In this document: positions 1-64,000 of the stretch, one piece after another
Layout: each line of letters starts with the position of its first letter
Numbering within the stretch: the first letter of the stretch is position 1
Source: Halothermothrix orenii H 168
GTDB lineage: Bacteria; Bacillota; Halanaerobiia; Halanaerobiales; Halothermotrichaceae
Assembly: GCF_000020485.1 (NCBI RefSeq)
Contig: NC_011899.1
Location: 1,954,501-2,018,500 of the forward strand
Direction of reading: 5' to 3'
DNA: 64,000 nt
Made by a program: the position numbers and the translations under genes
The notes under the pieces: generated by a model
The model's input: only the letters and a program-made list of their open reading frames with translations
Told to the model about the DNA's origin: nothing
Databases searched by the model: none

Positions 1-449
1 ACATCACTGCGGAGGGAAGCAACTTCATCCTCCAGGGTAGTAACTTTAACACCCATGGCATCAAGTTCGTCTTTAAATTCTTTTTCCAGGGTTGTAAGGG
101 CATCGTAAACTTCATCAACTTTGCTCTGATCAGCTAAAGCATCACTTATTAAATCTTTAACCATCTCTTCATTGAGATAGAGTTTGTCTTCAATTTCTTT
201 ATCTACTTTGCTTTCAAGATACTTAAGTATACGGGCGGTCATTTCAACCATTTCATAACGGGTAGCGGCCTGATCACCCCTGAAAGTCTGATCCGGGTAC
301 CCTTCAATCAAGCCAGCTTCATTTAAAACCTGGAAATTTTCATAAACCCAGTGATCCGGTGAAGGTGCATCTTTAAAATCGGCACCAAATACTGGTACGG
401 CAGATAACATCAAAACACCTACCAGTAATAAAGCAATTAACCTCTTCAT
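1..449 (-). CDS. SLH-domain outer-membrane protein (OmpM-like), N-terminal part
   Basis: This gene runs off the left edge, so only about 149 N-terminal residues are visible. A signal peptide (MKRLIALLLVGVLMLSAVPV, cleaved near VFGA) is followed by one S-layer homology domain (about residues 24-75: DHWVYENF, GLIEGYPD, then RGDQAATRYEM). After it comes a charged heptad-rich stretch likely to form a coiled coil. In diderm Firmicutes this order (SLH, coiled coil, then beta-barrel) is typical of OmpM-type proteins that tether the outer membrane to the cell wall and act as porins. The barrel itself is outside the window. The ATG is preceded by GGGGGATATGAGGT. A purely S-layer protein is the alternative. 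Confidence 0.75.
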   Translation of the reverse strand, partial: MKRLIALLLVGVLMLSAVPVFGADFKDAPSPDHWVYENFQVLNEAGLIEGYPDQTFRGDQAATRYEMVEMTARILKYLESKVDKEIEDKLYLNEEMVKDLISDALADQSKVDEVYDALTTLEKEFKDELDAMGVKVTTLEDEVASLRSD

Positions 450-915
450 ACCTCATATCCCCCTTTTTATTTATCAATACCATTCTTTATATTATTATAC
501 AATAAAACCTTAGAATCCTGCAAAATTTTCTAATACCTTTTCACCATTATTATTAACCATAAACCTTAAAAACATACCTGTTACAACAATTTAATTTAAA
601 ATTTGTTAAAATTATGTTAATTTATAATGTAGAACTATATGAATCTGTTATTATGTATTAAGTTTCTCCGGCACCTCCCTCCTTGAAAATATCCATCTGG
701 GTATAATAAGACTTATACTTATATAATACGAGATTCCTCCCTGTTATTCCTTTTTTATATTTATATTTATAGGTTTCTTTTTTTAAATACAACTTTAGCC
801 CCTTATTCGTGGCCTTTTTTAAATCATTCTTTATTATATGTATTTTTTAGAAATTAATACCTTTTTATAAAAAATAAATTTGTACTAACTTAAGCCAGCA
901 ATTTATTATGCAGGC
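450..915. other. AT-rich intergenic region between SLH gene and hcp terminator
   Basis: No convincing ORF was found in this stretch. On the minus strand it should hold the promoter and a long leader for the SLH protein gene. An SD-like AAGGAGGGAGGTG on the minus strand near 669-685 is not followed by a usable start codon. I see no recognisable riboswitch or repeat. Confidence 0.4.
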
Positions 916-941
916 AAAAAAGGGCAGATTTCTATCTGCCC
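916..941 (-). terminator. Rho-independent terminator of hcp
   Basis: A perfect 8-bp stem GGGCAGAT / ATCTGCCC with a 4-nt loop lies 27 bases after the hcp stop codon. It is followed on the minus strand by TTTTTT. Confidence 0.85.
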
Positions 942-967
942 CTGAACACAATTTAATGAGATATCTT

Positions 968-2635
968 CTACTCTCCAGCCATAATAGCTTTAACATCTTC
1001 TTCCACTTCACCGATGGGCTTAATATCAAATTTATCAACAAGAACTTTAACAACATTCGGTGACAGGAAGGCTGGAAGACTCGGTCCAAGCCTGATTCCC
1101 TTAACACCCAGGTACAACAGAGCCAGAAGCACGGCAACTGCTTTCTGTTCATACCAGGCAATGTCGTAGGAGATTGGCAATTCATTAATGTCATCCACTC
1201 CGAAGACTTCTGCCAGTTTTTGAGCAATTACTACCAGGGAATAGGAATCATTACACTGACCGGCATCGAGGATGCGGGGAATACCATCAATGTCGCCCAG
1301 GTTTAACTTATTATAACGGTACTTGGCACATCCAGCGGTTAAAATCACAGCATCTTCAGGGAGATTACGGGCTACATTGGTGTAGTAATCTCTACTCCTG
1401 TGGCGACCGTCACAACCGGCCATAACTACAAACCTCTTAATCTTTCCTTGCTTAACAGCTTCAACTACTTTATCAGCCACACTCATAACAGCATTATGGG
1501 CAAATCCAACCGGAATCATGCCATTTTCAAGTTCTTCAGGTGGATCACATTTTAATGCATGCTCTATTACCGGTGAGAAGTCCTTCTGTTCTCCAGGTTT
1601 ACGGTCCCGGATATGTTTTACTCCGGAGAAACCAACTACATTGGTAGTATAAACCCGGTCTCTGTAAGAATCTTTTGGCGGTACCAGACAGTTGGTGGTC
1701 ATTAAAATGGGACCATTAAATTTCTCAAACTCTTCTTTCTGCTGCCACCAGGCATTACCATAATTACCTACAAAGTGATCATACTTCTTAAAGGCAGGAT
1801 AGGCATTGGCAGGGAGCATTTCACCGTGTGTATAGACATCTACTCCCTTTCCTTCGGTCTGCTCCAGGAGTTCTTCAAGGTCTTTGAGATCATGACCACT
1901 AACAAGAATACCCGGCCTATTTCTTACCCCGAGGTTAACCTGGGTAGGTTCTGGATGGCCGTAGTTTGAAGTATTTGCTTGATCAAGTAAGGCCATAGTC
2001 TTTACGGCCACTTCACCACATTTCATGACCAGGGCAGTTAGTTCATCAGCACTAAGAGTATTATCAGTAGTGGCCACCAGTCCTTCCTGGAGGAAGGAAT
2101 ATATTTCCTGGTCCTCTTCTTCCAGAATATAGGCATGTTCCGCATAAGCGGCTATACCCTTAAGTCCATAAGTTAGTAATTCCCTTAAAGCCCTGACATC
2201 CTCATCTCCGGTGCTTAATACACCTACTTCCTCCCCCTTTGCATAAAAATCGCTAACGTCGTTACTGTACCAGGTTGCCATCCCGGGGAGTTTTTCATCA
2301 AATTCCTCTCCGTTTTTTTCCCGGTAGGCTTTTAAAAATTTATTTTTGATCCTGTCTCTAACCTCAAAGGCTTCCTTAATGATTTCTTCAAATCTCTTGT
2401 TATCAAAGTTAACATTGGTTATTGTGGTAAAAAGAGCTCTGGTTATAAAAGCCCCGGTCTCTCTATCAACTACTCCAAGTTCCTTTGCCTTTTCAGCATA
2501 GATTGAAATACCCTTTAAAAGATACACCAGTAAGTCCTGTAAATTGGCTACATCCCCGGTCTTACCACAGACACCTCTGACTGTACAGCCTTTATTGCGG
2601 GCTGCTTCCTGACACTGAAAACAAAACATACTCAT
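968..2635 (-). CDS. hcp: Hydroxylamine reductase / hybrid cluster protein
   Basis: The protein has 555 residues, a usual length for Hcp of anaerobes. Four N-terminal cysteines (C5, C8, C17, C23; CX2CX8CX5C) would bind the cubane cluster. Later segments carry the hybrid-cluster ligands: YTHGEMLP (His), [30 protein letters not shown] and DAGQCNDSY (Cys). The enzyme reduces hydroxylamine in vitro, and in cells it is linked to NO or nitrosative stress and protein S-nitrosylation. The start was chosen at the ATG behind AGGGGGAGGAAAAAAT, which gives MSMFCFQC, rather than 14 codons upstream. It is a single-gene unit with its own terminator. I saw no regulator site with confidence. Confidence 0.95.
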
Positions 2636-2746
2636 ATTTTTTCCTCCCCCTAAATTATCATTTCTGTTCACTTCCAATTATATCGCCGGGGGAGGAGGTA
2701 AACCATGATATTTCTCACACTTTAATTATTTTTTTGAGTAATTTTA

Positions 2747-3268
2747 TCAATTTAATTTGTTTTCCTGGCCGAGGTCAAGATTTGTGGCCTCAAGACCCTT
2801 ATAAACCAGGAGAGCTATAATACCTCCTATCAGGGCAGTAACTAACTGGGGAAAACTCATAGCCTGGGCTACTTTACCGGGTATTTTAATTGATAGGACT
2901 TTCAACAATAACTGAACAGCCCCGGCCAGTAGCAAAAATTTAACAGCTGAAGCTGCTACTACTGCCAGTATTTTATTCTTTTTCTTAAGAAGAGCAAAGA
3001 TAATAACCAGTACAGCATTACCGGCTGCAATAAAAGGAATCATCGGGGCTAATACTCCCGGTAAAATACCTCTTATAAAAGCAATTACAGGAGTAAAAAT
3101 CCCGATAATAACCCCTCCTGATATACCCACCAGCATGGCGGCTACATAAAGAACAGTATTAACAACAGGCCCGGTAATCATCTGGGGGAAACCACCCATC
3201 TGAAATACCAGAGCAATCGCCAGTAAAATGGCAGTCCTTGTAATAAATTTTACATTATTCTGATTCAT
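2747..3268 (-). CDS. ECF transporter S component (substrate unknown)
   Basis: This is a 173-residue, very hydrophobic protein with five or six membrane segments. A Gly/Pro-rich second segment (VGISGGVIIGIFTPVIAF) and a conserved-looking IPFIAAGNA stretch resemble substrate-binding (S) subunits of energy-coupling-factor vitamin transporters. Such subunits work with a shared ECF module (EcfA, EcfA', EcfT), and none of those is encoded here, so this would be a group II S unit. The start was set at the ATG eight bases after AAGGAGGGA; the longer ORF adds only a non-coding-looking leader. The substrate cannot be told from sequence. A TATAAT on the minus strand at 3411-3416 could be its -10 box, leaving a leader of about 135 nt. 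Confidence 0.7.
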   Translation of the reverse strand: MNQNNVKFITRTAILLAIALVFQMGGFPQMITGPVVNTVLYVAAMLVGISGGVIIGIFTPVIAFIRGILPGVLAPMIPFIAAGNAVLVIIFALLKKKNKILAVVAASAVKFLLLAGAVQLLLKVLSIKIPGKVAQAMSFPQLVTALIGGIIALLVYKGLEATNLDLGQENKLN

Positions 3269-3410
3269 TTTCAAATTCCCTCCTTGAAATATTATAATAA
3301 TTGTAAATACCATATAAGTTAAGAAACCTTTAAGACTTCAACATCACTGACATAGTCCAGTCAGACCAGTTATGTTTTTTCTCAACTCTTCCCTGCTCTC
3401 AGGGAAAAAT
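3269..3410 (-). promoter_or_regulatory. Structured leader upstream of the ECF S-component gene
   Basis: Between a candidate -10 box (TATAAT, 3411-3416) and the SD lies about 135 nt with several short self-complementary segments, for example CCCTG/CAGGG near 3390-3403 and ACATA/TATGT near 3345-3376. Genes for ECF S components are often controlled by vitamin riboswitches. I could not match this leader to the TPP, FMN, THF, cobalamin or preQ1 consensus. Confidence 0.25.
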
Positions 3411-3534
3411 ATTATACTAACACATCAGTTATGTATAACCATTAGGAACAGGTTTAATGAAGAAGTAGTTATTAGAAAAAGCAGGTTTAATAAAATTATA
3501 TAACATATCATTTCTTTAGTATAGAGTTATAACA

Positions 3535-3569
3535 AAAATAGCCTGCCTTAAGTTTCGTTAAGGCAGGCT
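3535..3569 (-). terminator. Terminator of the DUF5320 gene
   Basis: A 12-bp perfect stem AGCCTGCCTTAA / TTAAGGCAGGCT with a 6-nt loop is followed on the minus strand by TATTTTTG. It lies 30 bases after the stop codon of the gene at 3599-3952. Confidence 0.85.
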
Positions 3570-3598
3570 ATACTTGCATGATTAAATAATTTTAATGA

Positions 3599-3952
3599 TT
3601 ATTCTTCATCGTTTTTGGTATCATGACCCTTTAACTCATTTATCCGCTCTTTGACGGAATCGAGTTCTTCCTTGAGTAATTGAGCCTGATCTTCAAGAAA
3701 CCTTAATTCATCCCTGGAATCATATTGAGCCTGGACAGGAACATACCTACCATAACCGGGGCCAAATCCATAACCCCGACCATAGCCTCTACCAAGACCC
3801 CGGCCAAATCCTCTGCCGTAGCCCCAGCCTCCAGCTCTTCTGCCATATCCAGACTTAACAAAACCAGGTGAATTATAACCTGCACAATAACCTAAACCTC
3901 TACCTGTCATTGGTCCATGTCCCACAGGACCGGTTCTATCTCCACGCGGCAT
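3599..3952 (-). CDS. DUF5320 family Gly/Arg/Tyr-rich protein
   Basis: This protein has 117 residues. It opens with MPRGDRTGPVGHGPMTGRG, the hallmark of the DUF5320 family, and has one conserved-position cysteine (GYCAG). A low-complexity GRGYGRGYGFGPGYGR block follows (about residues 38-68), then a C-terminal coiled coil (about 78-108). Family members recur next to Mrp/NBP35 ATPases and NifX-type dinitrogenase-cofactor proteins, as here. The role is unknown, and metal or cluster handling is only inferred from neighbours. It has its own near-perfect promoter (4001-4029), SD (AAAAGGAGTGAC) and terminator, so it can be expressed separately from mrp. Confidence 0.85.
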   Translation of the reverse strand: MPRGDRTGPVGHGPMTGRGLGYCAGYNSPGFVKSGYGRRAGGWGYGRGFGRGLGRGYGRGYGFGPGYGRYVPVQAQYDSRDELRFLEDQAQLLKEELDSVKERINELKGHDTKNDEE

Positions 3953-4000
3953 ATTATGTCACTCCTTTTATAGTATTGAGCATTTGTTCATTACAATTAT

Positions 4001-4029
4001 ATTATATACGAGTTTTGAACAAATGTCAA
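4001..4029 (-). promoter_or_regulatory. Consensus sigma-A promoter for the DUF5320 gene
   Basis: On the minus strand TTGACA (4024-4029), a 17-bp spacer and TATAAT (4001-4006) match the housekeeping consensus exactly. The promoter sits just past the mrp stop codon and about 45 nt before the DUF5320 start. Confidence 0.75.
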
Positions 4030-4038
4030 TAACCCTGT

Positions 4039-4896
4039 TTAAACTTTTTTCTTGCCACCGGGAGAGCCCTGAAGGAAAAGGGGTTTTACATCAGGGTCAA
4101 ATTCACCCCTGTTATTTTCAATTTTATCTGCAATACTGTTATACACTCTGGTTACTTCTGATCCGGGGTTGTTTAAGATAAGGGGCTGACCCTCATCACC
4201 GAGTTTTCTGATTTCAGGTTCCAGAGGAATCTGACCCAGTAAATCTGTCTTCAAAAAGGAGGCAAGTTCTTTCCCTCCTCCTTCCCCAAATATATATTCT
4301 TTATGACCACAATCCGGGCATTTATAATAAGACATATTTTCAACAACACCGGCTATATTAATATTTAATTTTTCAGCAACCCTGGCTATACGACCCGCCA
4401 CTTTGGTAGCCACAACCTGAGGAGTAGTCACAATAAGCAGCTCTGAATGGGGTAATTTTTGCATTATATTAAGGGCCATATCACCGGTTCCCGGTGGGAG
4501 ATCCAGCAACAGATAATCAAGTTCACCCCAGTGAACATCTTCCATAAACTGCTGTAAAGCCCCTGCCAGAAGAGGAGCCCTCCAGATAACAGCCTCATTT
4601 TCACCAACAAAAGAACCCATGGACATCACTTTAATTCCCTTTACTTCAGGGGGAATTATTTCCTTATCATTAAGGGCCCGGGGTTCTTCTTTAAGGCCCA
4701 GAATCCGGGGAATACTGAAACCATGGATATCGGCATCAACAATCCCGACCCTGTTACCTTTCTCCTTTAAACTCAAAGCCAGGTTAGAAGTTACAGTGGA
4801 TTTTCCTACCCCACCCTTACCACTGGCAACAGCTATCAACCCTTTTTCAATAGAACCATGGTTTAATACAAGTTTATTATCTTTTACCTGATACAT
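4039..4896 (-). CDS. mrp: Mrp/NBP35-type P-loop ATPase, Fe-S cluster carrier
   Basis: The protein has 285 residues. A deviant Walker A (ASGKGGVGKST, about residues 25-35), a DADIHGFSIP switch segment, the LLLDLPPGTGD Walker B region and a C-terminal CPDC motif (in YYKCPDCGH) define the Mrp/ApbC/NBP35 family. Dimers of these proteins bind and transfer a [4Fe-4S] cluster in the cytoplasm. The gene lies 20 bases after znuB, so it may be co-transcribed with the zinc transporter. It is followed by the DUF5320 gene, a common pairing. The name is given for the family; the client protein is unknown. Confidence 0.9.
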   Translation of the reverse strand: MYQVKDNKLVLNHGSIEKGLIAVASGKGGVGKSTVTSNLALSLKEKGNRVGIVDADIHGFSIPRILGLKEEPRALNDKEIIPPEVKGIKVMSMGSFVGENEAVIWRAPLLAGALQQFMEDVHWGELDYLLLDLPPGTGDMALNIMQKLPHSELLIVTTPQVVATKVAGRIARVAEKLNINIAGVVENMSYYKCPDCGHKEYIFGEGGGKELASFLKTDLLGQIPLEPEIRKLGDEGQPLILNNPGSEVTRVYNSIADKIENNRGEFDPDVKPLFLQGSPGGKKKV

Positions 4897-4916
4897 TCCT
4901 ATCCCTCCTGGTTAGT

Positions 4917-5750
4917 CTATTTATTATCTGGTACACTGCAGTAAGTGCACCGCCTTTTTGGGGAAAACATTACCGCCAGAACAAACAAAATTCCCAGTGT
5001 CAGGACAATGCCCGGTCCAGATGGTATATTGTAATAATATGAAAGAAATAGTCCTGCCAGGGATCCGATAACCCCGAATGTTGCCGAATAAATAATCATT
5101 TTAACCAGTGAATGTGTTAACTGATAGGCTCCGGCTGCGGGGATGGTAAGGAAAGCTATGACCAGAAGATTCCCGACCGCTTTTAAAGAAATTACAATGG
5201 TAATTGCCGTCAGGGTTAACAGTAAATATAATAGTTTTTTGGCAGGAAGCCCACTGGCCTTTGCCATCTTATAATCAAAGGTAATAAAGTGAAATTCTTT
5301 TAAAAAAGCATAAATTAAAACGATTACTACAAGGGACATGGCTCCGACTATATACAGTTCAGTTGTACTTATTGAAATAATATTTCCAAATAAGTAGCCG
5401 AAAAGCTCGGCATTATATTCATCCATTAATCCGATAAACAGAACAGCTAAACCCATTGTTAATGAAAAAAGAATACCAATAGCTGCATCCATATTTATTT
5501 CAGCCTGTTCATTAGTATACCCGACCAGCCATACCATTAACAAACTGAAAACAATCCCTAAAAGTAACGGGTTGGCACCCAGCAAAAAAGCCAGGGCCAC
5601 CCCCGCAAAAGCTGCATGGGAAATACCGGCACTAATAAAGGATAAACCCTTTAGAATAACAAATACCCCAATAATTGAACAACTAACTCCAATAAATAAT
5701 GAAGCCACCATACTCCTTAACATAAAGCTATAACTAAAAATCTCAAGCAT
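4917..5750 (-). CDS. znuB: Metal ABC transporter permease (ZnuB/MntB type)
   Basis: This is a roughly 277-residue integral membrane protein with about eight or nine helices, of the ABC-3 permease family (zinc, manganese or iron uptake). Typical segments include SFISAGISHAAFAGVALAF near the N terminus and VISLKAVGNLLVIAFLTIPA, the region that usually contacts the ATPase. The start was set at the ATG behind GGGGGGAAATCAAT, which overlaps the end of znuC by 8 bases. The C terminus has a small CTYC motif, possibly incidental. It forms an operon znuA-znuC-znuB-(mrp). Zinc is favoured over manganese because of the histidine-rich loop in the binding protein. Confidence 0.88.
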   Translation of the reverse strand: MLEIFSYSFMLRSMVASLFIGVSCSIIGVFVILKGLSFISAGISHAAFAGVALAFLLGANPLLLGIVFSLLMVWLVGYTNEQAEINMDAAIGILFSLTMGLAVLFIGLMDEYNAELFGYLFGNIISISTTELYIVGAMSLVVIVLIYAFLKEFHFITFDYKMAKASGLPAKKLLYLLLTLTAITIVISLKAVGNLLVIAFLTIPAAGAYQLTHSLVKMIIYSATFGVIGSLAGLFLSYYYNIPSGPGIVLTLGILFVLAVMFSPKRRCTYCSVPDNK

Positions 5751-6462
5751 ATTGATTTCCCCCCAGATACTGACCAATGATGGATTCGGGGTTATCTATG
5801 GTTAATTTCTGCTCATCGATATAGATAATCCGGCCGGCCAGATCATAAATCTGGTTAAGGTGGTGAGTTACCATTATAACTGTAATATTCTTTTTCAGCC
5901 TGATATCATTAATAAGATTTATAAGCCGTGTCTGGGAAAAATGGTCAAGGCCGGTTGTCGGTTCATCCAGTAATAAGATGTCGGGGTTATTTACCAGGGC
6001 TCTGGCTATTAAAACCCTCTGTTGCTGTCCCCCCGACAGGTGCCCAAAAGGATGTTCCTCAAAACCTCCCATTCCAACCTGCCTCAATGCTTCACTGACC
6101 CTCTGAAAATGTTCTGGCCCCGGGTGCCGCAACATACCAATTGTACTGTACATTCCCATAGCGACAACTTCCTTAACCAGAACCGGAAACCTGGGGTCAG
6201 TATTACTTTTCTGGGGTAAATACCCCATTTTTTCCCTGATTTTTTTAATGCTGCTGGAGGTATTATAACCCTTTATCACAATCTTACCCGACAGTGGTTT
6301 AACAAGTCCCAGAATCAGTTTAATAAGGGTACTTTTCCCCGAACCATTAGGTCCGGCCACTCCAACAAATTCACCCTGATTAACAGTAAATGATATATTA
6401 TTTAATACTATTCTATCCTGATAACCTGCCGATACCCCTTCAAATTTAATTGCCCCTTCCAT
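5743..6462 (-). CDS. znuC: Metal ABC transporter ATP-binding protein (ZnuC type)
   Basis: This 239-residue ABC ATPase has Walker A GPNGSGKST, Q-loop GYLPQKS, signature LSGGQQQRV, Walker B ILLLDEPTTGLD and an H-loop histidine in VTHHLNQ. It powers uptake through the adjacent ZnuB-like permease on the inner face of the membrane. It lies between the znuA-like gene (29-base gap) and znuB (8-base overlap), the classical arrangement of a metal uptake operon. Confidence 0.9.
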   Translation of the reverse strand: MEGAIKFEGVSAGYQDRIVLNNISFTVNQGEFVGVAGPNGSGKSTLIKLILGLVKPLSGKIVIKGYNTSSSIKKIREKMGYLPQKSNTDPRFPVLVKEVVAMGMYSTIGMLRHPGPEHFQRVSEALRQVGMGGFEEHPFGHLSGGQQQRVLIARALVNNPDILLLDEPTTGLDHFSQTRLINLINDIRLKKNITVIMVTHHLNQIYDLAGRIIYIDEQKLTIDNPESIIGQYLGGNQYA

Positions 6463-6490
6463 GTTAACATCACATCCTTAACCGGTCATA

Positions 6491-7432
6491 TTATTTTAAG
6501 ACATTAATAATAGTTTCTATATTGTACCTGATAAGTCCTTTATAACTACCGGTTTCTGGAATTATTTCAGGTATCAGTAATGGAGTCAGGTACACAACTT
6601 TTCCTCCGGTTTCCCGGGCTAAAGTTTCAGCTATCTTACTCCCCGATTGTCTGGCTTCAATAATTACTTCAATATCTTCTTTTTTTAGCTGTTTTATTAA
6701 AGACGTTATTTCCCGGGCTGAAATATCCTGCCCCGGTACCACCCGGGAAGGGAGAGGTGTTTCAAATCCAAAATAATCCAGCAGGTAGGGGAAGGCTGCT
6801 GCATATGAAAAAACACGGCGGTCATCAAGTCTGGCTACCCTGTTTTTCAGCTCTAATATTTCAGTATTAAGTTCAGATAAGTAATATTTATAATTCTTTG
6901 TATAATATTCCTTATTTACAGGATCAGCTTTAATCAAACTATCCTTAATAGCAGTTATCATTAACCTGGCATTGTCCGGATTTAACCAGATATGGGGGTT
7001 TCCATGATTATGATTATCATGGCCATGTTCATCATCTACACTACCACCAATAACCTTTATTCCCGGCACCCTGGAAGTTGTAACTATAATCTTTTCAGAG
7101 GCTATTTCCTTTAAAATGTCATCAATCCATACTTCCAGCCCCATGCCGATGGTTACTATCATATCTGCTTCCATAAGTTTTTTTCTATCCCCCGGAGACA
7201 TACTAAAGGTATGGGGAGTTTCAAGTCCGGTTATTAAACTCTCAACCTCGACTTTTTCCCCCCCGATCTCTTTAACAAAATCTTCCAGGATATTAACACT
7301 GGTTATTACTTTCAGTTTATCACTCACTACACCAGATCGCTCGTCCCCTTTTAAACCTATAAACAGTACAGGGAAGAATATAATAACCAGAAATACCAGT
7401 ATATATATTTTCTTCACGGCAAATCCCCCCAA
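6491..7432 (-). CDS. znuA: Zinc-type ABC transporter substrate-binding protein (ZnuA)
   Basis: This 313-residue cluster A-I binding protein starts with an N-terminal hydrophobic signal/anchor segment (KKIYILVFLVIIFFPVLFIG). It has no lipobox cysteine. A histidine/aspartate-rich loop (DDEHGHDNHNHGNPHIW, about residues 133-149) is characteristic of zinc-specific members. Other metal-ligand segments include TPHTFSMSP, AAAFPYLLDYFG and a C-terminal E/D region. The TTG start at 7432 has a good SD (GGAGG, 5-nt spacing). A GTG at 7417 behind GGGGGGA is the alternative. I saw no clear Zur box in the 64-base gap upstream, so the gene may be read from the NifX operon ahead of it. Confidence 0.87.
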   Translation of the reverse strand: MGGFAVKKIYILVFLVIIFFPVLFIGLKGDERSGVVSDKLKVITSVNILEDFVKEIGGEKVEVESLITGLETPHTFSMSPGDRKKLMEADMIVTIGMGLEVWIDDILKEIASEKIIVTTSRVPGIKVIGGSVDDEHGHDNHNHGNPHIWLNPDNARLMITAIKDSLIKADPVNKEYYTKNYKYYLSELNTEILELKNRVARLDDRRVFSYAAAFPYLLDYFGFETPLPSRVVPGQDISAREITSLIKQLKKEDIEVIIEARQSGSKIAETLARETGGKVVYLTPLLIPEIIPETGSYKGLIRYNIETIINVLK

Positions 7433-7496
7433 CTCTTCCTCCAGTATTTAAAATTTAACCAGGTTATAACTTGAACCTTAATTTTTATGCCGGTGG

Positions 7497-7838
7497 TCAA
7501 TGGTTATGATCATGTTCACAGAAATCATCAGTACTGTCAAGTTTTCCAGCCAGATAAGACTCTATACATTCACCTACAGAGCCACTGGCCCCACTGATAA
7601 CTTTAATTCCCATCTGATCAAAAAGATCTTTAGCCCGGCGCCCCATGCCGGAAACTAAAACAACATCAACACCCTGTTCATTAAGAAATTTCGGTAAAAA
7701 ACCCGGGGTATGTCCCGGATTAGGAATTACCTCTTTATTAATTATACCACCATCATTAACATCGATAATAGTAAACTGAGAACATCTTCCAAAATGGGGG
7801 GAAATTTTATTACCTTCACTGGGAACAGCAATTTTCAT
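7497..7838 (-). CDS. NifX/NifB-type dinitrogenase cofactor domain protein (ORP-like) 1
   Basis: This 113-residue protein begins MKIAVPSEGNKISPHFGRC, the standard start of the Nitro_FeMo-Co (NifX/NafY/NifB C-terminal) fold. It ends with a short histidine-rich tail (CEHDHNH). Stand-alone members of this fold bind Fe-S or Mo-containing clusters; the orange protein of Desulfovibrio carries a Mo-Cu cluster. No nitrogenase genes are present in the window, so nitrogen fixation is not implied. It lies six bases after a MinD-type ferredoxin-ATPase gene and is paralogous to the product of 9576-9926. Confidence 0.85.
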   Translation of the reverse strand: MKIAVPSEGNKISPHFGRCSQFTIIDVNDGGIINKEVIPNPGHTPGFLPKFLNEQGVDVVLVSGMGRRAKDLFDQMGIKVISGASGSVGECIESYLAGKLDSTDDFCEHDHNH

Positions 7839-7844
7839 TAATAC

Positions 7845-8711
7845 TCACTCCTTTAAATATTTTTTAACATTATTCCAGATATCTTCAATGGCTATTCTGG
7901 CCCTGTCGGCTTCGTTATAATTTACAGCAATTTTTCCAAGGCGTAAAGCACTGACAATTCCCTGGCAGAATGGTATTTTACCGGCTATTTCAATCCCTCT
8001 ATCCTGGCAAAACCCGGTTATTTCCTTACTTATATTCTTATTTAAATCATACTTATTAATTACAACTAATGGGGTAATGCCGAAATGATTTATTACTTTA
8101 AGCAGCCTCTTCAAATCAGAAAAACCTGATTTAGTGGGCTCGGTAACCACCAGAGCCAGATCAACTTCATTGAGAGAGGCAATAACAGGGCAGCCTATCC
8201 CCGGAGGACCATCTACCAGAATCAGGTCCTTACCTTCTCTCCCGGCAATATTGTCGGCAAGTTTTTTTACCTCACTGACCAGTTTACCCGAATTCTCAGC
8301 CCCAATATTCAATCTGGCATGGACCATCGGCAAAAACTCTGTTTTAGAGATATAAACATTCCCTGTTTCAACTTCTTTCAGCTCAAGGGCATCTTGTGGA
8401 CACATGGCAACACATGTCCCACACCCTTCACATTTAATGGGGTTTATTTCAAATCCGGGGGTAATAGCATTAAAATTACAGACCTGCCTGCAGTACCCAC
8501 AATCTATACATAAATCCGGATTTTTTACCGCCAGTTTTCCCCCTTTAAAGGTTCTTTTTTCAACAACCTCAGGTTTGAGAAGCAAATGCAGATTCGGGGC
8601 ATCCACATCACAGTCAGCAATAATTGCATTTTCAGATAAAACAGCAAGACTGGCAGAGAGGGTTGTTTTACCGGTACCTCCCTTTCCACTAATAACTGTA
8701 ACTCTTTTCAT
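7845..8711 (-). CDS. MinD-superfamily ATPase with inserted 2x[4Fe-4S] ferredoxin domain 1
   Basis: This 288-residue protein has a deviant Walker A GKGGTGKTT (residues about 9-17) and a ferredoxin insertion near residues 60-115 with two CxxCxxCxxxC motifs (CIDCGYCRQVC and CEGCGTCVAMC). The Walker B-like VDGPPGIGCPV follows. This is the COG1149 family found beside NifX-type proteins and in the Desulfovibrio orange-protein cluster. It probably uses ATP to load or move a metal cluster onto a partner in the cytoplasm. Its start overlaps the upstream paralogue by 23 bases, implying translational coupling. The exact client is unknown. Confidence 0.88.
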   Translation of the reverse strand: MKRVTVISGKGGTGKTTLSASLAVLSENAIIADCDVDAPNLHLLLKPEVVEKRTFKGGKLAVKNPDLCIDCGYCRQVCNFNAITPGFEINPIKCEGCGTCVAMCPQDALELKEVETGNVYISKTEFLPMVHARLNIGAENSGKLVSEVKKLADNIAGREGKDLILVDGPPGIGCPVIASLNEVDLALVVTEPTKSGFSDLKRLLKVINHFGITPLVVINKYDLNKNISKEITGFCQDRGIEIAGKIPFCQGIVSALRLGKIAVNYNEADRARIAIEDIWNNVKKYLKE

Positions 8712-9552
8712 TTTGAATAACCCCCTCTATTTCCCTATACAATTTCTGAAATTTTTTGCTCCATTGAGGTTCTTCCATAATAAAGGGTATCCCGTTTGAA
8801 TACCATTTAGCAATTTTTTTGCTGAAAGGTATTTTCATTAAAACCGGGATGCCCTCTTCCCTGCAGTAACTGGTTATTATATGGTTACTATCTTCTTCAG
8901 CACGGTTTATTATCACACCGGAGGGTATGCCAAGTTTTTTTACGAGGTCAACAACCATCTTCAGATCGTGTAATCCAAAGGGAGTCGGTTCAGTAACCAA
9001 TAGACAGAAGTCAGTACCTTCTATAGCTTCAACCGCCGGGCAGCTACTACCCGGAGGAGCATCAATAATTACTGTTTTCTTATTATTTATTTTACTTTTA
9101 AGTTTTTCAATAACAGGGACAGCCTGCTCTTCACCAGTATTTAACTCACCCTGGAAAAAATAAAGGTTATCGTTTATTTTAAACTCCCTGAGCTTACCGA
9201 CTTCCCGTTTCTCTTCTTTGATAGCCCCGGCAGGACATATTAACTTACAGCCCCCACAGCTATGACAAATCTCAGGAAAAACAAGAAGGGTGTCGGCCAT
9301 TAAAGCCAGGGCATTATACTGACAAAAATCAACACATTTGCGACATCCGGTGCATTTTTCATTATCTACAACCGGGATATCCCTGGTTACACTCTCATAA
9401 GGCCCATCATCTGTTATATCTAAAAATAAATGGTCATTAGGTTCTTCGACATCAGCATCTATCAACTGGACATTGGTTAAAGCCAGAGCCATATTAACAG
9501 CTACAGTCGTCTTCCCTGTTCCACCTTTGCCGCTTAAAATAGAAATTTTCAT
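8689..9552 (-). CDS. MinD-superfamily ATPase with inserted 2x[4Fe-4S] ferredoxin domain 2
   Basis: This 287-residue protein is a tandem paralogue of the next gene. It has Walker A GKGGTGKTT, two ferredoxin motifs (CTGCRKCVDFC and CHSCGGCKLIC, about residues 65-105) and a DAPPGSSCPAVEA Walker B region. Two such ATPases in tandem are usual in these clusters and probably act as a heterodimer. It is preceded by a NifX-type gene with a 23-base gap, all downstream of the strong promoter at 10033-10061. Confidence 0.88.
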   Translation of the reverse strand: MKISILSGKGGTGKTTVAVNMALALTNVQLIDADVEEPNDHLFLDITDDGPYESVTRDIPVVDNEKCTGCRKCVDFCQYNALALMADTLLVFPEICHSCGGCKLICPAGAIKEEKREVGKLREFKINDNLYFFQGELNTGEEQAVPVIEKLKSKINNKKTVIIDAPPGSSCPAVEAIEGTDFCLLVTEPTPFGLHDLKMVVDLVKKLGIPSGVIINRAEEDSNHIITSYCREEGIPVLMKIPFSKKIAKWYSNGIPFIMEEPQWSKKFQKLYREIEGVIQNEKSYSY

Positions 9553-9575
9553 TATTTATCACCCGATTTCTTACT

Positions 9576-9926
9576 TTATTTAACTGGACCTGTTATTTCT
9601 TCAAGATTACCATTCTCATATTCCTCAAGGGCTTTTTTTATAGTACCACCTTTATATGAGTAAATCTTAACACCACCTGCCTTGAGGGCACTAAAGGCTT
9701 TGGGCCCTACCTGGCCAGTGATTAAAACACCTACCCCTTCATCTATTAAAGTCTGGGCAGCAAGAACTCCAGCCCCGCTGGGAGAATTATGGGCAGGATT
9801 TTCCATAATATCAACCTCTTTAGAATCTGTACCATTTACATATGCAAAAAAAGAAGACCTCCCGAACCGGGTAGTCACTTTACTATTCAGGCCATTTTTT
9901 TCACCACAGGTTAATGCAATTTTCAT
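9576..9926 (-). CDS. NifX/NifB-type dinitrogenase cofactor domain protein (ORP-like) 2
   Basis: This 116-residue protein of the Nitro_FeMo-Co fold has a MKIALTCGEKNGLNSKVTTR start, a central GVLITGQVGPKAF and a C-terminal helix. It is the first gene of the NifX-ATPase-ATPase-NifX operon. Unlike the paralogue at 7497-7838 it lacks the histidine-rich tail, so the two may carry different clusters or act at different steps. The start has an AAAGGAGGATGT SD. Confidence 0.85.
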   Translation of the reverse strand: MKIALTCGEKNGLNSKVTTRFGRSSFFAYVNGTDSKEVDIMENPAHNSPSGAGVLAAQTLIDEGVGVLITGQVGPKAFSALKAGGVKIYSYKGGTIKKALEEYENGNLEEITGPVK

Positions 9927-10032
9927 TAATACATCCTCCTTTTGTTTTGGTAATTATGGTTCTTAAGTATCATAGATTCTTTATTTATCGGGACAACTAT
10001 TATAGTATTTATCCCTTTTTAAGCTATCCTAA

Positions 10033-10061
10033 ATTATAGCACTGTTTTAAGCATATGTCAA
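10033..10061 (-). promoter_or_regulatory. Consensus sigma-A promoter of the NifX/ATPase operon
   Basis: On the minus strand TTGACA (10056-10061), a 17-bp spacer and TATAAT (10033-10038) form an exact consensus promoter. It leaves a leader of about 100 nt before the first NifX gene. Confidence 0.78.
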
Positions 10062-10082
10062 TAACAACCCGGTAATAATTTC

Positions 10083-10919
10083 TTAATATGGAAAAACAAA
10101 ACGGGATCCTACCTCTCCCCGGCTCACCCTTTCTTTAAACCTTTTTACCATATAATTTACAGCTTCCACACCGGTACAATGAAGAGGAACAAGAAGTTTA
10201 AAATCAATACCATCTAAATAATCGACCGTTTTTTTAATTCTTGAATTTTCGGCATTGATTAAATGCATTCCCCCCAGGATTGCATAAATTTTATTCCCTT
10301 TAAACTTTTCTGATACATATTCCAGGGTATTAACAATACCCCGGTGGGCACATCCCGATAAAACAATTAGACCCTGAGGGGTCTCTATAACCAGGACCTG
10401 CTCATCCTCAAAATTATCTCTGGTAAATTCATTATCTTTTTTAACCTTATAGCGCCTGCTGCTCTTTTCATAGTTATTATAACCGGGTATATCTCCAACC
10501 AGCCAGAAATTCCCGGCAGTCCTGGTAACCCCCCGGACTGGCTCAAAGGAAGGTATATCTTCCCTGGAAATTCCACCCCCACGATATTCTGTACCAGAAT
10601 ATTTGGCATCAAAAACTCCGGGGTGGGCATAAACCGTTACCTCCTTATTTATCTCCAGTAGTTTTTTCAATCCCCCTGTATGGTCATAATGACCATGGCT
10701 CAGAAATACTGCCTTAATTTCCCTTAAATCTATCCCTATTTCATTTGCGTTGTGTATTATAGAAAAACCCTGTCCAGTATCAAATAAATATCCCTTATCC
10801 CCTGTTTTAATATAAAATGATAGACCGTGTTCTGCTATAAGGCCTTTTTTATATACTTTATTCTCGGCAAGAATTATAATCTCCAGCTTATCCTGGTTCT
10901 GATAGTTATTCATTATCAT
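10083..10919 (-). CDS. MBL-fold metallohydrolase (COG1237 type)
   Basis: This 278-residue protein carries the metallo-beta-lactamase signature SHGHYDHTGG (about residues 74-83). It also has an IVLSGCAHRG segment and a C-terminal PLHCTG, fitting the COG1237 group that includes dihydropterin phosphate-type synthases of methanopterin metabolism and many uncharacterised hydrolases. Genes of this group recur next to NifX/MinD-ferredoxin clusters, as here. The substrate is unknown. An extended -10 box (TGTTATAAT, minus strand, about 11001-11008) may drive it. The ATG at 10919 has a moderate SD (GGAG, 10 nt upstream). Confidence 0.8.
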   Translation of the reverse strand: MIMNNYQNQDKLEIIILAENKVYKKGLIAEHGLSFYIKTGDKGYLFDTGQGFSIIHNANEIGIDLREIKAVFLSHGHYDHTGGLKKLLEINKEVTVYAHPGVFDAKYSGTEYRGGGISREDIPSFEPVRGVTRTAGNFWLVGDIPGYNNYEKSSRRYKVKKDNEFTRDNFEDEQVLVIETPQGLIVLSGCAHRGIVNTLEYVSEKFKGNKIYAILGGMHLINAENSRIKKTVDYLDGIDFKLLVPLHCTGVEAVNYMVKRFKERVSRGEVGSRFVFPY

Positions 10920-11198
10920 AATATCAAATCTCCACTAATTTTTATTTTAATGAATTTCACAATATTAATTTATAAAATAATAAAACCCCGGTTTTAGTTA
11001 ATTATAACATAACTTTCTTTATATAAAGTAAATTATTACACCATTATTTTTTCTGGACTGATTTTAGACAGTCCATGACTCTGATTTGATATTATCCTGA
11101 TTATGACAGGTTAAAATTCTGCAAATTACAAAATAAATATTTCCAAAATGTATTTATTTTTATTATTTTACTAATTTACCGAATATTCGACAATTTAT
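10920..11198. other. Divergent intergenic region
   Basis: This AT-rich region sits between the MBL-fold gene (minus) and the symporter gene (plus). It holds a probable extended -10 box for the minus gene near 11001-11008 and a perfect 7-bp inverted repeat, TGGACTG / CAGTCCA (11054-11075), with no T-run. The inverted repeat may be an operator. No ORF was recognised. Confidence 0.4.
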
Positions 11199-11227
11199 TT
11201 GCATTACTGACATTATTTTGATAGAAT
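11199..11227 (+). promoter_or_regulatory. Promoter of the NSS symporter gene
   Basis: TTGCAT (11199-11204), a 17-bp spacer and TAGAAT (11222-11227) give a good sigma-A match. The transcript would carry a leader of about 170 nt. Confidence 0.55.
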
Positions 11228-11322
11228 AATATAAAACTATAATTTTTACCCTGAAGGAGGTAGATAGGAGAAGAGCAGGTTGATACATTTAAGTTATTGA
11301 TAAATAATAAGAAGGAGAAGAT

Positions 11323-11358
11323 TTGCAGGCAGTGGGAATAGGGAGAAGAAACCATTAA
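11323..11358 (+). CDS. Possible 11-residue leader peptide before the symporter gene
   Basis: A TTG codon five bases after a strong SD (AGAAGGAG) opens a frame of 11 codons (MQAVGIGRRNH, then TAA), 47 bases before the symporter ATG. It could be a translated leader that influences the downstream gene. It has no known homologue and could be chance; a second SD-like GAAGGAGG upstream (near 11255) has no start codon at a usable distance. Confidence 0.2.
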   Translation: MQAVGIGRRNH

Positions 11359-11405
11359 CGGTTACATTATTTAATTTAACAATTTACCAAATAAGGAGGA
11401 AGAAG

Positions 11406-12887
11406 ATGGAGAAGAAAGAACAATGGGGAAGTCGTCTTGGATTTATATTTGCTGCTATAGGTTCTGCTGTAGGATTGGGTAATATCTGGCGTTTTTCCTA
11501 TCAGGCTTATGAAAATGGTGGTGGGGCATTTTTACTACCTTATCTAGTAGCCCTATTTACAGCCGGTATCCCACTGTTAATTCTGGAGCTTGGACTCGGG
11601 TTCAGGACCAGGTCATCAGCCCCCCTATCTTTCAAAAAGATCGGAAAAAAATATGAATGGATTGGCTGGTGGTCAGTCGGGGTTGGTTTTGTAATCACCG
11701 TTTATTATACTGTAATTATCGGGTGGAGCCTGGCCTATGTCTTTAAGGCCTTTAATCTTAACTGGGGTTCAAACCCTGCTTCCCACTTTACAGGTGAATT
11801 TCTGGGCGCAACCGGAAGTGTCTGGGAACTTGGTGGTATCAGGTTTTTTGCGCTGGCATGTCTCATAATTGTCTGGCTGGCCAATTATTTTATCATATCA
11901 AGGGGTGTCCAGAAGGGTATCGAAAAGGCCAGTAAAATTTTTATGCCTTTATTGTTCTTCCTGGTTATATTAATTACAATCAGGGGAATCACCCTGCCGG
12001 GGTCTATTGAAGGTATTAAAGCCTTTGTTACTCCTGATTTCAGTAAAATCACCGACTGGAGGATCTGGGTCAGTGCCTTTGGGCAGATCTTTTTTACTTT
12101 AAGCCTTGGTTTTGGTATTATGATTGCTTATGCCAGTTACCTGCCTAAGGATTCTGACGTTGTCAGTAACGGAATAATTACCGCACTGGCTAACAGTGCC
12201 TTCAGTATTATTACCGGTTTTGGTGTCTTCGGTGTTCTGGGATATATGGCCATGAAACAGGGAGTCCCTGTATCTGAAGTAGCTACTGATGGAATTGGAC
12301 TGGCTTTTATTGCCTTCCCCAAGGCCATAAACCTGCTCCCGGCCGCTTCCAGGATTTTCGGAGTCTTATTCTTCCTGTCCCTGGTTATTGCCGGGCTAAG
12401 TTCCAGCATATCACTGGTAGAGGCTATGGTAGCAGCCTTAATCGATAAATTTGAAATTTCCCGTAAAAAAGCCGTCACCTATATCTGTATTATAAGTTTA
12501 ATCCTCGGTATTCCATTCGTAACCGGTGGTGGCCTGGTATTACTGGATATTGTTGATCATTTCATAAACCGGTATGGTTTGTTACTCGTCGGTTTTGTTG
12601 AACTTGTAGTAATAAGCTACTTCTTCGGAGTAGATAAAATTAAAAAGGCTGTGAATCCTTCCTCAAACACAGAGGTGGGCCCAACCTGGTCGATTATGGT
12701 TAAATATTTAAGCCCTCTGGCTCTGATTTTTGCTCTATTTTTAGAACTGATAAAGGATTTAACCAGTCTTTACGGAAACTACACTTCGCTGGAGATAATT
12801 CTCTTCGGCTGGGGTACAGTTCTGATTGTTATTCTCCTGGCCTTTAACCTGGCCAGAAGAGAGATAACTTTAAAAACCAATGTATAA
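11406..12887 (+). CDS. Neurotransmitter:sodium symporter (SNF/NSS) family transporter
   Basis: This 493-residue protein has about 12 membrane helices. The first helix region (RLGFIFAAIGSAVGLGNIWRF) and NGGGAFLLPYL are the sodium and substrate-binding signature of LeuT-fold NSS transporters. These import amino acids or related compounds with Na+, fitting a sodium-rich habitat; the substrate is not predictable here. The start ATG follows an excellent SD (ATAAGGAGGAAGAAG). It is one of only two protein genes of any size on the plus strand and is monocistronic, ending in a bidirectional terminator. Confidence 0.93.
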   Translation: MEKKEQWGSRLGFIFAAIGSAVGLGNIWRFSYQAYENGGGAFLLPYLVALFTAGIPLLILELGLGFRTRSSAPLSFKKIGKKYEWIGWWSVGVGFVITVYYTVIIGWSLAYVFKAFNLNWGSNPASHFTGEFLGATGSVWELGGIRFFALACLIIVWLANYFIISRGVQKGIEKASKIFMPLLFFLVILITIRGITLPGSIEGIKAFVTPDFSKITDWRIWVSAFGQIFFTLSLGFGIMIAYASYLPKDSDVVSNGIITALANSAFSIITGFGVFGVLGYMAMKQGVPVSEVATDGIGLAFIAFPKAINLLPAASRIFGVLFFLSLVIAGLSSSISLVEAMVAALIDKFEISRKKAVTYICIISLILGIPFVTGGGLVLLDIVDHFINRYGLLLVGFVELVVISYFFGVDKIKKAVNPSSNTEVGPTWSIMVKYLSPLALIFALFLELIKDLTSLYGNYTSLEIILFGWGTVLIVILLAFNLARREITLKTNV

Positions 12888-12952
12888 ATCTGACTTATAA
12901 AGTAAATACACTCTTATAAACAATGAAACTCATGTAATATTATTATATTATT

Positions 12953-12997
12953 AAAGCCCTATCTTCCGGTTTAAGAATAACCGGGATAGGGCTTTTT
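12953..12997. terminator. Bidirectional terminator between symporter and osmoprotectant operon
   Basis: An outer stem AAAGCCCTATC / GATAGGGCTTT encloses an inner stem CCGGTT / AACCGG. A-runs and T-runs on both sides let it stop both the plus-strand symporter gene and the minus-strand ABC operon. Confidence 0.85.
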
Positions 12998-13008
12998 AAT
13001 TATTATAT

Positions 13009-13959
13009 TTACTTATTCTCTTCCCCATTTATATAACTTGCCAGATCAGAAATTGTTTTTATACCAAGCTTTTCAGCCTTTTTCCTGGTCATCAGCAAAG
13101 TATAGGTATTATTGGCAGGGGCGTAATCTAACCAGATAATGTTATTAGCCTCAGCATCCCATTTCTTAACCTTCTGGTATGCTTCGTCGGACTGGGTAAT
13201 CTCGTCTTCTTTCATTACGGTCATTAAAACAGTCCCGGTATATTCCCAGCAGGCATCAATCTGACCTGATTCCAGAGCCTTACGGAGGGCCGGAGTGCCT
13301 CCCAGGCTTGTCCTATCCTCAACAGGATAACCATGGGCTTTTAGGAGATCAATTAACATGTGACCTAAAATAAGCTGCTCGGTAAATATCTTGGAAGCTA
13401 CTGTTATGGCAGGCCCCTGTTTGAGCTCTGGTTCATCGGGAAGAAGTCCCTTCTCTTTAAGGAATTTTTGTGCAACCTCTTCGGGGTCTTTACCGTCAAC
13501 ATCTACTTCTTTGTTTAAGTTAGTCAGGGTTTTTTGGTCCAGAACAGGTGGAAGTTTATTAATTACATCAGCCAGTTCAGGGTATTCATCCAGAATTTCC
13601 TTTCTGATTGTCGGAGCTGGATTATAGACCGGAAAATAGTTTTTATCATCTTCCAGTGAGACAAGGTCAAAAGCAGCAATCCGCCCATCTGTGGCAAAAC
13701 CCATGGCTACATCTAGTTTGTTATTCCTTAAAGCATCATATGTTAACCCTGTTTTCATGGTTGTTAAGGCATCCCGGTCAAATTTAAATCCATAGGCTTT
13801 TTCCAGTCCAGGAATACCATCATCTCTATTTAAAAATTCAACATTGGTCCCCATTTTAATAACAGCCTGTCCTTCTTCCTGCTTATCACCACATCCAGCC
13901 AGAAGAACTATTCCCAGTAACAACACAGCTAAAACTAAAATAAACCTTCTTTTTACCAT
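13009..13959 (-). CDS. Osmoprotectant (glycine betaine/choline) ABC binding lipoprotein, circularly permuted
   Basis: This 316-residue lipoprotein has the lipobox LLAGC (C23). It belongs to the OpuCC/ProX/OsmF binding-protein family, but its halves are in the reverse of the usual order. Residues about 36-175 match the normal C-terminal half (FLNRDDGIPGLEKAYGF, then ATDGRIAAFDLVSLEDD, ending DGKDPEEVAQKFLKEKGLL). Residues about 183-310 match the normal N-terminal half (ITVASKIFTEQLILG, then SLGGTPALRKALESGQID, WEYTGT and ELGIKTISDLA-like KLGIKTISDLA). The fold is probably kept because the two termini of each lobe lie close together. It is the last gene of an ATPase-permease-binding protein operon that imports compatible solutes. 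Confidence 0.88.
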   Translation of the reverse strand: MVKRRFILVLAVLLLGIVLLAGCGDKQEEGQAVIKMGTNVEFLNRDDGIPGLEKAYGFKFDRDALTTMKTGLTYDALRNNKLDVAMGFATDGRIAAFDLVSLEDDKNYFPVYNPAPTIRKEILDEYPELADVINKLPPVLDQKTLTNLNKEVDVDGKDPEEVAQKFLKEKGLLPDEPELKQGPAITVASKIFTEQLILGHMLIDLLKAHGYPVEDRTSLGGTPALRKALESGQIDACWEYTGTVLMTVMKEDEITQSDEAYQKVKKWDAEANNIIWLDYAPANNTYTLLMTRKKAEKLGIKTISDLASYINGEENK

Positions 13960-14025
13960 TTTCTCTAATCCCTCCTTGATTATTGTGATTCTCTCTTTTA
14001 TGCTACTCCTGCACCGGGTTAATAT

Positions 14026-14670
14026 CTACTTACTATATAGCCGGGGAGTTGACATCTTTTTCTCCAACACATCAAAAAATCTATCTAAAATAATGGCAAT
14101 TATAGCAGCTAGAAGTGAGCCTATTAGTATCTTTACAGGATTAAACATGGCCAGTCCGGTAAAAACCATCCGGCCCAGACCCCCACCCCCTATTAAATCT
14201 GAAATAATTGCTGTTCCCACTGTAACCACTGCAGATGTCTGGACACCAGCTATAATAACCGGTAAAGCCAGGGGAAGTTCAATCTTAAAAAGAACCTGTA
14301 AAGGGGGCATTCCCATCCCCCGGGCCGCTTCCAAAATAGAATCATCTACCTCATTGAGAGCAGTATATACATTACGAACAATGGGAATCATTGAATACAG
14401 AACAAGGGCACAAACGGCACTCCTCCGGCTTAAGCCAAACCCTGGAATAGTCATTAAAATCCCATAGAGAGAAATACTGGGGACAGCCATAATCAAACTA
14501 CCGACACCGAGAATACCACGGGCCAGATTTTTTTTATTTCTGATAATAACCCCTACCGACACCCAGAGTAATAAGGAAAAAAACATAGCAATACTGATAA
14601 GGGCCAGGTGGGATACAGTAAACCTATAGATTTTATCTATATGGTCAATAAAGTATACAATAATACTCAT
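14026..14670 (-). CDS. Osmoprotectant ABC transporter permease (OpuCB/ProW type)
   Basis: This 214-residue, six-helix permease has the EAA loop in its later part (EAARGMGMPPLQVLFKIELP). It matches the OpuC/OsmW/YehW-type permeases that form the channel for glycine betaine or related solutes. OpuC-type operons often have two permease genes, but only one is present here, so a homodimer is likely. It follows the ATPase gene by 16 bases and precedes the binding-protein gene by 66. Confidence 0.88.
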   Translation of the reverse strand: MSIIVYFIDHIDKIYRFTVSHLALISIAMFFSLLLWVSVGVIIRNKKNLARGILGVGSLIMAVPSISLYGILMTIPGFGLSRRSAVCALVLYSMIPIVRNVYTALNEVDDSILEAARGMGMPPLQVLFKIELPLALPVIIAGVQTSAVVTVGTAIISDLIGGGGLGRMVFTGLAMFNPVKILIGSLLAAIIAIILDRFFDVLEKKMSTPRLYSK

Positions 14671-14686
14671 ATTACCACCTTCCCAT

Positions 14687-15820
14687 TTATATATTAACTG
14701 ACACTAAATCATTTTCCTGATAGGAATTGCTGACATAAGACCTAATATCTTTTAAAGTAACAGTTCCGACCAGTTCCCGCTCATCATTTACAACCGGGAC
14801 TACAGCCACATCATTTTCGATCATTTTAGCCAGGGCATCCTTTAAAGTTGCCTCTATTTCGACAACCGGGGTCGGTTTCAAAAATTTATACCAGTCGGAA
14901 TCCTGATGTTTTTTCAATCTATTGCTGCTTATATAACCGGCCAGGTGTTCATCTTCACCGGTGACCATGATATAATCCTGATCCAGGTTATTAATCTCCT
15001 TTAAAACATCCTCAGCCCGGGAAACACTCTCTACGGTAGGAACACCGGTATTCATTATTTTGTCAACATGTATTAAATTAAGGACCTTAAGGCCCCTGTC
15101 AGAACCAACAAAGTCTTCGACAAATTCATTCCCGGGGTTGAATAAAATGTTGGCCGGGGTGTCAAACTGAACAAGTTCACCCTGATTCATAATAGCTATT
15201 TTATCTCCCATTTTAATGGCCTCATCTATATCATGAGTAACAAAAACTATGGTCTTTTTTATCTTGCGCTGCAGTTTTAAAAACTCGTTCTGAAGCTGGG
15301 TCCGGGTTATGGGATCAACTGCTCCAAAGGGCTCGTCCATTAACATAATAGGTGGGTCTATCGCCATAGCCCGGGCTACCCCGACCCTCTGCCGTTGTCC
15401 ACCGGATAACTCCATGGGATATTTATAACGGTTTTCTTCCGGATCGAGTTCCACCATCTCTAAAAGCTCATCAACTCTTTTCCGGATCCGGCCTTCATCC
15501 CAGTCCCGGAGTCTTGGTACAGTAGCAATATTTTCATAAACTGTCATGTGAGGAAAGAGGCCAATCTGCTGGATGACATAACCAATATTTTGCCTTAATT
15601 CATTGGGGTCTTCTTTCATGGCGTCTTTCCCGTTTATATATATTTTTCCTGAAGAAGGTTCAATAAGACGATTAATAATTTTTAGAGTAGTAGTTTTACC
15701 ACATCCTGAGGGACCAACCAGAATACATATTTCCCCTTCCTCAATATGTAAATTCAATTCCTTAACAGCAGGTCTGTCCATATTGGGATAAACTTTACTT
15801 ATACCTTCCAGTCTAATCAT
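14687..15820 (-). CDS. Osmoprotectant ABC transporter ATP-binding protein with two CBS domains
   Basis: This 377-residue ProV/OpuCA-type ATPase has Walker A GPSGCGKTT, signature LSGGQRQRVGVARAM, Walker B IMLMDEPFGAVD and an H-loop VTHDIDEA, all in residues 1-240. A C-terminal pair of CBS motifs follows (about 255-370), ending VNDERELVGTVTLKDIR. In OpuA the CBS pair senses ionic strength and switches transport on under osmotic stress. It is the first gene of the operon, with a strong SD (AAGGAGGGAAATAGAGT). Confidence 0.9.
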   Translation of the reverse strand: MIRLEGISKVYPNMDRPAVKELNLHIEEGEICILVGPSGCGKTTTLKIINRLIEPSSGKIYINGKDAMKEDPNELRQNIGYVIQQIGLFPHMTVYENIATVPRLRDWDEGRIRKRVDELLEMVELDPEENRYKYPMELSGGQRQRVGVARAMAIDPPIMLMDEPFGAVDPITRTQLQNEFLKLQRKIKKTIVFVTHDIDEAIKMGDKIAIMNQGELVQFDTPANILFNPGNEFVEDFVGSDRGLKVLNLIHVDKIMNTGVPTVESVSRAEDVLKEINNLDQDYIMVTGEDEHLAGYISSNRLKKHQDSDWYKFLKPTPVVEIEATLKDALAKMIENDVAVVPVVNDERELVGTVTLKDIRSYVSNSYQENDLVSVNI

Positions 15821-15907
15821 ACTCTATTTCCCTCCTTATTTAGTTTTAAAATCTTTTGTATTTCTTTAAAAGACTACTATAAAAAGCTATTTAAATTTAA
15901 AGGGCAA

Positions 15908-15949
15908 TAAAAAATCCCTCAAGACCAGCCGGAGGCCGGTCCGGGGATT
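15908..15949 (-). terminator. Terminator downstream of the 161-residue protein gene
   Basis: On the minus strand an outer stem AATCCC / GGGATT encloses a GACC-GCC / GGCCGGTC hairpin and is followed by TTTTTTATT. It lies about 100 bases after the stop codon of 16050-16535. Confidence 0.75.
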
Positions 15950-16049
15950 CTATATGGCATTATAAGAAAGCAAAATGAGAAATTATAGAAAGCAAAAAAT
16001 TCTCCTATTATAGTATAACAAAATAGTCAGTTAAAGTCAAATTTTTTAA

Positions 16050-16535
16050 TCAGGCCGATTTTGTGTTTATTTTTTTCATTGCTTCCATTGTTCTCGTTTT
16101 AACTTCATCCGGGTTATTGATCCATTTTACCAGATCTCTATCAATAACTTCATTTAAAAAGCTAACCCATTCTTTATGTAGATTGTTATTTATTGTGCTC
16201 TTATCAAGTCTTGAATCCTCTATTATTTCCCATGGAGAACGCCTTTTATATCTTAATAAACCTTCTTTATAGGCCTTGAAATGAGCCCACAGGATAGATA
16301 GTATTAATTTATTGGGTTCACGGGCCCCTTCTTTTTGTCCGGTGGGTTTAACATTTATTGAAATATTATCAGGGGTTATTGCTTCAGGGGAATCTTTGGA
16401 GAGTATAAATTTTTTGGTAAAGGTTTTGGTAACCCTTTTTGAACTACCTTTTCGGTTCTGTGAACTTCTGTTGTAAGTTCCTTTACTCCCCATCATCTGG
16501 CCTAATAATATCCCCAGGAAAATATAGAAAAGCAT
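16050..16535 (-). CDS. Membrane-anchored hypothetical protein
   Basis: I do not recognise this 161-residue protein. It begins with a short hydrophobic segment (MLFYIFLGILLGQMMG) that could anchor it. A basic, Ser/Lys-rich linker (about 17-65) follows, then a helical C-terminal region rich in Trp, Lys and Glu (ILWAHFKAYKEGLLRY, WEIIEDSRLDKS). The SD is strong (AAAGGAGGTTGCATA). It is a separate unit with its own terminator and precedes, in transcription order, nothing recognisable. The small paralogous genes upstream may or may not be related in function. Confidence 0.7.
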   Translation of the reverse strand: MLFYIFLGILLGQMMGSKGTYNRSSQNRKGSSKRVTKTFTKKFILSKDSPEAITPDNISINVKPTGQKEGAREPNKLILSILWAHFKAYKEGLLRYKRRSPWEIIEDSRLDKSTINNNLHKEWVSFLNEVIDRDLVKWINNPDEVKTRTMEAMKKINTKSA

Positions 16536-16562
16536 TATGCAACCTCCTTTTATTAATCATAT

Positions 16563-16606
16563 TTTAAAAAAATATATAGAAAGGGTGTGAAAAAGCACAC
16601 CCCTTC
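16563..16606 (-). terminator. Terminator of the 56-residue protein gene
   Basis: A stem GAAGGGGTGTG / CACACCCTTTC with one bulge is followed on the minus strand by a T-rich run ending TTTTTTT. It starts 10 bases after the stop codon of 16616-16786. Confidence 0.75.
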
Positions 16607-16615
16607 TAGTTATTT

Positions 16616-16786
16616 CTATCTTCCAGGGCACTGAACATCAGTAATATTTACATCATCTATATCGACATTAAAAGTAACTTCAAAATCAACTAATAATTCC
16701 TGGCGGAAGTTATTGGTACAGCTGTTCCCCCGGCGATAATCATGCCTGTGCCTGCGGGATTCAGCCTGAACAGGTTCCCTATCCAT
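16616..16786 (-). CDS. Small two-cysteine protein, paralogue A
   Basis: This 56-residue protein is of unknown function. The N-terminal third is charged and rich in Arg/His (AESRRHRHDYRRG). The C-terminal part (FRQELLVDFEVTFNVDID, then VQCPG) is nearly the same as in the neighbouring paralogue, and two cysteines (CTNN and QCPG) are conserved. Start: ATG behind AAAGGAGGAAAATTAT; the longer ORF lacks an SD. No signal peptide. Alternating hydrophobic/polar residues in EVTFNVDI suggest beta strands. The tandem duplication and strong SDs argue that it is real. Confidence 0.7.
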   Translation of the reverse strand: MDREPVQAESRRHRHDYRRGNSCTNNFRQELLVDFEVTFNVDIDDVNITDVQCPGR

Positions 16787-16890
16787 ATAATTTTCCTCCT
16801 TTCTCAATACTTTTTATAATTAAGAAATAAATAATATTATTTCACTATATTTTAAAATAAAGAATAGTGTTACATTTTTATTAATAATAA

Positions 16891-17067
16891 CTACAGATCA
16901 AAACCTGCCCCGGGGCATTGAACATCAGTAACATTTACATTTTCAATATCTACATTAAACGTTACTTCAAATTCTACGAGTAATTCCTGTTTAAATGTGT
17001 TGGAACAGCTCCTATCTTTATGGTGTCTTCCTCCCAACAATTCTGTCCGGTGAACTTCCCTACCCAT
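16891..17067 (-). CDS. Small two-cysteine protein, paralogue B
   Basis: This 58-residue protein is paralogous to the product of 16616-16786. It shares the core KQELLVEFEVTFNVDI, a following VNVTDVQCPG and the upstream CSNTF cysteine, while the first 20 residues differ (MGREVHRTELLGGRHHKDRS). Start: ATG seven bases behind GGGAGGT. The pair is separated by 104 AT-rich bases with no obvious terminator, so co-transcription is possible. I recognise no family; a small structural or coat-like protein, or a peptide precursor, cannot be separated by eye. Confidence 0.7.
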   Translation of the reverse strand: MGREVHRTELLGGRHHKDRSCSNTFKQELLVEFEVTFNVDIENVNVTDVQCPGAGFDL

Positions 17068-17326
17068 TATATCACCTCCCGTTATTCGTTTAAGAAAAAT
17101 ATCACGATTCCCCTGTATCTCTATATTTTGTAATATAATATGTTTTACAAAAAAAATTGTTAATATCAATATGCATGCTTTTTATGTTAAGTTGGGTAGC
17201 ATAATTTTTGTCAAATCCCCACTAAACTCCTTTTTCTTGAAGAAAGACTGGACCGATACCAACTAATCGAAACTACTTAATCCAGTTAAGTGGTCATTTG
17301 AAATAGAGTTGAGCTTAATAAAGAAA
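17068..17326. other. Intergenic stretch without recognised gene
   Basis: This stretch contains the SD and probable promoter of paralogue B near 17075-17170. A pair of imperfect inverted motifs (ACTGGA / TCCAGT, about 17248-17286) also occurs. No ORF with an SD was found. It could be the worn end of a mobile element, but no transposase residue pattern was seen. Confidence 0.3.
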
Positions 17327-17355
17327 AGGGCTAACCCTGTTAGAGGTTAACCCCG
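17327..17355 (-). terminator. Probable terminator of the mtnA-aldolase operon
   Basis: On the minus strand GGGGTTAACC and GGTTAGCCC form an imperfect stem around TCTAACAG and are followed by TTTTCTTTATT. It lies about 30 bases after the aldolase stop codon. Confidence 0.6.
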
Positions 17356-17384
17356 GATAGACAAAAAGCTAAAAAATATTTAAT

Positions 17385-18029
17385 TTACTTATCCTGGCCA
17401 TAACTATTTTTTACAAACTCCTGCATAGCTTTGATATCATCATCAGGTATCAATCTCGGTTCACCAATAAACCTGCTGTATATATAAAGCCTGGCTGTTT
17501 TCTCCACCACATCACATACCTTAAAGGCCTCGTCCATATCCTCACCGACACATACCGTTCCATGATTTAGTAATAACACCGCTTTTCTATCTCCGAGGGC
17601 TTTTACAGCATTTAATGCAAGTTCCTTAGTACCCGGCAGGGCATAATCAGCACACCTTACCGAATCCCCAACAATCTGGACAAAGTCCTCCGATACTGGT
17701 GGAATTTTTTCACCGGTGATGGCAAAAGCCCCGGAGTAAACAGCATGGGTATGGATGATAGCATTAACATCTTCACGGGCCTCATATATCTTAAGGTGTA
17801 ATTGATTTTCAATCGATGGTTTTTTATCACCCCTGATTACTTTACCATCTCTATTGAAAACCACAATATCCTCCTGCTTAATTTTTTTATAGTCAATACC
17901 ACTGGGAGTTAGGTAAATTTCCCCGGTTTCCGGGTTCCGGCAGCTTATATTACCCCAGGTACCCACTGTCAGACTCCGCTGGCACATCTCAAGACCTGCG
18001 GAAACAACAATTTTCTCATAACTGGCCAT
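17385..18029 (-). CDS. Class II aldolase/adducin family protein (salvage aldolase)
   Basis: This 214-residue protein resembles L-fuculose-1-phosphate aldolases. It shows the phosphate-binding GTWGNISCR, the catalytic Glu in KPSIENQLH, zinc-binding histidines in IIHTHAVYS and a C-terminal LLNHGTVCVG. Its start overlaps the mtnA stop by 14 bases, so the two are translationally coupled. With MtnA upstream, the likely substrate is 5-methylthioribulose-1-phosphate or 5-deoxyribulose-1-phosphate, cleaved to DHAP and an aldehyde (the DHAP shunt). The alternative is MtnB dehydratase of the classical methionine salvage pathway, which shares the fold. No other methionine-salvage genes are in the window, which favours the aldolase. 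Confidence 0.8.
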   Translation of the reverse strand: MASYEKIVVSAGLEMCQRSLTVGTWGNISCRNPETGEIYLTPSGIDYKKIKQEDIVVFNRDGKVIRGDKKPSIENQLHLKIYEAREDVNAIIHTHAVYSGAFAITGEKIPPVSEDFVQIVGDSVRCADYALPGTKELALNAVKALGDRKAVLLLNHGTVCVGEDMDEAFKVCDVVEKTARLYIYSRFIGEPRLIPDDDIKAMQEFVKNSYGQDK

Positions 18030-19083
18030 CAATATCCCCCTTTTTCTGGCTGGATTTCAAACTGGCTATTCCCTCTTTATATGGTGGCTCAATAATCCCC
18101 TTTTCAGTAATAATGCCAGTTATATTTTCAGCCGGAGTAACATCAAAAGCGGGGTTATAGACTTCTACCCCATCTGGAGCAATCTGGATACCCTGGATAT
18201 GGGTTACTTCTTCCGGTGAACGTTCTTCAATAACAATTTCTGACCCGTCATTGATATCAAAATCGATTGTTGAAACCGGAGCCGCAATATATAAGGGAAC
18301 ACCGAACCTGACTGCCAGTTCTGAAAGCATAAAGGTCCCGATTTTATTAGCTGTATCTCCATTGGAGGCAATTCTATCAGCTCCAACAACTATAACATCA
18401 ATGACCCCATCCCTGATCAGGGTTGCAGCAACACTATCAGCAATAAGGGTTACCGGAATTCCCTCTTCAACCAACTCAAACGCGGTGAGACGGGCTCCCT
18501 GAAGACGGGGGCGGGTTTCATCAGCATAAACCTTAATATTTTTACCACTCTCATGGGCAGCCCTGATAACCCCGAGAGCCGTACCATAGCCAACTGTAGC
18601 CAGAGCTCCTGCATTACAATGGGTTAATATGGTAGCCCCCTGAGGGATAACTTCATTACCAAACTTACCAATCGCCTGATTAGTTTCAACATCCTCCCGG
18701 GCTATGTTATCAGCTTCCTCCCTTAATATTTCCAGGATTTCAGAGACGGGTTTATTCCTGTTTCTTTTCATTGCCTGTTCCATTCTATTTATGGCCCAGA
18801 AAAGGTTAACTGCAGTGGGCCTTGCTTTAACTAAAACCTTATTGGCTTCCTTAACTTTTTTAAAGAAAACCTCTTCAGAGTTATTTTTAAATTCACTGGC
18901 TGCCAGATAAACCCCATAAGCCCCGGCAGCTCCAATAGCCGGTGCTCCCCTTACAACCATGTCGGCAATAGCAAACTCAACATCCCGGTAATCTCTACAT
19001 TTAAAAAACTCAACCTTCTGGGGGAGTTTTCTCTGGTCAATTAAAATAAGTGTATCTCCCTCAAATTTAAGTGTGTCATACAT
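18016..19083 (-). CDS. mtnA: S-methyl-5-thioribose-1-phosphate isomerase
   Basis: This 355-residue protein of the eIF2B-related isomerase family has RGAPAIGAAGAYG near residue 48, the catalytic cysteine in THCNAGALATVGYG and the catalytic aspartate in GADRIASNGDTANKIGT. It converts methylthioribose-1-phosphate (or 5-deoxyribose-1-phosphate) to the ribulose form. Start: ATG behind GGGGTGGTAATA, three codons inside the longest ORF. It forms a two-gene operon with the class II aldolase. No kinase (mtnK) is nearby, so the sugar phosphate probably comes from an MTA phosphorylase encoded elsewhere. Confidence 0.93.
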   Translation of the reverse strand: MYDTLKFEGDTLILIDQRKLPQKVEFFKCRDYRDVEFAIADMVVRGAPAIGAAGAYGVYLAASEFKNNSEEVFFKKVKEANKVLVKARPTAVNLFWAINRMEQAMKRNRNKPVSEILEILREEADNIAREDVETNQAIGKFGNEVIPQGATILTHCNAGALATVGYGTALGVIRAAHESGKNIKVYADETRPRLQGARLTAFELVEEGIPVTLIADSVAATLIRDGVIDVIVVGADRIASNGDTANKIGTFMLSELAVRFGVPLYIAAPVSTIDFDINDGSEIVIEERSPEEVTHIQGIQIAPDGVEVYNPAFDVTPAENITGIITEKGIIEPPYKEGIASLKSSQKKGDIDGQL

Positions 19084-19324
19084 TATTACCACCCCACTTT
19101 ATTTGATAATTATGTCAGACCTACCTCATATTTTTTTGAAAAGGTTTAATGGCCTCACACCTTAATTATTCCCGGCAAGTATACAGGAACCCTCCCTGTT
19201 TTTTTAATTTACTTTAATTTGAATTTACTTTAAATTGAAGATTATACTCTCTAATTTCCAGACTTTCAGTATAAATACCTCCTGTTTTATCCCTCACTAA
19301 CCCCTTTATCTGAAGATTTGCCTT

Positions 19325-20653
19325 CTACACCATCACTTTTCTTACCCATTTTTTCCCTCGCCACCTGAATAACATGCAGACCCCGCGGAACCACTCATCA
19401 AGTATTAAACCCATCCAGATACCGGGAAGACCCAGTCCCAGAACAACACCAAAATAGTATGCAGTTGTAACGCCAAGACCCCACATACTTATAATGGCCA
19501 TAACAACGGGAAAAATAACATCTCCTGCCCCCCTTAAACCATTAATAAGGACAATATTAAAGGTTCTACCGGGTTCAAGGAAAGCATCCACTATCAGGGT
19601 AATTGACCCTATCAAAATAATATCCTGGTTATCAGTATAAATACCTATTAACTTTCTTCTAAAAATTATTAAAGCTATTCCCCCAAGAACTGAAAATAAC
19701 ATAGCTGTTTTAAAGTTATTAAGCCCGGTATGATAGGCCTCTTCCACTTTACCAGCCCCGGTTAACTGGCCAATCATAATCTGGTTGGCCTGCCCGATAG
19801 AAATTGAAAACAAGACCACAAACCAGCTCAATGTCCAGATATAAGTCCTGGCAATATAGGCCTGTTCCCCTAAATTTAATAATATAATACTCATTATTAC
19901 TGTTTGGGCTAGGGAATAAGACATATTCTCCATAGCAGATGGGAAGCCAATTTTTATTAGTTTTTTAAAAGTACCTACAGGTTTATCATATAAATATTTA
20001 AACATACTAACTGGTACCAGCCCCTTGAACAAAAATATAAATGCTATAATCGTAGCCAGTATTCTACTTACAGTAGTAGCAATAGCGACCCCTTTAACAC
20101 CCAGTACCGGAGCCCCAAACAGGCCAAAGATAAAAACAGCATCACCAAAGATATTTAAAATATTCATCCCGACTGTTATTAACATACTTTCCCTGGTATA
20201 GCCATGGCTCCTGATGATTACAGTAACAGTATTTAATATTGACTGAACAAATAAGGCCCCACCGACAATCTTTATATAATTAGATGCATACCCCATTAGA
20301 CTCCGGGTAACACCCATTTTAGTCAGTATCACATCACCAAAGAATATCATGGTAATACTAACTAAAAGACCAATGACAAAATTCATAACCAGGGAGATAG
20401 AACATACCCTCTCTATTTCCCTTTTATTTTTTGCTCCCACATTCTGGGCCACTAAAACTGCTGTACCTGCTGAAATTATGGCAAAAATTAAATTTAAATT
20501 TCCTATTACCTGGTTAGAAGCCCCAACAGCCCCAGCAGCCCTGTCATCAAATTGACTTAGCATAAAAATATCAGCTATACCCAACAACATAAACAGGAGG
20601 GTCTCAATAAATATAGGTACAGCTAATTGAAACAGGCTTTTTCTTTTTTCCAT
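19325..20653 (-). CDS. MATE family efflux transporter
   Basis: This 442-residue protein has 12 predicted membrane helices in two homologous halves. The N-terminal part begins FQLAVPIFIETLLFMLLGIADIF, typical of MATE exporters, and the cation-driven family hallmark GASNQV occurs near residue 45. It exports drugs or cationic compounds in exchange for Na+ or H+. It is a single gene with SD AAGAGGTGTAAC. An extended -10 box (TGTTATAAT) lies about 60 bases upstream. The substrate is unknown. Confidence 0.92.
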   Translation of the reverse strand: MEKRKSLFQLAVPIFIETLLFMLLGIADIFMLSQFDDRAAGAVGASNQVIGNLNLIFAIISAGTAVLVAQNVGAKNKREIERVCSISLVMNFVIGLLVSITMIFFGDVILTKMGVTRSLMGYASNYIKIVGGALFVQSILNTVTVIIRSHGYTRESMLITVGMNILNIFGDAVFIFGLFGAPVLGVKGVAIATTVSRILATIIAFIFLFKGLVPVSMFKYLYDKPVGTFKKLIKIGFPSAMENMSYSLAQTVIMSIILLNLGEQAYIARTYIWTLSWFVVLFSISIGQANQIMIGQLTGAGKVEEAYHTGLNNFKTAMLFSVLGGIALIIFRRKLIGIYTDNQDIILIGSITLIVDAFLEPGRTFNIVLINGLRGAGDVIFPVVMAIISMWGLGVTTAYYFGVVLGLGLPGIWMGLILDEWFRGVCMLFRWRGKKWVRKVMV

Positions 20654-20712
20654 GCTGTTACACCTCTTACATTTACTGTTTTTTATAGTGTCATATGTAA
20701 GTATTACTGTCC

Positions 20713-20721
20713 ATTATAACA
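20713..20721 (-). promoter_or_regulatory. Extended -10 promoter of the MATE gene
   Basis: On the minus strand TGTTATAAT (TATAAT at 20713-20718) is a canonical extended -10. The nearest -35-like hexamer, TTGTCA (20739-20744), is spaced 20 bp away, too far for a standard pair. Confidence 0.4.
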
Positions 20722-21081
20722 AGCATTAACGGACTTTTTGACAATCTTTCACAATTAAATTTTAATTATGAAATTTAATTATTTGCATACCCAGATGTAC
20801 ATGAATTCATTACAAATTAACACCTATTATAGAATATCATAATCCCAAAGTCAAATCACCATAAGATCTATTGGAAAATGATTATAATTTCGTTAATACG
20901 GTTTATTTTTTCTGCATTATTTATAAACCCCGTGGGTGATATCACCCCCGGGGTTAACCAGGTTTACAAGTTAAAATTATAAAGATAATTAATAATACAA
21001 AAATAACAGTATATTTATTATTGAAAAAGTGTTAAGTTTCCTAACTTAATATGACTTCATCTGATAAATACTGATTCAAGG
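20722..21081. other. Intergenic region with RHS-core remnant and hairpin
   Basis: No gene is seen here. From 20890 to about 20957 it carries a copy of an RHS-core fragment plus a GC-rich hairpin that is also found at 22791-22857. The rest is AT-rich spacer. It marks the far border of the RHS cassette array. Confidence 0.6.
20890..20957 (-). repeat. RHS-border repeat, copy 1 (core remnant plus palindrome)
   Basis: About 68 bases are shared with 22791-22857. A stretch encoding the RHS-core residues GKINRI is followed (plus-strand order) by CCCCGTGGGTGATATCACCC and its continuation, a nearly perfect 26-bp palindrome at 20928-20953. It may act as a terminator for minus-strand transcripts and as a recombination point. 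Confidence 0.65.
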
Positions 21082-22420
21082 TCAATATTCTTTCAATATT
21101 CTAAGTAGATTATCATCAACCTCTTCCCAGGTATATTTTTTAAAAAAGTTCTTATCCTTTTTTAAAGCTTCTTTATAAATATTTCTGGCTTTATTGAATC
21201 TCTTTTTCCACAGATTAAATATTATTTCCCAGTAATACGAATCCAGCTCTTCTTTATATTTAGTTTTCATCTCTTCAATGTAGTCTTTTACTTCTTTTTC
21301 TTTATTTAATCTATAACATAAGTAGATTAAAGAATTATATAAAGTAACATTTAAATAATCTTTTTCACTATAAATATTTTTAAAATAATTATAAATTAAT
21401 ATTTCTTCCTTTTTATTAAAAGCGCCTTCTGGCCATTTATACTTTATATAAAATGCAGGGTCAACTTTTAACCCCTTAAAGAAATATTTAATTTTTTTCT
21501 CTTTATCGCTGGTTTTAGCATATATATTTATTAACCACCAAAAACTATCTAAAGTAAATTTAGATTTATAAGCAGATAAATTTGTTACTTTTAAAAACAT
21601 TTCTTCTGCTTTTTCTAATTCATTTAATTTAAAATAAGAACATGCCAATAGATAATACACTTTTATCGTTTTTTTCGTTTCAATAGATTTTTCTAGATAA
21701 AAGGCAGCTTTTTTATAGTTTTTATTTATATAAAAAAGATTAGAAAGATTGTAAAGAGAGTTTGAATAAGCATCCAAATTTGCAATATTTATATTACTCT
21801 TTTCAAAATAATTAATTGCTTTTTTGTAGTTTAATATACTCTTATTAATATAATTTTTTTTATAATAAACATAAGCTAAATCTACAAATATGTAAGCTAG
21901 CTTTTAATAACATGTCCTTATTAAACATATTTATCAAGCTAGCTATTTTTAAATATATGATTGTTTTTCGGTATTTTTTACCTATATAACAAACCTTTGC
22001 TTTAAAATAGAAATAATAATTAAAGTATTTTAACTTTAATGAATTTTTGTGTCTTACCGTAATTGCTAAGTGCTTGGTATCTAATTCTTTTTTTAAATGA
22101 TTAAAATCTTTTGTTATATACAAATCAATAAATATATACATCAGTAATAATATCTGATATGTATTTATATTTAATATTTGTTTTTCATTTATGTATATAT
22201 TTATAATTAAAAGAATCATCATAATAAAAATGAGAACATAGAAATAACCCGGTTTAATTATGTTATCTTTATATGAAGTTAATATTATAACCCATGCTAT
22301 AACATATAAAGGATGTAATAAATATAAATAAAAATTCAGGGTCAACAAATTAATGAGTTGAAATATTTGTAATAATTGATAAATGATAAAGATACTACTT
22401 ACAAAAATTATTTTTTTCAT
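21082..22420 (-). pseudogene. Frameshifted membrane-TPR protein gene (RHS cassette accessory or immunity gene)
   Basis: Two consecutive ORFs read as one gene broken by a 4-bp tandem duplication (AGCTAGCT at 21895-21902). Removing one AGCT joins ...MLLKA to YIFVDLAYVYYKKN and gives about 444 residues. The N-terminal part (to about residue 110) has four or five hydrophobic helices. The C-terminal part (about 165-444) is a set of TPR-like helical repeats (for example YKKAAFYLEKSIE, LNELEKAEEMFLKV). Start: ATG behind GGGGTGATTAT. The DNA is very AT-rich compared with flanking housekeeping genes, a sign of transfer. Its place after a decayed RHS fragment suggests an immunity or accessory role, which is inference. 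Phase variation or a sequencing error are alternatives to decay. Confidence 0.65.
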
Positions 22421-22543
22421 ATAATCACCCCTAATAATCATATTACATAAAACTTTTTAAATTTTTTATTGATATAGTCTAACCATTTAATAAACACCAT
22501 CTAGTAAATTTTGGAAATCCCCAAAAAAATGGGGGCTCTCAAA

Positions 22544-22816
22544 TCAATTATCCATTTCATCTTTGACTTTTTCATTTAAATTTAAAAGTTCAAGATGTTG
22601 TTGAATTGTTATTGATCCTATAGGCATTGACATTTTCCCGTTTGGGTCCCACAGATTAACCGGATCCCCATTTACATAGGTATACCAGTTCATCCCATCT
22701 TTTACCGGGTCTACAGTCATCCACCTCATACTTCTTGGGTTATATGTCCTGTAGGCAAAGGTGTATCAAAATATTTTTATAGTAATATTCGTTAATACGG
22801 TTTATTTTTCCTGCAT
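22544..22816 (-). pseudogene. Decayed RHS core C-terminal fragment with short unrelated tail
   Basis: The readable part (from about 22765) encodes FAYRTYNPRSMRWMTVDPV and then GMNWYTYVNGDPVNLWDP, matching the end of the RHS core, followed by a 30-residue non-RHS tail that ends at 22544. Upstream, the segment for INEYYY is joined directly to the TFAYR segment by an internal deletion that also shifts the frame. It is a remnant of a displaced RHS C-terminal cassette whose toxin has been lost or shortened. Confidence 0.75.
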
Positions 22817-22857
22817 TACTTATAAACCCCGGGGGTGATATCACCCCCGGGGTCTTG
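22791..22857 (-). repeat. RHS-border repeat, copy 2 with perfect 26-bp palindrome
   Basis: Same repeat as at 20890-20957. The palindrome (22827-22852, CCCCGGGGGTGATATCACCC and its continuation) is perfect. On the minus strand it follows the stop codon of 22892-23746 by about 35 bases and is followed by GTTTATAAG, so it may terminate that gene. Together the two copies bracket one cassette. Confidence 0.7.
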
Positions 22858-22891
22858 GTAAGTTATTTTAGTTTATATGGTTTATATACAA

Positions 22892-23746
22892 CTATTCATC
22901 TAAAGGTATCTTTACTTTAATACTGTATTTGTTAAGAAATTGCTCTACCTCAGGCCTTAGCTTGCCTCCAATATACCTGTATGCATAGTACATTTTATAC
23001 TTGTGGTCATGTTTTTCCAGTTCTTCTTTCAGTTTATCTATTGAAATAAAATCCAGGGAAACATTATAAAAATATTGAATATCTCTGGGCCACTTTTCAT
23101 CTATTATCTTTACTACTGTATTAGTAAAATTAGGGTGTGCATTAAATTCACCAATAGCTATTTTTACTTCTGAAGGAAGGCTATATTTATCCTTATTCCT
23201 TTGGTATTGGTATCTCAGATCATACCCGATTGTTTTTACTATTCCTTCCAGCATTATTTTTTTGTTCCCTTCCACCGGGTCAAAAACATGCTTTTCGGGA
23301 AATTTCCATATTCCTGAATATATAACTGGGAAATATTCTTTTTTGAAATCTTCTGCCTCCCCATAAAATATTTCTATATCTTTATAAATAAATCTACTTC
23401 CTTCTTTATTTAGACAATAAACTATCTTCTTTTTTTTGCCATCTTTTGTTACAACATTTTTGTCCCAATCTCTATAACAATAATCTATATATACATAATA
23501 GTCATATTCTTTGTTTTCTGGATTAGAAATATGAACTGACACTTCTTTTCCCCAATTTATAACTTTAAAACTTACCCCTTTATTTAATAAAGGAAGCAAC
23601 TTTTCTTTATAAATTGTACTTTTTATAAATTGAATTTCATTCTTACTTAAATGGTCATCTTCTGAAACTATTTGTAAATTAAATAATAACAAAATCACTA
23701 TAATGAAAACATATATAAATATATACCTTCCCCTCATTTTATTCAT
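22892..23746 (-). CDS. Exported hypothetical protein, candidate immunity to the SleB-type RHS cassette
   Basis: I recognise no family for this 284-residue protein. An N-terminal hydrophobic segment (YIFIYVFIIVILLLFNLQIV, residues about 8-27) is a signal peptide or membrane anchor. The rest is charged and soluble-looking, with mixed alpha/beta character, ending KVKIPLDE. Its start lies 23 bases after the stop codon of the SleB-type cassette, a toxin-immunity style arrangement. Export fits a target in the periplasm. The DNA is AT-rich. No direct evidence for immunity exists in the sequence. Confidence 0.6.
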   Translation of the reverse strand: MNKMRGRYIFIYVFIIVILLLFNLQIVSEDDHLSKNEIQFIKSTIYKEKLLPLLNKGVSFKVINWGKEVSVHISNPENKEYDYYVYIDYCYRDWDKNVVTKDGKKKKIVYCLNKEGSRFIYKDIEIFYGEAEDFKKEYFPVIYSGIWKFPEKHVFDPVEGNKKIMLEGIVKTIGYDLRYQYQRNKDKYSLPSEVKIAIGEFNAHPNFTNTVVKIIDEKWPRDIQYFYNVSLDFISIDKLKEELEKHDHKYKMYYAYRYIGGKLRPEVEQFLNKYSIKVKIPLDE

Positions 23747-23769
23747 AAGTGATATTCCTCCCTTATAAA

Positions 23770-24282
23770 TTATCTAAATTCTTGATAAAATCTAAACTGA
23801 TTTGCATCATCAGCAATAATAGATTCTGGATATATTTTATCAGTAACTTCATTAATAACATCTTTATTCCATCCGCTAGGCGTTTCAGGTTGAGTGTTCG
23901 TATCATGAAACAACAAAGCCCTATGAGTAATATCATCATCAGATGATGTATCCATTATTTCTTTGACAATTTTGTTTATTTCTTGATATTCTGGTTCATT
24001 TCTCTTGTCAGGAGCTTTACTTTCTCTCCAGAGTGGACTTTTTTCAGTAACACTTTCAAACGCATTTTCTTCTCTTATTACTTCTTCGTAGTTATCCGGA
24101 TAATAACTTGATTCCACCCTATTTCTAATTACCCAAGTTACTGCTTTTCTTTCTAAATTAGTTGTACCTAAAGCTTCTGCATATACTGTTCTTGTTACTA
24201 ATTCTAATTCTTCATCACTATATGCAGGAGGCTTTTCTTCTATCCCCAGATCCTTCTTTATCTCTTCTCTTAAGTAATTCAT
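23770..24282 (-). CDS. Displaced RHS C-terminal cassette: SleB-type cell-wall hydrolase
   Basis: This 170-residue ORF is a chimera. It starts with the RHS-core residues MNYL, continues with REEIKKDLGIEE (the end of a peptidoglycan-binding domain as in the L,D-transpeptidase cassettes), and then has a SleB/CwlJ-type hydrolase domain (about residues 22-170). The latter shows ELVTRTVYAEALG with the probable catalytic Glu36, followed by KAVTWVIRNRVESSYYPDNY. Such enzymes cleave peptidoglycan glycan strands. There is only a weak SD, so it may be a silent donor for recombination into the main RHS gene rather than an expressed protein. The putative immunity gene follows at 22892-23746. Confidence 0.7.
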   Translation of the reverse strand: MNYLREEIKKDLGIEEKPPAYSDEELELVTRTVYAEALGTTNLERKAVTWVIRNRVESSYYPDNYEEVIREENAFESVTEKSPLWRESKAPDKRNEPEYQEINKIVKEIMDTSSDDDITHRALLFHDTNTQPETPSGWNKDVINEVTDKIYPESIIADDANQFRFYQEFR

Positions 24283-24505
24283 GGCTATTAAACCATTCCC
24301 ATAGTAATATTCGTTATAGTAATTTGCCTTGGCTTTAGGTTGAGCTCCTTTTTCCCTTTACCATATCCTCAGTATAACCGGAGTTCATATTCAGCCAGGA
24401 CATTTGACTCCGGTACCGTTGTATATATACCCGGTTACTCTGTCTGTCCACCTTAGAAATCAACTTTTTTGCTATTGTTATAAAATCAGTAACTTTATAA
24501 TTCAC
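24283..24505 (-). pseudogene. Degenerate RHS-core remnant
   Basis: On the minus strand this segment encodes pieces of the RHS core in shifted frames: SNVLAEYELR (compare TNVLVEYEIER in the full protein), NEYYYGNGLIAMNYL, and a TAA in between. It joins the 3' side of the gene at 24506 to the SleB cassette. From 24332 leftwards to rightwards it is part of the long duplication also present at 28124 onward. Confidence 0.65.
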
Positions 24506-25045
24506 TTATATATCAATAGTTTTAATGATTTCTTCTTCGTCTTTTTGAACACGAAAATCTATTTGTTTCTCAGAAATATTTAAAATTTCAATTATCATGT
24601 AATCATATGCTTCTTCTAATTTTATAGGATACAATTGCTCATAAGATTTATTATAGAGGTCTAGTTTATACAGCCCACCATCACCATATATGCTTGATGT
24701 TGCTACAAATAAAAACTTTCCATCAAAACTCCATGCAAAATTAATTACATCTTCACACCAACTTCCTTCTTGCCAAAAGCGGTTATCTATCTTCCATTTT
24801 CCTTTTACTGGCCCACTCATTATATCATGGAATATTAAACCAATATAATTTCCTTGAGCCATTTCCGGAAATGTATAAATTACAAAAGGTCCGTTTGGCT
24901 GCTTGTATATTCTAGAATCAAAATTATTATCATCATCTCTTATATATTTCACCAAATATTTATTCATCACTCCATCATTGTTAGCAAAACAGCACATACT
25001 TATTAATATCAAAAGAAATAATATAATCAAAATTTTAATTTTCAT
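24506..25045 (-). CDS. Exported protein, candidate immunity to L,D-transpeptidase cassette, copy A
   Basis: This 179-residue protein has a signal peptide (MKIKILIILFLLILISMCCF, cleavage near FANN). The mature part is beta-rich, with a WSFDGKFLFVATSSIYGDGG segment that looks like one blade of a propeller-type fold. It is identical in sequence to the protein encoded at 28298-28837, which follows the main RHS gene. Its place directly after each L,D-transpeptidase module, and its export signal, suggest a periplasmic immunity protein. No known family was recognised. Confidence 0.6.
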   Translation of the reverse strand: MKIKILIILFLLILISMCCFANNDGVMNKYLVKYIRDDDNNFDSRIYKQPNGPFVIYTFPEMAQGNYIGLIFHDIMSGPVKGKWKIDNRFWQEGSWCEDVINFAWSFDGKFLFVATSSIYGDGGLYKLDLYNKSYEQLYPIKLEEAYDYMIIEILNISEKQIDFRVQKDEEEIIKTIDI

Positions 25046-25088
25046 AGCATAATCACCCTCATTAAAACTTTACTAATTATATTTTCCC

Positions 25089-25125
25089 AAACCTGGCCTA
25101 AGGAAATTGACCTTAAACCAGGTTT
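25089..25125 (-). other. Hairpin between L,D-transpeptidase cassette and its partner gene, copy A
   Basis: Stems AAACCTGG / CCAGGTTT and TAAGG / CCTTA form a two-part hairpin of 37 bases, 12 bases after the cassette stop codon. There is no T-run, so it is more likely an mRNA stability or attenuation element than a terminator. The same structure is at 28881-28917. Confidence 0.55.
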
Positions 25126-25136
25126 GTATTTAAATT

Positions 25137-25832
25137 TTATTGAGTATAATTAATTATTTTATCATCATTAATCTCTATTGTTTCAGATACATGTAAAGGA
25201 ATATTGTTTCCTTCATCGCTAATCAAGTTACATAATTCTTCCACATCCTCATTATGCATTCTTATACATCCATATGTTGGTAGTAATTCTTGCCGTGGCG
25301 CATATGCCCCTACTTTATTGACAAAATCTTGAGCTACTTCATCTTTTGAAGTCAATCTTGACCCACCACCGTGAATATCTCTGCCACGAGAATCTCCTGT
25401 ATCTATATAACCTGTACCGTAAGCTCTACCATAATTAATACCGGTCATATATCCTGTTGCAATATATTCTCCCGCAGGTAATGATTCTCTTGTTTCCCCT
25501 TCTCGATTCTTTCCTCCTATAATATCATCACTAGCTTGCCATGATTTTATAATTTTTCCGGTATTATCTGTCCAGTAAACTTTCTCTGTATCGTGAAAAT
25601 ATATTTCATGCCTAACATCCTCTATCCCCAGATCCTTTTTTATCTCTTCCCGGGTATTGGGCCCTACAACACCATCTACAGATAAACCTTTATCTTCCTG
25701 GTAGTCTCTAACTGCCCCTGCCGTCTCAGGGCCCAATATACCATCAACTGTTACATCATACCCCTGTTGGTTTAAAAAGGTTTGTACCTGTTCTACATCA
25801 TCCCCACGCATCATGGGCTGTTGTTCCTTCAT
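25137..25832 (-). CDS. Displaced RHS C-terminal cassette: peptidoglycan-binding plus L,D-transpeptidase (intact)
   Basis: Of 231 residues, about 1-66 form a PG_binding_1 domain (VEQVQTFLNQQGYDVTVDG, then LGPETAGAVRDYQ). Residues about 70-225 form a YkuD-type L,D-transpeptidase domain with His154 in RDIHGGGS and the catalytic Cys189 in TYGCIRMHNEDVEEL. Such enzymes form or edit 3-3 peptide crosslinks in peptidoglycan, and T6SS effectors of this fold (Tlde1 type) are toxic. The same sequence forms the C terminus of the RHS protein, where it is interrupted by a stop. Here there is no RHS core in front and only a weak SD, so it may be an orphan donor cassette. Confidence 0.8.
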   Translation of the reverse strand: MKEQQPMMRGDDVEQVQTFLNQQGYDVTVDGILGPETAGAVRDYQEDKGLSVDGVVGPNTREEIKKDLGIEDVRHEIYFHDTEKVYWTDNTGKIIKSWQASDDIIGGKNREGETRESLPAGEYIATGYMTGINYGRAYGTGYIDTGDSRGRDIHGGGSRLTSKDEVAQDFVNKVGAYAPRQELLPTYGCIRMHNEDVEELCNLISDEGNNIPLHVSETIEINDDKIINYTQ

Positions 25833-25882
25833 TATATTTCTTTTAATATTCTGATATCAATAATATTTACCATTTTCTTGAA

Positions 25883-26137
25883 CTATAGATAAATAATTTT
25901 TATTGTTAAATATACAGTTAATACTATTACCAGTTTCCATCCCACTTTTATTAGTACCTGATAAAGTGATACTTCTTTATATATTAATGATGTTCCGTAA
26001 TAAATAAATCCTCCTAAGATTAAAGGAAAAATAATTAAGTCATTGTACCAGAATAAATAATTATAGATAATTGCTATTAAAACAACTATTATAGATATTA
26101 TAAGAGCAGTAACATTCAATTGTATACCCTCCCTCAT
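25883..26137 (-). CDS. Small membrane protein in RHS cassette
   Basis: This 84-residue protein has three hydrophobic segments (about 9-25, 32-48 and 62-82) and no recognised family. Its ATG overlaps the stop region of the preceding 313-residue protein gene by 4 bases, so both are co-translated. It probably belongs to the immunity side of the cassette at 27145-28080. The function is inferred from position only. Confidence 0.55.
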   Translation of the reverse strand: MREGIQLNVTALIISIIVVLIAIIYNYLFWYNDLIIFPLILGGFIYYGTSLIYKEVSLYQVLIKVGWKLVIVLTVYLTIKIIYL

Positions 26138-27075
26138 TCTTTATTAATCTCCTTTTTTTCTATAACATCAAAAGGTGAACCATATATGTATCCCCTGGTA
26201 TAGATTGTCTTTATTTTTCCCTGTTGATATACTTTCATTTGATCAATTTTTACACCTTTAATGGTTTCTCTACTAGAAGCATGAACAAAAAATACCATAT
26301 TATCATTAACCACTACAATATCGATGATATTATGAGGGTATTTGAATAACACATTTTTATGACCATTAGCCAGGTTTAGTTTTATTACACTGTCCTGCTG
26401 GTGGTTTATATAATAAAGACATTTCCTTTTATTATCTACCTGTGGACAGAACCCTTTATCTATTAGCTTTAATGAAAAATCATCGAGTGAAAGTTCATAT
26501 ACACCCCTTAATCTTTTTTCTGAATCAATATAAGCTGAATAAAATACTGAGTTTCTTTCTGTATAATATGATATCTTGTTAGGGTGTATGTATAAAGAAG
26601 GATAATATATACTATGGTCTGACGGATCTTCAACTAAATCTTTTATTTTTATCAATTTATCTTCCGGATAGCAGTATTCATATAAGTCCCCTCCTGAAAA
26701 TAAAATTAAGTCACCCTGACTGTTTTTGTTGATTCCAATTGAACGGCTTGTGATTTCTATTTTATTAATTTGTATTTTATCTTTATAATTATAAAAATAC
26801 ACCTTTTTTCCTAAAACCAAACAAATAATATTTTTATTTACAAAAAACATATTTCTAGCAAAATATACTCCCCACTTTTCTTTTATTTCAATATCATAAT
26901 TTTTCCCTTTTTCTAAACAACTATATAATCCATTTCTTTCACTCAATATAATATAGTTACTTTTATCAAGGTTAAAACTCTTTAACCTGTATATATTTAC
27001 TCCTATTATTTGATACCCTTTATACGCAAATATTAAAATAAATAAAATAATTGTTATTATCTTTAATCCTCGCAT
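26134..27075 (-). CDS. Membrane-anchored propeller-like protein, candidate immunity to the 27145-28080 cassette
   Basis: This 313-residue protein has an N-terminal anchor (IITIILFILIFAYKGYQIIG, residues about 6-25). The remainder is strand-rich with repeated patterns of about 40-50 residues (for example NSQGDLILFSGGDLYEYC, NKRKCLYYINHQQDSVIKL), suggesting a beta-propeller that faces the periplasm. It follows the RHS fragment cassette by about 70 bases and a hairpin. No family was recognised; the immunity role is inference from gene order and localisation. Confidence 0.6.
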   Translation of the reverse strand: MRGLKIITIILFILIFAYKGYQIIGVNIYRLKSFNLDKSNYIILSERNGLYSCLEKGKNYDIEIKEKWGVYFARNMFFVNKNIICLVLGKKVYFYNYKDKIQINKIEITSRSIGINKNSQGDLILFSGGDLYEYCYPEDKLIKIKDLVEDPSDHSIYYPSLYIHPNKISYYTERNSVFYSAYIDSEKRLRGVYELSLDDFSLKLIDKGFCPQVDNKRKCLYYINHQQDSVIKLNLANGHKNVLFKYPHNIIDIVVVNDNMVFFVHASSRETIKGVKIDQMKVYQQGKIKTIYTRGYIYGSPFDVIEKKEINKE

Positions 27076-27100
27076 GCCTCCACATCCCCTTTTTATAAAC

Positions 27101-27125
27101 CCGGGGGCAAATATATTACCCCCGG
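27101..27125 (-). terminator. Hairpin after the RHS cassette at 27145
   Basis: A stem CCGGGGG / CCCCCGG with an 11-nt loop is followed on the minus strand by GTTTATAAAAAGG. It may be a weak terminator or attenuator between the cassette and its partner genes. It resembles the GC-rich palindromes at 22827 and 20928. Confidence 0.5.
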
Positions 27126-27144
27126 AGTTATTACACTAAATATT

Positions 27145-28080
27145 TTAAAATGAACATGCATCATATTCGTCTGATTTATCCAGTATTACTTCTCCATCTT
27201 CTATAACAAAACTTGCCATCCCTTTTGCAATATCATATTGTGCATTAGGTTGTGTAACATCAATCTCTACCACAGTATGATAATCAACTGGTACATAATA
27301 TGGTATATCTGCACCACTTAAATTAATATCACCTGCATCAGCTATTTCTTCTACTAAATCAGCGCAATTATCTCCATAAAACGAACCTGTCAAATCATAC
27401 CTCCTATCATATACTTTCTTACCTTCTTCTATCATAGCTTTATCTTGTTCATCAGTAGTATCAATTATTGCCATCCTGTCATACCTACCACTAATTTTTT
27501 CATCCTCTTTAAAATCTTTCAGTGAATCATAATGCTGACTATAATTTCTATTCTCAGTCCTTTTCCTACTATCATCTATATTTTCATCAGCTTTTTTTCC
27601 GTCTTTTGAAAAATATGTCCATCCATTTTTCTCATCACCAATTAACGCTGCATTATGACCATGTGGACCTCCAAATTGTGGTACAGCATCTGAATCATTT
27701 AATACAACTAAATCCAACCCCAGCGGATCCCACAGATTAACCGGATCCCCATTTACATAGGTATACCAGTTCATCCCATCTCTTACCGGATCAGGAGTTA
27801 TCCACCTCATAACCCTGGGGTTATATGTCCTGTAGGCAAAGGTGTAGACTCCAAGCCTGGCTTCATATCTCTGTCCGGTGAACCCATAAGAGTTCATGTT
27901 ATTACCCTGTTCAAACCTGCCAGTATATGGGCTGCCATGGGCATCATATTGATAGCGGTCGATAACGTGTCCGTTTTTACCGGTTATCATCGAAACCGAG
28001 CCCAGAACATCTTTGTGATAGAAGGATACATTCGGGTGAACCCGTCCCCGGTCAGGGTTATTGAGATAGTTCATTGCCAC
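27145..28080 (-). CDS. Displaced RHS core end plus candidate papain-like (permuted) toxin domain
   Basis: Of 311 residues, about 1-121 match the end of the RHS core almost exactly (YHKDVLGSVSMITG, GFTGQRYEARLGVYTFAYR, then NGDPVNLWDPLGL). Residues 122-311 are a distinct domain with a histidine (H142, GPHGHNAALIG) followed by GWTYFSKDG and a cysteine (C239, YGDNCADLVEEI). A His-then-Cys order with these contexts resembles permuted NlpC/P60 or LRAT-type papain folds that cleave peptide or acyl bonds, but this is a by-eye judgement. Start: GTG inside the core sequence with no clear SD; the upstream frame is closed by a TAA. It is probably a silent or orphan cassette. Confidence 0.65.
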   Translation of the reverse strand: MAMNYLNNPDRGRVHPNVSFYHKDVLGSVSMITGKNGHVIDRYQYDAHGSPYTGRFEQGNNMNSYGFTGQRYEARLGVYTFAYRTYNPRVMRWITPDPVRDGMNWYTYVNGDPVNLWDPLGLDLVVLNDSDAVPQFGGPHGHNAALIGDEKNGWTYFSKDGKKADENIDDSRKRTENRNYSQHYDSLKDFKEDEKISGRYDRMAIIDTTDEQDKAMIEEGKKVYDRRYDLTGSFYGDNCADLVEEIADAGDINLSGADIPYYVPVDYHTVVEIDVTQPNAQYDIAKGMASFVIEDGEVILDKSDEYDACSF

Positions 28081-28297
28081 TAAACCATGTCCATAGAAAT
28101 ATTCGTTATAGTAATTAACCTTAGCTTTAGGTTGAGCTCCTTTTTCCCTTTACCATTCCCTCAGTATAACCGGAGTTCATATTCAGCCAGGACATTTGAC
28201 TCCGGTACCGTTGTATATATACCCGGTTACTCTGTCTGTCCACCTTAGAAATCAACTTTTTTGCTATTGTTATAAAATCAGTAACTTTATAATTCAC
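28081..28297 (-). pseudogene. Degenerate RHS-core remnant upstream of the 27145 cassette
   Basis: On the minus strand it encodes SNVLAEYELR and NEYFYGHGLVAMNYL in frames separated by stops, that is, an older piece of RHS core. From 28124 it belongs to the long repeat shared with 24332 onward. Confidence 0.65.
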
Positions 28298-28837
28298 TTA
28301 TATATCAATAGTTTTAATGATTTCTTCTTCGTCTTTTTGAACACGAAAATCTATTTGTTTCTCAGAAATATTTAAAATTTCAATTATCATGTAATCATAT
28401 GCTTCTTCTAATTTTATAGGATACAATTGCTCATAAGATTTATTATAGAGGTCTAGTTTATACAGCCCACCATCACCATATATGCTTGATGTTGCTACAA
28501 ATAAAAACTTTCCATCAAAACTCCATGCAAAATTAATTACATCTTCACACCAACTTCCTTCTTGCCAAAAGCGGTTATCTATCTTCCATTTTCCTTTTAC
28601 TGGCCCACTCATTATATCATGGAATATTAAACCAATATAATTTCCTTGAGCCATTTCCGGAAATGTATAAATTACAAAAGGTCCGTTTGGCTGCTTGTAT
28701 ATTCTAGAATCAAAATTATTATCATCATCTCTTATATATTTCACCAAATATTTATTCATCACTCCATCATTGTTAGCAAAACAGCACATACTTATTAATA
28801 TCAAAAGAAATAATATAATCAAAATTTTAATTTTCAT
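28298..28837 (-). CDS. Exported protein, candidate immunity to L,D-transpeptidase RHS toxin, copy B
   Basis: This 179-residue protein is identical to the product of 24506-25045. It has an N-terminal signal peptide and a beta-rich mature part. It lies about 90 bases after the end of the L,D-transpeptidase coding region of the main RHS gene, the standard place for an immunity gene in RHS loci. SD: GAGGGGGATTAT. That it is kept intact and identical while the toxin part has a stop codon is compatible with continuing selection for immunity. Confidence 0.62.
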   Translation of the reverse strand: MKIKILIILFLLILISMCCFANNDGVMNKYLVKYIRDDDNNFDSRIYKQPNGPFVIYTFPEMAQGNYIGLIFHDIMSGPVKGKWKIDNRFWQEGSWCEDVINFAWSFDGKFLFVATSSIYGDGGLYKLDLYNKSYEQLYPIKLEEAYDYMIIEILNISEKQIDFRVQKDEEEIIKTIDI

Positions 28838-28880
28838 AGCATAATCCCCCTCATTAAAACATTACTAATTATATTTTCCC

Positions 28881-28917
28881 AAACCTGGCCTAAGGAAGTT
28901 GTCCTTAAACCAGGTTT
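28881..28917 (-). other. Hairpin between RHS toxin end and its partner gene, copy B
   Basis: Same two-part stem as at 25089-25125 (AAACCTGG / CCAGGTTT and TAAGG / CCTTA). Loop bases differ between the copies while the stem is conserved, which hints that the structure matters. Confidence 0.55.
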
Positions 28918-28928
28918 GTATTTAAATT

Positions 28929-29303
28929 TTATTGAGTATAATTAATTATTTTATCATCATTAATCTCTATTGTTTCAGATACATGTAAAGGAATATTGTT
29001 TCCTTCATCGATAATCAAGTTACATAATTCTTCCACATCCTCATTATGCATTCTTATACATCCATATGTTGGTAGTAATTCTTGCCGTGGCGCATATGCC
29101 CCTTCTTTATTGACAAAATCTTGAGCAACTTCATCTTTTGAAGTCAATCTTGACCCACCACCGTGAATATCTCTGCCACGAGAATCTCCTGTATCTATAT
29201 AACCTGTACCGTAAGCTCTACCATAATTAATACCGGGCGTATATGCTGTTGCAATATATTCTCCCGCAGGTAATGATTCTCTTGTTTCCCCTTCTCGATT
29301 CTT
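28929..29303 (-). pseudogene. Detached C-terminal part of the RHS L,D-transpeptidase domain
   Basis: These 125 codons stay open and in frame after the TGA that ends the main RHS ORF (29304-29306). They carry the His (DIHGGGS) and Cys (TYGCIRMHNEDVEEL) catalytic segments. It has no start of its own with an SD; the internal ATG before TSKDEVAQ would lack the histidine. It is thus the severed catalytic half of the toxin and would be made only by stop-codon readthrough or after recombination with the intact copy at 25137-25832. Confidence 0.8.
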
Positions 29304-32300
29304 TCATCCTATAATATCATCACTAGCTTGCCATGATTTTATAATTTTTCCGGTATTATCTGTCCAGTAAACTTTATCTGTATCGTGACTAAAATATATT
29401 TCATGCCTAACATCCTCTATCCCCAGATCCTTTTTTATCTCTTCCCGGGTATTGGGCCCTACAACACCATCTACAGATAAACCTTTATCTTCCTGGTAGT
29501 CTCTAACTGCCCCTGCCGTCTCAGGGCCCAATATACCATCAACTGTTACATCATACCCCTGTTGGTTTAGAAAGGTTTGTACCTGTTCTACATCATCACC
29601 CCGCATCATGGGCTGTTGTTCCTTCATTATATTTCTCCAGCTATCAGGATCAATATCACACAACCCCAGCGGATCCCATAAATTTACCGGATCCCCATTT
29701 ACATAGGTATACCAGTTCATCCCATCTCTTACCGGATCAGGAGTTATCCACCTCATAACCCTGGGGTTATATGTCCTGTAGGCAAAGGTGTAGACTCCAA
29801 GCCTGGCTTCATATCTCTGTCCGGTGAATCCATATGAGTTCATGTTATTACCCTGTTCAAACCTGCCACTGTAGGGATTTCCATAAGCATCATATTCATA
29901 CCTGTCGATTACCTGTCCGTTCCTGCCTGTCATTAATATTATGGATCCCAGGGCATCTTTATGGTAATAGGATACATTATTACCATAGTGGATTCGTCCC
30001 CTGTCAGGGTGGCTTAAGTAATTCATGGCTATTAAACCATTCCCATAGTAATATTCGTTAATCCGGTTTATTTTTCCTGCATTGTTAAATGGATTATTGT
30101 TATGCTTATGTCCTTTACCAGGTTTATTGTTTCCGGGGTGGTCCCCACCAAAGCGTTCTATCTCATATTCAACCAGTACATTTGTTCTCGTTCCATCATA
30201 GATATATTTTGTTATACCTACTTTAGCTCCATGCTGTGGGTCTGTAACCTTTTTAACCTTCCTGCCAAGAGGTCCATAGGTATAACTTACTGAACCTTTA
30301 AAGGGACTTTTGCCTCCCAGGAAATGGGGGTGGCTGTTGTTGACTGCTTTTATTAGCCTGTTTTCGTAATTATAGTGGTATTCGGCATAATAGTGTCCCA
30401 GCTCTTCCCTGATGAGATTACCATTACTGTCATATTCATACTGCCGGTTACCGGCCTTTGCTAACTGGTTGGCATCATTATACTTATATTCTATTTTACC
30501 CCACCCGTTCCTCTTTTCGGTAATATTACCTGCCGGGTCATAGGTAAATTCTTCAACCCAGAAGTTGTCACCATATATATCCAGTCCCCAGCCGTTATTT
30601 TTTATCCTGCTGTATAGCTCCTCTACTCTGTTTCTTACGTCATAGGGTAAGTCTATTCTATCTGTGAAGTTCAAACTTCCCTCACCCTGTGAGATTATTA
30701 ATTCCGGCAGTCTGCCTTTACCTTTCTGGCCCCGGGTGCTGTTACCAACTCCAGGCATACCTGCCAGGCTTCCTTCCAGCTTTCCGGTCAGTTCATTTAG
30801 CTGGTTATAAAGGTTGTTTTCTTTGTCCCAGGAAAGGGGTTCTTCAATATTAAGCCCGTATTTATAGGGCTCCGGCCATTCGGGTAAAAGGCCGTAATAG
30901 AATCTTTCTTTTAAATCCTCTATCTTCTTACGGTCACTGAAGGGGTAGTAAACTTTTGCCAGCCTGCCTGCGGGGTCATACTGGTAAGCTGTTATCTCCC
31001 CGTTTTCTTCTACCTGTAATACCCTCTCATCACGGGCATTATAAACATAACCATAGGACTGGATTATATTCTGGTTGTGTCCTATAAAACCTTTCCAGTG
31101 GGTAATGGTCTCAACCTGCCCATCAGGGGTATAAGTATAGCTGGTCGCGGTTCTGTTATTATTTATCCTGGTTATTATCCTGTTTAACTTATCATATCTA
31201 TATTTTATTTCACCACCATCAGGCAGCTCAACCCTGCTCAATCTCATTAATTCATCATATTCATACCCGGTTACCCTGTCTTTTAAATTATTACTGTCAT
31301 CATAGATAACCCTGGTTTTCTGGCCAAGTTCATTATACTGATACTCTATCTTATAGTTTTCCCCTTCATCATCTTCAACCTCGACCTTTATCAACCTTGA
31401 TAGCCCATCATAGTAGTACCTCTGAAGTAAGTTGTCATTTTGGGCCCTGGTCATCATCCCGTTTCTGTTATAACTAAACCGCTTCTTGTTCCCGCCGTTA
31501 AATATTACTTCCAGTAGCCTGTTCAATTCATCATAATTATAGGTTGTAGTGTTCCCGTTAAAGTCCTTTTTAGCAATCAGGTTGCCGTTGGCATCATAGC
31601 TGTAGGTCTGTTCTTTCCCCTGATAATTTATTTCTTTAACCAGCCTGTCCAGGGCATCATAATGGTATTGATAGGTATTTCCCATTTCATTAACCATCAT
31701 GGTCAGGTTACCCCTGGGATCATAACTGTACTCCACTTTATTATTCAGGGCATCCACGACCTCTATCAACCGATTGAGTTTATCATAGCAGTAATTTGTA
31801 GTATAGCCCAGTTCATCGGTTACCTTAATCAGGTTGCCTGCTTTATCATAGGTATACACAACTGTATTGCCTTCAGGGTCAGTTTCTTTGACAAGCCTTC
31901 CAGCAGAATCATAGGTAAATTCTGTCCTGTTGCCCAGGGCATCTTCCCTCCAGGCTATTTTCCCGAGTGGGGTATACCCAATTTTCGTACTGTTACCCAG
32001 TGCGTCCTTAATCTCAACAAGCCTGTTAAGTCCGTCATATTTGTATGTTGTTTTTACTCCGGCCTCATTGGTGAAGGTTATTAAATTTCCAACTGCGTCA
32101 TATTCATATGTCTTACTGTATCCCAGGGCATTGGTTTCTTTAATAACCCTTCCTTTCAGGTCATAAGTATATGAAGTTGTATTTCCTTCAGGGTCTGTAA
32201 CTTTAATAAGGTTTCCGGACAGGTCATACTCATACTGGATTTCATTTCCTGCAGGATCTATTTCCTTAACCAGTCTATTCATACAGTCATATTGATAGCG

Positions 32301-35300
32301 GGTGGTATTCCCCATTGGATCAATTTCGGCTACCAGGTTACCAGCTGCATCGTACTTATACTGTACCCTCTCACCAATTGGGTTTATAACCTCGGTCAGC
32401 CTTCCCATACAATCATATTTAAAGTTGGTTGTATTCCCGTTTTTATCTGTAATAGATTTTAACTGATTATTAGGGTAATACCTGTATACAACAGTATTGT
32501 TTAACGGGTCTATCTCTCTTACCCTCCGGTTTAGTCCATCATAGTCAAACCTGGTTGTCCGCCCTTCACCGTCTGTAATAGCAATAAGGTTCCCTACCGG
32601 GTCATATTCATAGGAAGTTGTAATACCTGTTTCTACCTGGGTCGCTGTAATCAACCTATCAAGGTTATCATAACGGTAAACATAGCTAACATTTTCAGCC
32701 AGTATCTTCCTGGTCATATTTTCTGCTTCATCATAGAAAATTTCTTTGATATTTCCTTCAGCATCTATTATTTTGCTTAAATTATTTCTGTCATCATATT
32801 CATATCTTGTTACATTACCCCGAGGGTCTATTTTTTCAATTATTTTTCCCCTTGAGTTGTACTTAAAAGTTTCTTCATTACCCAGTTCATCAACTACCCT
32901 GATTATATTATCATTATTATCATAATGGTAGCTTATTTGTCCACCATCTGGTTTGATCCTTTTAATTAACCTTCCTACCTTATCATATTCATACTTTTCC
33001 CTGCTCCCATCTGGATAAACCTTTTCTGTAATATTTCCATAACCATCATAAGTATAGTTTATCCTGTTACCAAGCTGGTCTATTTCAACAACTAATAAAC
33101 CAAGGTCATTATAAATATACTGTTTATTTGAACCATCAGGATATACGATCTGGGTCAGGTTGCCCCGGTCATCATAGTAAAAATTGGTTGTATATCCGTT
33201 TTTATCTGTAATACTTGTAATTTTGTTAAAATCATTGTAGGTAAAATAGATTGAACCGGCAGCATCTGTTACACTTGTTATGTTATTGTTTTTATCATAT
33301 GTATAAGACGTTGTATAACCCCGCTGGTTAGTTATAGATACTAAGTTATTGTTATTATCATACCTTTTAATAATACTCTGGTAATTTGCATTGATCTCTT
33401 CTTCAGTCAGGTGTCGTTCATTATACCGGTAGGTTGTTTTATTTCCCTTCCTGTTAATTACCACTGTTTCCCCTGTCCCGGGATAGTATTCAAAATCAAT
33501 AATATTTCCTGCAGCATCCTGCTGGTAATCAATGACTTTTATACCGTTTAATTCAGTGTAATAATATTTCCAGCCTGAACCATCCGGGTAAGTTAAGCCA
33601 GTTATCCCGTTCTCATTATAGCTATAGCGGCGTGTATACCCTTCAGGGTCAGTAAATGCTACAAGGTTATTGCCTTCATAGTCATAGGTATAAACACGTT
33701 CAACCGGATCGGTTATTTTAACAATTTTTCCGTTAACCCGTTCAATTTTTACTTTCCGCCCGAATGTATCCTCTATGGACACAAGCTGCTCGTTTTCGTT
33801 GTAGCCAAACTTAAGGTATCTACCATTTGGTTCTTCAATTTTAAGCAACCTGCCAAAATACGAATAAAGGTAAGTTGTTTTATCTTTCTTTGTTAGCAGG
33901 TATTTGCCATCAGGTAATATTTCTAACCTGTCATCAGTTATAGTTACCGGTTCTGTTAAACTGCCTTCTGGATAATAGTTCTTTAAACCATCAGGGAATG
34001 TAATTTTAGACTCAAAGTCAGGTTCTGAAAGTATTTTATAGATATGAGGGGTGCCCTTATCATCTATTAAAACAATTTTACCGATACCTATTTCATCTCT
34101 TGCCGGGTTTACACTCCAGTCAACATTATACTGGTTACGATAACGCCCTGCTTCTGAATACTCCCTGTTTAATAATGCCTGTCTTGCTATTTCCTGCACC
34201 CTGTTATTTATTTTATCGATATTTTCAATTACAGTATAATTGTCATTAAGTTCCTTTTTCCATTGACTTGCTTCATTAAGCCGGGCTTCCGCTAATACCA
34301 GTGTGTTATTAACTTTATTAAAAGTATCTTCAGCCAGTTCAAGTACATCCCGGGCAATTACCAGTGTTTTTTCAGCTGTTTTATAGTTATTTTCTGCAGT
34401 ATTTTTAGCCTGTCTAATTTTATCTGCCAGGTTTAAATTGTTTACTTTATTTTTTAAATCTTGAGCATCTGATTTAATCTTTCTGGCTGTTTCAATATTA
34501 TTGTCTGCCTCATCTATTTCATTTAACGCGTTAGTTTTCAAAGTATTCGCCCTGTTCAGGGCAGCATAAGCAGCATCAATAACACTCTGCTTACCACTCC
34601 GGTTAGCATGGTACACAGCACTTTCTGCCAAATCAATGGCTATATCAGCAATATTTCTGGCCTCTGTGGCTTTTTCTCTGGCAAACTTTGCCTGGTTTTC
34701 AGCCTCTTTCCCTGATTGAATAGAGTTATCTGCATATTCAAGGCATTTATTTAAATGGTCAAAAGCAGAGTCAGCATAGTATTTAGCCTCACTGGCATTT
34801 ATTTTTCCACTCTCAGCCAGGTTTTTGGCAGTTAAAGCATAGTCCTTTGCGTCACGGGCAGCATTAACCGCCTTTTCTGCATCTTCTACTGCCTCCTTAG
34901 CAAATTCAACTGACTCACATGCAGCATCCATTGCTTCCTGATATGCTATTACAGCTTCCTGGTATGTTTCGTCAACTAATTCTGCAAGCTCCTGTAATTC
35001 TTCCTGCTGTTCAATATAATTAGCCCTGATGCCAATTATAATCCTGGTATCATAGTTAAAATTCCAGCCTCTACCAAAAGAAAAACTACTTGTATCAAAG
35101 TTACTGTAACTGCGTACTACTTTTATCCGGGGTTCAACTGAATTAATTTGTAAATCAGTACTCTTACTTACATATTCACCGGTAGTATATCTAACCGGAT
35201 CCCCGGCTGTATCACTGTTTGCACTATTATTTTCTCCCTCCATAAGGTCTGTGTTTCCGTCTTCAGTTTCCTCTAAATCATTGTAAATGTCATTAACATC

Positions 35301-36137
35301 CTGTTCATAGCCCTCAGCCTGTTCTTCACATGCTAATGTTTCGTCAAAATTATCTGATGATTCGCCCTGTGAATATTCTGAATTACCCATACCCTCTTCA
35401 GCAGATGTATTATATTGATCAGCTTCTGCTGTACAATCATTTGATGAACCAATATTTTCATCTGCATTATTAATATCCGTTTCTGCATTATCATTTTCCT
35501 CTCCGGCATCTGATAGGTCAGACTCAGTGTCTCCATATTCATTATTTGCATCAGTATTACTCTGTTCCCCATCATTTATCTCCTGGTCAGCATTATCATT
35601 GGCTTCTTCACCTTCATCAAGTTCATCTTCTCCTTCCCCACTTTTTTCATTACTTTCTCCTGTCTTCTGTTCAGCCTCTTCTTCGTGGGTCGGATAATAT
35701 GTACCACATTTAGAACAAGTTGTACCCCTTGTATGATTATACGTTTTTTCATAGGTATGTGTATAACCACAGGTACTACACGACTCTGTTACTATCTGTG
35801 TACACCTGGATTTAGAAGAGTTCTTTGTTTTATAACTTGAAGTAATATTATGAGGTTCTGGTGAACTGGAATTTGTACTCAGGGTTTTACCACAATTAAC
35901 ACAATACACTTCCCATTCGAGCCAGTGACTATTGCTGGTATATTCCCAATGATAGTATGTACTTGTAACAGGATGATCACATTCATTTTCTTCACTTTCT
36001 TCATCATCTTCCTCTTCTTCATCATTTTCATCTTGTCCATTGTTAGCAAAAATAACTCCACTATCAAAGACAATAAAAAACATTTGAAATAACAAAATAA
36101 AAATTAACATGATAGATACCAATACAAGTTTCCTCAT
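29304..36137 (-). CDS. RHS-repeat polymorphic toxin protein (exported), C-terminal toxin truncated
   Basis: Of 2277 residues, 1-33 are a signal peptide (KLVLVSIMLIFILLFQMFFI). Residues about 49-150 are a Cys-rich region with three CxxC pairs (YCVNCG, SCSTCG, TCSKCG), possibly metal-binding. About 150-312 is a very acidic, Ser/Asn-rich stretch. About 325-370 is the DUF6531 start (TGEYVSKSTDLQINSVEPR, GRGWNFNYDTR). About 372-665 is an Ala-rich coiled-coil insertion. About 690-1970 holds some 50 YD repeats (pattern TxYxYDxxGNL), and about 2020-2156 is the RHS core end (NGDPVNLWDPLGL). A peptidoglycan-binding domain and the first part of an L,D-transpeptidase domain follow, cut by TGA at 29304-29306. 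The YD shell normally encloses the toxin. The gene lies just downstream of the type II secretion operon, with no comparable secretion genes nearby. Confidence 0.88.
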   Translation of the reverse strand: MRKLVLVSIMLIFILLFQMFFIVFDSGVIFANNGQDENDEEEEDDEESEENECDHPVTSTYYHWEYTSNSHWLEWEVYCVNCGKTLSTNSSSPEPHNITSSYKTKNSSKSRCTQIVTESCSTCGYTHTYEKTYNHTRGTTCSKCGTYYPTHEEEAEQKTGESNEKSGEGEDELDEGEEANDNADQEINDGEQSNTDANNEYGDTESDLSDAGEENDNAETDINNADENIGSSNDCTAEADQYNTSAEEGMGNSEYSQGESSDNFDETLACEEQAEGYEQDVNDIYNDLEETEDGNTDLMEGENNSANSDTAGDPVRYTTGEYVSKSTDLQINSVEPRIKVVRSYSNFDTSSFSFGRGWNFNYDTRIIIGIRANYIEQQEELQELAELVDETYQEAVIAYQEAMDAACESVEFAKEAVEDAEKAVNAARDAKDYALTAKNLAESGKINASEAKYYADSAFDHLNKCLEYADNSIQSGKEAENQAKFAREKATEARNIADIAIDLAESAVYHANRSGKQSVIDAAYAALNRANTLKTNALNEIDEADNNIETARKIKSDAQDLKNKVNNLNLADKIRQAKNTAENNYKTAEKTLVIARDVLELAEDTFNKVNNTLVLAEARLNEASQWKKELNDNYTVIENIDKINNRVQEIARQALLNREYSEAGRYRNQYNVDWSVNPARDEIGIGKIVLIDDKGTPHIYKILSEPDFESKITFPDGLKNYYPEGSLTEPVTITDDRLEILPDGKYLLTKKDKTTYLYSYFGRLLKIEEPNGRYLKFGYNENEQLVSIEDTFGRKVKIERVNGKIVKITDPVERVYTYDYEGNNLVAFTDPEGYTRRYSYNENGITGLTYPDGSGWKYYYTELNGIKVIDYQQDAAGNIIDFEYYPGTGETVVINRKGNKTTYRYNERHLTEEEINANYQSIIKRYDNNNNLVSITNQRGYTTSYTYDKNNNITSVTDAAGSIYFTYNDFNKITSITDKNGYTTNFYYDDRGNLTQIVYPDGSNKQYIYNDLGLLVVEIDQLGNRINYTYDGYGNITEKVYPDGSREKYEYDKVGRLIKRIKPDGGQISYHYDNNDNIIRVVDELGNEETFKYNSRGKIIEKIDPRGNVTRYEYDDRNNLSKIIDAEGNIKEIFYDEAENMTRKILAENVSYVYRYDNLDRLITATQVETGITTSYEYDPVGNLIAITDGEGRTTRFDYDGLNRRVREIDPLNNTVVYRYYPNNQLKSITDKNGNTTNFKYDCMGRLTEVINPIGERVQYKYDAAGNLVAEIDPMGNTTRYQYDCMNRLVKEIDPAGNEIQYEYDLSGNLIKVTDPEGNTTSYTYDLKGRVIKETNALGYSKTYEYDAVGNLITFTNEAGVKTTYKYDGLNRLVEIKDALGNSTKIGYTPLGKIAWREDALGNRTEFTYDSAGRLVKETDPEGNTVVYTYDKAGNLIKVTDELGYTTNYCYDKLNRLIEVVDALNNKVEYSYDPRGNLTMMVNEMGNTYQYHYDALDRLVKEINYQGKEQTYSYDANGNLIAKKDFNGNTTTYNYDELNRLLEVIFNGGNKKRFSYNRNGMMTRAQNDNLLQRYYYDGLSRLIKVEVEDDEGENYKIEYQYNELGQKTRVIYDDSNNLKDRVTGYEYDELMRLSRVELPDGGEIKYRYDKLNRIITRINNNRTATSYTYTPDGQVETITHWKGFIGHNQNIIQSYGYVYNARDERVLQVEENGEITAYQYDPAGRLAKVYYPFSDRKKIEDLKERFYYGLLPEWPEPYKYGLNIEEPLSWDKENNLYNQLNELTGKLEGSLAGMPGVGNSTRGQKGKGRLPELIISQGEGSLNFTDRIDLPYDVRNRVEELYSRIKNNGWGLDIYGDNFWVEEFTYDPAGNITEKRNGWGKIEYKYNDANQLAKAGNRQYEYDSNGNLIREELGHYYAEYHYNYENRLIKAVNNSHPHFLGGKSPFKGSVSYTYGPLGRKVKKVTDPQHGAKVGITKYIYDGTRTNVLVEYEIERFGGDHPGNNKPGKGHKHNNNPFNNAGKINRINEYYYGNGLIAMNYLSHPDRGRIHYGNNVSYYHKDALGSIILMTGRNGQVIDRYEYDAYGNPYSGRFEQGNNMNSYGFTGQRYEARLGVYTFAYRTYNPRVMRWITPDPVRDGMNWYTYVNGDPVNLWDPLGLCDIDPDSWRNIMKEQQPMMRGDDVEQVQTFLNQQGYDVTVDGILGPETAGAVRDYQEDKGLSVDGVVGPNTREEIKKDLGIEDVRHEIYFSHDTDKVYWTDNTGKIIKSWQASDDIIG

Positions 36138-36292
36138 AAAATCATCCCTTCTTCACCTCTTCATTATTTTATAAGAAAACACAACATCCAATTATTGTTA
36201 TATTTATTTATAGATAAAACAATTTCCTGCTATATTTTTGAATTTTTTTACTATTTTTTCTGACATTTACCTCCATTTTTCTCCATTTTACA

Positions 36293-36324
36293 TAAAAACA
36301 CCCCGGGACAAACCCGGGGGTGTT
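36293..36324 (-). terminator. Terminator of the type II secretion operon
   Basis: A stem AACACCCCCGGG / CCCGGGGTGTT with a 5-nt loop is followed on the minus strand by TTTTTATG. It lies 23 bases after the gspD stop codon and separates the operon from the RHS gene. Confidence 0.88.
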
Positions 36325-36346
36325 ACTCAACTTCCTTTATATATTT

Positions 36347-38155
36347 TTACTGTAACTGTTCTCTGGACTTTTCAAGCATCTTTTTCATTTTGCTCTTAAC
36401 TTCCTCCTCATTAACTTTTAAGACCCTTGGGGTTATAAAGATAATTAACTCTGTCTGGTTAACATTATTATTACGTGATTTAAATAATTTTCCAATCAGG
36501 GGTATGTTGGCCAGAAATGGTACTTTTGAAGTTGTATTTGTCCCCACATCCTGAATCAACCCCCCGATAACCACGGTCTGGCCGTCTTTTACCCTTACAG
36601 TAGTATCCACTTCACGTCTGCTGACCTGTGGGGGGCCCTCTGCAGCAGCTGCCCCAATGTTACTTACCTGTGGTCTTAACTTCAGGGTGATTTCCCCGGA
36701 GCTACTGACCCAGGGGGTAACGGTCAACGATACTCCGGCATTTATACTCTGGTACTGGGTTTCCTCATTACCTTCTCCATCAGTTTGCTTAACCTTATAA
36801 TACTGGACGGTACCCACGTCGATCATAGCCTGCTGGCCGTTAAGAGTTGTTATATTGGGACGGGCCTTTACCGTAAGTAACCCTTCAGTCACCAGAGCCT
36901 CAATCTTTAAATAAAAGTCATCAGGTAAATCAAGAACAGACTTATAAGTAAGTTTTCCCATAGAGGTATCAAATAAGAGTTCCTCTTCACCGTCATATTC
37001 CATTCCCAGTTTTATAACCGGGTTTTCCTGGCGGTTCCGGGTCAATTCAACTACCACAGCCTCAACAACTATCAGGGGAATCCTGGTATCTATTTGTTTA
37101 ATATACTCTTTTAGCTTATTAATATCTGACTGGGTTCCAGTTACCAGTAGGGCATTTTTTTCCTTCAAAACCTTCACATTGGCCGCAGGAAAATTATTTG
37201 GTAATAACTGCGGGACTTTTTCCACCTCTATATATTCCATGGGAATCAGCTCACTGGTGGTCAAAAGGTCAGAAGCAGGGCTGTTTATATTTTTATCACC
37301 AATTAAATACACCCCGTCAACTTTACGATAAGTATACCGGGTTCCGGCCAGAATAATTTCAATGGCTTCATCCAGAGATATATCTTCAAGCTTTAAATCA
37401 ACTATATCCCTGACTCCACCAAATAATACCATGTCAAGGTCTCCTAATCTGGCCAGGGTCCGCAACACATCACCAAGATTTGCCTGGCTGACATCCATAC
37501 TTACCCTGTTATCAACCACAGAAATAGCCAGATTATTACCTGTATTATTATCAGCCTTAAAAATTCGGTAGACACTATTACTTTTACTGAGAGAAAATCC
37601 ATTAACATGAAGCAGGTTTATTAACCCCACTTCCAGTGGTATATTCTCAAGGTCTATAGAAATTTTCCCGGAAACTGAATCATCCATAACAATATTAATA
37701 CTGGCTTTATCTGCAATTTCTCTCAAAAGAGTTCTTAGATTAGCATTGGTGGCGTGAACTGTCAAAAACCCATCTTTAACCCTGACATCAACCGGGGCCT
37801 CTAACTTATCCCGACTTACCAGATAAACATTTTCTGACACCTTTTCAAAATGATATCCATAGGCCATGGTTAATGTCTTTAGGGCTTCCTGGAGGTCAAC
37901 ATCCCTTAAATTTATGGTAACCTCCCCCTGAACTGTTTCATCGGGAACCAGGTTTATCCCACTCTGTTCAGTAAGCATCAGGAGAACATCCCTGATATCC
38001 GCCCCCCTGACGGTCACATCAACCAACTCTTCAGCACTCACAGTAGATGTAACAATTAACAAAACTGTTAAGGCTACTCCAAAAACCCGGGTAATATAAT
38101 TTGATTGTTTTTTATTTAACTTAAACACCGGAAACACCTTCACCTTTCTGAACAT
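36347..38155 (-). CDS. gspD: Type II secretion secretin (GspD/PilQ type)
   Basis: This 602-residue protein has an N-terminal signal sequence after a basic segment (FGVALTVLLIVTSTVSA). Several N-domain repeats of the STN/secretin-N type follow (for example VRGADIRDVLLMLTEQSGIN, DVDLQEALKTLTMAYG, DISLDEAIEIILAGT; about residues 45-330). The C-terminal secretin channel domain (about 345-590) has SGEITLKLRPQVSNIG and the signature VRVKDGQTVVIGGLIQD. It forms the outer-membrane pore, so it is direct evidence for a second membrane. It overlaps gspM by 35 bases; the ATG has a weak SD and a GTG five codons on is an alternative. It is the last gene of the operon. No pilotin is seen. Confidence 0.9.
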   Translation of the reverse strand: MFRKVKVFPVFKLNKKQSNYITRVFGVALTVLLIVTSTVSAEELVDVTVRGADIRDVLLMLTEQSGINLVPDETVQGEVTINLRDVDLQEALKTLTMAYGYHFEKVSENVYLVSRDKLEAPVDVRVKDGFLTVHATNANLRTLLREIADKASINIVMDDSVSGKISIDLENIPLEVGLINLLHVNGFSLSKSNSVYRIFKADNNTGNNLAISVVDNRVSMDVSQANLGDVLRTLARLGDLDMVLFGGVRDIVDLKLEDISLDEAIEIILAGTRYTYRKVDGVYLIGDKNINSPASDLLTTSELIPMEYIEVEKVPQLLPNNFPAANVKVLKEKNALLVTGTQSDINKLKEYIKQIDTRIPLIVVEAVVVELTRNRQENPVIKLGMEYDGEEELLFDTSMGKLTYKSVLDLPDDFYLKIEALVTEGLLTVKARPNITTLNGQQAMIDVGTVQYYKVKQTDGEGNEETQYQSINAGVSLTVTPWVSSSGEITLKLRPQVSNIGAAAAEGPPQVSRREVDTTVRVKDGQTVVIGGLIQDVGTNTTSKVPFLANIPLIGKLFKSRNNNVNQTELIIFITPRVLKVNEEEVKSKMKKMLEKSREQLQ

Positions 38156-38708
38156 TTTCTATCCCATCTTCAAAAAATATAACCTGAATTACAAGATTAA
38201 AAGTAAGAAAGCTGGTACTGACATCACCTTTTATACTGAGTGCCTGAACCAGATATGTTTTATGACTCTGGTTTAATCTTTCTAGAAACCTTACCAGGTT
38301 TAAAAGTCTGCCTTCTAAATGAATATGATACTTAAGGGATTTATAACCACTCCCATTATCATTAACCATTTCCACATTTTTAGTAATAACTTTTAACTGA
38401 CATTCTCTAATGTATTTATCTAAATTATTAAGTACTGACAGTTTAATTTTTTCCGGTTTACCCTTAAAAAAACTGGACTTGAGAAGGCGCAACTCCTGTT
38501 TTTTCTCCTCTAATATATTTAAATATTTAAGACTACTATTGATAACAAATTTTGATTTTTCGATCTCATGTTCCAACTTAAGGGATTCTTTATGGATATG
38601 GTCGTATTTATTCCACAGAGGAAGAAGCCCCCATTTAACCAACGAAACCGTAACAATTATTATAATAGCTGTAACCAGCAGCTTTTTTTCTCTCCTAGTT
38701 AAGGCCAT
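38121..38708 (-). CDS. gspM: Type II secretion inner-membrane protein (GspM/PilO type)
   Basis: This 195-residue protein has one N-terminal membrane helix (LLVTAIIIIVTVSLVKWGL), a periplasmic coiled coil (about 40-75) and a small ferredoxin-like C-terminal domain. This size and layout, with a GspL/PilN-type partner just upstream (14-base overlap), identify the GspM/PilO position, although sequence conservation in this family is low. It should pair with GspL and link the ATPase to the pseudopilus. Confidence 0.75.
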   Translation of the reverse strand: MALTRREKKLLVTAIIIIVTVSLVKWGLLPLWNKYDHIHKESLKLEHEIEKSKFVINSSLKYLNILEEKKQELRLLKSSFFKGKPEKIKLSVLNNLDKYIRECQLKVITKNVEMVNDNGSGYKSLKYHIHLEGRLLNLVRFLERLNQSHKTYLVQALSIKGDVSTSFLTFNLVIQVIFFEDGIENVQKGEGVSGV

Positions 38709-39999
38709 TACTTATCTCACCTGCAATCCTGAATCTCTCTTTACCATTCTCCCGGGTAATACTACCTTCAAACCTCAACCTGGTGAAGTATTCTGATTTC
38801 TCCAGGTTTTCCATAACAGCTGTTGCTGAAGGAGAACTACCTGACAGAGCTACCAGTTTATTGTCTTTAAAGCTAACTTCTTCAATCACAGTCCCCTCAG
38901 GTAAAATCCCCCCCAGTTCTCTTAGCCATGGTAAATAACCCCGGTAATTGCCCTGTAATTCAGCTTCAAGCTTTTTTATTTCCCCGACAACGTGGTTATA
39001 TTCTGTTTTAACGGTATTTATTTCATTTAAAAGGGGTTTTAAATCTTCAGCTGCCCCTTTTAAAGTGGCCAGATATTTAACGTCATTATTATATCTTACA
39101 TAAAACCCGTATGCATTAAGTAATATAATAATTATTATCAAAAACCATACCCCTGATATGTTTCTCTGCCTTCTTTTATCTGAGGTAACTTCTGTTAATA
39201 AATTTGCTTTGATCAAATCTTTTTTATACAGGAAGACCTTTTCCCACTTTGAAAGAGTATGGTCATCATCCTCAATATTATTAAAAAGACTTAAGTCAGT
39301 AATGTCAATGGTCCCATTCAGAGTTCCTACCCTTTTATTATTAATCACCAGATTTACTCTCTCGCTACCTAAGGAATTTATAAATAAATTAATATTTCTC
39401 TTAAGCTCTTTTTTAAAATTACCATCAAGTCTAATTGACTTCAAGTAAATTTTCTTACCATTAAAAAAAGTAATGTGACCCTGGTGACTATCTTTATCGA
39501 GATAAATGCCAGGAGTTAAATCCTCTTTATCCCGGTGAATTAAATAATATATCAACCCCCCTGGTAGAATACTTTTAACCCTTATATTTCTACCATTAAA
39601 ACTATTATAAATTTCTTCTATTAAGCCTTTTTTACTGGTAAAGGTAAGCACCTGTAGTTCGTTTTTCCCTGTTTTATGGGTAAAAATCGAATATATAAAA
39701 TCTTTTTTTTCCAGGGGTAGATCCGTTGATAGCCTTAACTCGATCATTTCCTCAATTCTATCCCGGGCGGACCCGGGAATCCTGTAAGACCTGAAAAAAA
39801 CCTCACTCTGTGTTAGTATAATATTAATTGATTTAAGCCTCTTAAGTTCAGAAACTACAGAGTCGACAGCCTTTTTAAGGTTATTTATACCTTCTCCCTC
39901 AAATACCATCTCACAAGAAATCTTTTCTCTTTTTATCTGTACCAATCTAGAATAGTTTTGACCAAGCTCCAGATAAGTTTCCCTTGCTTTTTTTAACAT
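38695..39999 (-). CDS. gspL: Type II secretion protein GspL (PilM-PilN fusion type)
   Basis: This 434-residue protein has a cytoplasmic actin-like (PilM/GspL) N-terminal half (about 1-270), a single membrane helix (ISGVWFLIIIIILLNAYGFYV, about 283-305) and a periplasmic PilN-like domain with a coiled coil. That domain ends in LPEGTVIEEVSFKDNKLVALSGSS. Start: ATG at 39999 behind GGGGAAGGG; a TTG one codon earlier is possible. It would recruit the GspE ATPase to the membrane. It lies between gspJ and gspM as in classical T2SS operons. Confidence 0.82.
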   Translation of the reverse strand: MLKKARETYLELGQNYSRLVQIKREKISCEMVFEGEGINNLKKAVDSVVSELKRLKSINIILTQSEVFFRSYRIPGSARDRIEEMIELRLSTDLPLEKKDFIYSIFTHKTGKNELQVLTFTSKKGLIEEIYNSFNGRNIRVKSILPGGLIYYLIHRDKEDLTPGIYLDKDSHQGHITFFNGKKIYLKSIRLDGNFKKELKRNINLFINSLGSERVNLVINNKRVGTLNGTIDITDLSLFNNIEDDDHTLSKWEKVFLYKKDLIKANLLTEVTSDKRRQRNISGVWFLIIIIILLNAYGFYVRYNNDVKYLATLKGAAEDLKPLLNEINTVKTEYNHVVGEIKKLEAELQGNYRGYLPWLRELGGILPEGTVIEEVSFKDNKLVALSGSSPSATAVMENLEKSEYFTRLRFEGSITRENGKERFRIAGEISNGLN

Positions 40000-40026
40000 C
40001 AAAACCCTTCCCCCTACTGGATATAA

Positions 40027-40599
40027 TCAATATTGACGCCCGGTGAAAATTTCTATAACACCTGACCAGATTCCATATGTACTGTCCGCTATTTCTATTT
40101 TGACCAGGGAGGGGTAATATCCTATCTCCCGGTATGACCAGTAATTTCTCCAATATTTATTATGATGGTCATAAAAATAAAACCTGACATTCTTAATTTC
40201 AGTATTCTCTAAAAAATTAATGACTTCTTTTTTTTGTTTATCTATTTTAAAATCAGTACCGGTTACCGGATATGTTTCCCTGATAAGAAGACCTCTCCTG
40301 TAATTAATAGTATAATTGACCTGCCTTATCTCTTCTTTATTGATAGTATAAAAAAGAAAGCCGTCATACCCGTAATAAAAAAGTTTTTTATCAACATGAT
40401 TTGAATAAAATAAATTATGCAAATCAGACTCTAGATATTTAAACACAACCTGCTGGTTCTGGAGATTATATGAATCAGACTGAACCCGTTTCCAGGTTGA
40501 TAAACCAATGTCTAATGAAGACAGGATGACACCAATAATTATACCGGTCAGGGTAATGGCTATTAAAACCTCCAGCAGGCTGAACCCTCTTTCATTCAT
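40027..40599 (-). CDS. gspJ: Type II secretion minor pseudopilin GspJ
   Basis: This 190-residue protein has a very short leader followed by the class III cleavage site MNERG^FSLLEVLIAITLTG, with Glu at +5. The globular part is strand-rich. Its size and its place after gspI (8-base overlap) fit GspJ, the largest of the H-I-J set, at the pseudopilus tip. A prepilin peptidase (GspO) is needed to process it but is not in the window. Confidence 0.82.
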   Translation of the reverse strand: MNERGFSLLEVLIAITLTGIIIGVILSSLDIGLSTWKRVQSDSYNLQNQQVVFKYLESDLHNLFYSNHVDKKLFYYGYDGFLFYTINKEEIRQVNYTINYRRGLLIRETYPVTGTDFKIDKQKKEVINFLENTEIKNVRFYFYDHHNKYWRNYWSYREIGYYPSLVKIEIADSTYGIWSGVIEIFTGRQY

Positions 40600-40954
40600 A
40601 ACCCTCAGTCCTCAATAATAACCGGGAAAAAGTTTGTTGTTTATAACCATTCCTGCCCTGCCATTCTACATTGATATTTAACCTCGTTAATCCGTTTTCC
40701 AGAGAAATTCGTTCTGCCCACCACCAATATTCCTTACCACCATATATAATCCGTCCCCGGTTTGCTCCTATTCCATTACTTACATTAACCATTATCTTCT
40801 GCCCCTGTTTATTGACAAAAGAATATTCCCGGGCTGCTTCAATACTTCTGGCTATCCGGGTATAACCATTAAATAGAATACCGAGACATACCCCGATAAC
40901 TACCATCGCCACTAAAACCTCTACCAGGGTAAAGCCTTGCTCCCTAACTACCAT
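40592..40954 (-). CDS. gspI: Type II secretion minor pseudopilin GspI
   Basis: This 120-residue protein has the prepilin site MVVREQG^FTLVEVLVAMVV with Glu +5, a hydrophobic N-terminal helix and a short C-terminal domain. That is the usual size for GspI, which initiates pseudopilus assembly. It overlaps gspH by 11 bases and gspJ by 8, so translation is coupled. Confidence 0.82.
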   Translation of the reverse strand: MVVREQGFTLVEVLVAMVVIGVCLGILFNGYTRIARSIEAAREYSFVNKQGQKIMVNVSNGIGANRGRIIYGGKEYWWWAERISLENGLTRLNINVEWQGRNGYKQQTFSRLLLRTEGYE

Positions 40955-41384
40955 GGCTCATCACCGGTTTTAATTGGCCGGTAACGGGTGAAATTTTTAA
41001 AACCACTTTAACATTATTATCAAAGAGAATCTCCAGTTTACCACCAGAACTTGTCCCATCAGGATAGAACATAATATCCTTCCTTTTACCATTGTAGTCA
41101 ATATTTTTAATACCCCTGCTAAAAACCACTTTTTCTCCTGTAGGGGTTGGGTATATTAATTTTGATTTATGAATTTCAATTTTTTGAGGAAACCCGGAAG
41201 CAATTGCCGTTTTTCTTGCCGAAGTAAGAATAAAAACAATTCGACTTTCCCCGGTTTTAAGGTTAACTGTTTTCAGGTATTTATCAAATGATGGTATAAT
41301 CAATAATAACGAAAAGCTGATAATGACCACTATTAATAAGACTTCAACCAGGGTAAAACCTGAAGATCTACCAGTTGGTAACAT
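40944..41384 (-). CDS. gspH: Type II secretion minor pseudopilin GspH
   Basis: This 146-residue protein starts at MLPTGRSSG^FTLVEVLLIVV, a prepilin cleavage site with Glu +5. The longer reading frame upstream only overlaps gspG in another frame. A GspH-type C-terminal domain follows, with MFYPDGTSSGGKLEI near residue 100, resembling the conserved FxPxGxxxG motif of the family. Start overlaps the gspG stop by 17 bases. Confidence 0.82.
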   Translation of the reverse strand: MLPTGRSSGFTLVEVLLIVVIISFSLLLIIPSFDKYLKTVNLKTGESRIVFILTSARKTAIASGFPQKIEIHKSKLIYPTPTGEKVVFSRGIKNIDYNGKRKDIMFYPDGTSSGGKLEILFDNNVKVVLKISPVTGQLKPVMSHGS

Positions 41385-41799
41385 CACTTGCTTCCCCTGT
41401 TCCTCCCTTTTTATTATCAAGGCCATATGACCACAAATCATATTTATGGGTATTATAATTTCCAGGGGAAAGGTAATTGTATTCATTACCCCAGGGGTCC
41501 AGGGGAATTTCTTTCTTTTCCAGATACGGTCCATCCCAGTTTTGAGGAATTGGGGAAATGGTCGGTTTTTCAATAAGGGCTTTTAACCCCTGCTGTGTTG
41601 TAGGGTACCGTCCATTATCAAGCCTGTAGTTATCAAGAGCAACCTCAAGTATTTCTAGCTGGTTTCGGGCTGCTGTCTGTTTAGCATCAGTAACTTTATT
41701 CATTAATTCTGGACCAATTGTAGCTGCCAGAAACCCTATAATAACAACTGCTATTAGTATTTCAATTAAACTGAATCCACCTTCATTCCGCAATAACAT
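41368..41799 (-). CDS. gspG: Type II secretion major pseudopilin GspG
   Basis: This 143-residue protein has the leader MLLRNEGG^FSLIEILIAVVI with Glu +5 and an N-terminal helix. The GspG hallmark region follows: LDNYRLDNGRYPTTQQGLKA, then WDGPYLEKKEIPLDPWGNEY and YGLDNKKGG (calcium-site region). These distinguish it from type IV pilins and identify the system as a true T2SS rather than a T4P. It is the main shaft subunit of the pseudopilus. SD GGGGGGTTCAAC. Confidence 0.93.
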   Translation of the reverse strand: MLLRNEGGFSLIEILIAVVIIGFLAATIGPELMNKVTDAKQTAARNQLEILEVALDNYRLDNGRYPTTQQGLKALIEKPTISPIPQNWDGPYLEKKEIPLDPWGNEYNYLSPGNYNTHKYDLWSYGLDNKKGGTGEASDVTNW

Positions 41800-41810
41800 G
41801 TTGAACCCCC

Positions 41811-43043
41811 CTAAAAAGTTATTGTATTAATTCCCAAAATGGGAAGTAACATGGATATAACAATAAACCCAATAACCAGTCCCATAAACAATATTAATAG
41901 CGGTTCAAATAACTTCATAAACCTTTGTAAGAGCTCCCTGTATTCTTCCTCAAAATTCCGGGCAACATCTAACAACATCTCTGTTAATTTTCCCGTCTCT
42001 TCCCCAACCCCGACCATATAAACAAAAAGTTCTGGAAACATACCACTTCTGTCCAGGGCCCCCGACAAATGACCCCCTTTTTTAACTGCCTGGCGGGCTT
42101 CCTGTAAGGCCTGGTGAAATATCTCATTCCCCGTAACAGAACTGGCTATATCAATTGCCTTTAATAATGGGACTCCACTCTCAAGCATAATTCCCATGTT
42201 TCTGGCAATTCTGGCAGTATATAATAAAAGAATTAACCTTTTTACAAGGGGAACTTTAAGAATTAAATTATCAAGGTGGTGTTTCCCTCCTTCACTCCTG
42301 TAATAAAACCAGATAGTGACCAGACACATAATTATAAAAAATATTAAATATAATCCATAGTCAGAGAGAAACCGATTAATATTCAAAAGTAGTTCAGTGG
42401 TCCAGGGGAGGGAATGTCCATAATACCGGTAAATATCCAGAAAACGCGGTAATACAAAAACAAACATGACAATAATAGCAATAACAGATACACAAAATAA
42501 TACAACTGGATATATCAAACTCGATATTACAAATCTTTTTAGTTTCCGACTCTCCTCCAGATGCCCGGCAATTCTACGACAGACAACCCCGATGGAACCA
42601 CTCTCTTCACCGGCCCTGATCATATTTATATAGGCACTGGAAAAAATCCGGGGAAACCTCTCCAGGATATGGCTGAATTCCTGCCCTTCTTTTAATAAAT
42701 CATAAATTATCAGAACAATATCTTTAAATTCACCCGGATTTAAAAGGGAACCAATGACCCTTACAGCTTCACTCAATTGAATCCCGGCCCCCAACATATT
42801 CCCCAGCTGGCGGGTAAACAAAATTAAGTTGTCCTGTTTATTACCGTAGTTAAACAAAAGTCCTGTGGACTTACTTCTTTGTTCCTCTTCAGTATTTCGC
42901 TTACTGTGTACATAACCCAGACTAACCGGATATAGTCTTCTATCATTGAGCAGTTCAAGGGCCTCTTTCCGGCTTCGGGCTTTAATACTCCCGGTGGTAA
43001 CTTCTCCATTTTCCGTCAACGCTTCATATATAAATTCAGCCAT
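41811..43043 (-). CDS. gspF: Type II secretion inner-membrane platform protein GspF
   Basis: This roughly 410-residue protein has two T2SSF domains (about 70-190 and 270-395), each with a GESG-type motif (RAGEESGSIG, VGVGEETGKL). Three membrane helices are present, and the N terminus (FIYEALTENGEVTTGSIKA) is typical. Start: ATG at 43043 with AGGTGG five bases upstream; a GTG three codons earlier is less likely. It couples the GspE ATPase to pseudopilus assembly in the inner membrane. Confidence 0.93.
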   Translation of the reverse strand: MAEFIYEALTENGEVTTGSIKARSRKEALELLNDRRLYPVSLGYVHSKRNTEEEQRSKSTGLLFNYGNKQDNLILFTRQLGNMLGAGIQLSEAVRVIGSLLNPGEFKDIVLIIYDLLKEGQEFSHILERFPRIFSSAYINMIRAGEESGSIGVVCRRIAGHLEESRKLKRFVISSLIYPVVLFCVSVIAIIVMFVFVLPRFLDIYRYYGHSLPWTTELLLNINRFLSDYGLYLIFFIIMCLVTIWFYYRSEGGKHHLDNLILKVPLVKRLILLLYTARIARNMGIMLESGVPLLKAIDIASSVTGNEIFHQALQEARQAVKKGGHLSGALDRSGMFPELFVYMVGVGEETGKLTEMLLDVARNFEEEYRELLQRFMKLFEPLLILFMGLVIGFIVISMLLPILGINTITF

Positions 43044-43075
43044 ACTGACCACCTACCTTAACCTGCCTTCAATCA

Positions 43076-44620
43076 TTACTGGGTTGTAACCCTGACCACT
43101 TCATCTATGGAAGTTAAACCGTCTTTTACCTTGATACAACCGTCGGTGAACAGACTGGTATAACCTGTTTTTTTAAGCTCTTCTTTAATCTCACTTGAGC
43201 TGGCCCTCTGGACAATCATTGATTCAATCTGGGGGGTTACAGTTAATAATTCATAAATACCCGTCCGCCCCTTAAAACCTATATTATTACAGAAGGTACA
43301 ACCCGCCGGACGGTATAATAACTCTACATCATCATCAATCAGGTTAACTTCTGAAGATGTAGGTTGATAGGACTCCTTACACCTGGGGCATAAAACCCTG
43401 ACAAGACGTTGGGCCAGTATCCCTTTCAGGGTTGCTGCCAGCAGGTAATCTTCAACCCCCATATTAAGTAATCTCGAGACAGCACCGGCAGCATCATTGG
43501 TATGGAGAGTTGCCAGGACCAGATGGCCTGTCAGGGCTGCCTGAATGGCAATTTTAGCTGTTTCCACATCTCTGATTTCACCTATCATAATAATATCGGG
43601 ATCATGTCGCAAAATAGATCGTAGACCAGAGGCAAAATCGAAGTTAATCTCCGGTTTTACCTGTATCTGGTTAATTCCCTCTAACTGGTATTCAACCGGG
43701 TCTTCAATGGTAATTATCTTTCGACTTGATGAATTCAAATACTGTAAGGTTGCATAAAGGGTTGTTGTCTTACCACTTCCGGTCGGACCTGTCACCAGAA
43801 TAATGCCATGAGGAATATTAATAAGGTTCAAATACCTTTTTAACATAGCCTCGCTAAAGCCGAGGTTTTTGATATCAAGTAACCGGGCTGCTTTATCAAG
43901 TAACCTGAGGACAACTCCTTCCCCATGGAGAGCAGGAATAATAGACACCCTTATATCAAGCTCCCGACCCGATACCCTGATTCTGATTCTACCTTCCTGA
44001 GGAAGCCGTCTTTCAGCAATATTTAATTCAGACATAATTTTTATCCTGGTAATGATAGCCGGTAACAACTCCAGTGGCGGGGCAGGATTCTCATATAAAA
44101 CACCGTCTATTCTGTACCTTAACCTTAATTTGTCTTCAAAGGGTTCAATATGGATATCACTTGCTCCCTTCTTCAAGGCAGTAGTGATGATGGCATTAAC
44201 CAGTCTGATTATTGGGGCTTCCTGGGCTAAATCCTCCAGGTTTTCAACCCGGCTATCAATTTTTAGGATCTTGAAATCATCCAGACCCCGCAAATTATTA
44301 TCATCAAGCATATCTTCTACTGTATCCACCGGAGCCTTAAGGTGTTCATTTACAAGCTGTTGAACCACATGAGATTTTTCTAACCTGACATCTATTTTAA
44401 ACCCTGTATATACTTCCAGGTCATTGATTGCCTCAGGGGGAGGGTAATTATCGGAAATAACTACTACAGTGTCACCATGTCTGGTCAGGGGAATTAGCCT
44501 GTTTTCTTTTAAAGTTGAGCCAGGGAAATTTCTGATTAACTTATTGTCTATATAAAAATTATTTATCTCACTGACCTCTAGACTATTAATATTTTCGTAA
44601 TCCATGTTTGTCTTATCCAT
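43076..44620 (-). CDS. gspE: Type II secretion ATPase GspE
   Basis: This 514-residue protein has an N-terminal MshEN-type domain (about 20-110) and ASDIHIEPFEDKLRLRYRID. It also has Walker A GPTGSGKTT, an Asp box (ITIEDPVEYQLEGI), Walker B DPDIIMIGEIRD and the His box LHTNDAAGAVSRL. A zinc-binding tetracysteine loop follows (CPRC and CTFC, about residues 415-445). It is the cytoplasmic motor that drives pseudopilus assembly. Fourth of the operon genes found here in transcription order K-C-E-F. Confidence 0.93.
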   Translation of the reverse strand: MDKTNMDYENINSLEVSEINNFYIDNKLIRNFPGSTLKENRLIPLTRHGDTVVVISDNYPPPEAINDLEVYTGFKIDVRLEKSHVVQQLVNEHLKAPVDTVEDMLDDNNLRGLDDFKILKIDSRVENLEDLAQEAPIIRLVNAIITTALKKGASDIHIEPFEDKLRLRYRIDGVLYENPAPPLELLPAIITRIKIMSELNIAERRLPQEGRIRIRVSGRELDIRVSIIPALHGEGVVLRLLDKAARLLDIKNLGFSEAMLKRYLNLINIPHGIILVTGPTGSGKTTTLYATLQYLNSSSRKIITIEDPVEYQLEGINQIQVKPEINFDFASGLRSILRHDPDIIMIGEIRDVETAKIAIQAALTGHLVLATLHTNDAAGAVSRLLNMGVEDYLLAATLKGILAQRLVRVLCPRCKESYQPTSSEVNLIDDDVELLYRPAGCTFCNNIGFKGRTGIYELLTVTPQIESMIVQRASSSEIKEELKKTGYTSLFTDGCIKVKDGLTSIDEVVRVTTQ

Positions 44621-44685
44621 TTTCTAATCACCACAATATTAATTAATCATTACAATATTAGACCAAAAAGAAATTAATTATATAT

Positions 44686-45318
44686 TTACCAGTCTTTCCG
44701 GTCAAAATTTAACTTAACTTTCTTCTCGTTAACCGAACAAATAACCCCATTATCTTTAATTGTTAATACTTTATATTTATTAAATATATCCCCCTCAGAG
44801 ACTATAAAGGTTTTACCTGAGGCCTCATCCAGAACGATAGCCCTGTTAACCCCACCTTTCAGAATTGCCAGGAGAATTAAAGAATGTTTAATACTTTTAT
44901 CCTTTTCACCATCTGCTTTGATATTTTCAACCTGTTTTATGACCTGTTTTGAAACAGGTTCTTTTTTTTCTTCCTTGTCAAGCCCCTTTTTTACCGGAAA
45001 TAAATTATTTAAGTCTTCAACCCAGGTCAATTTACTCACATTCGGTTTTGTAAAAGTTTGTTTCGTATAATTAATACTCCGGTCATGTTTTGAAGTTTTA
45101 TCGTTAATAGAATTATCAGGCCTGGTTTTTAAATCAGTAACCCCGGCCCTCTGAAGATTTTTTTTAGACAATTTAATTTCCTTTAAATTATTCTCCTGCA
45201 AAAAGACTTCCCCGGAAACCTTCTTATCTTTTGTTGTCACCATCCATAAATTAAAAATGCTACCAAGCAATACAAGTATTAATAAAATATAAATATAGTT
45301 TAAAGACTTTTTAGTCAA
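44686..45318 (-). CDS. Type II secretion GspC-like (PilP-like) inner-membrane protein
   Basis: This 210-residue protein has a single N-terminal helix (YIYILLILVLLGSIFNLWMV), then a long Lys/Asn-rich linker. A C-terminal domain follows (about 145-205: LLAILKGGVNRAIVLDEASG, EGDIFNKYKVLTI) that resembles the homology region of GspC or PilP, which docks to the secretin N domain. There is no PDZ domain. A TTG start is used with AGAGGTG seven bases upstream. The GspC assignment rests on topology, the C-terminal pattern and operon position. Confidence 0.65.
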   Translation of the reverse strand: MTKKSLNYIYILLILVLLGSIFNLWMVTTKDKKVSGEVFLQENNLKEIKLSKKNLQRAGVTDLKTRPDNSINDKTSKHDRSINYTKQTFTKPNVSKLTWVEDLNNLFPVKKGLDKEEKKEPVSKQVIKQVENIKADGEKDKSIKHSLILLAILKGGVNRAIVLDEASGKTFIVSEGDIFNKYKVLTIKDNGVICSVNEKKVKLNFDRKDW

Positions 45319-45337
45319 TATAAAGCACCTCTACACT

Positions 45338-46423
45338 TTATTGTGATCTAACCTGCCTGTAACTAACATTTTCATACCATCTTAAGATACGAATTTTATA
45401 ACCTTTATTATCCCTGTCTTCACTCCGATGAACCAGGGCTTCAGCTGTCTGTATAACCGGCCCCCGGGTAACTTCTACTTTTATTAGAAAATAACTTGAA
45501 GTTACACCAAAGTATTTTTCCAGTTTTAATCGGTCCTGCCTGGCAATTATTTTGTCAAGCATGTCTATATTCTTAAAACCCCTGACTTCCCGGTATTCTA
45601 AAATCTTGTTTATATAATTTTCCTTTAAATCAGGATTTATGTCCAGGGACCTTATTATTGCCTCGACTACCTCTTCAGGGGCCATATTAATATTAACTCT
45701 CCCCTCTGTCGTCAGAAAAGGCTTAATTTTTTCAAAAGTATTTAAATCAAGCCCCTTTATATAAACAGGTAAAAGCTCAACTTTATTTATATATTTCTCT
45801 TCTCTAACCTTCCTGAGGCTATCAACAATTAATTTAGCCTGGAAATCACGAATACCTGATTTTATAAGAAGAATATAAAAACCTTTAAGCCGGTCAGTAT
45901 TTACATTGTACTGGCCCAATGTAGTTAAAAGTTCGCTGGCCTCTGGATAACTTTCATCAAATACTTCTTTCAGCAGAAGTATATCAGGTATCACCCTGCC
46001 CTTTAAATCCTTTTCAATACTTTCAGGCCACCATGAAAATAGCCTTAAAGTAGACAATCTATCATAGTTTATATTTAACCTGCTTCCAACATCAGTTATC
46101 TTTACTTTATAATTTATGCCTTTTATCTTTCTATTAACCGGTTTTAACCAGCTATCATTCCTGGTGTCATATTCTGTCTTGTCTCTCTTTAGTTTATTGA
46201 TTCCTATATTAACAGCCGAGAAGAGTATATTTTTTTGTTCGTTTTGTAATATACGGTATTCTGTGAGCCTGTTATTGAGTTGTACCTCCTCATATAAATT
46301 AACAAAGATAATGGAAAGAATAACTAAAGCCCAGATAACTATTAGAAAAGTATACCCCTGCTCATACTGTTTTTTACCCACAGCTTTCACCACATTTTTA
46401 TAAAAAAATAAAAAATTATCCAT
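45338..46423 (-). CDS. gspK: Type II secretion minor pseudopilin GspK
   Basis: This 361-residue protein has the prepilin-like site KKQYEQG^YTFLIVIWALVI, lacking Glu at +5, as is usual for GspK. A large globular domain contains a helix-hairpin-helix type segment (RVNINMAPEEVVEAIIRSL, then ILEYREVRGFKNIDML). GspK caps the pseudopilus tip with I and J. Here it is the first gene of the operon, unusual compared with the Proteobacterial order C-D-E-F-G-H-I-J-K-L-M. No good SD is seen before the ATG, so the exact start is uncertain; a GTG 12 codons on is possible. Confidence 0.82.
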   Translation of the reverse strand: MDNFLFFYKNVVKAVGKKQYEQGYTFLIVIWALVILSIIFVNLYEEVQLNNRLTEYRILQNEQKNILFSAVNIGINKLKRDKTEYDTRNDSWLKPVNRKIKGINYKVKITDVGSRLNINYDRLSTLRLFSWWPESIEKDLKGRVIPDILLLKEVFDESYPEASELLTTLGQYNVNTDRLKGFYILLIKSGIRDFQAKLIVDSLRKVREEKYINKVELLPVYIKGLDLNTFEKIKPFLTTEGRVNINMAPEEVVEAIIRSLDINPDLKENYINKILEYREVRGFKNIDMLDKIIARQDRLKLEKYFGVTSSYFLIKVEVTRGPVIQTAEALVHRSEDRDNKGYKIRILRWYENVSYRQVRSQ

Positions 46424-46485
46424 GTTTTATAATTAATATTCTATATATTTTAAAAAAATCCTTCTTAAACCAAAATTTAAAAAAT

Positions 46486-46514
46486 AAAGAACCCGGGAAA
46501 CCCCGGGTTCTTTT
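46486..46514 (-). terminator. Terminator of the alpha-amylase gene
   Basis: A stem AAAGAACCCGGG / CCCGGGTTCTTT with a short loop is followed on the minus strand by ATTTTTT. It begins about 10 bases after the amylase stop codon. Confidence 0.88.
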
Positions 46515-46523
46515 AAAGTCTCA

Positions 46524-47852
46524 TTAATATGGAGAGTAGACACTATATCCTTTTGGTGGTATTGAAATTTCTACCCAGCCGTTACTATCCACATATACAT
46601 CTCCGGCCTGTCCGGTATAGTCATGTAAAGTAACATTACTCCATTTAGTTTGAACCCATTTACTCTTCCAACTGGAACTATCGTTGAGCCCGACCACAAG
46701 TCCGGGATTACCATTTCGTTGGGCAATATACAAACTATCATCAGCGTAAAGATTACTGGTAGTTCCTGAGGCCAGGTTCTCATGTATCCAGACCAGGTTA
46801 TTTATTTCATCCTTTAAATCATATACATAATAATCTTTCCAAAATACTGTAGGATAACCCTCATGGGTTAAAATATAAGCATAGGCCATTAATTTATTTT
46901 TTGTTACCGGGTCATGTTCATCTGTATCATGGTTTTCTACAAATGTTACCGCCCTGTAAGGGTTTATTTCCACCAACCCTGCATCCTGTAGCCCTCTCAT
47001 ATCATAGTAGCCGTCGCTATTACACATATCTTTTAATGTGTAAAATAATGCAAAGTCAAAAACATGACAACCAGTATAATTTGCCCACCAATCCAGGGTA
47101 TCCCTGTTACCATCCCAGTATTCACCCACGACAAAACTACTACTCATTGGAGAAGTTTGTTTCCAGGATTTAATATAATCAGGTTCTATACCTTTAACAA
47201 AATCTAATCTATACCCATCAAATCCAATATTATTCTTTAACCAGGCTGCCCAATTTTTTAACCCATTCCCCATATAGTTATAGTCATTATAATAACAGAC
47301 ATCTTCGCCAAATTCTTTACTATGATAAGGGGGGTCATTATCTGGGTGGGTATAATTTGGATGAAAATGTTTATAATTCTTTTCAAAAGTATCGTGGGGG
47401 TAATCAAACCTGGTATATGTATACGAATTTGTATTCGGATTCCATTCCTGTTCACCACCCATCATGTGGTTCATGACAGTATCAACATACACCTGCATTC
47501 CTTCACTGTGGTAAGCATTGATTGCATTTAACAGTTCATTTTTACTCCCAAATCGGGTTTCAGTAGTCCCCTGCTGGTAATAATTCCCCAGGTCATAATG
47601 ATCAAAAACGTCATAACCCATGGAATAACCGCCACTATCACCTTTACATGGCGAAGGAAACCATATTGCAGTAAATCCAGCATTTGAAAGTTCTTCAGCT
47701 TTGGAGGCTATATGGTCATACCACTCTCCCTGATATGGAGTATCCCAGTAAAACCCTTGCATCAACACCCCGGCCCTTGCAGAAGTAATAACTGAAATCA
47801 ACAGAAGCAGACTGAACAAAACAATGAAAAGACGCCTTCTAAAAACCTTCAT
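46524..47852 (-). CDS. Secreted GH13 alpha-amylase (archaeal/plant-like type)
   Basis: This 442-residue protein has a signal peptide (RLFIVLFSLLLLISVITSARA). The (beta/alpha)8 barrel carries the GH13 regions DTVMNHMMGG, GFDGYRLDFVKGI (nucleophile Asp), VVGEYWD (acid/base Glu) and VENHDTDE (third Asp). The start of the mature protein (GVLMQGFYWDTPYQGEWYD) and the SKGxSGGYSMGYD-type stretch (GDSGGYSMGYDVFDHYDLG) resemble Thermococcales/plant alpha-amylases of subfamily GH13_7 or 6. It hydrolyses starch outside the cell. A C-terminal beta domain is included; no starch-binding module. It lies directly upstream of the T2SS operon and is a plausible substrate. Confidence 0.93.
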   Translation of the reverse strand: MKVFRRRLFIVLFSLLLLISVITSARAGVLMQGFYWDTPYQGEWYDHIASKAEELSNAGFTAIWFPSPCKGDSGGYSMGYDVFDHYDLGNYYQQGTTETRFGSKNELLNAINAYHSEGMQVYVDTVMNHMMGGEQEWNPNTNSYTYTRFDYPHDTFEKNYKHFHPNYTHPDNDPPYHSKEFGEDVCYYNDYNYMGNGLKNWAAWLKNNIGFDGYRLDFVKGIEPDYIKSWKQTSPMSSSFVVGEYWDGNRDTLDWWANYTGCHVFDFALFYTLKDMCNSDGYYDMRGLQDAGLVEINPYRAVTFVENHDTDEHDPVTKNKLMAYAYILTHEGYPTVFWKDYYVYDLKDEINNLVWIHENLASGTTSNLYADDSLYIAQRNGNPGLVVGLNDSSSWKSKWVQTKWSNVTLHDYTGQAGDVYVDSNGWVEISIPPKGYSVYSPY

Positions 47853-48341
47853 TAACCCGGCCCCCTTAATAGTATATTAGTCTACGACGTATAAAAAATA
47901 TATCAATGGATATATCATTAGTTTTATGTTAAAATAATTGTTATTTAGATTATCAACTTTTGTCATTGAAGAATAATCTCTTTAAAAGCTTGTCTATATT
48001 ATGGTTACAAAAATATTTTTATAGGTATCAAAACTATTATGTTATATTAATTATAATGTAAAATTTTTCCATTTGCAAGCCCCGTTATTTCGATACATTA
48101 CACTTCAATAACAGTTAGCTGGTAATTTCTATATTTTTCTCTATTTTTTGTATATTTAAGGAGTTTTGAATGATTACAAAAGCAAGCTGGCCTCTGTTCA
48201 TAATCATTTAAAAGATAAACAATGGCCTCGATGGCCCGGTATTAAAATTAACTTTCCGCTATTAATAAGAAAGATTTTAATGATTGTTAATACAGTAATT
48301 ATCCACAAAAAACATTTTTATATTATTTCATAGACATTAAA
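47853..48341. other. AT-rich intergenic region upstream of the amylase gene
   Basis: It carries the SD (AAGGGGGCCGGG) and presumably the promoter of the amylase gene on the minus strand. I see several TTGATA hexamers but no convincing -35/-10 pair. A short AATGGCCTCGATG motif near 48223 recurs at 50540. No ORF was recognised. Confidence 0.35.
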
Positions 48342-48364
48342 AATACCCGGTTTTCCCGGGTATT
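48342..48364 (-). terminator. Terminator of the amino-acid ABC operon
   Basis: A stem AATACCCGG / CCGGGTATT with a GAAAA loop is followed by TTTAATG on the minus strand. It overlaps the end of the last permease gene's stop region. Confidence 0.8.
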
Positions 48365-48366
48365 GT

Positions 48367-49035
48367 CTAATCCCGGCCAAAACCGGGTATACTGTATTTT
48401 TTCTCCAGCCAGTTGAAAATAGAAGTGAAGAAAAGGACAACTATTAAATAAATACCGGCTGCAACCAGATAGGTTTTAAAATACTCATAGTTTCGGCTGG
48501 CCAGTAACTTGGCCTGGGCCATCATCTCCGGGGCTCCAATAATATATGCCAGTGATGTATATTTCAGAAGATAAATAAATTCATTGGTCCAGGAAGGAAT
48601 CACCTTAATAAGGGCCTGGGGAAGGACTACGTAAAAAATGCCCTGCCACTTTCCCATTCCTATCGAATAGGCTGCCCTCAACTGCCCCTCTGATACAGAT
48701 TTTATCGACCCCCTGAGGTATTCAGCCTGATAGGCAGCACTATTTAGAGAAAAGCCAATTATAGCAGCTGTCAGGGGGGTAAGTTTAATACCATAAGGGG
48801 GTAATCCGTAGTATAAAATAAAGAGCTGAACCAGCAAAGGTGTCCCCCGGATTATTTCTATATAGGAAGTACAGAGCCAGGAAATGAATTTAAAACCATA
48901 TAATTTACCTATTATAAGTATAATTCCCAGAATAAAACCAAACACAATGGAAACCAGGGTTAATAACATTGTCACCTGTAACCCTTTTATTAAGTCTGGT
49001 AAAGATTGTATAACAAGCTGAATAAAATCTACCAT
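48367..49035 (-). CDS. Polar amino-acid ABC transporter permease 2
   Basis: This 222-residue HisM/GlnP-type permease has five membrane helices. The EAA-type loop is SEGQLRAAYSIGMGKWQGIF, with VVLPQALIKVIPSWTNEF after it. It overlaps the ATPase gene by one base (TAATG). With the second permease encoded at 49792-50445 it should form a heterodimeric channel. The substrate is a polar or charged amino acid; the exact one cannot be told. Confidence 0.9.
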   Translation of the reverse strand: MVDFIQLVIQSLPDLIKGLQVTMLLTLVSIVFGFILGIILIIGKLYGFKFISWLCTSYIEIIRGTPLLVQLFILYYGLPPYGIKLTPLTAAIIGFSLNSAAYQAEYLRGSIKSVSEGQLRAAYSIGMGKWQGIFYVVLPQALIKVIPSWTNEFIYLLKYTSLAYIIGAPEMMAQAKLLASRNYEYFKTYLVAAGIYLIVVLFFTSIFNWLEKKYSIPGFGRD

Positions 49036-49787
49036 TATCCACCATCCCCATTATACATTGTGGTTATATTTCCCAGGAAATCTCCAGTTCGTGTAATACT
49101 GGGGTTATTAAATATTTGTTCGGGAGGCCCCTGTTCAATAATCTCCCCGTGTTCCATGAAGATAATTTCATCAGATACAGACCTGGCAAAACCAAGTTCA
49201 TGGGTAACCACCAGCATGGTCATCCCCTGGCTGGCCAGCTTTTTCATAACAGCAAGAACTTCCCCGATCAGTTCGGGATCCAGAGCCGAAGTAGGTTCAT
49301 CAAACAGGAGTAATTTAGGATTCATGGCAAGGGCACGGGCTATACCCACCCGTTGTTTTTGACCACCAGATAGCTGGGCCGGATAAAGGTCAGCCTTATC
49401 CTTAAGACCTACATCATCAAGACATTTTAAAGCAACCTTTCTGGCTTTTTCTTTTTTCATTTTCTGAACCCTTGTTAGCCCCAGCATAACATTCCCCAGG
49501 GCTGTCAGATGATTAAATAAATTAAACTCCTGAAAGACAAACCCTATCTGCTGTCTCACCTTATCTATATTTTCCTGAGTTACTCTGGTACCTTCCAGGA
49601 AAATCTCCCCTGAATCAGCTGGAGTTAACATATTGATACAGGTTAAAAGGGTACTTTTCCCTGTACCACTGGGTCCAATTATAACCTTGGTCTCCCCTTT
49701 ATTCAGGGAAAAAGAAATACCATCGAGAACCAGATGGGAACCATAGCTTTTTTTGAGGTTATTAACCTGTAAAACCGGTGTTTTCAT
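49035..49787 (-). CDS. Polar amino-acid ABC transporter ATP-binding protein (GlnQ/HisP type)
   Basis: This 250-residue protein has Walker [11 protein letters not shown]-loop FVFQEFNLF, signature [15 protein letters not shown], Walker [15 protein letters not shown] and H-loop VTHELGFA. It is the energy-coupling subunit for the two flanking permeases, with which it is tightly packed (5-base gap upstream, 1-base overlap downstream). Confidence 0.93.
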
Positions 49788-49791
49788 TAAA

Positions 49792-50445
49792 TCACTCCTC
49801 TATTCCCAACCCCGGTATACTCAGTTTCCTTTCTGTATACCGGAAGATACTATTAACTATTATGGTAAGGATAAAATAAATGGCAGCCACAGTCAGAAAT
49901 ACAGGCATCGGTTTATTACTGGTTGAAATAATATACCTTCCCTGTCTCAGCAATTCAACCACTCCCAGGGCATATGCCAGGGATGAATCCTTTAACACAA
50001 TAGTGAACTCATTGGTCCAGGGTCCAATAATCAATCTAATGGCCTGAGGTAAAATAACTGTTACAAAGGCCTGAAGTTTTGACATTCCCAAAGATAAAGC
50101 TGCTTTCATTTGACCATTATCAATGGATTGAATAGCCCCCCTGAATATCTGAGACTGGTAAGCAGCACTCCTCAATCCCAGGCCAACTACACTGGCAACA
50201 AAAAAGGTCAACCTGATACCCACTCTGGGCAGGCCATAATGAACCAGAAATAAAATAACTATCAGGGGGATACTCCTTACAACCCGCTCATATATGGAAA
50301 CCAGAAATTTTATAGCAAAATTACCGTAAATTTGACCAAAGGCCAGGGGTACGGCTACTATTAACCCTAAAATCAGGCTTAAAATAGTCAATTCTATGGT
50401 AACCAGGGTCCCCTCCAGTAATGGGAGGAGGGAACCCTTCATCAA
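49792..50445 (-). CDS. Polar amino-acid ABC transporter permease 1
   Basis: This 217-residue permease has the EAA loop [20 protein letters not shown] and [20 protein letters not shown] after it. It is homologous to the product of 48367-49035. It follows the binding-protein gene after a 177-base gap that contains a hairpin (GAGGC / GCCTC, 50537-50552). Such a hairpin is often used to give more binding protein than permease. Confidence 0.9.
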
Positions 50446-50536
50446 ACCAGTTATATTAATTGTTGCTCCCCCTTTCTTATAACACTAATACATTTATTTT
50501 GACACCGTTAATTGTTTTCTTGTGTAACCGCAAGGA

Positions 50537-50552
50537 GGCTCAATGGCCTCGA
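50537..50552 (-). other. Intercistronic hairpin between binding-protein and permease genes
   Basis: A GAGGC / GCCTC stem with a 6-nt loop and no T-run fits an mRNA-processing or stability hairpin after the first cistron. The loop motif CAATGGCCTCGATG is also found near 48223. Confidence 0.35.
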
Positions 50553-50622
50553 TGCTAATCCAGTTGCTCATTTTTATATAACCGGAAAATTTAATCATGA
50601 GAGGACCCTTGATATATAAATC

Positions 50623-51357
50623 TTATTTAAAATACTTACCAACCAGTTTAGATATCACACCAGATTCCTGTAATTTTTTAATTCCGTTATTTATTTTATT
50701 TAAAAGGTCCTTATTACCCTCATTAACGACAATACCATACTCTTCACCTGTAATTATTATTCCAACTTCCTTCAGGGGATGGCTATCCACAAACCTTTCA
50801 GCCACAGGGCTATCAAGGACAATAGCATCAAGGTTTCCATTAACCAGGTCAGTTACAGCCAGAACAAAGGTGTCATATCTTACTACTTTACCGGTTAAAA
50901 TACCTTTCTTTTCTAAATTATCTGTTACCCATAAATCCCCGGTAGTACTGGTCTGAACCCCAACATTATTGTCACCGTAAAGCACTGTTAAATTAAGGTC
51001 AGAATCCTCTTTAACAATTACACTCTGGTTTGCCGTATAGTAAGGAATAGAGAAATCAACAACCTTTTCCCTCTTTTCAGTTATGGTCATACCGGCAATT
51101 GCAATATCAATATTACCGCTTTTCAAGGCTGCAATCAGGGAATCAAAACTCATATCTCTAATCTCTACTTCAAAACCCTCAACCTCTGCAATGGCCCTTA
51201 TTAAATCCATGTCAAAACCAACAAATTCCCCGTCTTCAACATACTCAAATGGTGGAAAATCAGCACTGGTCCCCACTACATATTTTTCAGCAGACACACC
51301 TATCCCTGCCAGCATTACCAGTAACAGTGTTACTAATATAATTGATAATTTTTTCAT
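50623..51357 (-). CDS. Polar amino-acid ABC transporter substrate-binding protein
   Basis: This 244-residue family 3 (HisJ/GlnH) binding protein has a signal peptide (KLSIILVTLLLVMLAGIGVSA). The domain start is YVVGTSADFPPFEYVEDG, and GFDMDLIRAIAE plus a TITEKREKVVDFSIPYY segment follow. No lipobox is seen, so it is probably soluble in the periplasm. SD AAGGGGGTTTTTTA. It is first in the operon, with a good promoter at 51428-51456. Confidence 0.93.
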   Translation of the reverse strand: MKKLSIILVTLLLVMLAGIGVSAEKYVVGTSADFPPFEYVEDGEFVGFDMDLIRAIAEVEGFEVEIRDMSFDSLIAALKSGNIDIAIAGMTITEKREKVVDFSIPYYTANQSVIVKEDSDLNLTVLYGDNNVGVQTSTTGDLWVTDNLEKKGILTGKVVRYDTFVLAVTDLVNGNLDAIVLDSPVAERFVDSHPLKEVGIIITGEEYGIVVNEGNKDLLNKINNGIKKLQESGVISKLVGKYFK

Positions 51358-51427
51358 TAAAAAACCCCCTTGTTTATTTAAAAACTCTTTCTAAAAAACA
51401 GTTGCAACTGATTTTCTATTAAACTAT

Positions 51428-51456
51428 AGTATACATGAAAATCTATAGTTATGCAA
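51428..51456 (-). promoter_or_regulatory. Promoter of the amino-acid ABC operon
   Basis: On the minus strand TTGCAT (51451-51456), a 17-bp spacer and TATACT (51428-51433). Confidence 0.6.
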
Positions 51457-51498
51457 GAATATAAATTATGTCGTTTAATTATACATTAATGTATTTTC

Positions 51499-51527
51499 TT
51501 GTGTTAGGTTAACCATTTTGATATAAT
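51499..51527 (+). promoter_or_regulatory. Promoter of gltX
   Basis: TTGTGT (51499-51504), a 17-bp spacer and TATAAT (51522-51527). The short leader (about 25 nt) excludes a T-box. Confidence 0.6.
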
Positions 51528-51559
51528 AGCTTTCAGAATAACTAAGGAGGTTGTTTCCC

Positions 51560-53035
51560 ATGCCAGATAAAGTTAGAGTGAGGTTTGCCCCCAGTCCAAC
51601 TGGAGATTTACATATAGGTGGGGTGAGAACAGCATTATTTAACTGGCTTTTTGCCCGTCACAATAACGGTGACTTTATTTTAAGGATAGAAGATACCGAT
51701 GCCCAAAGATCTACAGAAGAGTCATCAAGACAGATAATAAAGGCCCTCAAGTGGGTTGGACTGGAATGGGATGAAGGCCCTGGAGTCGGAGGTGACTATG
51801 GCCCCTATTTTCAATCTGAACGACAACAATTTTATCAAAAAGCCATAGATTACCTTTTAGAAAATGACAAAGCCTATTACTGTTACTGTACCCCGGAAGA
51901 AATAGAAGACATGAAAAAAGAAGCGGATAAACGGGGAGAACCAGCTATTTATTCAGGAAAATGCTGCAATCTGACTGAAGAAGAAAGAAAGGAACTTGAA
52001 AAAGAGGGTCGCAAGCCAGTAGTCCGCCTTAAAACACCGGATGAAGGGTATACTGTAGTCAAAGACATTGTCAGAGGTAAAGTTTCTTTTGAAAACAGAT
52101 TGTTAGAAGATTTAATAATCATGAAGTCTGACGGAAAACCTACCTATAATTTTGCCTGTGTTGTTGACGACCACAGGATGGGAATTACCCATGTCATCAG
52201 GGCTGATGAGCACCTCTCCAATACCCCGAAACAGATAATGGTCTATAAAGCACTGGGTTACGATATTCCCAATTTTGCTCATGTTCCCATGATCCTGGCC
52301 CCGGACCGGACAAAACTCAGTAAACGCCATGGAGCCACTTCAGTGGACGAATTTATGGAACAGGGTTATCTACCACAGGCATTAATTAATTACCTGTTAT
52401 TACTCGGCTGGTCTCCGGGTAACAATGATGAAATTATCTCCCTCGACAGGGCTATCCGTGATTTTAAACTGGACGATGTATCCAAAAACCCGGCCGTATA
52501 TGATACCAAGAAGCTGACCTGGGTTAATGGTCAGTATATGAGGAGTTTGCCACTGGAAGAAATTATTAAACATGCCCTCCCTCTTATCAAAGAGGCTGGC
52601 TTTGTTAACTTTCCTTTAAACACCGATGAGGAAGAAAGGCTTTATAAAATAATCGATGCTGTCCGGGAAAGGAGCCGGACCCTGGTCGAACTTGTTGATG
52701 GAATCAGTTATTTTTACGATGATAACTTTGAATATGATGAAAAGGGTGTCAAAAAACACTTCATGAAAGATGATACTATCACTATTCTCGAAAACGACAT
52801 TGATTGCCTGAAAAAGGTAGAACCCTTTAACCGTGAAGCTATTGAAGAAATATACCGGGCCCGCAGTAAAGATCTTGGGGTCAAGGCCGCCCGCATGATT
52901 CATACCACCAGGCTGGCCCTCTCCGGAAGAACCTTTGGACCAGGGCTTTTTACCCTGGTGGAACTGGTAGGCAGGGAAGAAGCCATTAAAAGACTGGAAC
53001 GGGCTTTAGAATATGTTAAAAACAAACTTGACTAA
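51560..53035 (+). CDS. gltX: Glutamyl-tRNA synthetase
   Basis: This 491-residue class I synthetase has the HIGH motif (SPTGDLHIGG) and the KMSKS-type motif (RTKLSKRHGA). A central region carries CYCTPEEIEDM and KCCNL cysteines that may hold zinc. It charges tRNA-Glu with glutamate. In many Firmicutes the enzyme is non-discriminating and also loads tRNA-Gln, which GatCAB then amidates; the tRNA-Gln gene 0.5 kb downstream is suggestive but not proof. Start: ATG nine bases after AAGGAGG; a TTG three codons upstream overlaps the SD. Confidence 0.95.
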   Translation: MPDKVRVRFAPSPTGDLHIGGVRTALFNWLFARHNNGDFILRIEDTDAQRSTEESSRQIIKALKWVGLEWDEGPGVGGDYGPYFQSERQQFYQKAIDYLLENDKAYYCYCTPEEIEDMKKEADKRGEPAIYSGKCCNLTEEERKELEKEGRKPVVRLKTPDEGYTVVKDIVRGKVSFENRLLEDLIIMKSDGKPTYNFACVVDDHRMGITHVIRADEHLSNTPKQIMVYKALGYDIPNFAHVPMILAPDRTKLSKRHGATSVDEFMEQGYLPQALINYLLLLGWSPGNNDEIISLDRAIRDFKLDDVSKNPAVYDTKKLTWVNGQYMRSLPLEEIIKHALPLIKEAGFVNFPLNTDEEERLYKIIDAVRERSRTLVELVDGISYFYDDNFEYDEKGVKKHFMKDDTITILENDIDCLKKVEPFNREAIEEIYRARSKDLGVKAARMIHTTRLALSGRTFGPGLFTLVELVGREEAIKRLERALEYVKNKLD

Positions 53036-53037
53036 AT

Positions 53038-53164
53038 ACCCGTACCATCCAGTAAGTAGCGATTCACCGAATGATTAACGGTGCTTAGAATATGTTGCCA
53101 GCTAGCGGTTGGCGTTACTAACCCCCCGTTCTGGACTTTCACCAGGTCAGTTACACATACGGGC
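53038..53164 (+). ncRNA. Candidate structured RNA or structured 3' UTR of gltX
   Basis: CCCGTA (53039-53044) can pair with TACGGG (53158-53163) to close about 125 nt. Inside are further helices: CACCG / CGGTG (53067-53085 region), AGTAA / TTACT, and CTGG / CCAG (53132-53146). A strong terminator follows within 10 bases. The base composition is clearly less AT-rich than the flanking spacer. No open frame and no match to SRP, 6S, tmRNA or common riboswitches was found. Confidence 0.35.
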
Positions 53165-53170
53165 ACACCA

Positions 53171-53206
53171 AAAAACTGTAGCAGATTTTACTCTGCTACA
53201 GTTTTT
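53171..53206 (+). terminator. Strong terminator after gltX / candidate RNA
   Basis: A perfect 15-bp stem AAAAACTGTAGCAGA / TCTGCTACAGTTTTT with a 6-nt loop ends in a T-run. Confidence 0.9.
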
Positions 53207-53503
53207 ATAGTGTTAAGCATATTTTAATTACCTTAATAATCTTTGTTCTTCCACCAGTATAAGTTACCGACTATATTTTTTCAGGGTTATTGCCCAGGAG
53301 TTTAGCGTAAAAACTATTATTCTTCCTGTTTTTTATAATTTCCTTCTTTTTTATGGTAATTTTTTTATTATGTGCTAGTGCAGGGCAGTTATCTTTATGT
53401 ATGATAGCATTAACATTATTAAATCCTGGAAAGGAAAATTAGACTTTAAAATATCAAAAAACTATGTGGTAAAAAAAACCTAAAAAAATTATTTAAATTT
53501 CTC
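53207..53503. other. AT-rich spacer before tRNA-Gln
   Basis: No ORF, repeat or structured element was recognised in this stretch. The tRNA promoter begins at its right end. Confidence 0.4.
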
Positions 53504-53532
53504 TTGACTAGCAAATAATAATATGTTAATAT
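53504..53532 (+). promoter_or_regulatory. Promoter of tRNA-Gln
   Basis: TTGACT (53504-53509), a 17-bp spacer and TAATAT (53527-53532), about 12 bases before the expected transcript start upstream of the tRNA. Confidence 0.5.
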
Positions 53533-53551
53533 ATTTTATGCAGTTGAGTGC

Positions 53552-53625
53552 TGCGGGATGGTGTAATGGTAGCACGCATGACTCTGGATCATGTCGTCCA
53601 GGTTCGAATCCTGGTCCCGCAGCCA
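53552..53625 (+). tRNA. tRNA-Gln (anticodon CTG)
   Basis: An acceptor stem TGCGGGA / TCCCGCA of 7 perfect pairs, a D arm with GTAATGGTAGC, an anticodon stem CATGA / TCATG with loop CTCTGGA (anticodon CTG, reads CAG) and a T arm GGTTCGAATCC fold normally. The 3' CCA is encoded. Confidence 0.95.
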
Positions 53626-53709
53626 ATTTTTTTGACTGTTTTATGTCTGTATGTCTGTTTTATGTCTGGTAAGATTACATACTTCTGTATCTACATAATC
53701 TAAAAACAA

Positions 53710-53739
53710 CCGGCAGGTATATAACCCTGCCGGATTTTT
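53710..53739. terminator. Bidirectional terminator between tRNA-Gln and the FMN-binding lipoprotein gene
   Basis: A stem CCGGCAGG / CCTGCCGG with an 8-nt loop is followed by ATTTTTA on the plus strand and TTGTTTTT on the minus strand. Confidence 0.85.
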
Positions 53740-53782
53740 AAATTACATATATTATTCAAAGATTTTTTAACAATTATAACAT

Positions 53783-54538
53783 TTACTTCACTTCTTTTTC
53801 AGGGTTTTTCCGGGCATGCTCCAGGGCCCTTTTAACTGCCTCTTTATATTTAATGCTCGACTGGGTTGCTTTACTATAGGTGTCCACATCATATGAATTG
53901 GCTTCAATAAACCGCTCCGGCATCTCTTCATTTGCTTCAACGGCCGGTTCCCAGTCATACTGGGAGAAATCCTTCCATTCACCTTCCCCATTAACCTCTT
54001 TTAATTCAACATCCGTTATCTTATCATCCTTTATTGTAACAAGGGCTACTGCGTAACCATACTCGGTTTTATCAGACCGCCCCTGGAAGGTACCGTCAAA
54101 ATACTTTCCAGTATATCCCCCCCGGGCCTGAATCAAAGCCCTTTCAACAGCCTGTTTAAATTTTTCACTACTGTGGGTTGCCCCTGAGTAATTTTCAACA
54201 TCTGCCGAATTAGCCCTTTCAAACTTCTCCGGCATTTCCTCATGGGCCTTAACAGACGGTTCATATTGGTAAGTTTCATAATCCTTCTCATTACCTTTAC
54301 TGGTAATCTCCATTAATTTAACGTCAGTTATATCATCATCCTTAATTGTAACTTTAGCCCAGGCATAACCATGTTCTGTCGCATTAGAATAACCGGTATA
54401 GGTACCGTCTTCAAACTCACTGGTCTCTGTCTTCTGGGGCTGGCGTGGTTCTTCAGGCTGACATCCTACCATAAATACCAGCAACAACATGGAAAGCATA
54501 ATAGACATTATTACTTTTACAATTTTATTAATGTACAC
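53783..54538 (-). CDS. Lipoprotein with two FMN-binding domains
   Basis: Of 251 residues, the first 26 are a signal peptide with lipobox FMVGC. Two repeats follow (about 42-140 and 147-243), each starting F.DGTY.G or FDGTFQG, with VTIKDDxITDV, and ending in a flavin-attachment-like motif: NYSGATHSS in the first and TYSKATQSS in the second. FMN_bind domains can carry FMN covalently bound to Ser/Thr and transfer electrons outside the membrane (as in RnfG/NqrC and related lipoproteins). The second motif has Lys in place of Gly, so it may bind FMN less well. It is a single gene, probably part of an envelope redox chain. Confidence 0.88.
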   Translation of the reverse strand: MYINKIVKVIMSIMLSMLLLVFMVGCQPEEPRQPQKTETSEFEDGTYTGYSNATEHGYAWAKVTIKDDDITDVKLMEITSKGNEKDYETYQYEPSVKAHEEMPEKFERANSADVENYSGATHSSEKFKQAVERALIQARGGYTGKYFDGTFQGRSDKTEYGYAVALVTIKDDKITDVELKEVNGEGEWKDFSQYDWEPAVEANEEMPERFIEANSYDVDTYSKATQSSIKYKEAVKRALEHARKNPEKEVK

Positions 54539-54605
54539 AAAAAATTCCTCCTTAACTCTTGTTAGTAGTATTTTGAGTTAAAAAGGAATTAAATATACTC
54601 TATAA

Positions 54606-54998
54606 TCATTTTTTGTCTTTAAAGGTTATTAATAAATTACCCAGGAAATTTAATAGAGAAGCAATTCCAATAGCTACAAGCTGGGCGAGTACTTTATGGA
54701 GACTGAAAGCCTCCACCAAAATTCTCAATGAAATAAGATTGACCCCAAAGTTAATTAAGCTTATTACAAAAAAGTCGATATACTTTCTGGCAACCGTTTT
54801 ATGCGCTGCCCTTCCTTTAAAAGTCCAAATAAAGTTCCAGTAGAAATTATTGGTAACCGCAACAATAAAAGAGATAACGGCAGCTACAAGGTAATAAACA
54901 TCAAAATATAACAATGATGAGTATACAGCCATATTGACCACAACCCCTGATAGACCTACCAGGGAAAACTTTATAAACAGTTCTATTATCTTCTTCAT
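54606..54998 (-). CDS. GtrA-family membrane protein
   Basis: This 130-residue protein has four membrane helices of the GtrA/DPMS family. It begins IELFIKFSLVGLSGVVVNMAV, with FYWNFIWTFKG in the middle. Members move undecaprenyl- or polyprenyl-linked sugars across the membrane for surface polysaccharide modification. Its neighbours, a PAP2 phosphatase and a GT39 glycosyltransferase, fit such a role. SD AAAAGGAGAAATTCCGGT. Confidence 0.9.
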   Translation of the reverse strand: MKKIIELFIKFSLVGLSGVVVNMAVYSSLLYFDVYYLVAAVISFIVAVTNNFYWNFIWTFKGRAAHKTVARKYIDFFVISLINFGVNLISLRILVEAFSLHKVLAQLVAIGIASLLNFLGNLLITFKDKK

Positions 54999-55020
54999 AC
55001 CGGAATTTCTCCTTTTAAGT

Positions 55021-55695
55021 CTATAAATAAATTGATTTATTCATTTTTAACAGGTAATAAAGGGCAAGCCCTGTCAGGTACATAAAACCACCTGCCCAGA
55101 CAACATCACTGGCGAAATGACCACCCTGGATCACCCGGGCCAGCCCCATCAATAACCCATACCCTGTCCCCAATACCAGGAAAAAACGGGCTATTGTCTT
55201 TTTGTGCTTACGCCATATAAAATAAGGGAAAAACATAAAAAATGCAACCGAAGCATGGCCTGATGGGAACGAACTATTTTTACCACTATTACCCATTACC
55301 CAGTGGTGAACAAATTCCATTTCCCCACCAAACTCTTTAATATCACGCGGCCGGGGTCTCCCCCAGTGGTCTTTAAATATAAAGTTTACTATAAGCCCTG
55401 AACCAATAAACATCAAAAGGACAATAAAAATTGTTATTTTACGATACCTTTTAAGGCCCTTTATAAAAAACCCTGAAATAAATAAAATCAGGGATATTAA
55501 AAATATTGCCAGAGCAGGTACAGGTCCATATTCATAAAGACCTTTCCAGAAAAAATGATCTTTTAAATACCAGCCTGAATCCTCTTTGTAAAATAATGAC
55601 TGGATATATATATCAAGCCCGGTAAACCAGAAAATAGAGCTTAATATCAATAAAATAATTAGAGTATATAAAAAGTCCTTAGCCATGGTATTCAT
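55021..55695 (-). CDS. PAP2-family membrane phosphatase
   Basis: This 224-residue protein has about six membrane helices with the three phosphatase motifs: KDHWGRPRP (C1), SFPSGHASV (C2) and RVIQGGHFASDVVWA (C3). It dephosphorylates lipid pyrophosphates, such as undecaprenyl pyrophosphate, or lipid A on the outer face of the membrane. Start chosen at 55695 (GGGAGTGG five bases upstream). It lies between gtrA and a GT39-family gene. Confidence 0.9.
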   Translation of the reverse strand: MNTMAKDFLYTLIILLILSSIFWFTGLDIYIQSLFYKEDSGWYLKDHFFWKGLYEYGPVPALAIFLISLILFISGFFIKGLKRYRKITIFIVLLMFIGSGLIVNFIFKDHWGRPRPRDIKEFGGEMEFVHHWVMGNSGKNSSFPSGHASVAFFMFFPYFIWRKHKKTIARFFLVLGTGYGLLMGLARVIQGGHFASDVVWAGGFMYLTGLALYYLLKMNKSIYL

Positions 55696-55719
55696 TGACA
55701 CCACTCCCATTTCCTTATC

Positions 55720-57117
55720 TTAGTTGTAACATCGATAAACATAAAAAAGGCGCTGAACAAACCTTCCGTTATATTTAATCCTGTCGAGGAGATAGACATC
55801 ATCAAAATATGTTAACAACTCATCCTTTTTATCAGAGGCCCCGATATAAATGGCCTCTTTAATCTCTCCATTCTCAATATTTTCTTTAACCTCTTTACTC
55901 CAGAGGTTGTAATTGGAATACCTGGTCTGGGTAATAATATAGACTTCCGGCCTGCCTTTTAAATAAAACTGGGCCTCTGAAGCATTCTGGTAACTATCAC
56001 TTAAAATTATCCCCGGACCCAGGTACTGACTGGCCTCACTATAGATAAAATTATGTCCATAAAAATCTTTTTTAAGGACTGCCTGTTCTGGATAACCTGG
56101 AATAAATTCCGGAAACCTCATAACAATTATTAAAAATATAGCCATAATAAGGCCGGCTATAAAGAATTTTTTTAATTTGTGTTTGTCAATCCAGTAAGCC
56201 AGGATTATAGCAGCAGTAATATAAGCCGGGCCTGCCCAGTTGGCTTCAGCCTTTTTAAAGGCACTGTTATAGACAAAAAACAGTAAGGTAAAGGCAAAAG
56301 GCCAGGTAAGTAAATATAAATATTTATTCTTAATTACATCTTTAATATTTTTAATAAATAAGATCAGAAAACCTGTAGCAAATACAGGGTTAAAGACCAT
56401 AACCTGACTTGCAATAAACTCCCCCAGGGCAGAAGGATTAAACACTTTTTTATCTGCTACCCCGTGGGAAAACTGAAATTTAAAAGAAGCCCAGCCATGC
56501 TGATAATTCCAGATTATAACCGGTAAAAACACCAAAAGGGCCAGTACTCCTGCCGCGTATAATTCAGGTCGTTTGAAGAGTTTCCTCTTTTTAGAAAAGG
56601 TTAAATAAAAAAATAAACTCCCCAGTAATAAAACCCCGGTATATTTTGAAAGTAACAACATTCCTGCCGCAATACCTGCCAGATAGATGTATTTCCTCTT
56701 TTCCCTGAATACATAATTATAAAAACAGTAAAATGTCAATGTCCAGAAAAAGACCAGGGGAGAATCCGGGGTAACTACAATAAATCCGGACTGCACAAGA
56801 GGCATAAACAGGAAAACACCTAAACTTATTTCAGCCACCCGGCTGTTAAACATATCTTCAGCAAGACGGTAAACCAGATATGCCGCCCCGGCAACACAGA
56901 ATACTGAAACCAACCTGATAACAAATTCATGTTGCCCCAGAAGAGTCATCATTTTTATTAAATAGGCCACCATAGGAGGGTGGTCAAAATACGAAAGCTG
57001 TAAATTCCGGCTCCAGACCCAGTAATAGGCTTCATCCGGGTGCAGGGGTAATGTAAAATTATACAGTGCTGAAAAACCAACTACTACTGAATATATAATC
57101 CGTGCCTTCTTGGTCAT
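55720..57117 (-). CDS. GT39-family membrane glycosyltransferase (ArnT-like)
   Basis: This 465-residue protein has about 12 membrane helices. The first loop contains the catalytic acidic motif HPDEAYYWVWS, and LSYFDHPPMVAYLI follows, as in ArnT/dolichyl-phosphate mannosyltransferase-like enzymes. It uses a polyprenyl-phosphate sugar to modify lipid A, a glycan or a protein on the outer side. It forms a unit with PAP2 and GtrA. ArnT itself is usually longer (about 550), so the substrate is left open. Confidence 0.9.
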   Translation of the reverse strand: MTKKARIIYSVVVGFSALYNFTLPLHPDEAYYWVWSRNLQLSYFDHPPMVAYLIKMMTLLGQHEFVIRLVSVFCVAGAAYLVYRLAEDMFNSRVAEISLGVFLFMPLVQSGFIVVTPDSPLVFFWTLTFYCFYNYVFREKRKYIYLAGIAAGMLLLSKYTGVLLLGSLFFYLTFSKKRKLFKRPELYAAGVLALLVFLPVIIWNYQHGWASFKFQFSHGVADKKVFNPSALGEFIASQVMVFNPVFATGFLILFIKNIKDVIKNKYLYLLTWPFAFTLLFFVYNSAFKKAEANWAGPAYITAAIILAYWIDKHKLKKFFIAGLIMAIFLIIVMRFPEFIPGYPEQAVLKKDFYGHNFIYSEASQYLGPGIILSDSYQNASEAQFYLKGRPEVYIITQTRYSNYNLWSKEVKENIENGEIKEAIYIGASDKKDELLTYFDDVYLLDRIKYNGRFVQRLFYVYRCYN

Positions 57118-57206
57118 AACTACTCACCCTTAAACTCTCTTTTTATAGTAAACCACTAAATAAAGTCTTAACCCGTCATATGATACTTTATTCCAGGCCA
57201 AATCAA

Positions 57207-58337
57207 TTAATCCAGTATTTTGTTTATTACTTTTAAATACCTTTCCTGCTGTTTCCTGAAATCACGTTCTTCAAAATCATTATAATAATCTACCATATTT
57301 TTATATTCAATATTGGAAAGGTTGACTGCTTTCTCAAAACCTTCAGATACTACTGAACCGGGATATGATATGACCACAGAATTATACCTATCAGGAAGCT
57401 TAAAGTCACTGGAATTAATCAACGGTTTCTTAAAAGCAAGTGCCATCATTTCTGTGGAAGTAATTTTAAAATTATTGTATTTTGAAAAACTACCGACCTG
57501 GCGATCGATTAAAGGCATTAAAAAATCCATTTCTGAAATCAGTTTAAAATAATCCTTATAATTGAGGTATTTATTAAAATAAACAAAATTATTATCTAAC
57601 CCATTTGCCCTGATAATTTTTCGTAACTTTTCACCATCATCAGTCGCTATGTTACCGATAATATAGATGCGGACTTTCTGTTTTATAGGTATGTTAAGAC
57701 CATTTAAACCTTCAATCAAACTTGAATAATTTCTACGGTTAAAATAAACTCCACCCTGTACACCTATTTTTACTGGACTGGACTTATTAATCTTAACAGT
57801 AGTTATACCCTCTTCTTCAAGAAAGTCTCTGAAGAAAACAGGGTAGAAATAATCTATATTTTTAACATTTAGTTTCCGGGCTGTACTGTATATTTCTTTA
57901 TTTAAAACCAGATTATAATCTACCTTACTATTAACCTTTGTCATAATCCTCTTCACCAGATAATTTTTAAGGGGATTACTATAATTATTTTCAAATAAAA
58001 AGTCTAGGTTATGAATAACCCTTACGGTTTTTATATTCCTTAAGAATAAATTATATAAATAAAGATCCAGAGAACCTTCGAGGGTATTCATTACTACCAG
58101 ATCTATTCCCTCTTTTTGAATTATTTTCTTTAATTTTTTCATGAAAAACAAAAGGTGTTCTTTTTCCCTGACAATAAAAGTTATATCATCCTCCAGAAAC
58201 TTAATTAAGTCAAGATTATAGGTTTCACTACTTACCGCTACATAAACTTTACAATCCCCTTCTTGAAGGAATTTTACCTGGGGATATAAAACCTCAAGGT
58301 GTTGTTTCCTGGGTTCAATTATTAATACTTTTACCAT
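57207..58337 (-). CDS. Glycosyltransferase (GT4/GT-B type)
   Basis: This 376-residue protein has a GT-B-like layout. The N-terminal half (MVKVLIIEPRKQHLEVLYPQ) and a C-terminal half (VKIGVQGGVYFNRRNYSSLI, VRIYIIGNI, TEMMALAFKKPLINS) resemble family 1/4 transferases, but the usual EGFG/E-x7-E motif is replaced by a TSTEMMALA variant. It is likely cytoplasmic or membrane-associated and builds cell-surface glycan. Start: ATG at 58337 (GGGAG eight bases upstream); a GTG three codons earlier is possible. It is one of the least conserved genes in the cluster. Confidence 0.75.
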   Translation of the reverse strand: MVKVLIIEPRKQHLEVLYPQVKFLQEGDCKVYVAVSSETYNLDLIKFLEDDITFIVREKEHLLFFMKKLKKIIQKEGIDLVVMNTLEGSLDLYLYNLFLRNIKTVRVIHNLDFLFENNYSNPLKNYLVKRIMTKVNSKVDYNLVLNKEIYSTARKLNVKNIDYFYPVFFRDFLEEEGITTVKINKSSPVKIGVQGGVYFNRRNYSSLIEGLNGLNIPIKQKVRIYIIGNIATDDGEKLRKIIRANGLDNNFVYFNKYLNYKDYFKLISEMDFLMPLIDRQVGSFSKYNNFKITSTEMMALAFKKPLINSSDFKLPDRYNSVVISYPGSVVSEGFEKAVNLSNIEYKNMVDYYNDFEERDFRKQQERYLKVINKILD

Positions 58338-58370
58338 ATCCTCCACTCCCTGACCATCTAAATAAACAAA

Positions 58371-59297
58371 TTATTTATCACCGAGTAGCTCATAATTACG
58401 GTGGCTACTCAGGTAAACCTTGCCACCAAATTTCCTTTCTAATTTCTGTTCAATAGCTGTCAGTATTCTATTTTTTAACTTTTCATGTTTGTGTTCTTCC
58501 CGATAAGGATTAGGTTCCCCACTATACTGGAGTTTATCTTTCCAGTCCATTTTAGCAATCCAGTCTTTCATAACCTCCGGGTGGGTTCCTTTATATACTG
58601 GAAGCCTGTCCAGAGGACCATAATCAAATTCCCTGGGGGCTTTTGAATAGTATTTCTCAGCTTTTTTCTTTCCCCAGTGTAAACTATTCAAAGCTTTTGA
58701 CTTCATCTGCATATATCTTGGGGGTCTAACCCAGCCATAATGAAAAATTTCAGCATGGGCGTGGGCTGCTTTAATTCTCTCTCCATTTCTCCTGAAACCC
58801 TGAGCACTCTTATGTGATTTAATGCCAATATTATTCCTGACAATCCTTACTTCCCTCTTATACCAGCCATGACTGTTGTGATAGTGGTCGTAATCACCCC
58901 AGAAATGACGGTAATCAAAAACTAACCCTTCCACTTCTTCATCATCAAGCAACTCCAGACACCGGTCTTTAATTACCGGGAGGTATTTTTCATGAACAAC
59001 TTCGTCAGCCTGGAGATAAAAACACCAGTCACCGGTACACTGTTCTAAAGCTATATTAGTCTGAATGGCATTGATTCTACCATTAACAAAATCTTTTTCA
59101 TCCCAGACAGTATCGATTATCTTAATCTTATCACTACCGATACTCTCAATCTCATCACGGGTGTAATCATCGGAATCACCTTTACCGACAGCCACGATGA
59201 ACTCATCACAAATCGGTAAAATAGACATTATAGCCTCTTTAATTGGATAATATAATTTTGTTGCATTCCTGACAAAGGAAAAACCACTAATTTTCAT
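58371..59297 (-). CDS. Glycosyltransferase family 2-type protein
   Basis: This 308-residue protein is of the GT2 fold. The start GFSFVRNATKLYYP, CDEFIVAVGKGDSDDYTRD and a DxD-like CFYLQADEVVHE (about residues 93-104) are typical of SpsA-type transferases that take NDP-sugars. The C-terminal part has a His/Lys-rich tail. It overlaps the O-antigen ligase gene by 11 bases. It likely adds a sugar to LPS core or O-chain. Confidence 0.82.
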   Translation of the reverse strand: MKISGFSFVRNATKLYYPIKEAIMSILPICDEFIVAVGKGDSDDYTRDEIESIGSDKIKIIDTVWDEKDFVNGRINAIQTNIALEQCTGDWCFYLQADEVVHEKYLPVIKDRCLELLDDEEVEGLVFDYRHFWGDYDHYHNSHGWYKREVRIVRNNIGIKSHKSAQGFRRNGERIKAAHAHAEIFHYGWVRPPRYMQMKSKALNSLHWGKKKAEKYYSKAPREFDYGPLDRLPVYKGTHPEVMKDWIAKMDWKDKLQYSGEPNPYREEHKHEKLKNRILTAIEQKLERKFGGKVYLSSHRNYELLGDK

Positions 59298-60468
59298 TAT
59301 AGTTAACCCTCCTGCTATTCTTAAAATAATTAATAATAACTACATTCAGAGCTAATAAAAACCAGAATAACCGATTCAACTCGGCATCCCCGAAATTATA
59401 CTCAGTTAATCCCTGGATATTAAACATTATTACTGCCAATAAAGAGCCGAGAAGATAAAGTTTCCAGTTAAGACTTTCAATAGTTAAATACCTTTTATAC
59501 AATAATTTTATAATACTGTACATTAGCCACACAAAGGCTATTAACCCAATGCTTCCGGTCTCAGCCATAAATTGCAGGATATTGTTATGGGCATGACAGG
59601 TTGTTGCAGTATGGGGTTGTCTATAATGGTTTTCATATTCTATTGAAAATTTTCCAAAACCAACCCCATTTATAAAATGGTCTCTGTACATTAAAAGAGA
59701 GCCCTTCCATAAGGCCAGTCGGCCCAGATTAGAACGGTTATTTCTTAAATCAAATATACTCATAAACCTGTTTATATAGGAATCAGGTAATAAATAAAAA
59801 GATGCTATAAGGACAACCAACATAATTAATATTATCTTCCTATCCCTTATCAGTCCTAAAAAACCCGTTCCTCCAAGAAATGCCAGCCAGGCCCCCCTGG
59901 ATTTAGTAAATAAAAGGTTTACTAAAAACAAAATAGTTGGGAAAATAAGATAGATTTTTTTCTTTTTATTTAAATTTCCCCAGAGTAAATAAATCAATGT
60001 AAAAATAGAAAACATCGCCAGGACATTTCCAAAAGCCAGGGAAAACATAAACCCTTGAACGCGGGGATAGTTTAAGTAATAATGCTGATAAATACCATAA
60101 ATAGAAGCAACTATCAATGATATCAAACTAACCAGGCTTAAATTTCTAACCAGCTTTAAATCATTTACTGTATTAACAACAGCATAATAGAATAATATCA
60201 ATAAACCAACAGTGCCGATTTCAGTTAAAGTAGTATTATCCATTACGTCAAGACCTGAAAAGGCAACAGCTATAAATAATCCTGCCATAGGCCATTTTAA
60301 AGGGTCAGGCTTAAGCTCTTTATCCCGGATAATAATCATTTTACTTACCCATAATAAAACAACTAACCCCCCTGCAAAACTGGTTATGGCCTTAGAAATC
60401 ATTGTCCCTATAGCAAAAATATAAAGACATACATGAATACTTTTATCTAAAATACTGGTTGTTTTCAA
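59287..60468 (-). CDS. O-antigen ligase / polymerase family protein (Wzy_C)
   Basis: This 393-residue membrane protein has about ten helices. The large periplasmic loop, with GVGFGKFSIEYENHYRQPHT then CHAHNNILQFMAETGSIGL, carries the conserved His-rich region of WaaL/Wzy ligases. It joins an O-polysaccharide to lipid A-core or polymerises glycan on the outer face of the inner membrane. Its presence argues for LPS with O-chain in this organism. Confidence 0.88.
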   Translation of the reverse strand: MKTTSILDKSIHVCLYIFAIGTMISKAITSFAGGLVVLLWVSKMIIIRDKELKPDPLKWPMAGLFIAVAFSGLDVMDNTTLTEIGTVGLLILFYYAVVNTVNDLKLVRNLSLVSLISLIVASIYGIYQHYYLNYPRVQGFMFSLAFGNVLAMFSIFTLIYLLWGNLNKKKKIYLIFPTILFLVNLLFTKSRGAWLAFLGGTGFLGLIRDRKIILIMLVVLIASFYLLPDSYINRFMSIFDLRNNRSNLGRLALWKGSLLMYRDHFINGVGFGKFSIEYENHYRQPHTATTCHAHNNILQFMAETGSIGLIAFVWLMYSIIKLLYKRYLTIESLNWKLYLLGSLLAVIMFNIQGLTEYNFGDAELNRLFWFLLALNVVIINYFKNSRRVNYNEN

Positions 60469-60485
60469 AACCTCACCCCCGCCAA

Positions 60486-61588
60486 TTACTGCAAGATCAA
60501 GTCTTCTATTTCACGTATCATTTTTTCAAATGTAAAATTATCTTCAATTACTTGTCGGCCTTTGTCACCAAATTTATTCTTATCCGGGTTATTCAACATT
60601 TTTACTGTATTTCTGGCTATATCATCAGGGTCTTTCGCCCTGGCCAGATAGCCCGTTTCCCCGTCAATCATAATCTCGCCAATATTACTAACATCAGTAC
60701 AGACAACAGGTCTGGCAAGGGCCATCGCCTCAGCCACTACATAACAAAAACCTTCCCATAAAGGGGTATGAAGCACCAGATCAACCTCAGATAGAATACT
60801 ATAAACATCATCTCTGAAGCCGGTAAAAACCACATAACCACTTATTTCCATGCGTTCTACCATATTTTTTAACTCATTCTCAAGTTCCCCTGTACCTATA
60901 ACCAGTATTTTAAAATCTTTAACTTTTTCACTGAGTATTTTAACAGCCCTAAATAAATATTTATGCCCTTTCTGGGGAGTTAATTGACCCACATTAGCAA
61001 TCAAAGTAGTTTCGGCATTTATCCCAAGCTCTTTTCTAATACTTCCACCACTTTTACTCCTTTTATCAATATCTCCTATTTTAATACCATTGTATATAAC
61101 CGTAATTTTTTCTTCATTAAGCCAGTCCCCGGTATTCTGTAATATAGTCTTTTTAGTAGCCCGGGAATTAGCAATAATATCAGTAACACAGCTATTTAAT
61201 AAAAATTTATTATAAAACCTATCTTTTATAGGAATGGCACTACCCCTTCTGTAAATTATCTTCTCCACACCTGCCATCTTTCCCGCAATTGCTCCAAATT
61301 TTAAATCCTGGGAAAGATTTAAAAACATAACATCTATCTTCTCTTTTTCAAATAATTAGCAAAAGAAATAAGTCTCCAGAAGTTTAAAACGCTCAGGCTC
61401 CCCTTAACAGGTACCACCCGTGTTTTTATCCCCATGTTTTGAGCCCTTTTTAATAATTCACTATTCTTAACACTCCCAACAACAACTTCAAAACCTTCTT
61501 TATTATTAAATTTTTGGGCTACTTCCAGAGTCCATTTTTCTCCTCCGCCCCATTCCCGACAGCTATTTAGGAAAAACAACTTCTTCAA
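60486..61588 (-). pseudogene. Frameshifted GT4 glycosyltransferase gene
   Basis: Two ORFs (61334-61588 and 60486-61328) encode the N-terminal (FLNSCREWGGGEKWTLEVA) and C-terminal parts of one GT4 enzyme. The join is at an A5 run (minus strand; 61344-61348). Adding one A restores ...ANYLKKEKIDVMFLNLSQDL. The C-terminal part has ELENELKNMVERM, VVFTGFRDDVYSILSEVDLV and PLWEGFCYVVAEAMALARPVV with the E-x7-E motif. The full product would be about 367 residues. Causes could be a true inactivating deletion, homopolymer slippage with phase variation, or a sequencing error. Confidence 0.8.
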
Positions 61589-62358
61589 TGGTCTTCAGCT
61601 CCTGACAGGCTTTTATTTTGCTCCCATAGCTTGGCATATTTTAAAAACACATAATATGAAGACACAATAGATAATATAAACCCTTCTGAACCAGAAAGAA
61701 ATCCCCTTTTCAGAAAATATTTTTTAATAAACTCAACAGGGGGTCTCAGCAAAATATATAAAAGGCCAACTTCTTTACCTTTTTTAAATTTTTCCTCCGC
61801 CCAGAGAGTACTATAGAGGTCCATTTTTTTAATATAACTTGATAAATCCCGGTAGGTGAGGTGAACCAGGGGGTTTTTTAGAATACCAACTTTCCCGTTG
61901 ACCCTGACATCCTCATGAACCTTACCGGAAAACTTATAGTCCCCCTCAGATACCTTGAACAGCCTTAAAGTATAATCAGGATACCAGCCACAGTATTTTA
62001 TCCATCTACCGAGGAAATAATTTTTACGGGGAACCTGATAGGCCAAAAATGGGCCACTCTGCAGGGCACCATATATTTCCTCCTTCAACTCAGGAGTAAC
62101 CCTCTCATCGGCATCAACCACCAGAACCCAGTCTGTTTTTAATTTACCCAGGCCAAAATTCCTCTGGGACGAGAAGTTATCAAACTTACGAGCGTAAACC
62201 TTATCTGTATATTCCTTACATATGTCAATGGTATCATCATCACTATAGGAATCCACCACTACAATTTCATCTACCCACTTAATACTCTCCAGGCAGTCCT
62301 TTATATTATCCTCTTCATTATAAGTTAAAACCAGGGCCCCAATGCTATTTTCTGCCAT
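61585..62358 (-). CDS. Glycosyltransferase family 2 (WaaE/KdtX-like)
   Basis: This 257-residue GT2 enzyme has the N-terminal ALVLTYNEEDNIKDCLESIK, DxD region VLVVDADERVTPEL and the later CGWYPDYTLRLFKVS typical of lipopolysaccharide core beta-1,4-glucosyltransferases. The ATG overlaps the upstream heptosyltransferase stop codon by one base (TAATG). It overlaps the frameshifted GT4 gene by 4 bases. Confidence 0.88.
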   Translation of the reverse strand: MAENSIGALVLTYNEEDNIKDCLESIKWVDEIVVVDSYSDDDTIDICKEYTDKVYARKFDNFSSQRNFGLGKLKTDWVLVVDADERVTPELKEEIYGALQSGPFLAYQVPRKNYFLGRWIKYCGWYPDYTLRLFKVSEGDYKFSGKVHEDVRVNGKVGILKNPLVHLTYRDLSSYIKKMDLYSTLWAEEKFKKGKEVGLLYILLRPPVEFIKKYFLKRGFLSGSEGFILSIVSSYYVFLKYAKLWEQNKSLSGAEDH

Positions 62359-63404
62359 TAAAACCACCCACTCTTCTTTATTTCCTCAAAAACTTCATCA
62401 ACACTGATCTCCCTCAAGCACCGGTGGTGCCCTTCAGGACATTCCTGCTGTCCACAGGGCCGGCAATCAATATCCCTATATATTATCCGGTGTTCAGTTC
62501 CGTAGGGTCTATACTTAACCTCATCAGAAGGACCGAACAATGTCAGGGTTGGTGTTCCCACCGCAGCCGAAACATGAACAGGCCCGGTATCACCACTTAT
62601 AACAACATCACACAACCTTACCAGGGCTACCAGCTCGGGCAATGTAGTCTTCCCTGCAGCCACCACTGGCTCTGTTTCCATCTTTTTGATAATGGAGTAA
62701 ACCCTGTCCACATCTCCCGGCCCTCCAGTAAATATAACCCTGACCCCTTCATATTCTTTCTGAAGCCTGTCGGCCAGGGCTGCAAACCTCTCCCCGGGCC
62801 AGCGTTTAGCAGGCCAGGTTCCACCGGTATTAATTCCCACCAGATGCTCTTTACCCCTGACGCCATTTTTCCTTAAAAAGGCAATCATATTATCTTCAGC
62901 GGTTTTATCAAGCCTCAGTTCTAAATCTTTATTCTTGATATTAAGCCCCAGTTCCTCTAAAAAATCGAGGTAAACTTCCACCATATGACAACCCCCGGCA
63001 GGTTTTAGCTTTTTATCCAAAAAGATACCCCGACCCCTGGTGGCAAATCCGGCAGTAGACCGGGGATTTATTAACTTTAATAACAGGGCTGTCCTCCAGT
63101 TCCCATGAATATTTAAACCCACATCATAATTGTTAGCCTTAAGTCCTCTGGCAAAAGCAAACGATTCCTTTAAATCCCATTTTTTATCATATGGATAGAT
63201 ATTATCCAGGTAGGGATTACCGGCTATTATATCATGAAAATTACTGTTAACCACCATATCAATTCTGGCGTCAGGATAATTATATCTTAAATTCCGTATA
63301 AAGGGGGTGGCAAAGATTAAATCACCCAGGTAGAGCAAATCTATGATAAGGATTCTTTTAGCTTTCTGGATATGGTCTGGTATCGATGGTTTCTGTCCGG
63401 TCAT
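62358..63404 (-). CDS. Heptosyltransferase-like GT9 protein
   Basis: This 348-residue GT9 (GT-B fold) protein begins with RILIIDLLYLGDLIFATPFI (nucleotide and acceptor site). Later come VGINTGGTWPAKRWPGERFA and the conserved VISGDTGPVHVSAAVGTPTLTL-type segment (GDTGPVHVSAAVGTPT). It transfers heptose from ADP-heptose to LPS inner core. C-terminal cysteines (CRPCGQQECPEGHHRC) form a possible metal-binding tail seen in several anaerobe homologues. It follows a second GT9 gene. Confidence 0.9.
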   Translation of the reverse strand: MTGQKPSIPDHIQKAKRILIIDLLYLGDLIFATPFIRNLRYNYPDARIDMVVNSNFHDIIAGNPYLDNIYPYDKKWDLKESFAFARGLKANNYDVGLNIHGNWRTALLLKLINPRSTAGFATRGRGIFLDKKLKPAGGCHMVEVYLDFLEELGLNIKNKDLELRLDKTAEDNMIAFLRKNGVRGKEHLVGINTGGTWPAKRWPGERFAALADRLQKEYEGVRVIFTGGPGDVDRVYSIIKKMETEPVVAAGKTTLPELVALVRLCDVVISGDTGPVHVSAAVGTPTLTLFGPSDEVKYRPYGTEHRIIYRDIDCRPCGQQECPEGHHRCLREISVDEVFEEIKKSGWF

Positions 63405-63407
63405 TAT

Positions 63408-64000
63408 TCAGGTCACCCCCAGAATTCTTTCTGCTGCTGACAGAACTTCGTCCACCCTGATATTTTTCATACAACTATGACTGGCCGGGCATTCCCGTTT
63501 CCAGCATTTAATACAATCAAGGTCCTGGTGCTGGATTACAATATGGCCATCTCCGTAAGGACCATGAGTTACAGGATCAGTGGGCCCCATCAGGGCCACT
63601 ACCCTGCTACCTACCGCTGCTGCCAGATGCATGGGGCCTGTATCTCCACCGATAAAAAGGTGAGTCCGTTTATAAAGCTCTGCCAGTTCCTTTAAATTTG
63701 TCTGCCCGGCCAGGTTCAGGGCCTGTTCTTCCATTAAGGCCTGTATTCTTTCAATACCTTCTTTATCACCGGGACCACCGGTAAATATAACGATACAACC
63801 ATTTCTCTTTATAAGGAGGTCAGCCAGTCGGGCATACCTTTCCTCAAGCCAGTTCTTTGATTTCCAGGTGGTATAGGGATTGATACATACCATGAACTTA
63901 CCCTTACCATCAAATTGGCCTAAAAGCCTGTCGACTTTAGTGACTTCTTTTTCACCGGTGACAATCCCATACCTGATTTCCCCGGTCCTGGCGCCGATTC
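63408..64000 (-). CDS. Heptosyltransferase-like GT9 protein, 5' end beyond window
   Basis: The reading frame is open to the right edge of the window, so the visible 197 codons are the C-terminal part. It has FMVCINPYTTWKSKNWLEER, GGDTGPMHLAAAVGSRVVAL, GPTDPVTHGPYGDGH and C-terminal cysteines (CIKCWKRECPASHSC), paralogous to the next gene. The ATG at 63893 is internal: upstream codons in the same frame encode conserved-looking sequence (TGEKEVTKVDRLLGQFDGKG). A tandem pair of GT9 genes fits heptosyltransferases I and II. Confidence 0.85.
   Translation of the reverse strand, partial: IGARTGEIRYGIVTGEKEVTKVDRLLGQFDGKGKFMVCINPYTTWKSKNWLEERYARLADLLIKRNGCIVIFTGGPGDKEGIERIQALMEEQALNLAGQTNLKELAELYKRTHLFIGGDTGPMHLAAAVGSRVVALMGPTDPVTHGPYGDGHIVIQHQDLDCIKCWKRECPASHSCMKNIRVDEVLSAAERILGVT

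Follow-up and report, generated by a model that had tools for sequence, protein, structure and literature searches.

A circularly permuted OsmF/OpuCC-type solute-binding lipoprotein of Halothermothrix orenii, and a probable recurrent permutation site in the PF04069 family

The product of the last gene of an apparent transporter operon in Halothermothrix orenii H 168 belongs to the Tyr-cage (OsmF/OpuCC/AfProX) branch of the PF04069 family and is a genuine circular permutant. Within the window, the 64,000-nucleotide stretch of contig NC_011899.1 analysed here, this solute-binding lipoprotein (SBP) of 316 residues, P0001, was delimited by its open reading frame and by profile matches (13009..13959, minus strand, as for all features of the gene and its operon unless stated otherwise). 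It is preceded by the genes for an ATPase with a CBS domain (ProV/OpuCA type, exceeding the TIGR01186 cut-off; 14687..15820) and a permease of 214 residues (BPD_transp_1; 14026..14670), and a AAGGAGGG-type ribosome site lies upstream of its reading frame. The signal peptide and the lipobox, the latter called intact in an earlier note on this DNA, were read from the sequence (13891..13959; LAGC, Cys23). The remainder consists of half A (residues 34-173; 13441..13860), the DGxxGLEK half that is C-terminal in canonical relatives; a new linker from the ancestral C-terminus to the ancestral N-terminus (residues 174-182; 13414..13440); and half B (residues 183-312; 13024..13413), the SKIFTEQ half that is N-terminal in canonical relatives. 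The chain order is A then B, as opposed to B then A in the OsmF/OpuCC/AfProX branch. P0001 is the sole close copy in the genome (single contig, 2,578,146 bases), and a separate canonical OpuAC-type protein (L096) is encoded elsewhere. Our explanation as a whole, that of a Tyr-cage permutant which forms a clamshell, serves a quaternary-amine importer, arose by tandem duplication at a recurrently used site and was accompanied by a separate permease fusion, is very likely to hold.

The reversed order of the halves had been proposed in the earlier note, and it is borne out by the predicted fold as well as by matches to Pfam, NCBIfam and a solved structure. P0001 scores 218.5 bits against PF04069 (gathering cut-off 21.2) as two swapped stretches of the Pfam OpuAC profile, with residues 34-169 on profile positions 115-257 and the other half on positions 2-113. 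The order is swapped too in the NCBIfam OsmF model, where residues 183-312 correspond to positions 3-134. Aligned with the structure of E. coli OsmF (4wep), residues 185-311 match chain positions 4-132 and residues 33-172 match positions 136-280, which gives two offset diagonals far beyond chance (i-Evalues of the two halves 1.4e-24 and 1.1e-26) and not one continuous diagonal. A profile built from 19 permuted relatives retrieved 27 strong relatives from the PDB, including OsmF, OpuCC, OpuBC, EgtUC and AfProX; in each of these matches half A fell in the later part of the chain or half B in the earlier part, which is the canonical order, and the search turned up no permuted chain among solved Tyr-cage-branch structures. 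Both profile and structure-sequence matches place P0001 nearer to the OsmF/OpuCC/AfProX branch than to OpuAC or ProX-Ec. Two members of this branch, E. coli OsmF/YehZ and B. subtilis OpuCC, resemble P0001 in sequence (38% identity to 4wep across the half that aligns), in their pocket positions and in serving importers whose ATPase is of the CBS type, whereas their halves stand in the opposite order and, with sequence order kept, the alignment covers just half of the chain. With the NCBIfam OsmF equivalog NF049931, P0001 reaches 228.3 bits, below the curated cut-off of 400, so whole-length annotation models under-score permuted proteins.

We modelled P0001 with AlphaFold2, using as input the window protein aligned with permuted loci and with canonical half-proteins, and obtained a confident structure (pLDDT 96.6, pTM 0.91), according to which the protein would fold as the usual two-lobe clamshell. 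In VIA-align searches, the only high-Z end-to-end matches of this model were the B. subtilis OpuAC entries (Z 17.3-18.4 over 243-248 residues at 15-16% identity), followed by a next-best chain at Z 9.7. Foldseek likewise returned B. subtilis OpuAC as the end-to-end structural match, while its alignments to OsmF, OpuCC-type and sensor proteins showed 31-47% identity and covered only about half of the chain (some 140-150 columns). Because the alignments are half-only in the one case and end-to-end in the other, P0001 combines a sequence of the OsmF/OpuCC branch with the chain order of B. subtilis OpuAC. The rmsd between the model and OpuAC, 4.2-4.8 Å, may reflect open versus closed states.

Hinge linkers have been described for EgtUC (PMC9732360), and mapping on relatives gives N284, Y286 and Y112 as their equivalents in P0001. 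By this mapping, lobe I of P0001 is continuous (about residues 113-283) and lobe II is composed of residues of about 34-111 together with 287-316, while lobe II is the continuous lobe in canonical proteins. The cut therefore lies inside lobe II, and the swap concerns sequence halves and not structural lobes; the earlier note, which had spoken of a swapped lobe order, was right about the halves but not about the lobes. The same mapping onto relatives implies that the lipid anchor was shifted from lobe I to lobe II. This suggests that a lipid or membrane tether can sit on either lobe, which constrains docking models of the binding protein. Nearly all permuted relatives share the cut site: where the motif could be located, about 2-14 residues follow 'SDL' before the chain ends, and the domain begins shortly before 'EFxxRxDG'. 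Sequence and predicted fold together show that the ancestral C-terminus was joined through a short linker to the ancestral N-terminus, and that the protein gained its new ends in lobe II, at a point flanked by the 'ISDLA' helix and the strand preceding 'EFxxRxDG'.

The residues of the binding pocket survived the rearrangement. We compared P0001 with AfProX at seven positions that we take to form the AfProX ligand site; the AfProX sequence used for numbering was identical to 1sw1 throughout, the first residue excepted. Half B contributes K190, Y240, T243 and Y286 (AfProX K13, Y63, T66 and Y111) and half A contributes R45, F88 and Y112 (AfProX R149, Y190 and Y214), so six of the seven positions are identical and only Tyr190 is replaced, by Phe88; a Phe at this cage position is common in canonical relatives too. 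The pocket roles of these positions are partly supported by published work (PMC9732360). The classified set comprises 62 canonical and 40 distinct permuted proteins, the latter drawn from at least four named phyla. Among the permuted proteins, no substitution occurs at AfProX K13, Y63, T66 or Y214, 39 of 40 retain R149, and positions 111 and 190 are mostly aromatic. Since the pocket residues are kept, a quaternary amine is the most likely ligand, and P0001 probably binds a glycine betaine-like compatible solute, which it would hand to the ATPase and permease encoded upstream. It is unlikely, if worth weighing, that P0001, though a true permutant, takes a different ligand, for instance ergothioneine or a quaternary amine that is not an osmoprotectant: ligands vary within the family, profile comparison places EgtUC close to P0001, and sensor proteins engineered for nicotine and acetylcholine are related as well. 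The hallmarks of EgtU, an invariant Gly244 and a Phe at the AfProX Y63 site (PMC9732360), are absent from P0001, which carries F192 and Y240; this argues against ergothioneine but does not separate betaine, choline, carnitine and proline betaine.

We built trees from halves re-ordered to a common order. In the tree of 68 rows and 270 columns, permuted and canonical forms are interleaved, and seven changes of order are needed, six of them forced by well-supported (starred) branches, a count that depends on the alignment and on the choice of canonical sequences, made by similarity to the query, and that takes gain and reversion together. Not one of 200 bootstrap trees showed just one change of order. 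AU tests, which were made post hoc after the trees had been seen and on short alignments, rejected a single permuted clade (p=1.8e-5) and a single permuted clade of Bacillota (p 3.7e-5). In the OpuAC branch, both chain orders occur among Bacillota (L122-L136, L096) and are interleaved in the tree; six changes occur across 27 rows, and a single origin is rejected there too. The query for that branch was an approximate B. subtilis OpuAC sequence, whose best genome match was full-length and 79% identical, a result that supports its order, though not every residue. Natural circular permutations are usually regarded as rare, ancient events. The best reading of the trees is that the same site switched order repeatedly in two distant branches. 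The lobe II loop of PF04069 proteins is probably a repeatedly used natural permutation site, with several independent switches in each of the two branches, in free lipoproteins and permease fusions alike, and with both forms within one taxonomic order.

The trees also indicate that the permutation of P0001 is of separate origin from that of OpuAC. B. subtilis OpuAC (2B4L, 2B4M) shares with P0001 the chain order A then B, the cut site and an end-to-end fold match (Z 17-18), as would be expected if one ancient permutation had been inherited by both proteins. We consider such inheritance very improbable: P0001 is about 15% identical to OpuAC as against 50-60% to canonical OsmF-type proteins of Halanaerobiales, each branch has canonical members of its own (about 48-58% identity), for either branch taken by itself the tests reject a single origin, and P0001 has kept an AfProX-type pocket, in contrast to the Trp-based pocket of OpuAC (PMC9732360). 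The modular sequence of the halves, and the recombination of the neighbouring permease genes described below, could instead suggest a hybrid that joined halves of two different solute-binding proteins by domain shuffling. Trees of half A and half B are congruent, however, P0001 falling in one starred clade and beside an unchanged set of neighbours (L027, L003, L002 and the canonical L008) in both, which makes such a hybrid hardly credible.

That OpuAC is a permuted relative is already known: CPSARST relates the glycine betaine-binding proteins 2B4L, 1R9L and 1SW1 by circular permutation (PMC2395249). The study compares distant solved structures, and its section on these proteins describes neither permuted OsmF/OpuCC-type proteins nor repeated switching (PMC2395249). 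No account of a permuted OsmF/OpuCC-type protein, of the recurrence or of the chimeric permease treated below emerged from our literature search, which covered open-licence papers and is only a weak sign that none exists. The earlier note had known of no precedent in the subfamily; B. subtilis OpuAC, in the same Pfam family and with the same chain order, is a nearer one than it had supposed. Among SBPs of a different family, Treponema Tp0684 (MglB-2), a glucose-binding protein of divergent topology, is reportedly another natural topological variant.

Genome surveys showed that the earlier observation was right and more general than claimed. A survey of Halanaerobiales found the permuted form in 7 of 38 genomes, the window's own included, and some other members of the order carry canonical forms of about 46-59% identity when compared half by half. 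The permuted form is encoded by 9 of 398 Bacillota genomes (own included, at a strict threshold), as it is by 15 of 296 Bacteroidota, 2 of 146 Cyanobacteria and 2 of 199 Planctomycetota genomes, seeds included, and one Aminicenantes MAG. Restriction of the permutation to Halanaerobiales is ruled out by these members. The Bacteroidota, cyanobacterial and Aminicenantes proteins are C-terminal fusions to a permease. In 349 Pseudomonadota genomes, searched without a positive control, a full-length permuted match was not found. An artefact of assembly, frameshift or gene fragments can be dismissed as next to impossible, given an intact reading frame with signal peptide, a confident model, and conservation of the same order across the permuted proteins, their phyla and many assemblies. 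Close relatives in one taxonomic order, 50-60% identical and with the same pocket in both chain orders, form a natural before-and-after pair, which allows tests of how permutation affects folding, ligand affinity and transporter docking.

As to the route, we propose a tandem duplication, (B-A)(B-A), that would have been followed by loss of the outer halves. Such a duplication would explain the repeated identical cut with intact termini. Since no true B-A-B-A fusion was seen among the proteins classified in the OsmF branch, we infer this route rather than observe it. Tandem copies were encountered at other loci. In Halomonas sp. EAR18 (L037, 3752-6341), two canonical SBPs, the first of them a permease fusion, follow one another in tandem in the same reading frame and are separated by just one stop, an arrangement that looks like an intermediate on a duplication route to permutation. 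One Bacillota genome encodes an 868-aa permease fusion with two permuted OpuAC-type domains in the order ABAB (L124). These two cases show that tandem copies occur, though the actual path is not thereby given. Genome G043 has a tandem array of three genes for canonical OpuAC-type SBPs (L136, 34-3050).

OsmF/YehZ- and OpuCC-type systems usually have two permeases. The window holds one permease gene in place of the two distinct ones that are an OpuC/Yeh-type trait, as the earlier note had seen, and this gene is a chimera of two paralogous permeases, which accounts for its being single. Residues 1-110 (14341..14670) are orthologous to the upstream permease 1 of relatives, with 75/110 residues identical to permease 1 of L027 and 22/108 to its permease 2, whereas residues 131-214 with the stop (14026..14280) are orthologous to the downstream permease 2 (59/84 identical, against 30/84 for permease 1). 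The switch point falls in the conserved EAA-loop region. Close relatives with a permuted SBP (L002-L007, L027) have the order permease 1, permease 2, SBP; in loci that extend far enough, the ATPase gene lies upstream of these. Deletion by recombination between two permease genes would give exactly such a chimera, and comparison with these loci shows a fusion, by recombination or deletion joining the two neighbouring genes, as an event separate from the permutation. The chimeric permease may act as a homodimer. One detected permease together with a permuted SBP was also found in other Bacillota (L028-L030, L032-L034), all of them short loci.

Upstream of the operon lies a promoter-like site, TTGACT-17-TATACT with TG preceding the second hexamer (16012..16040), identified by consensus match. 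The leader between this site and the ATPase gene contains an inverted repeat that is imperfect and has both GC-rich and T-rich segments (15897-15965), a possible attenuator. Rfam gave no credible match near the operon, the leader repeat included; its best matches there (E 0.05 and 0.16) are far below gathering scores and are taken as chance. A 23-nt inverted repeat that looks terminator-like follows directly after the P0001 stop (12941..13007, given without strand), and a terminator scan that included it reported nothing. Adjoining the operon and convergent with it, a gene on the plus strand (11406-12887) encodes a 493-aa membrane protein that looks, by eye, like a sodium-dependent (NSS-type) symporter.
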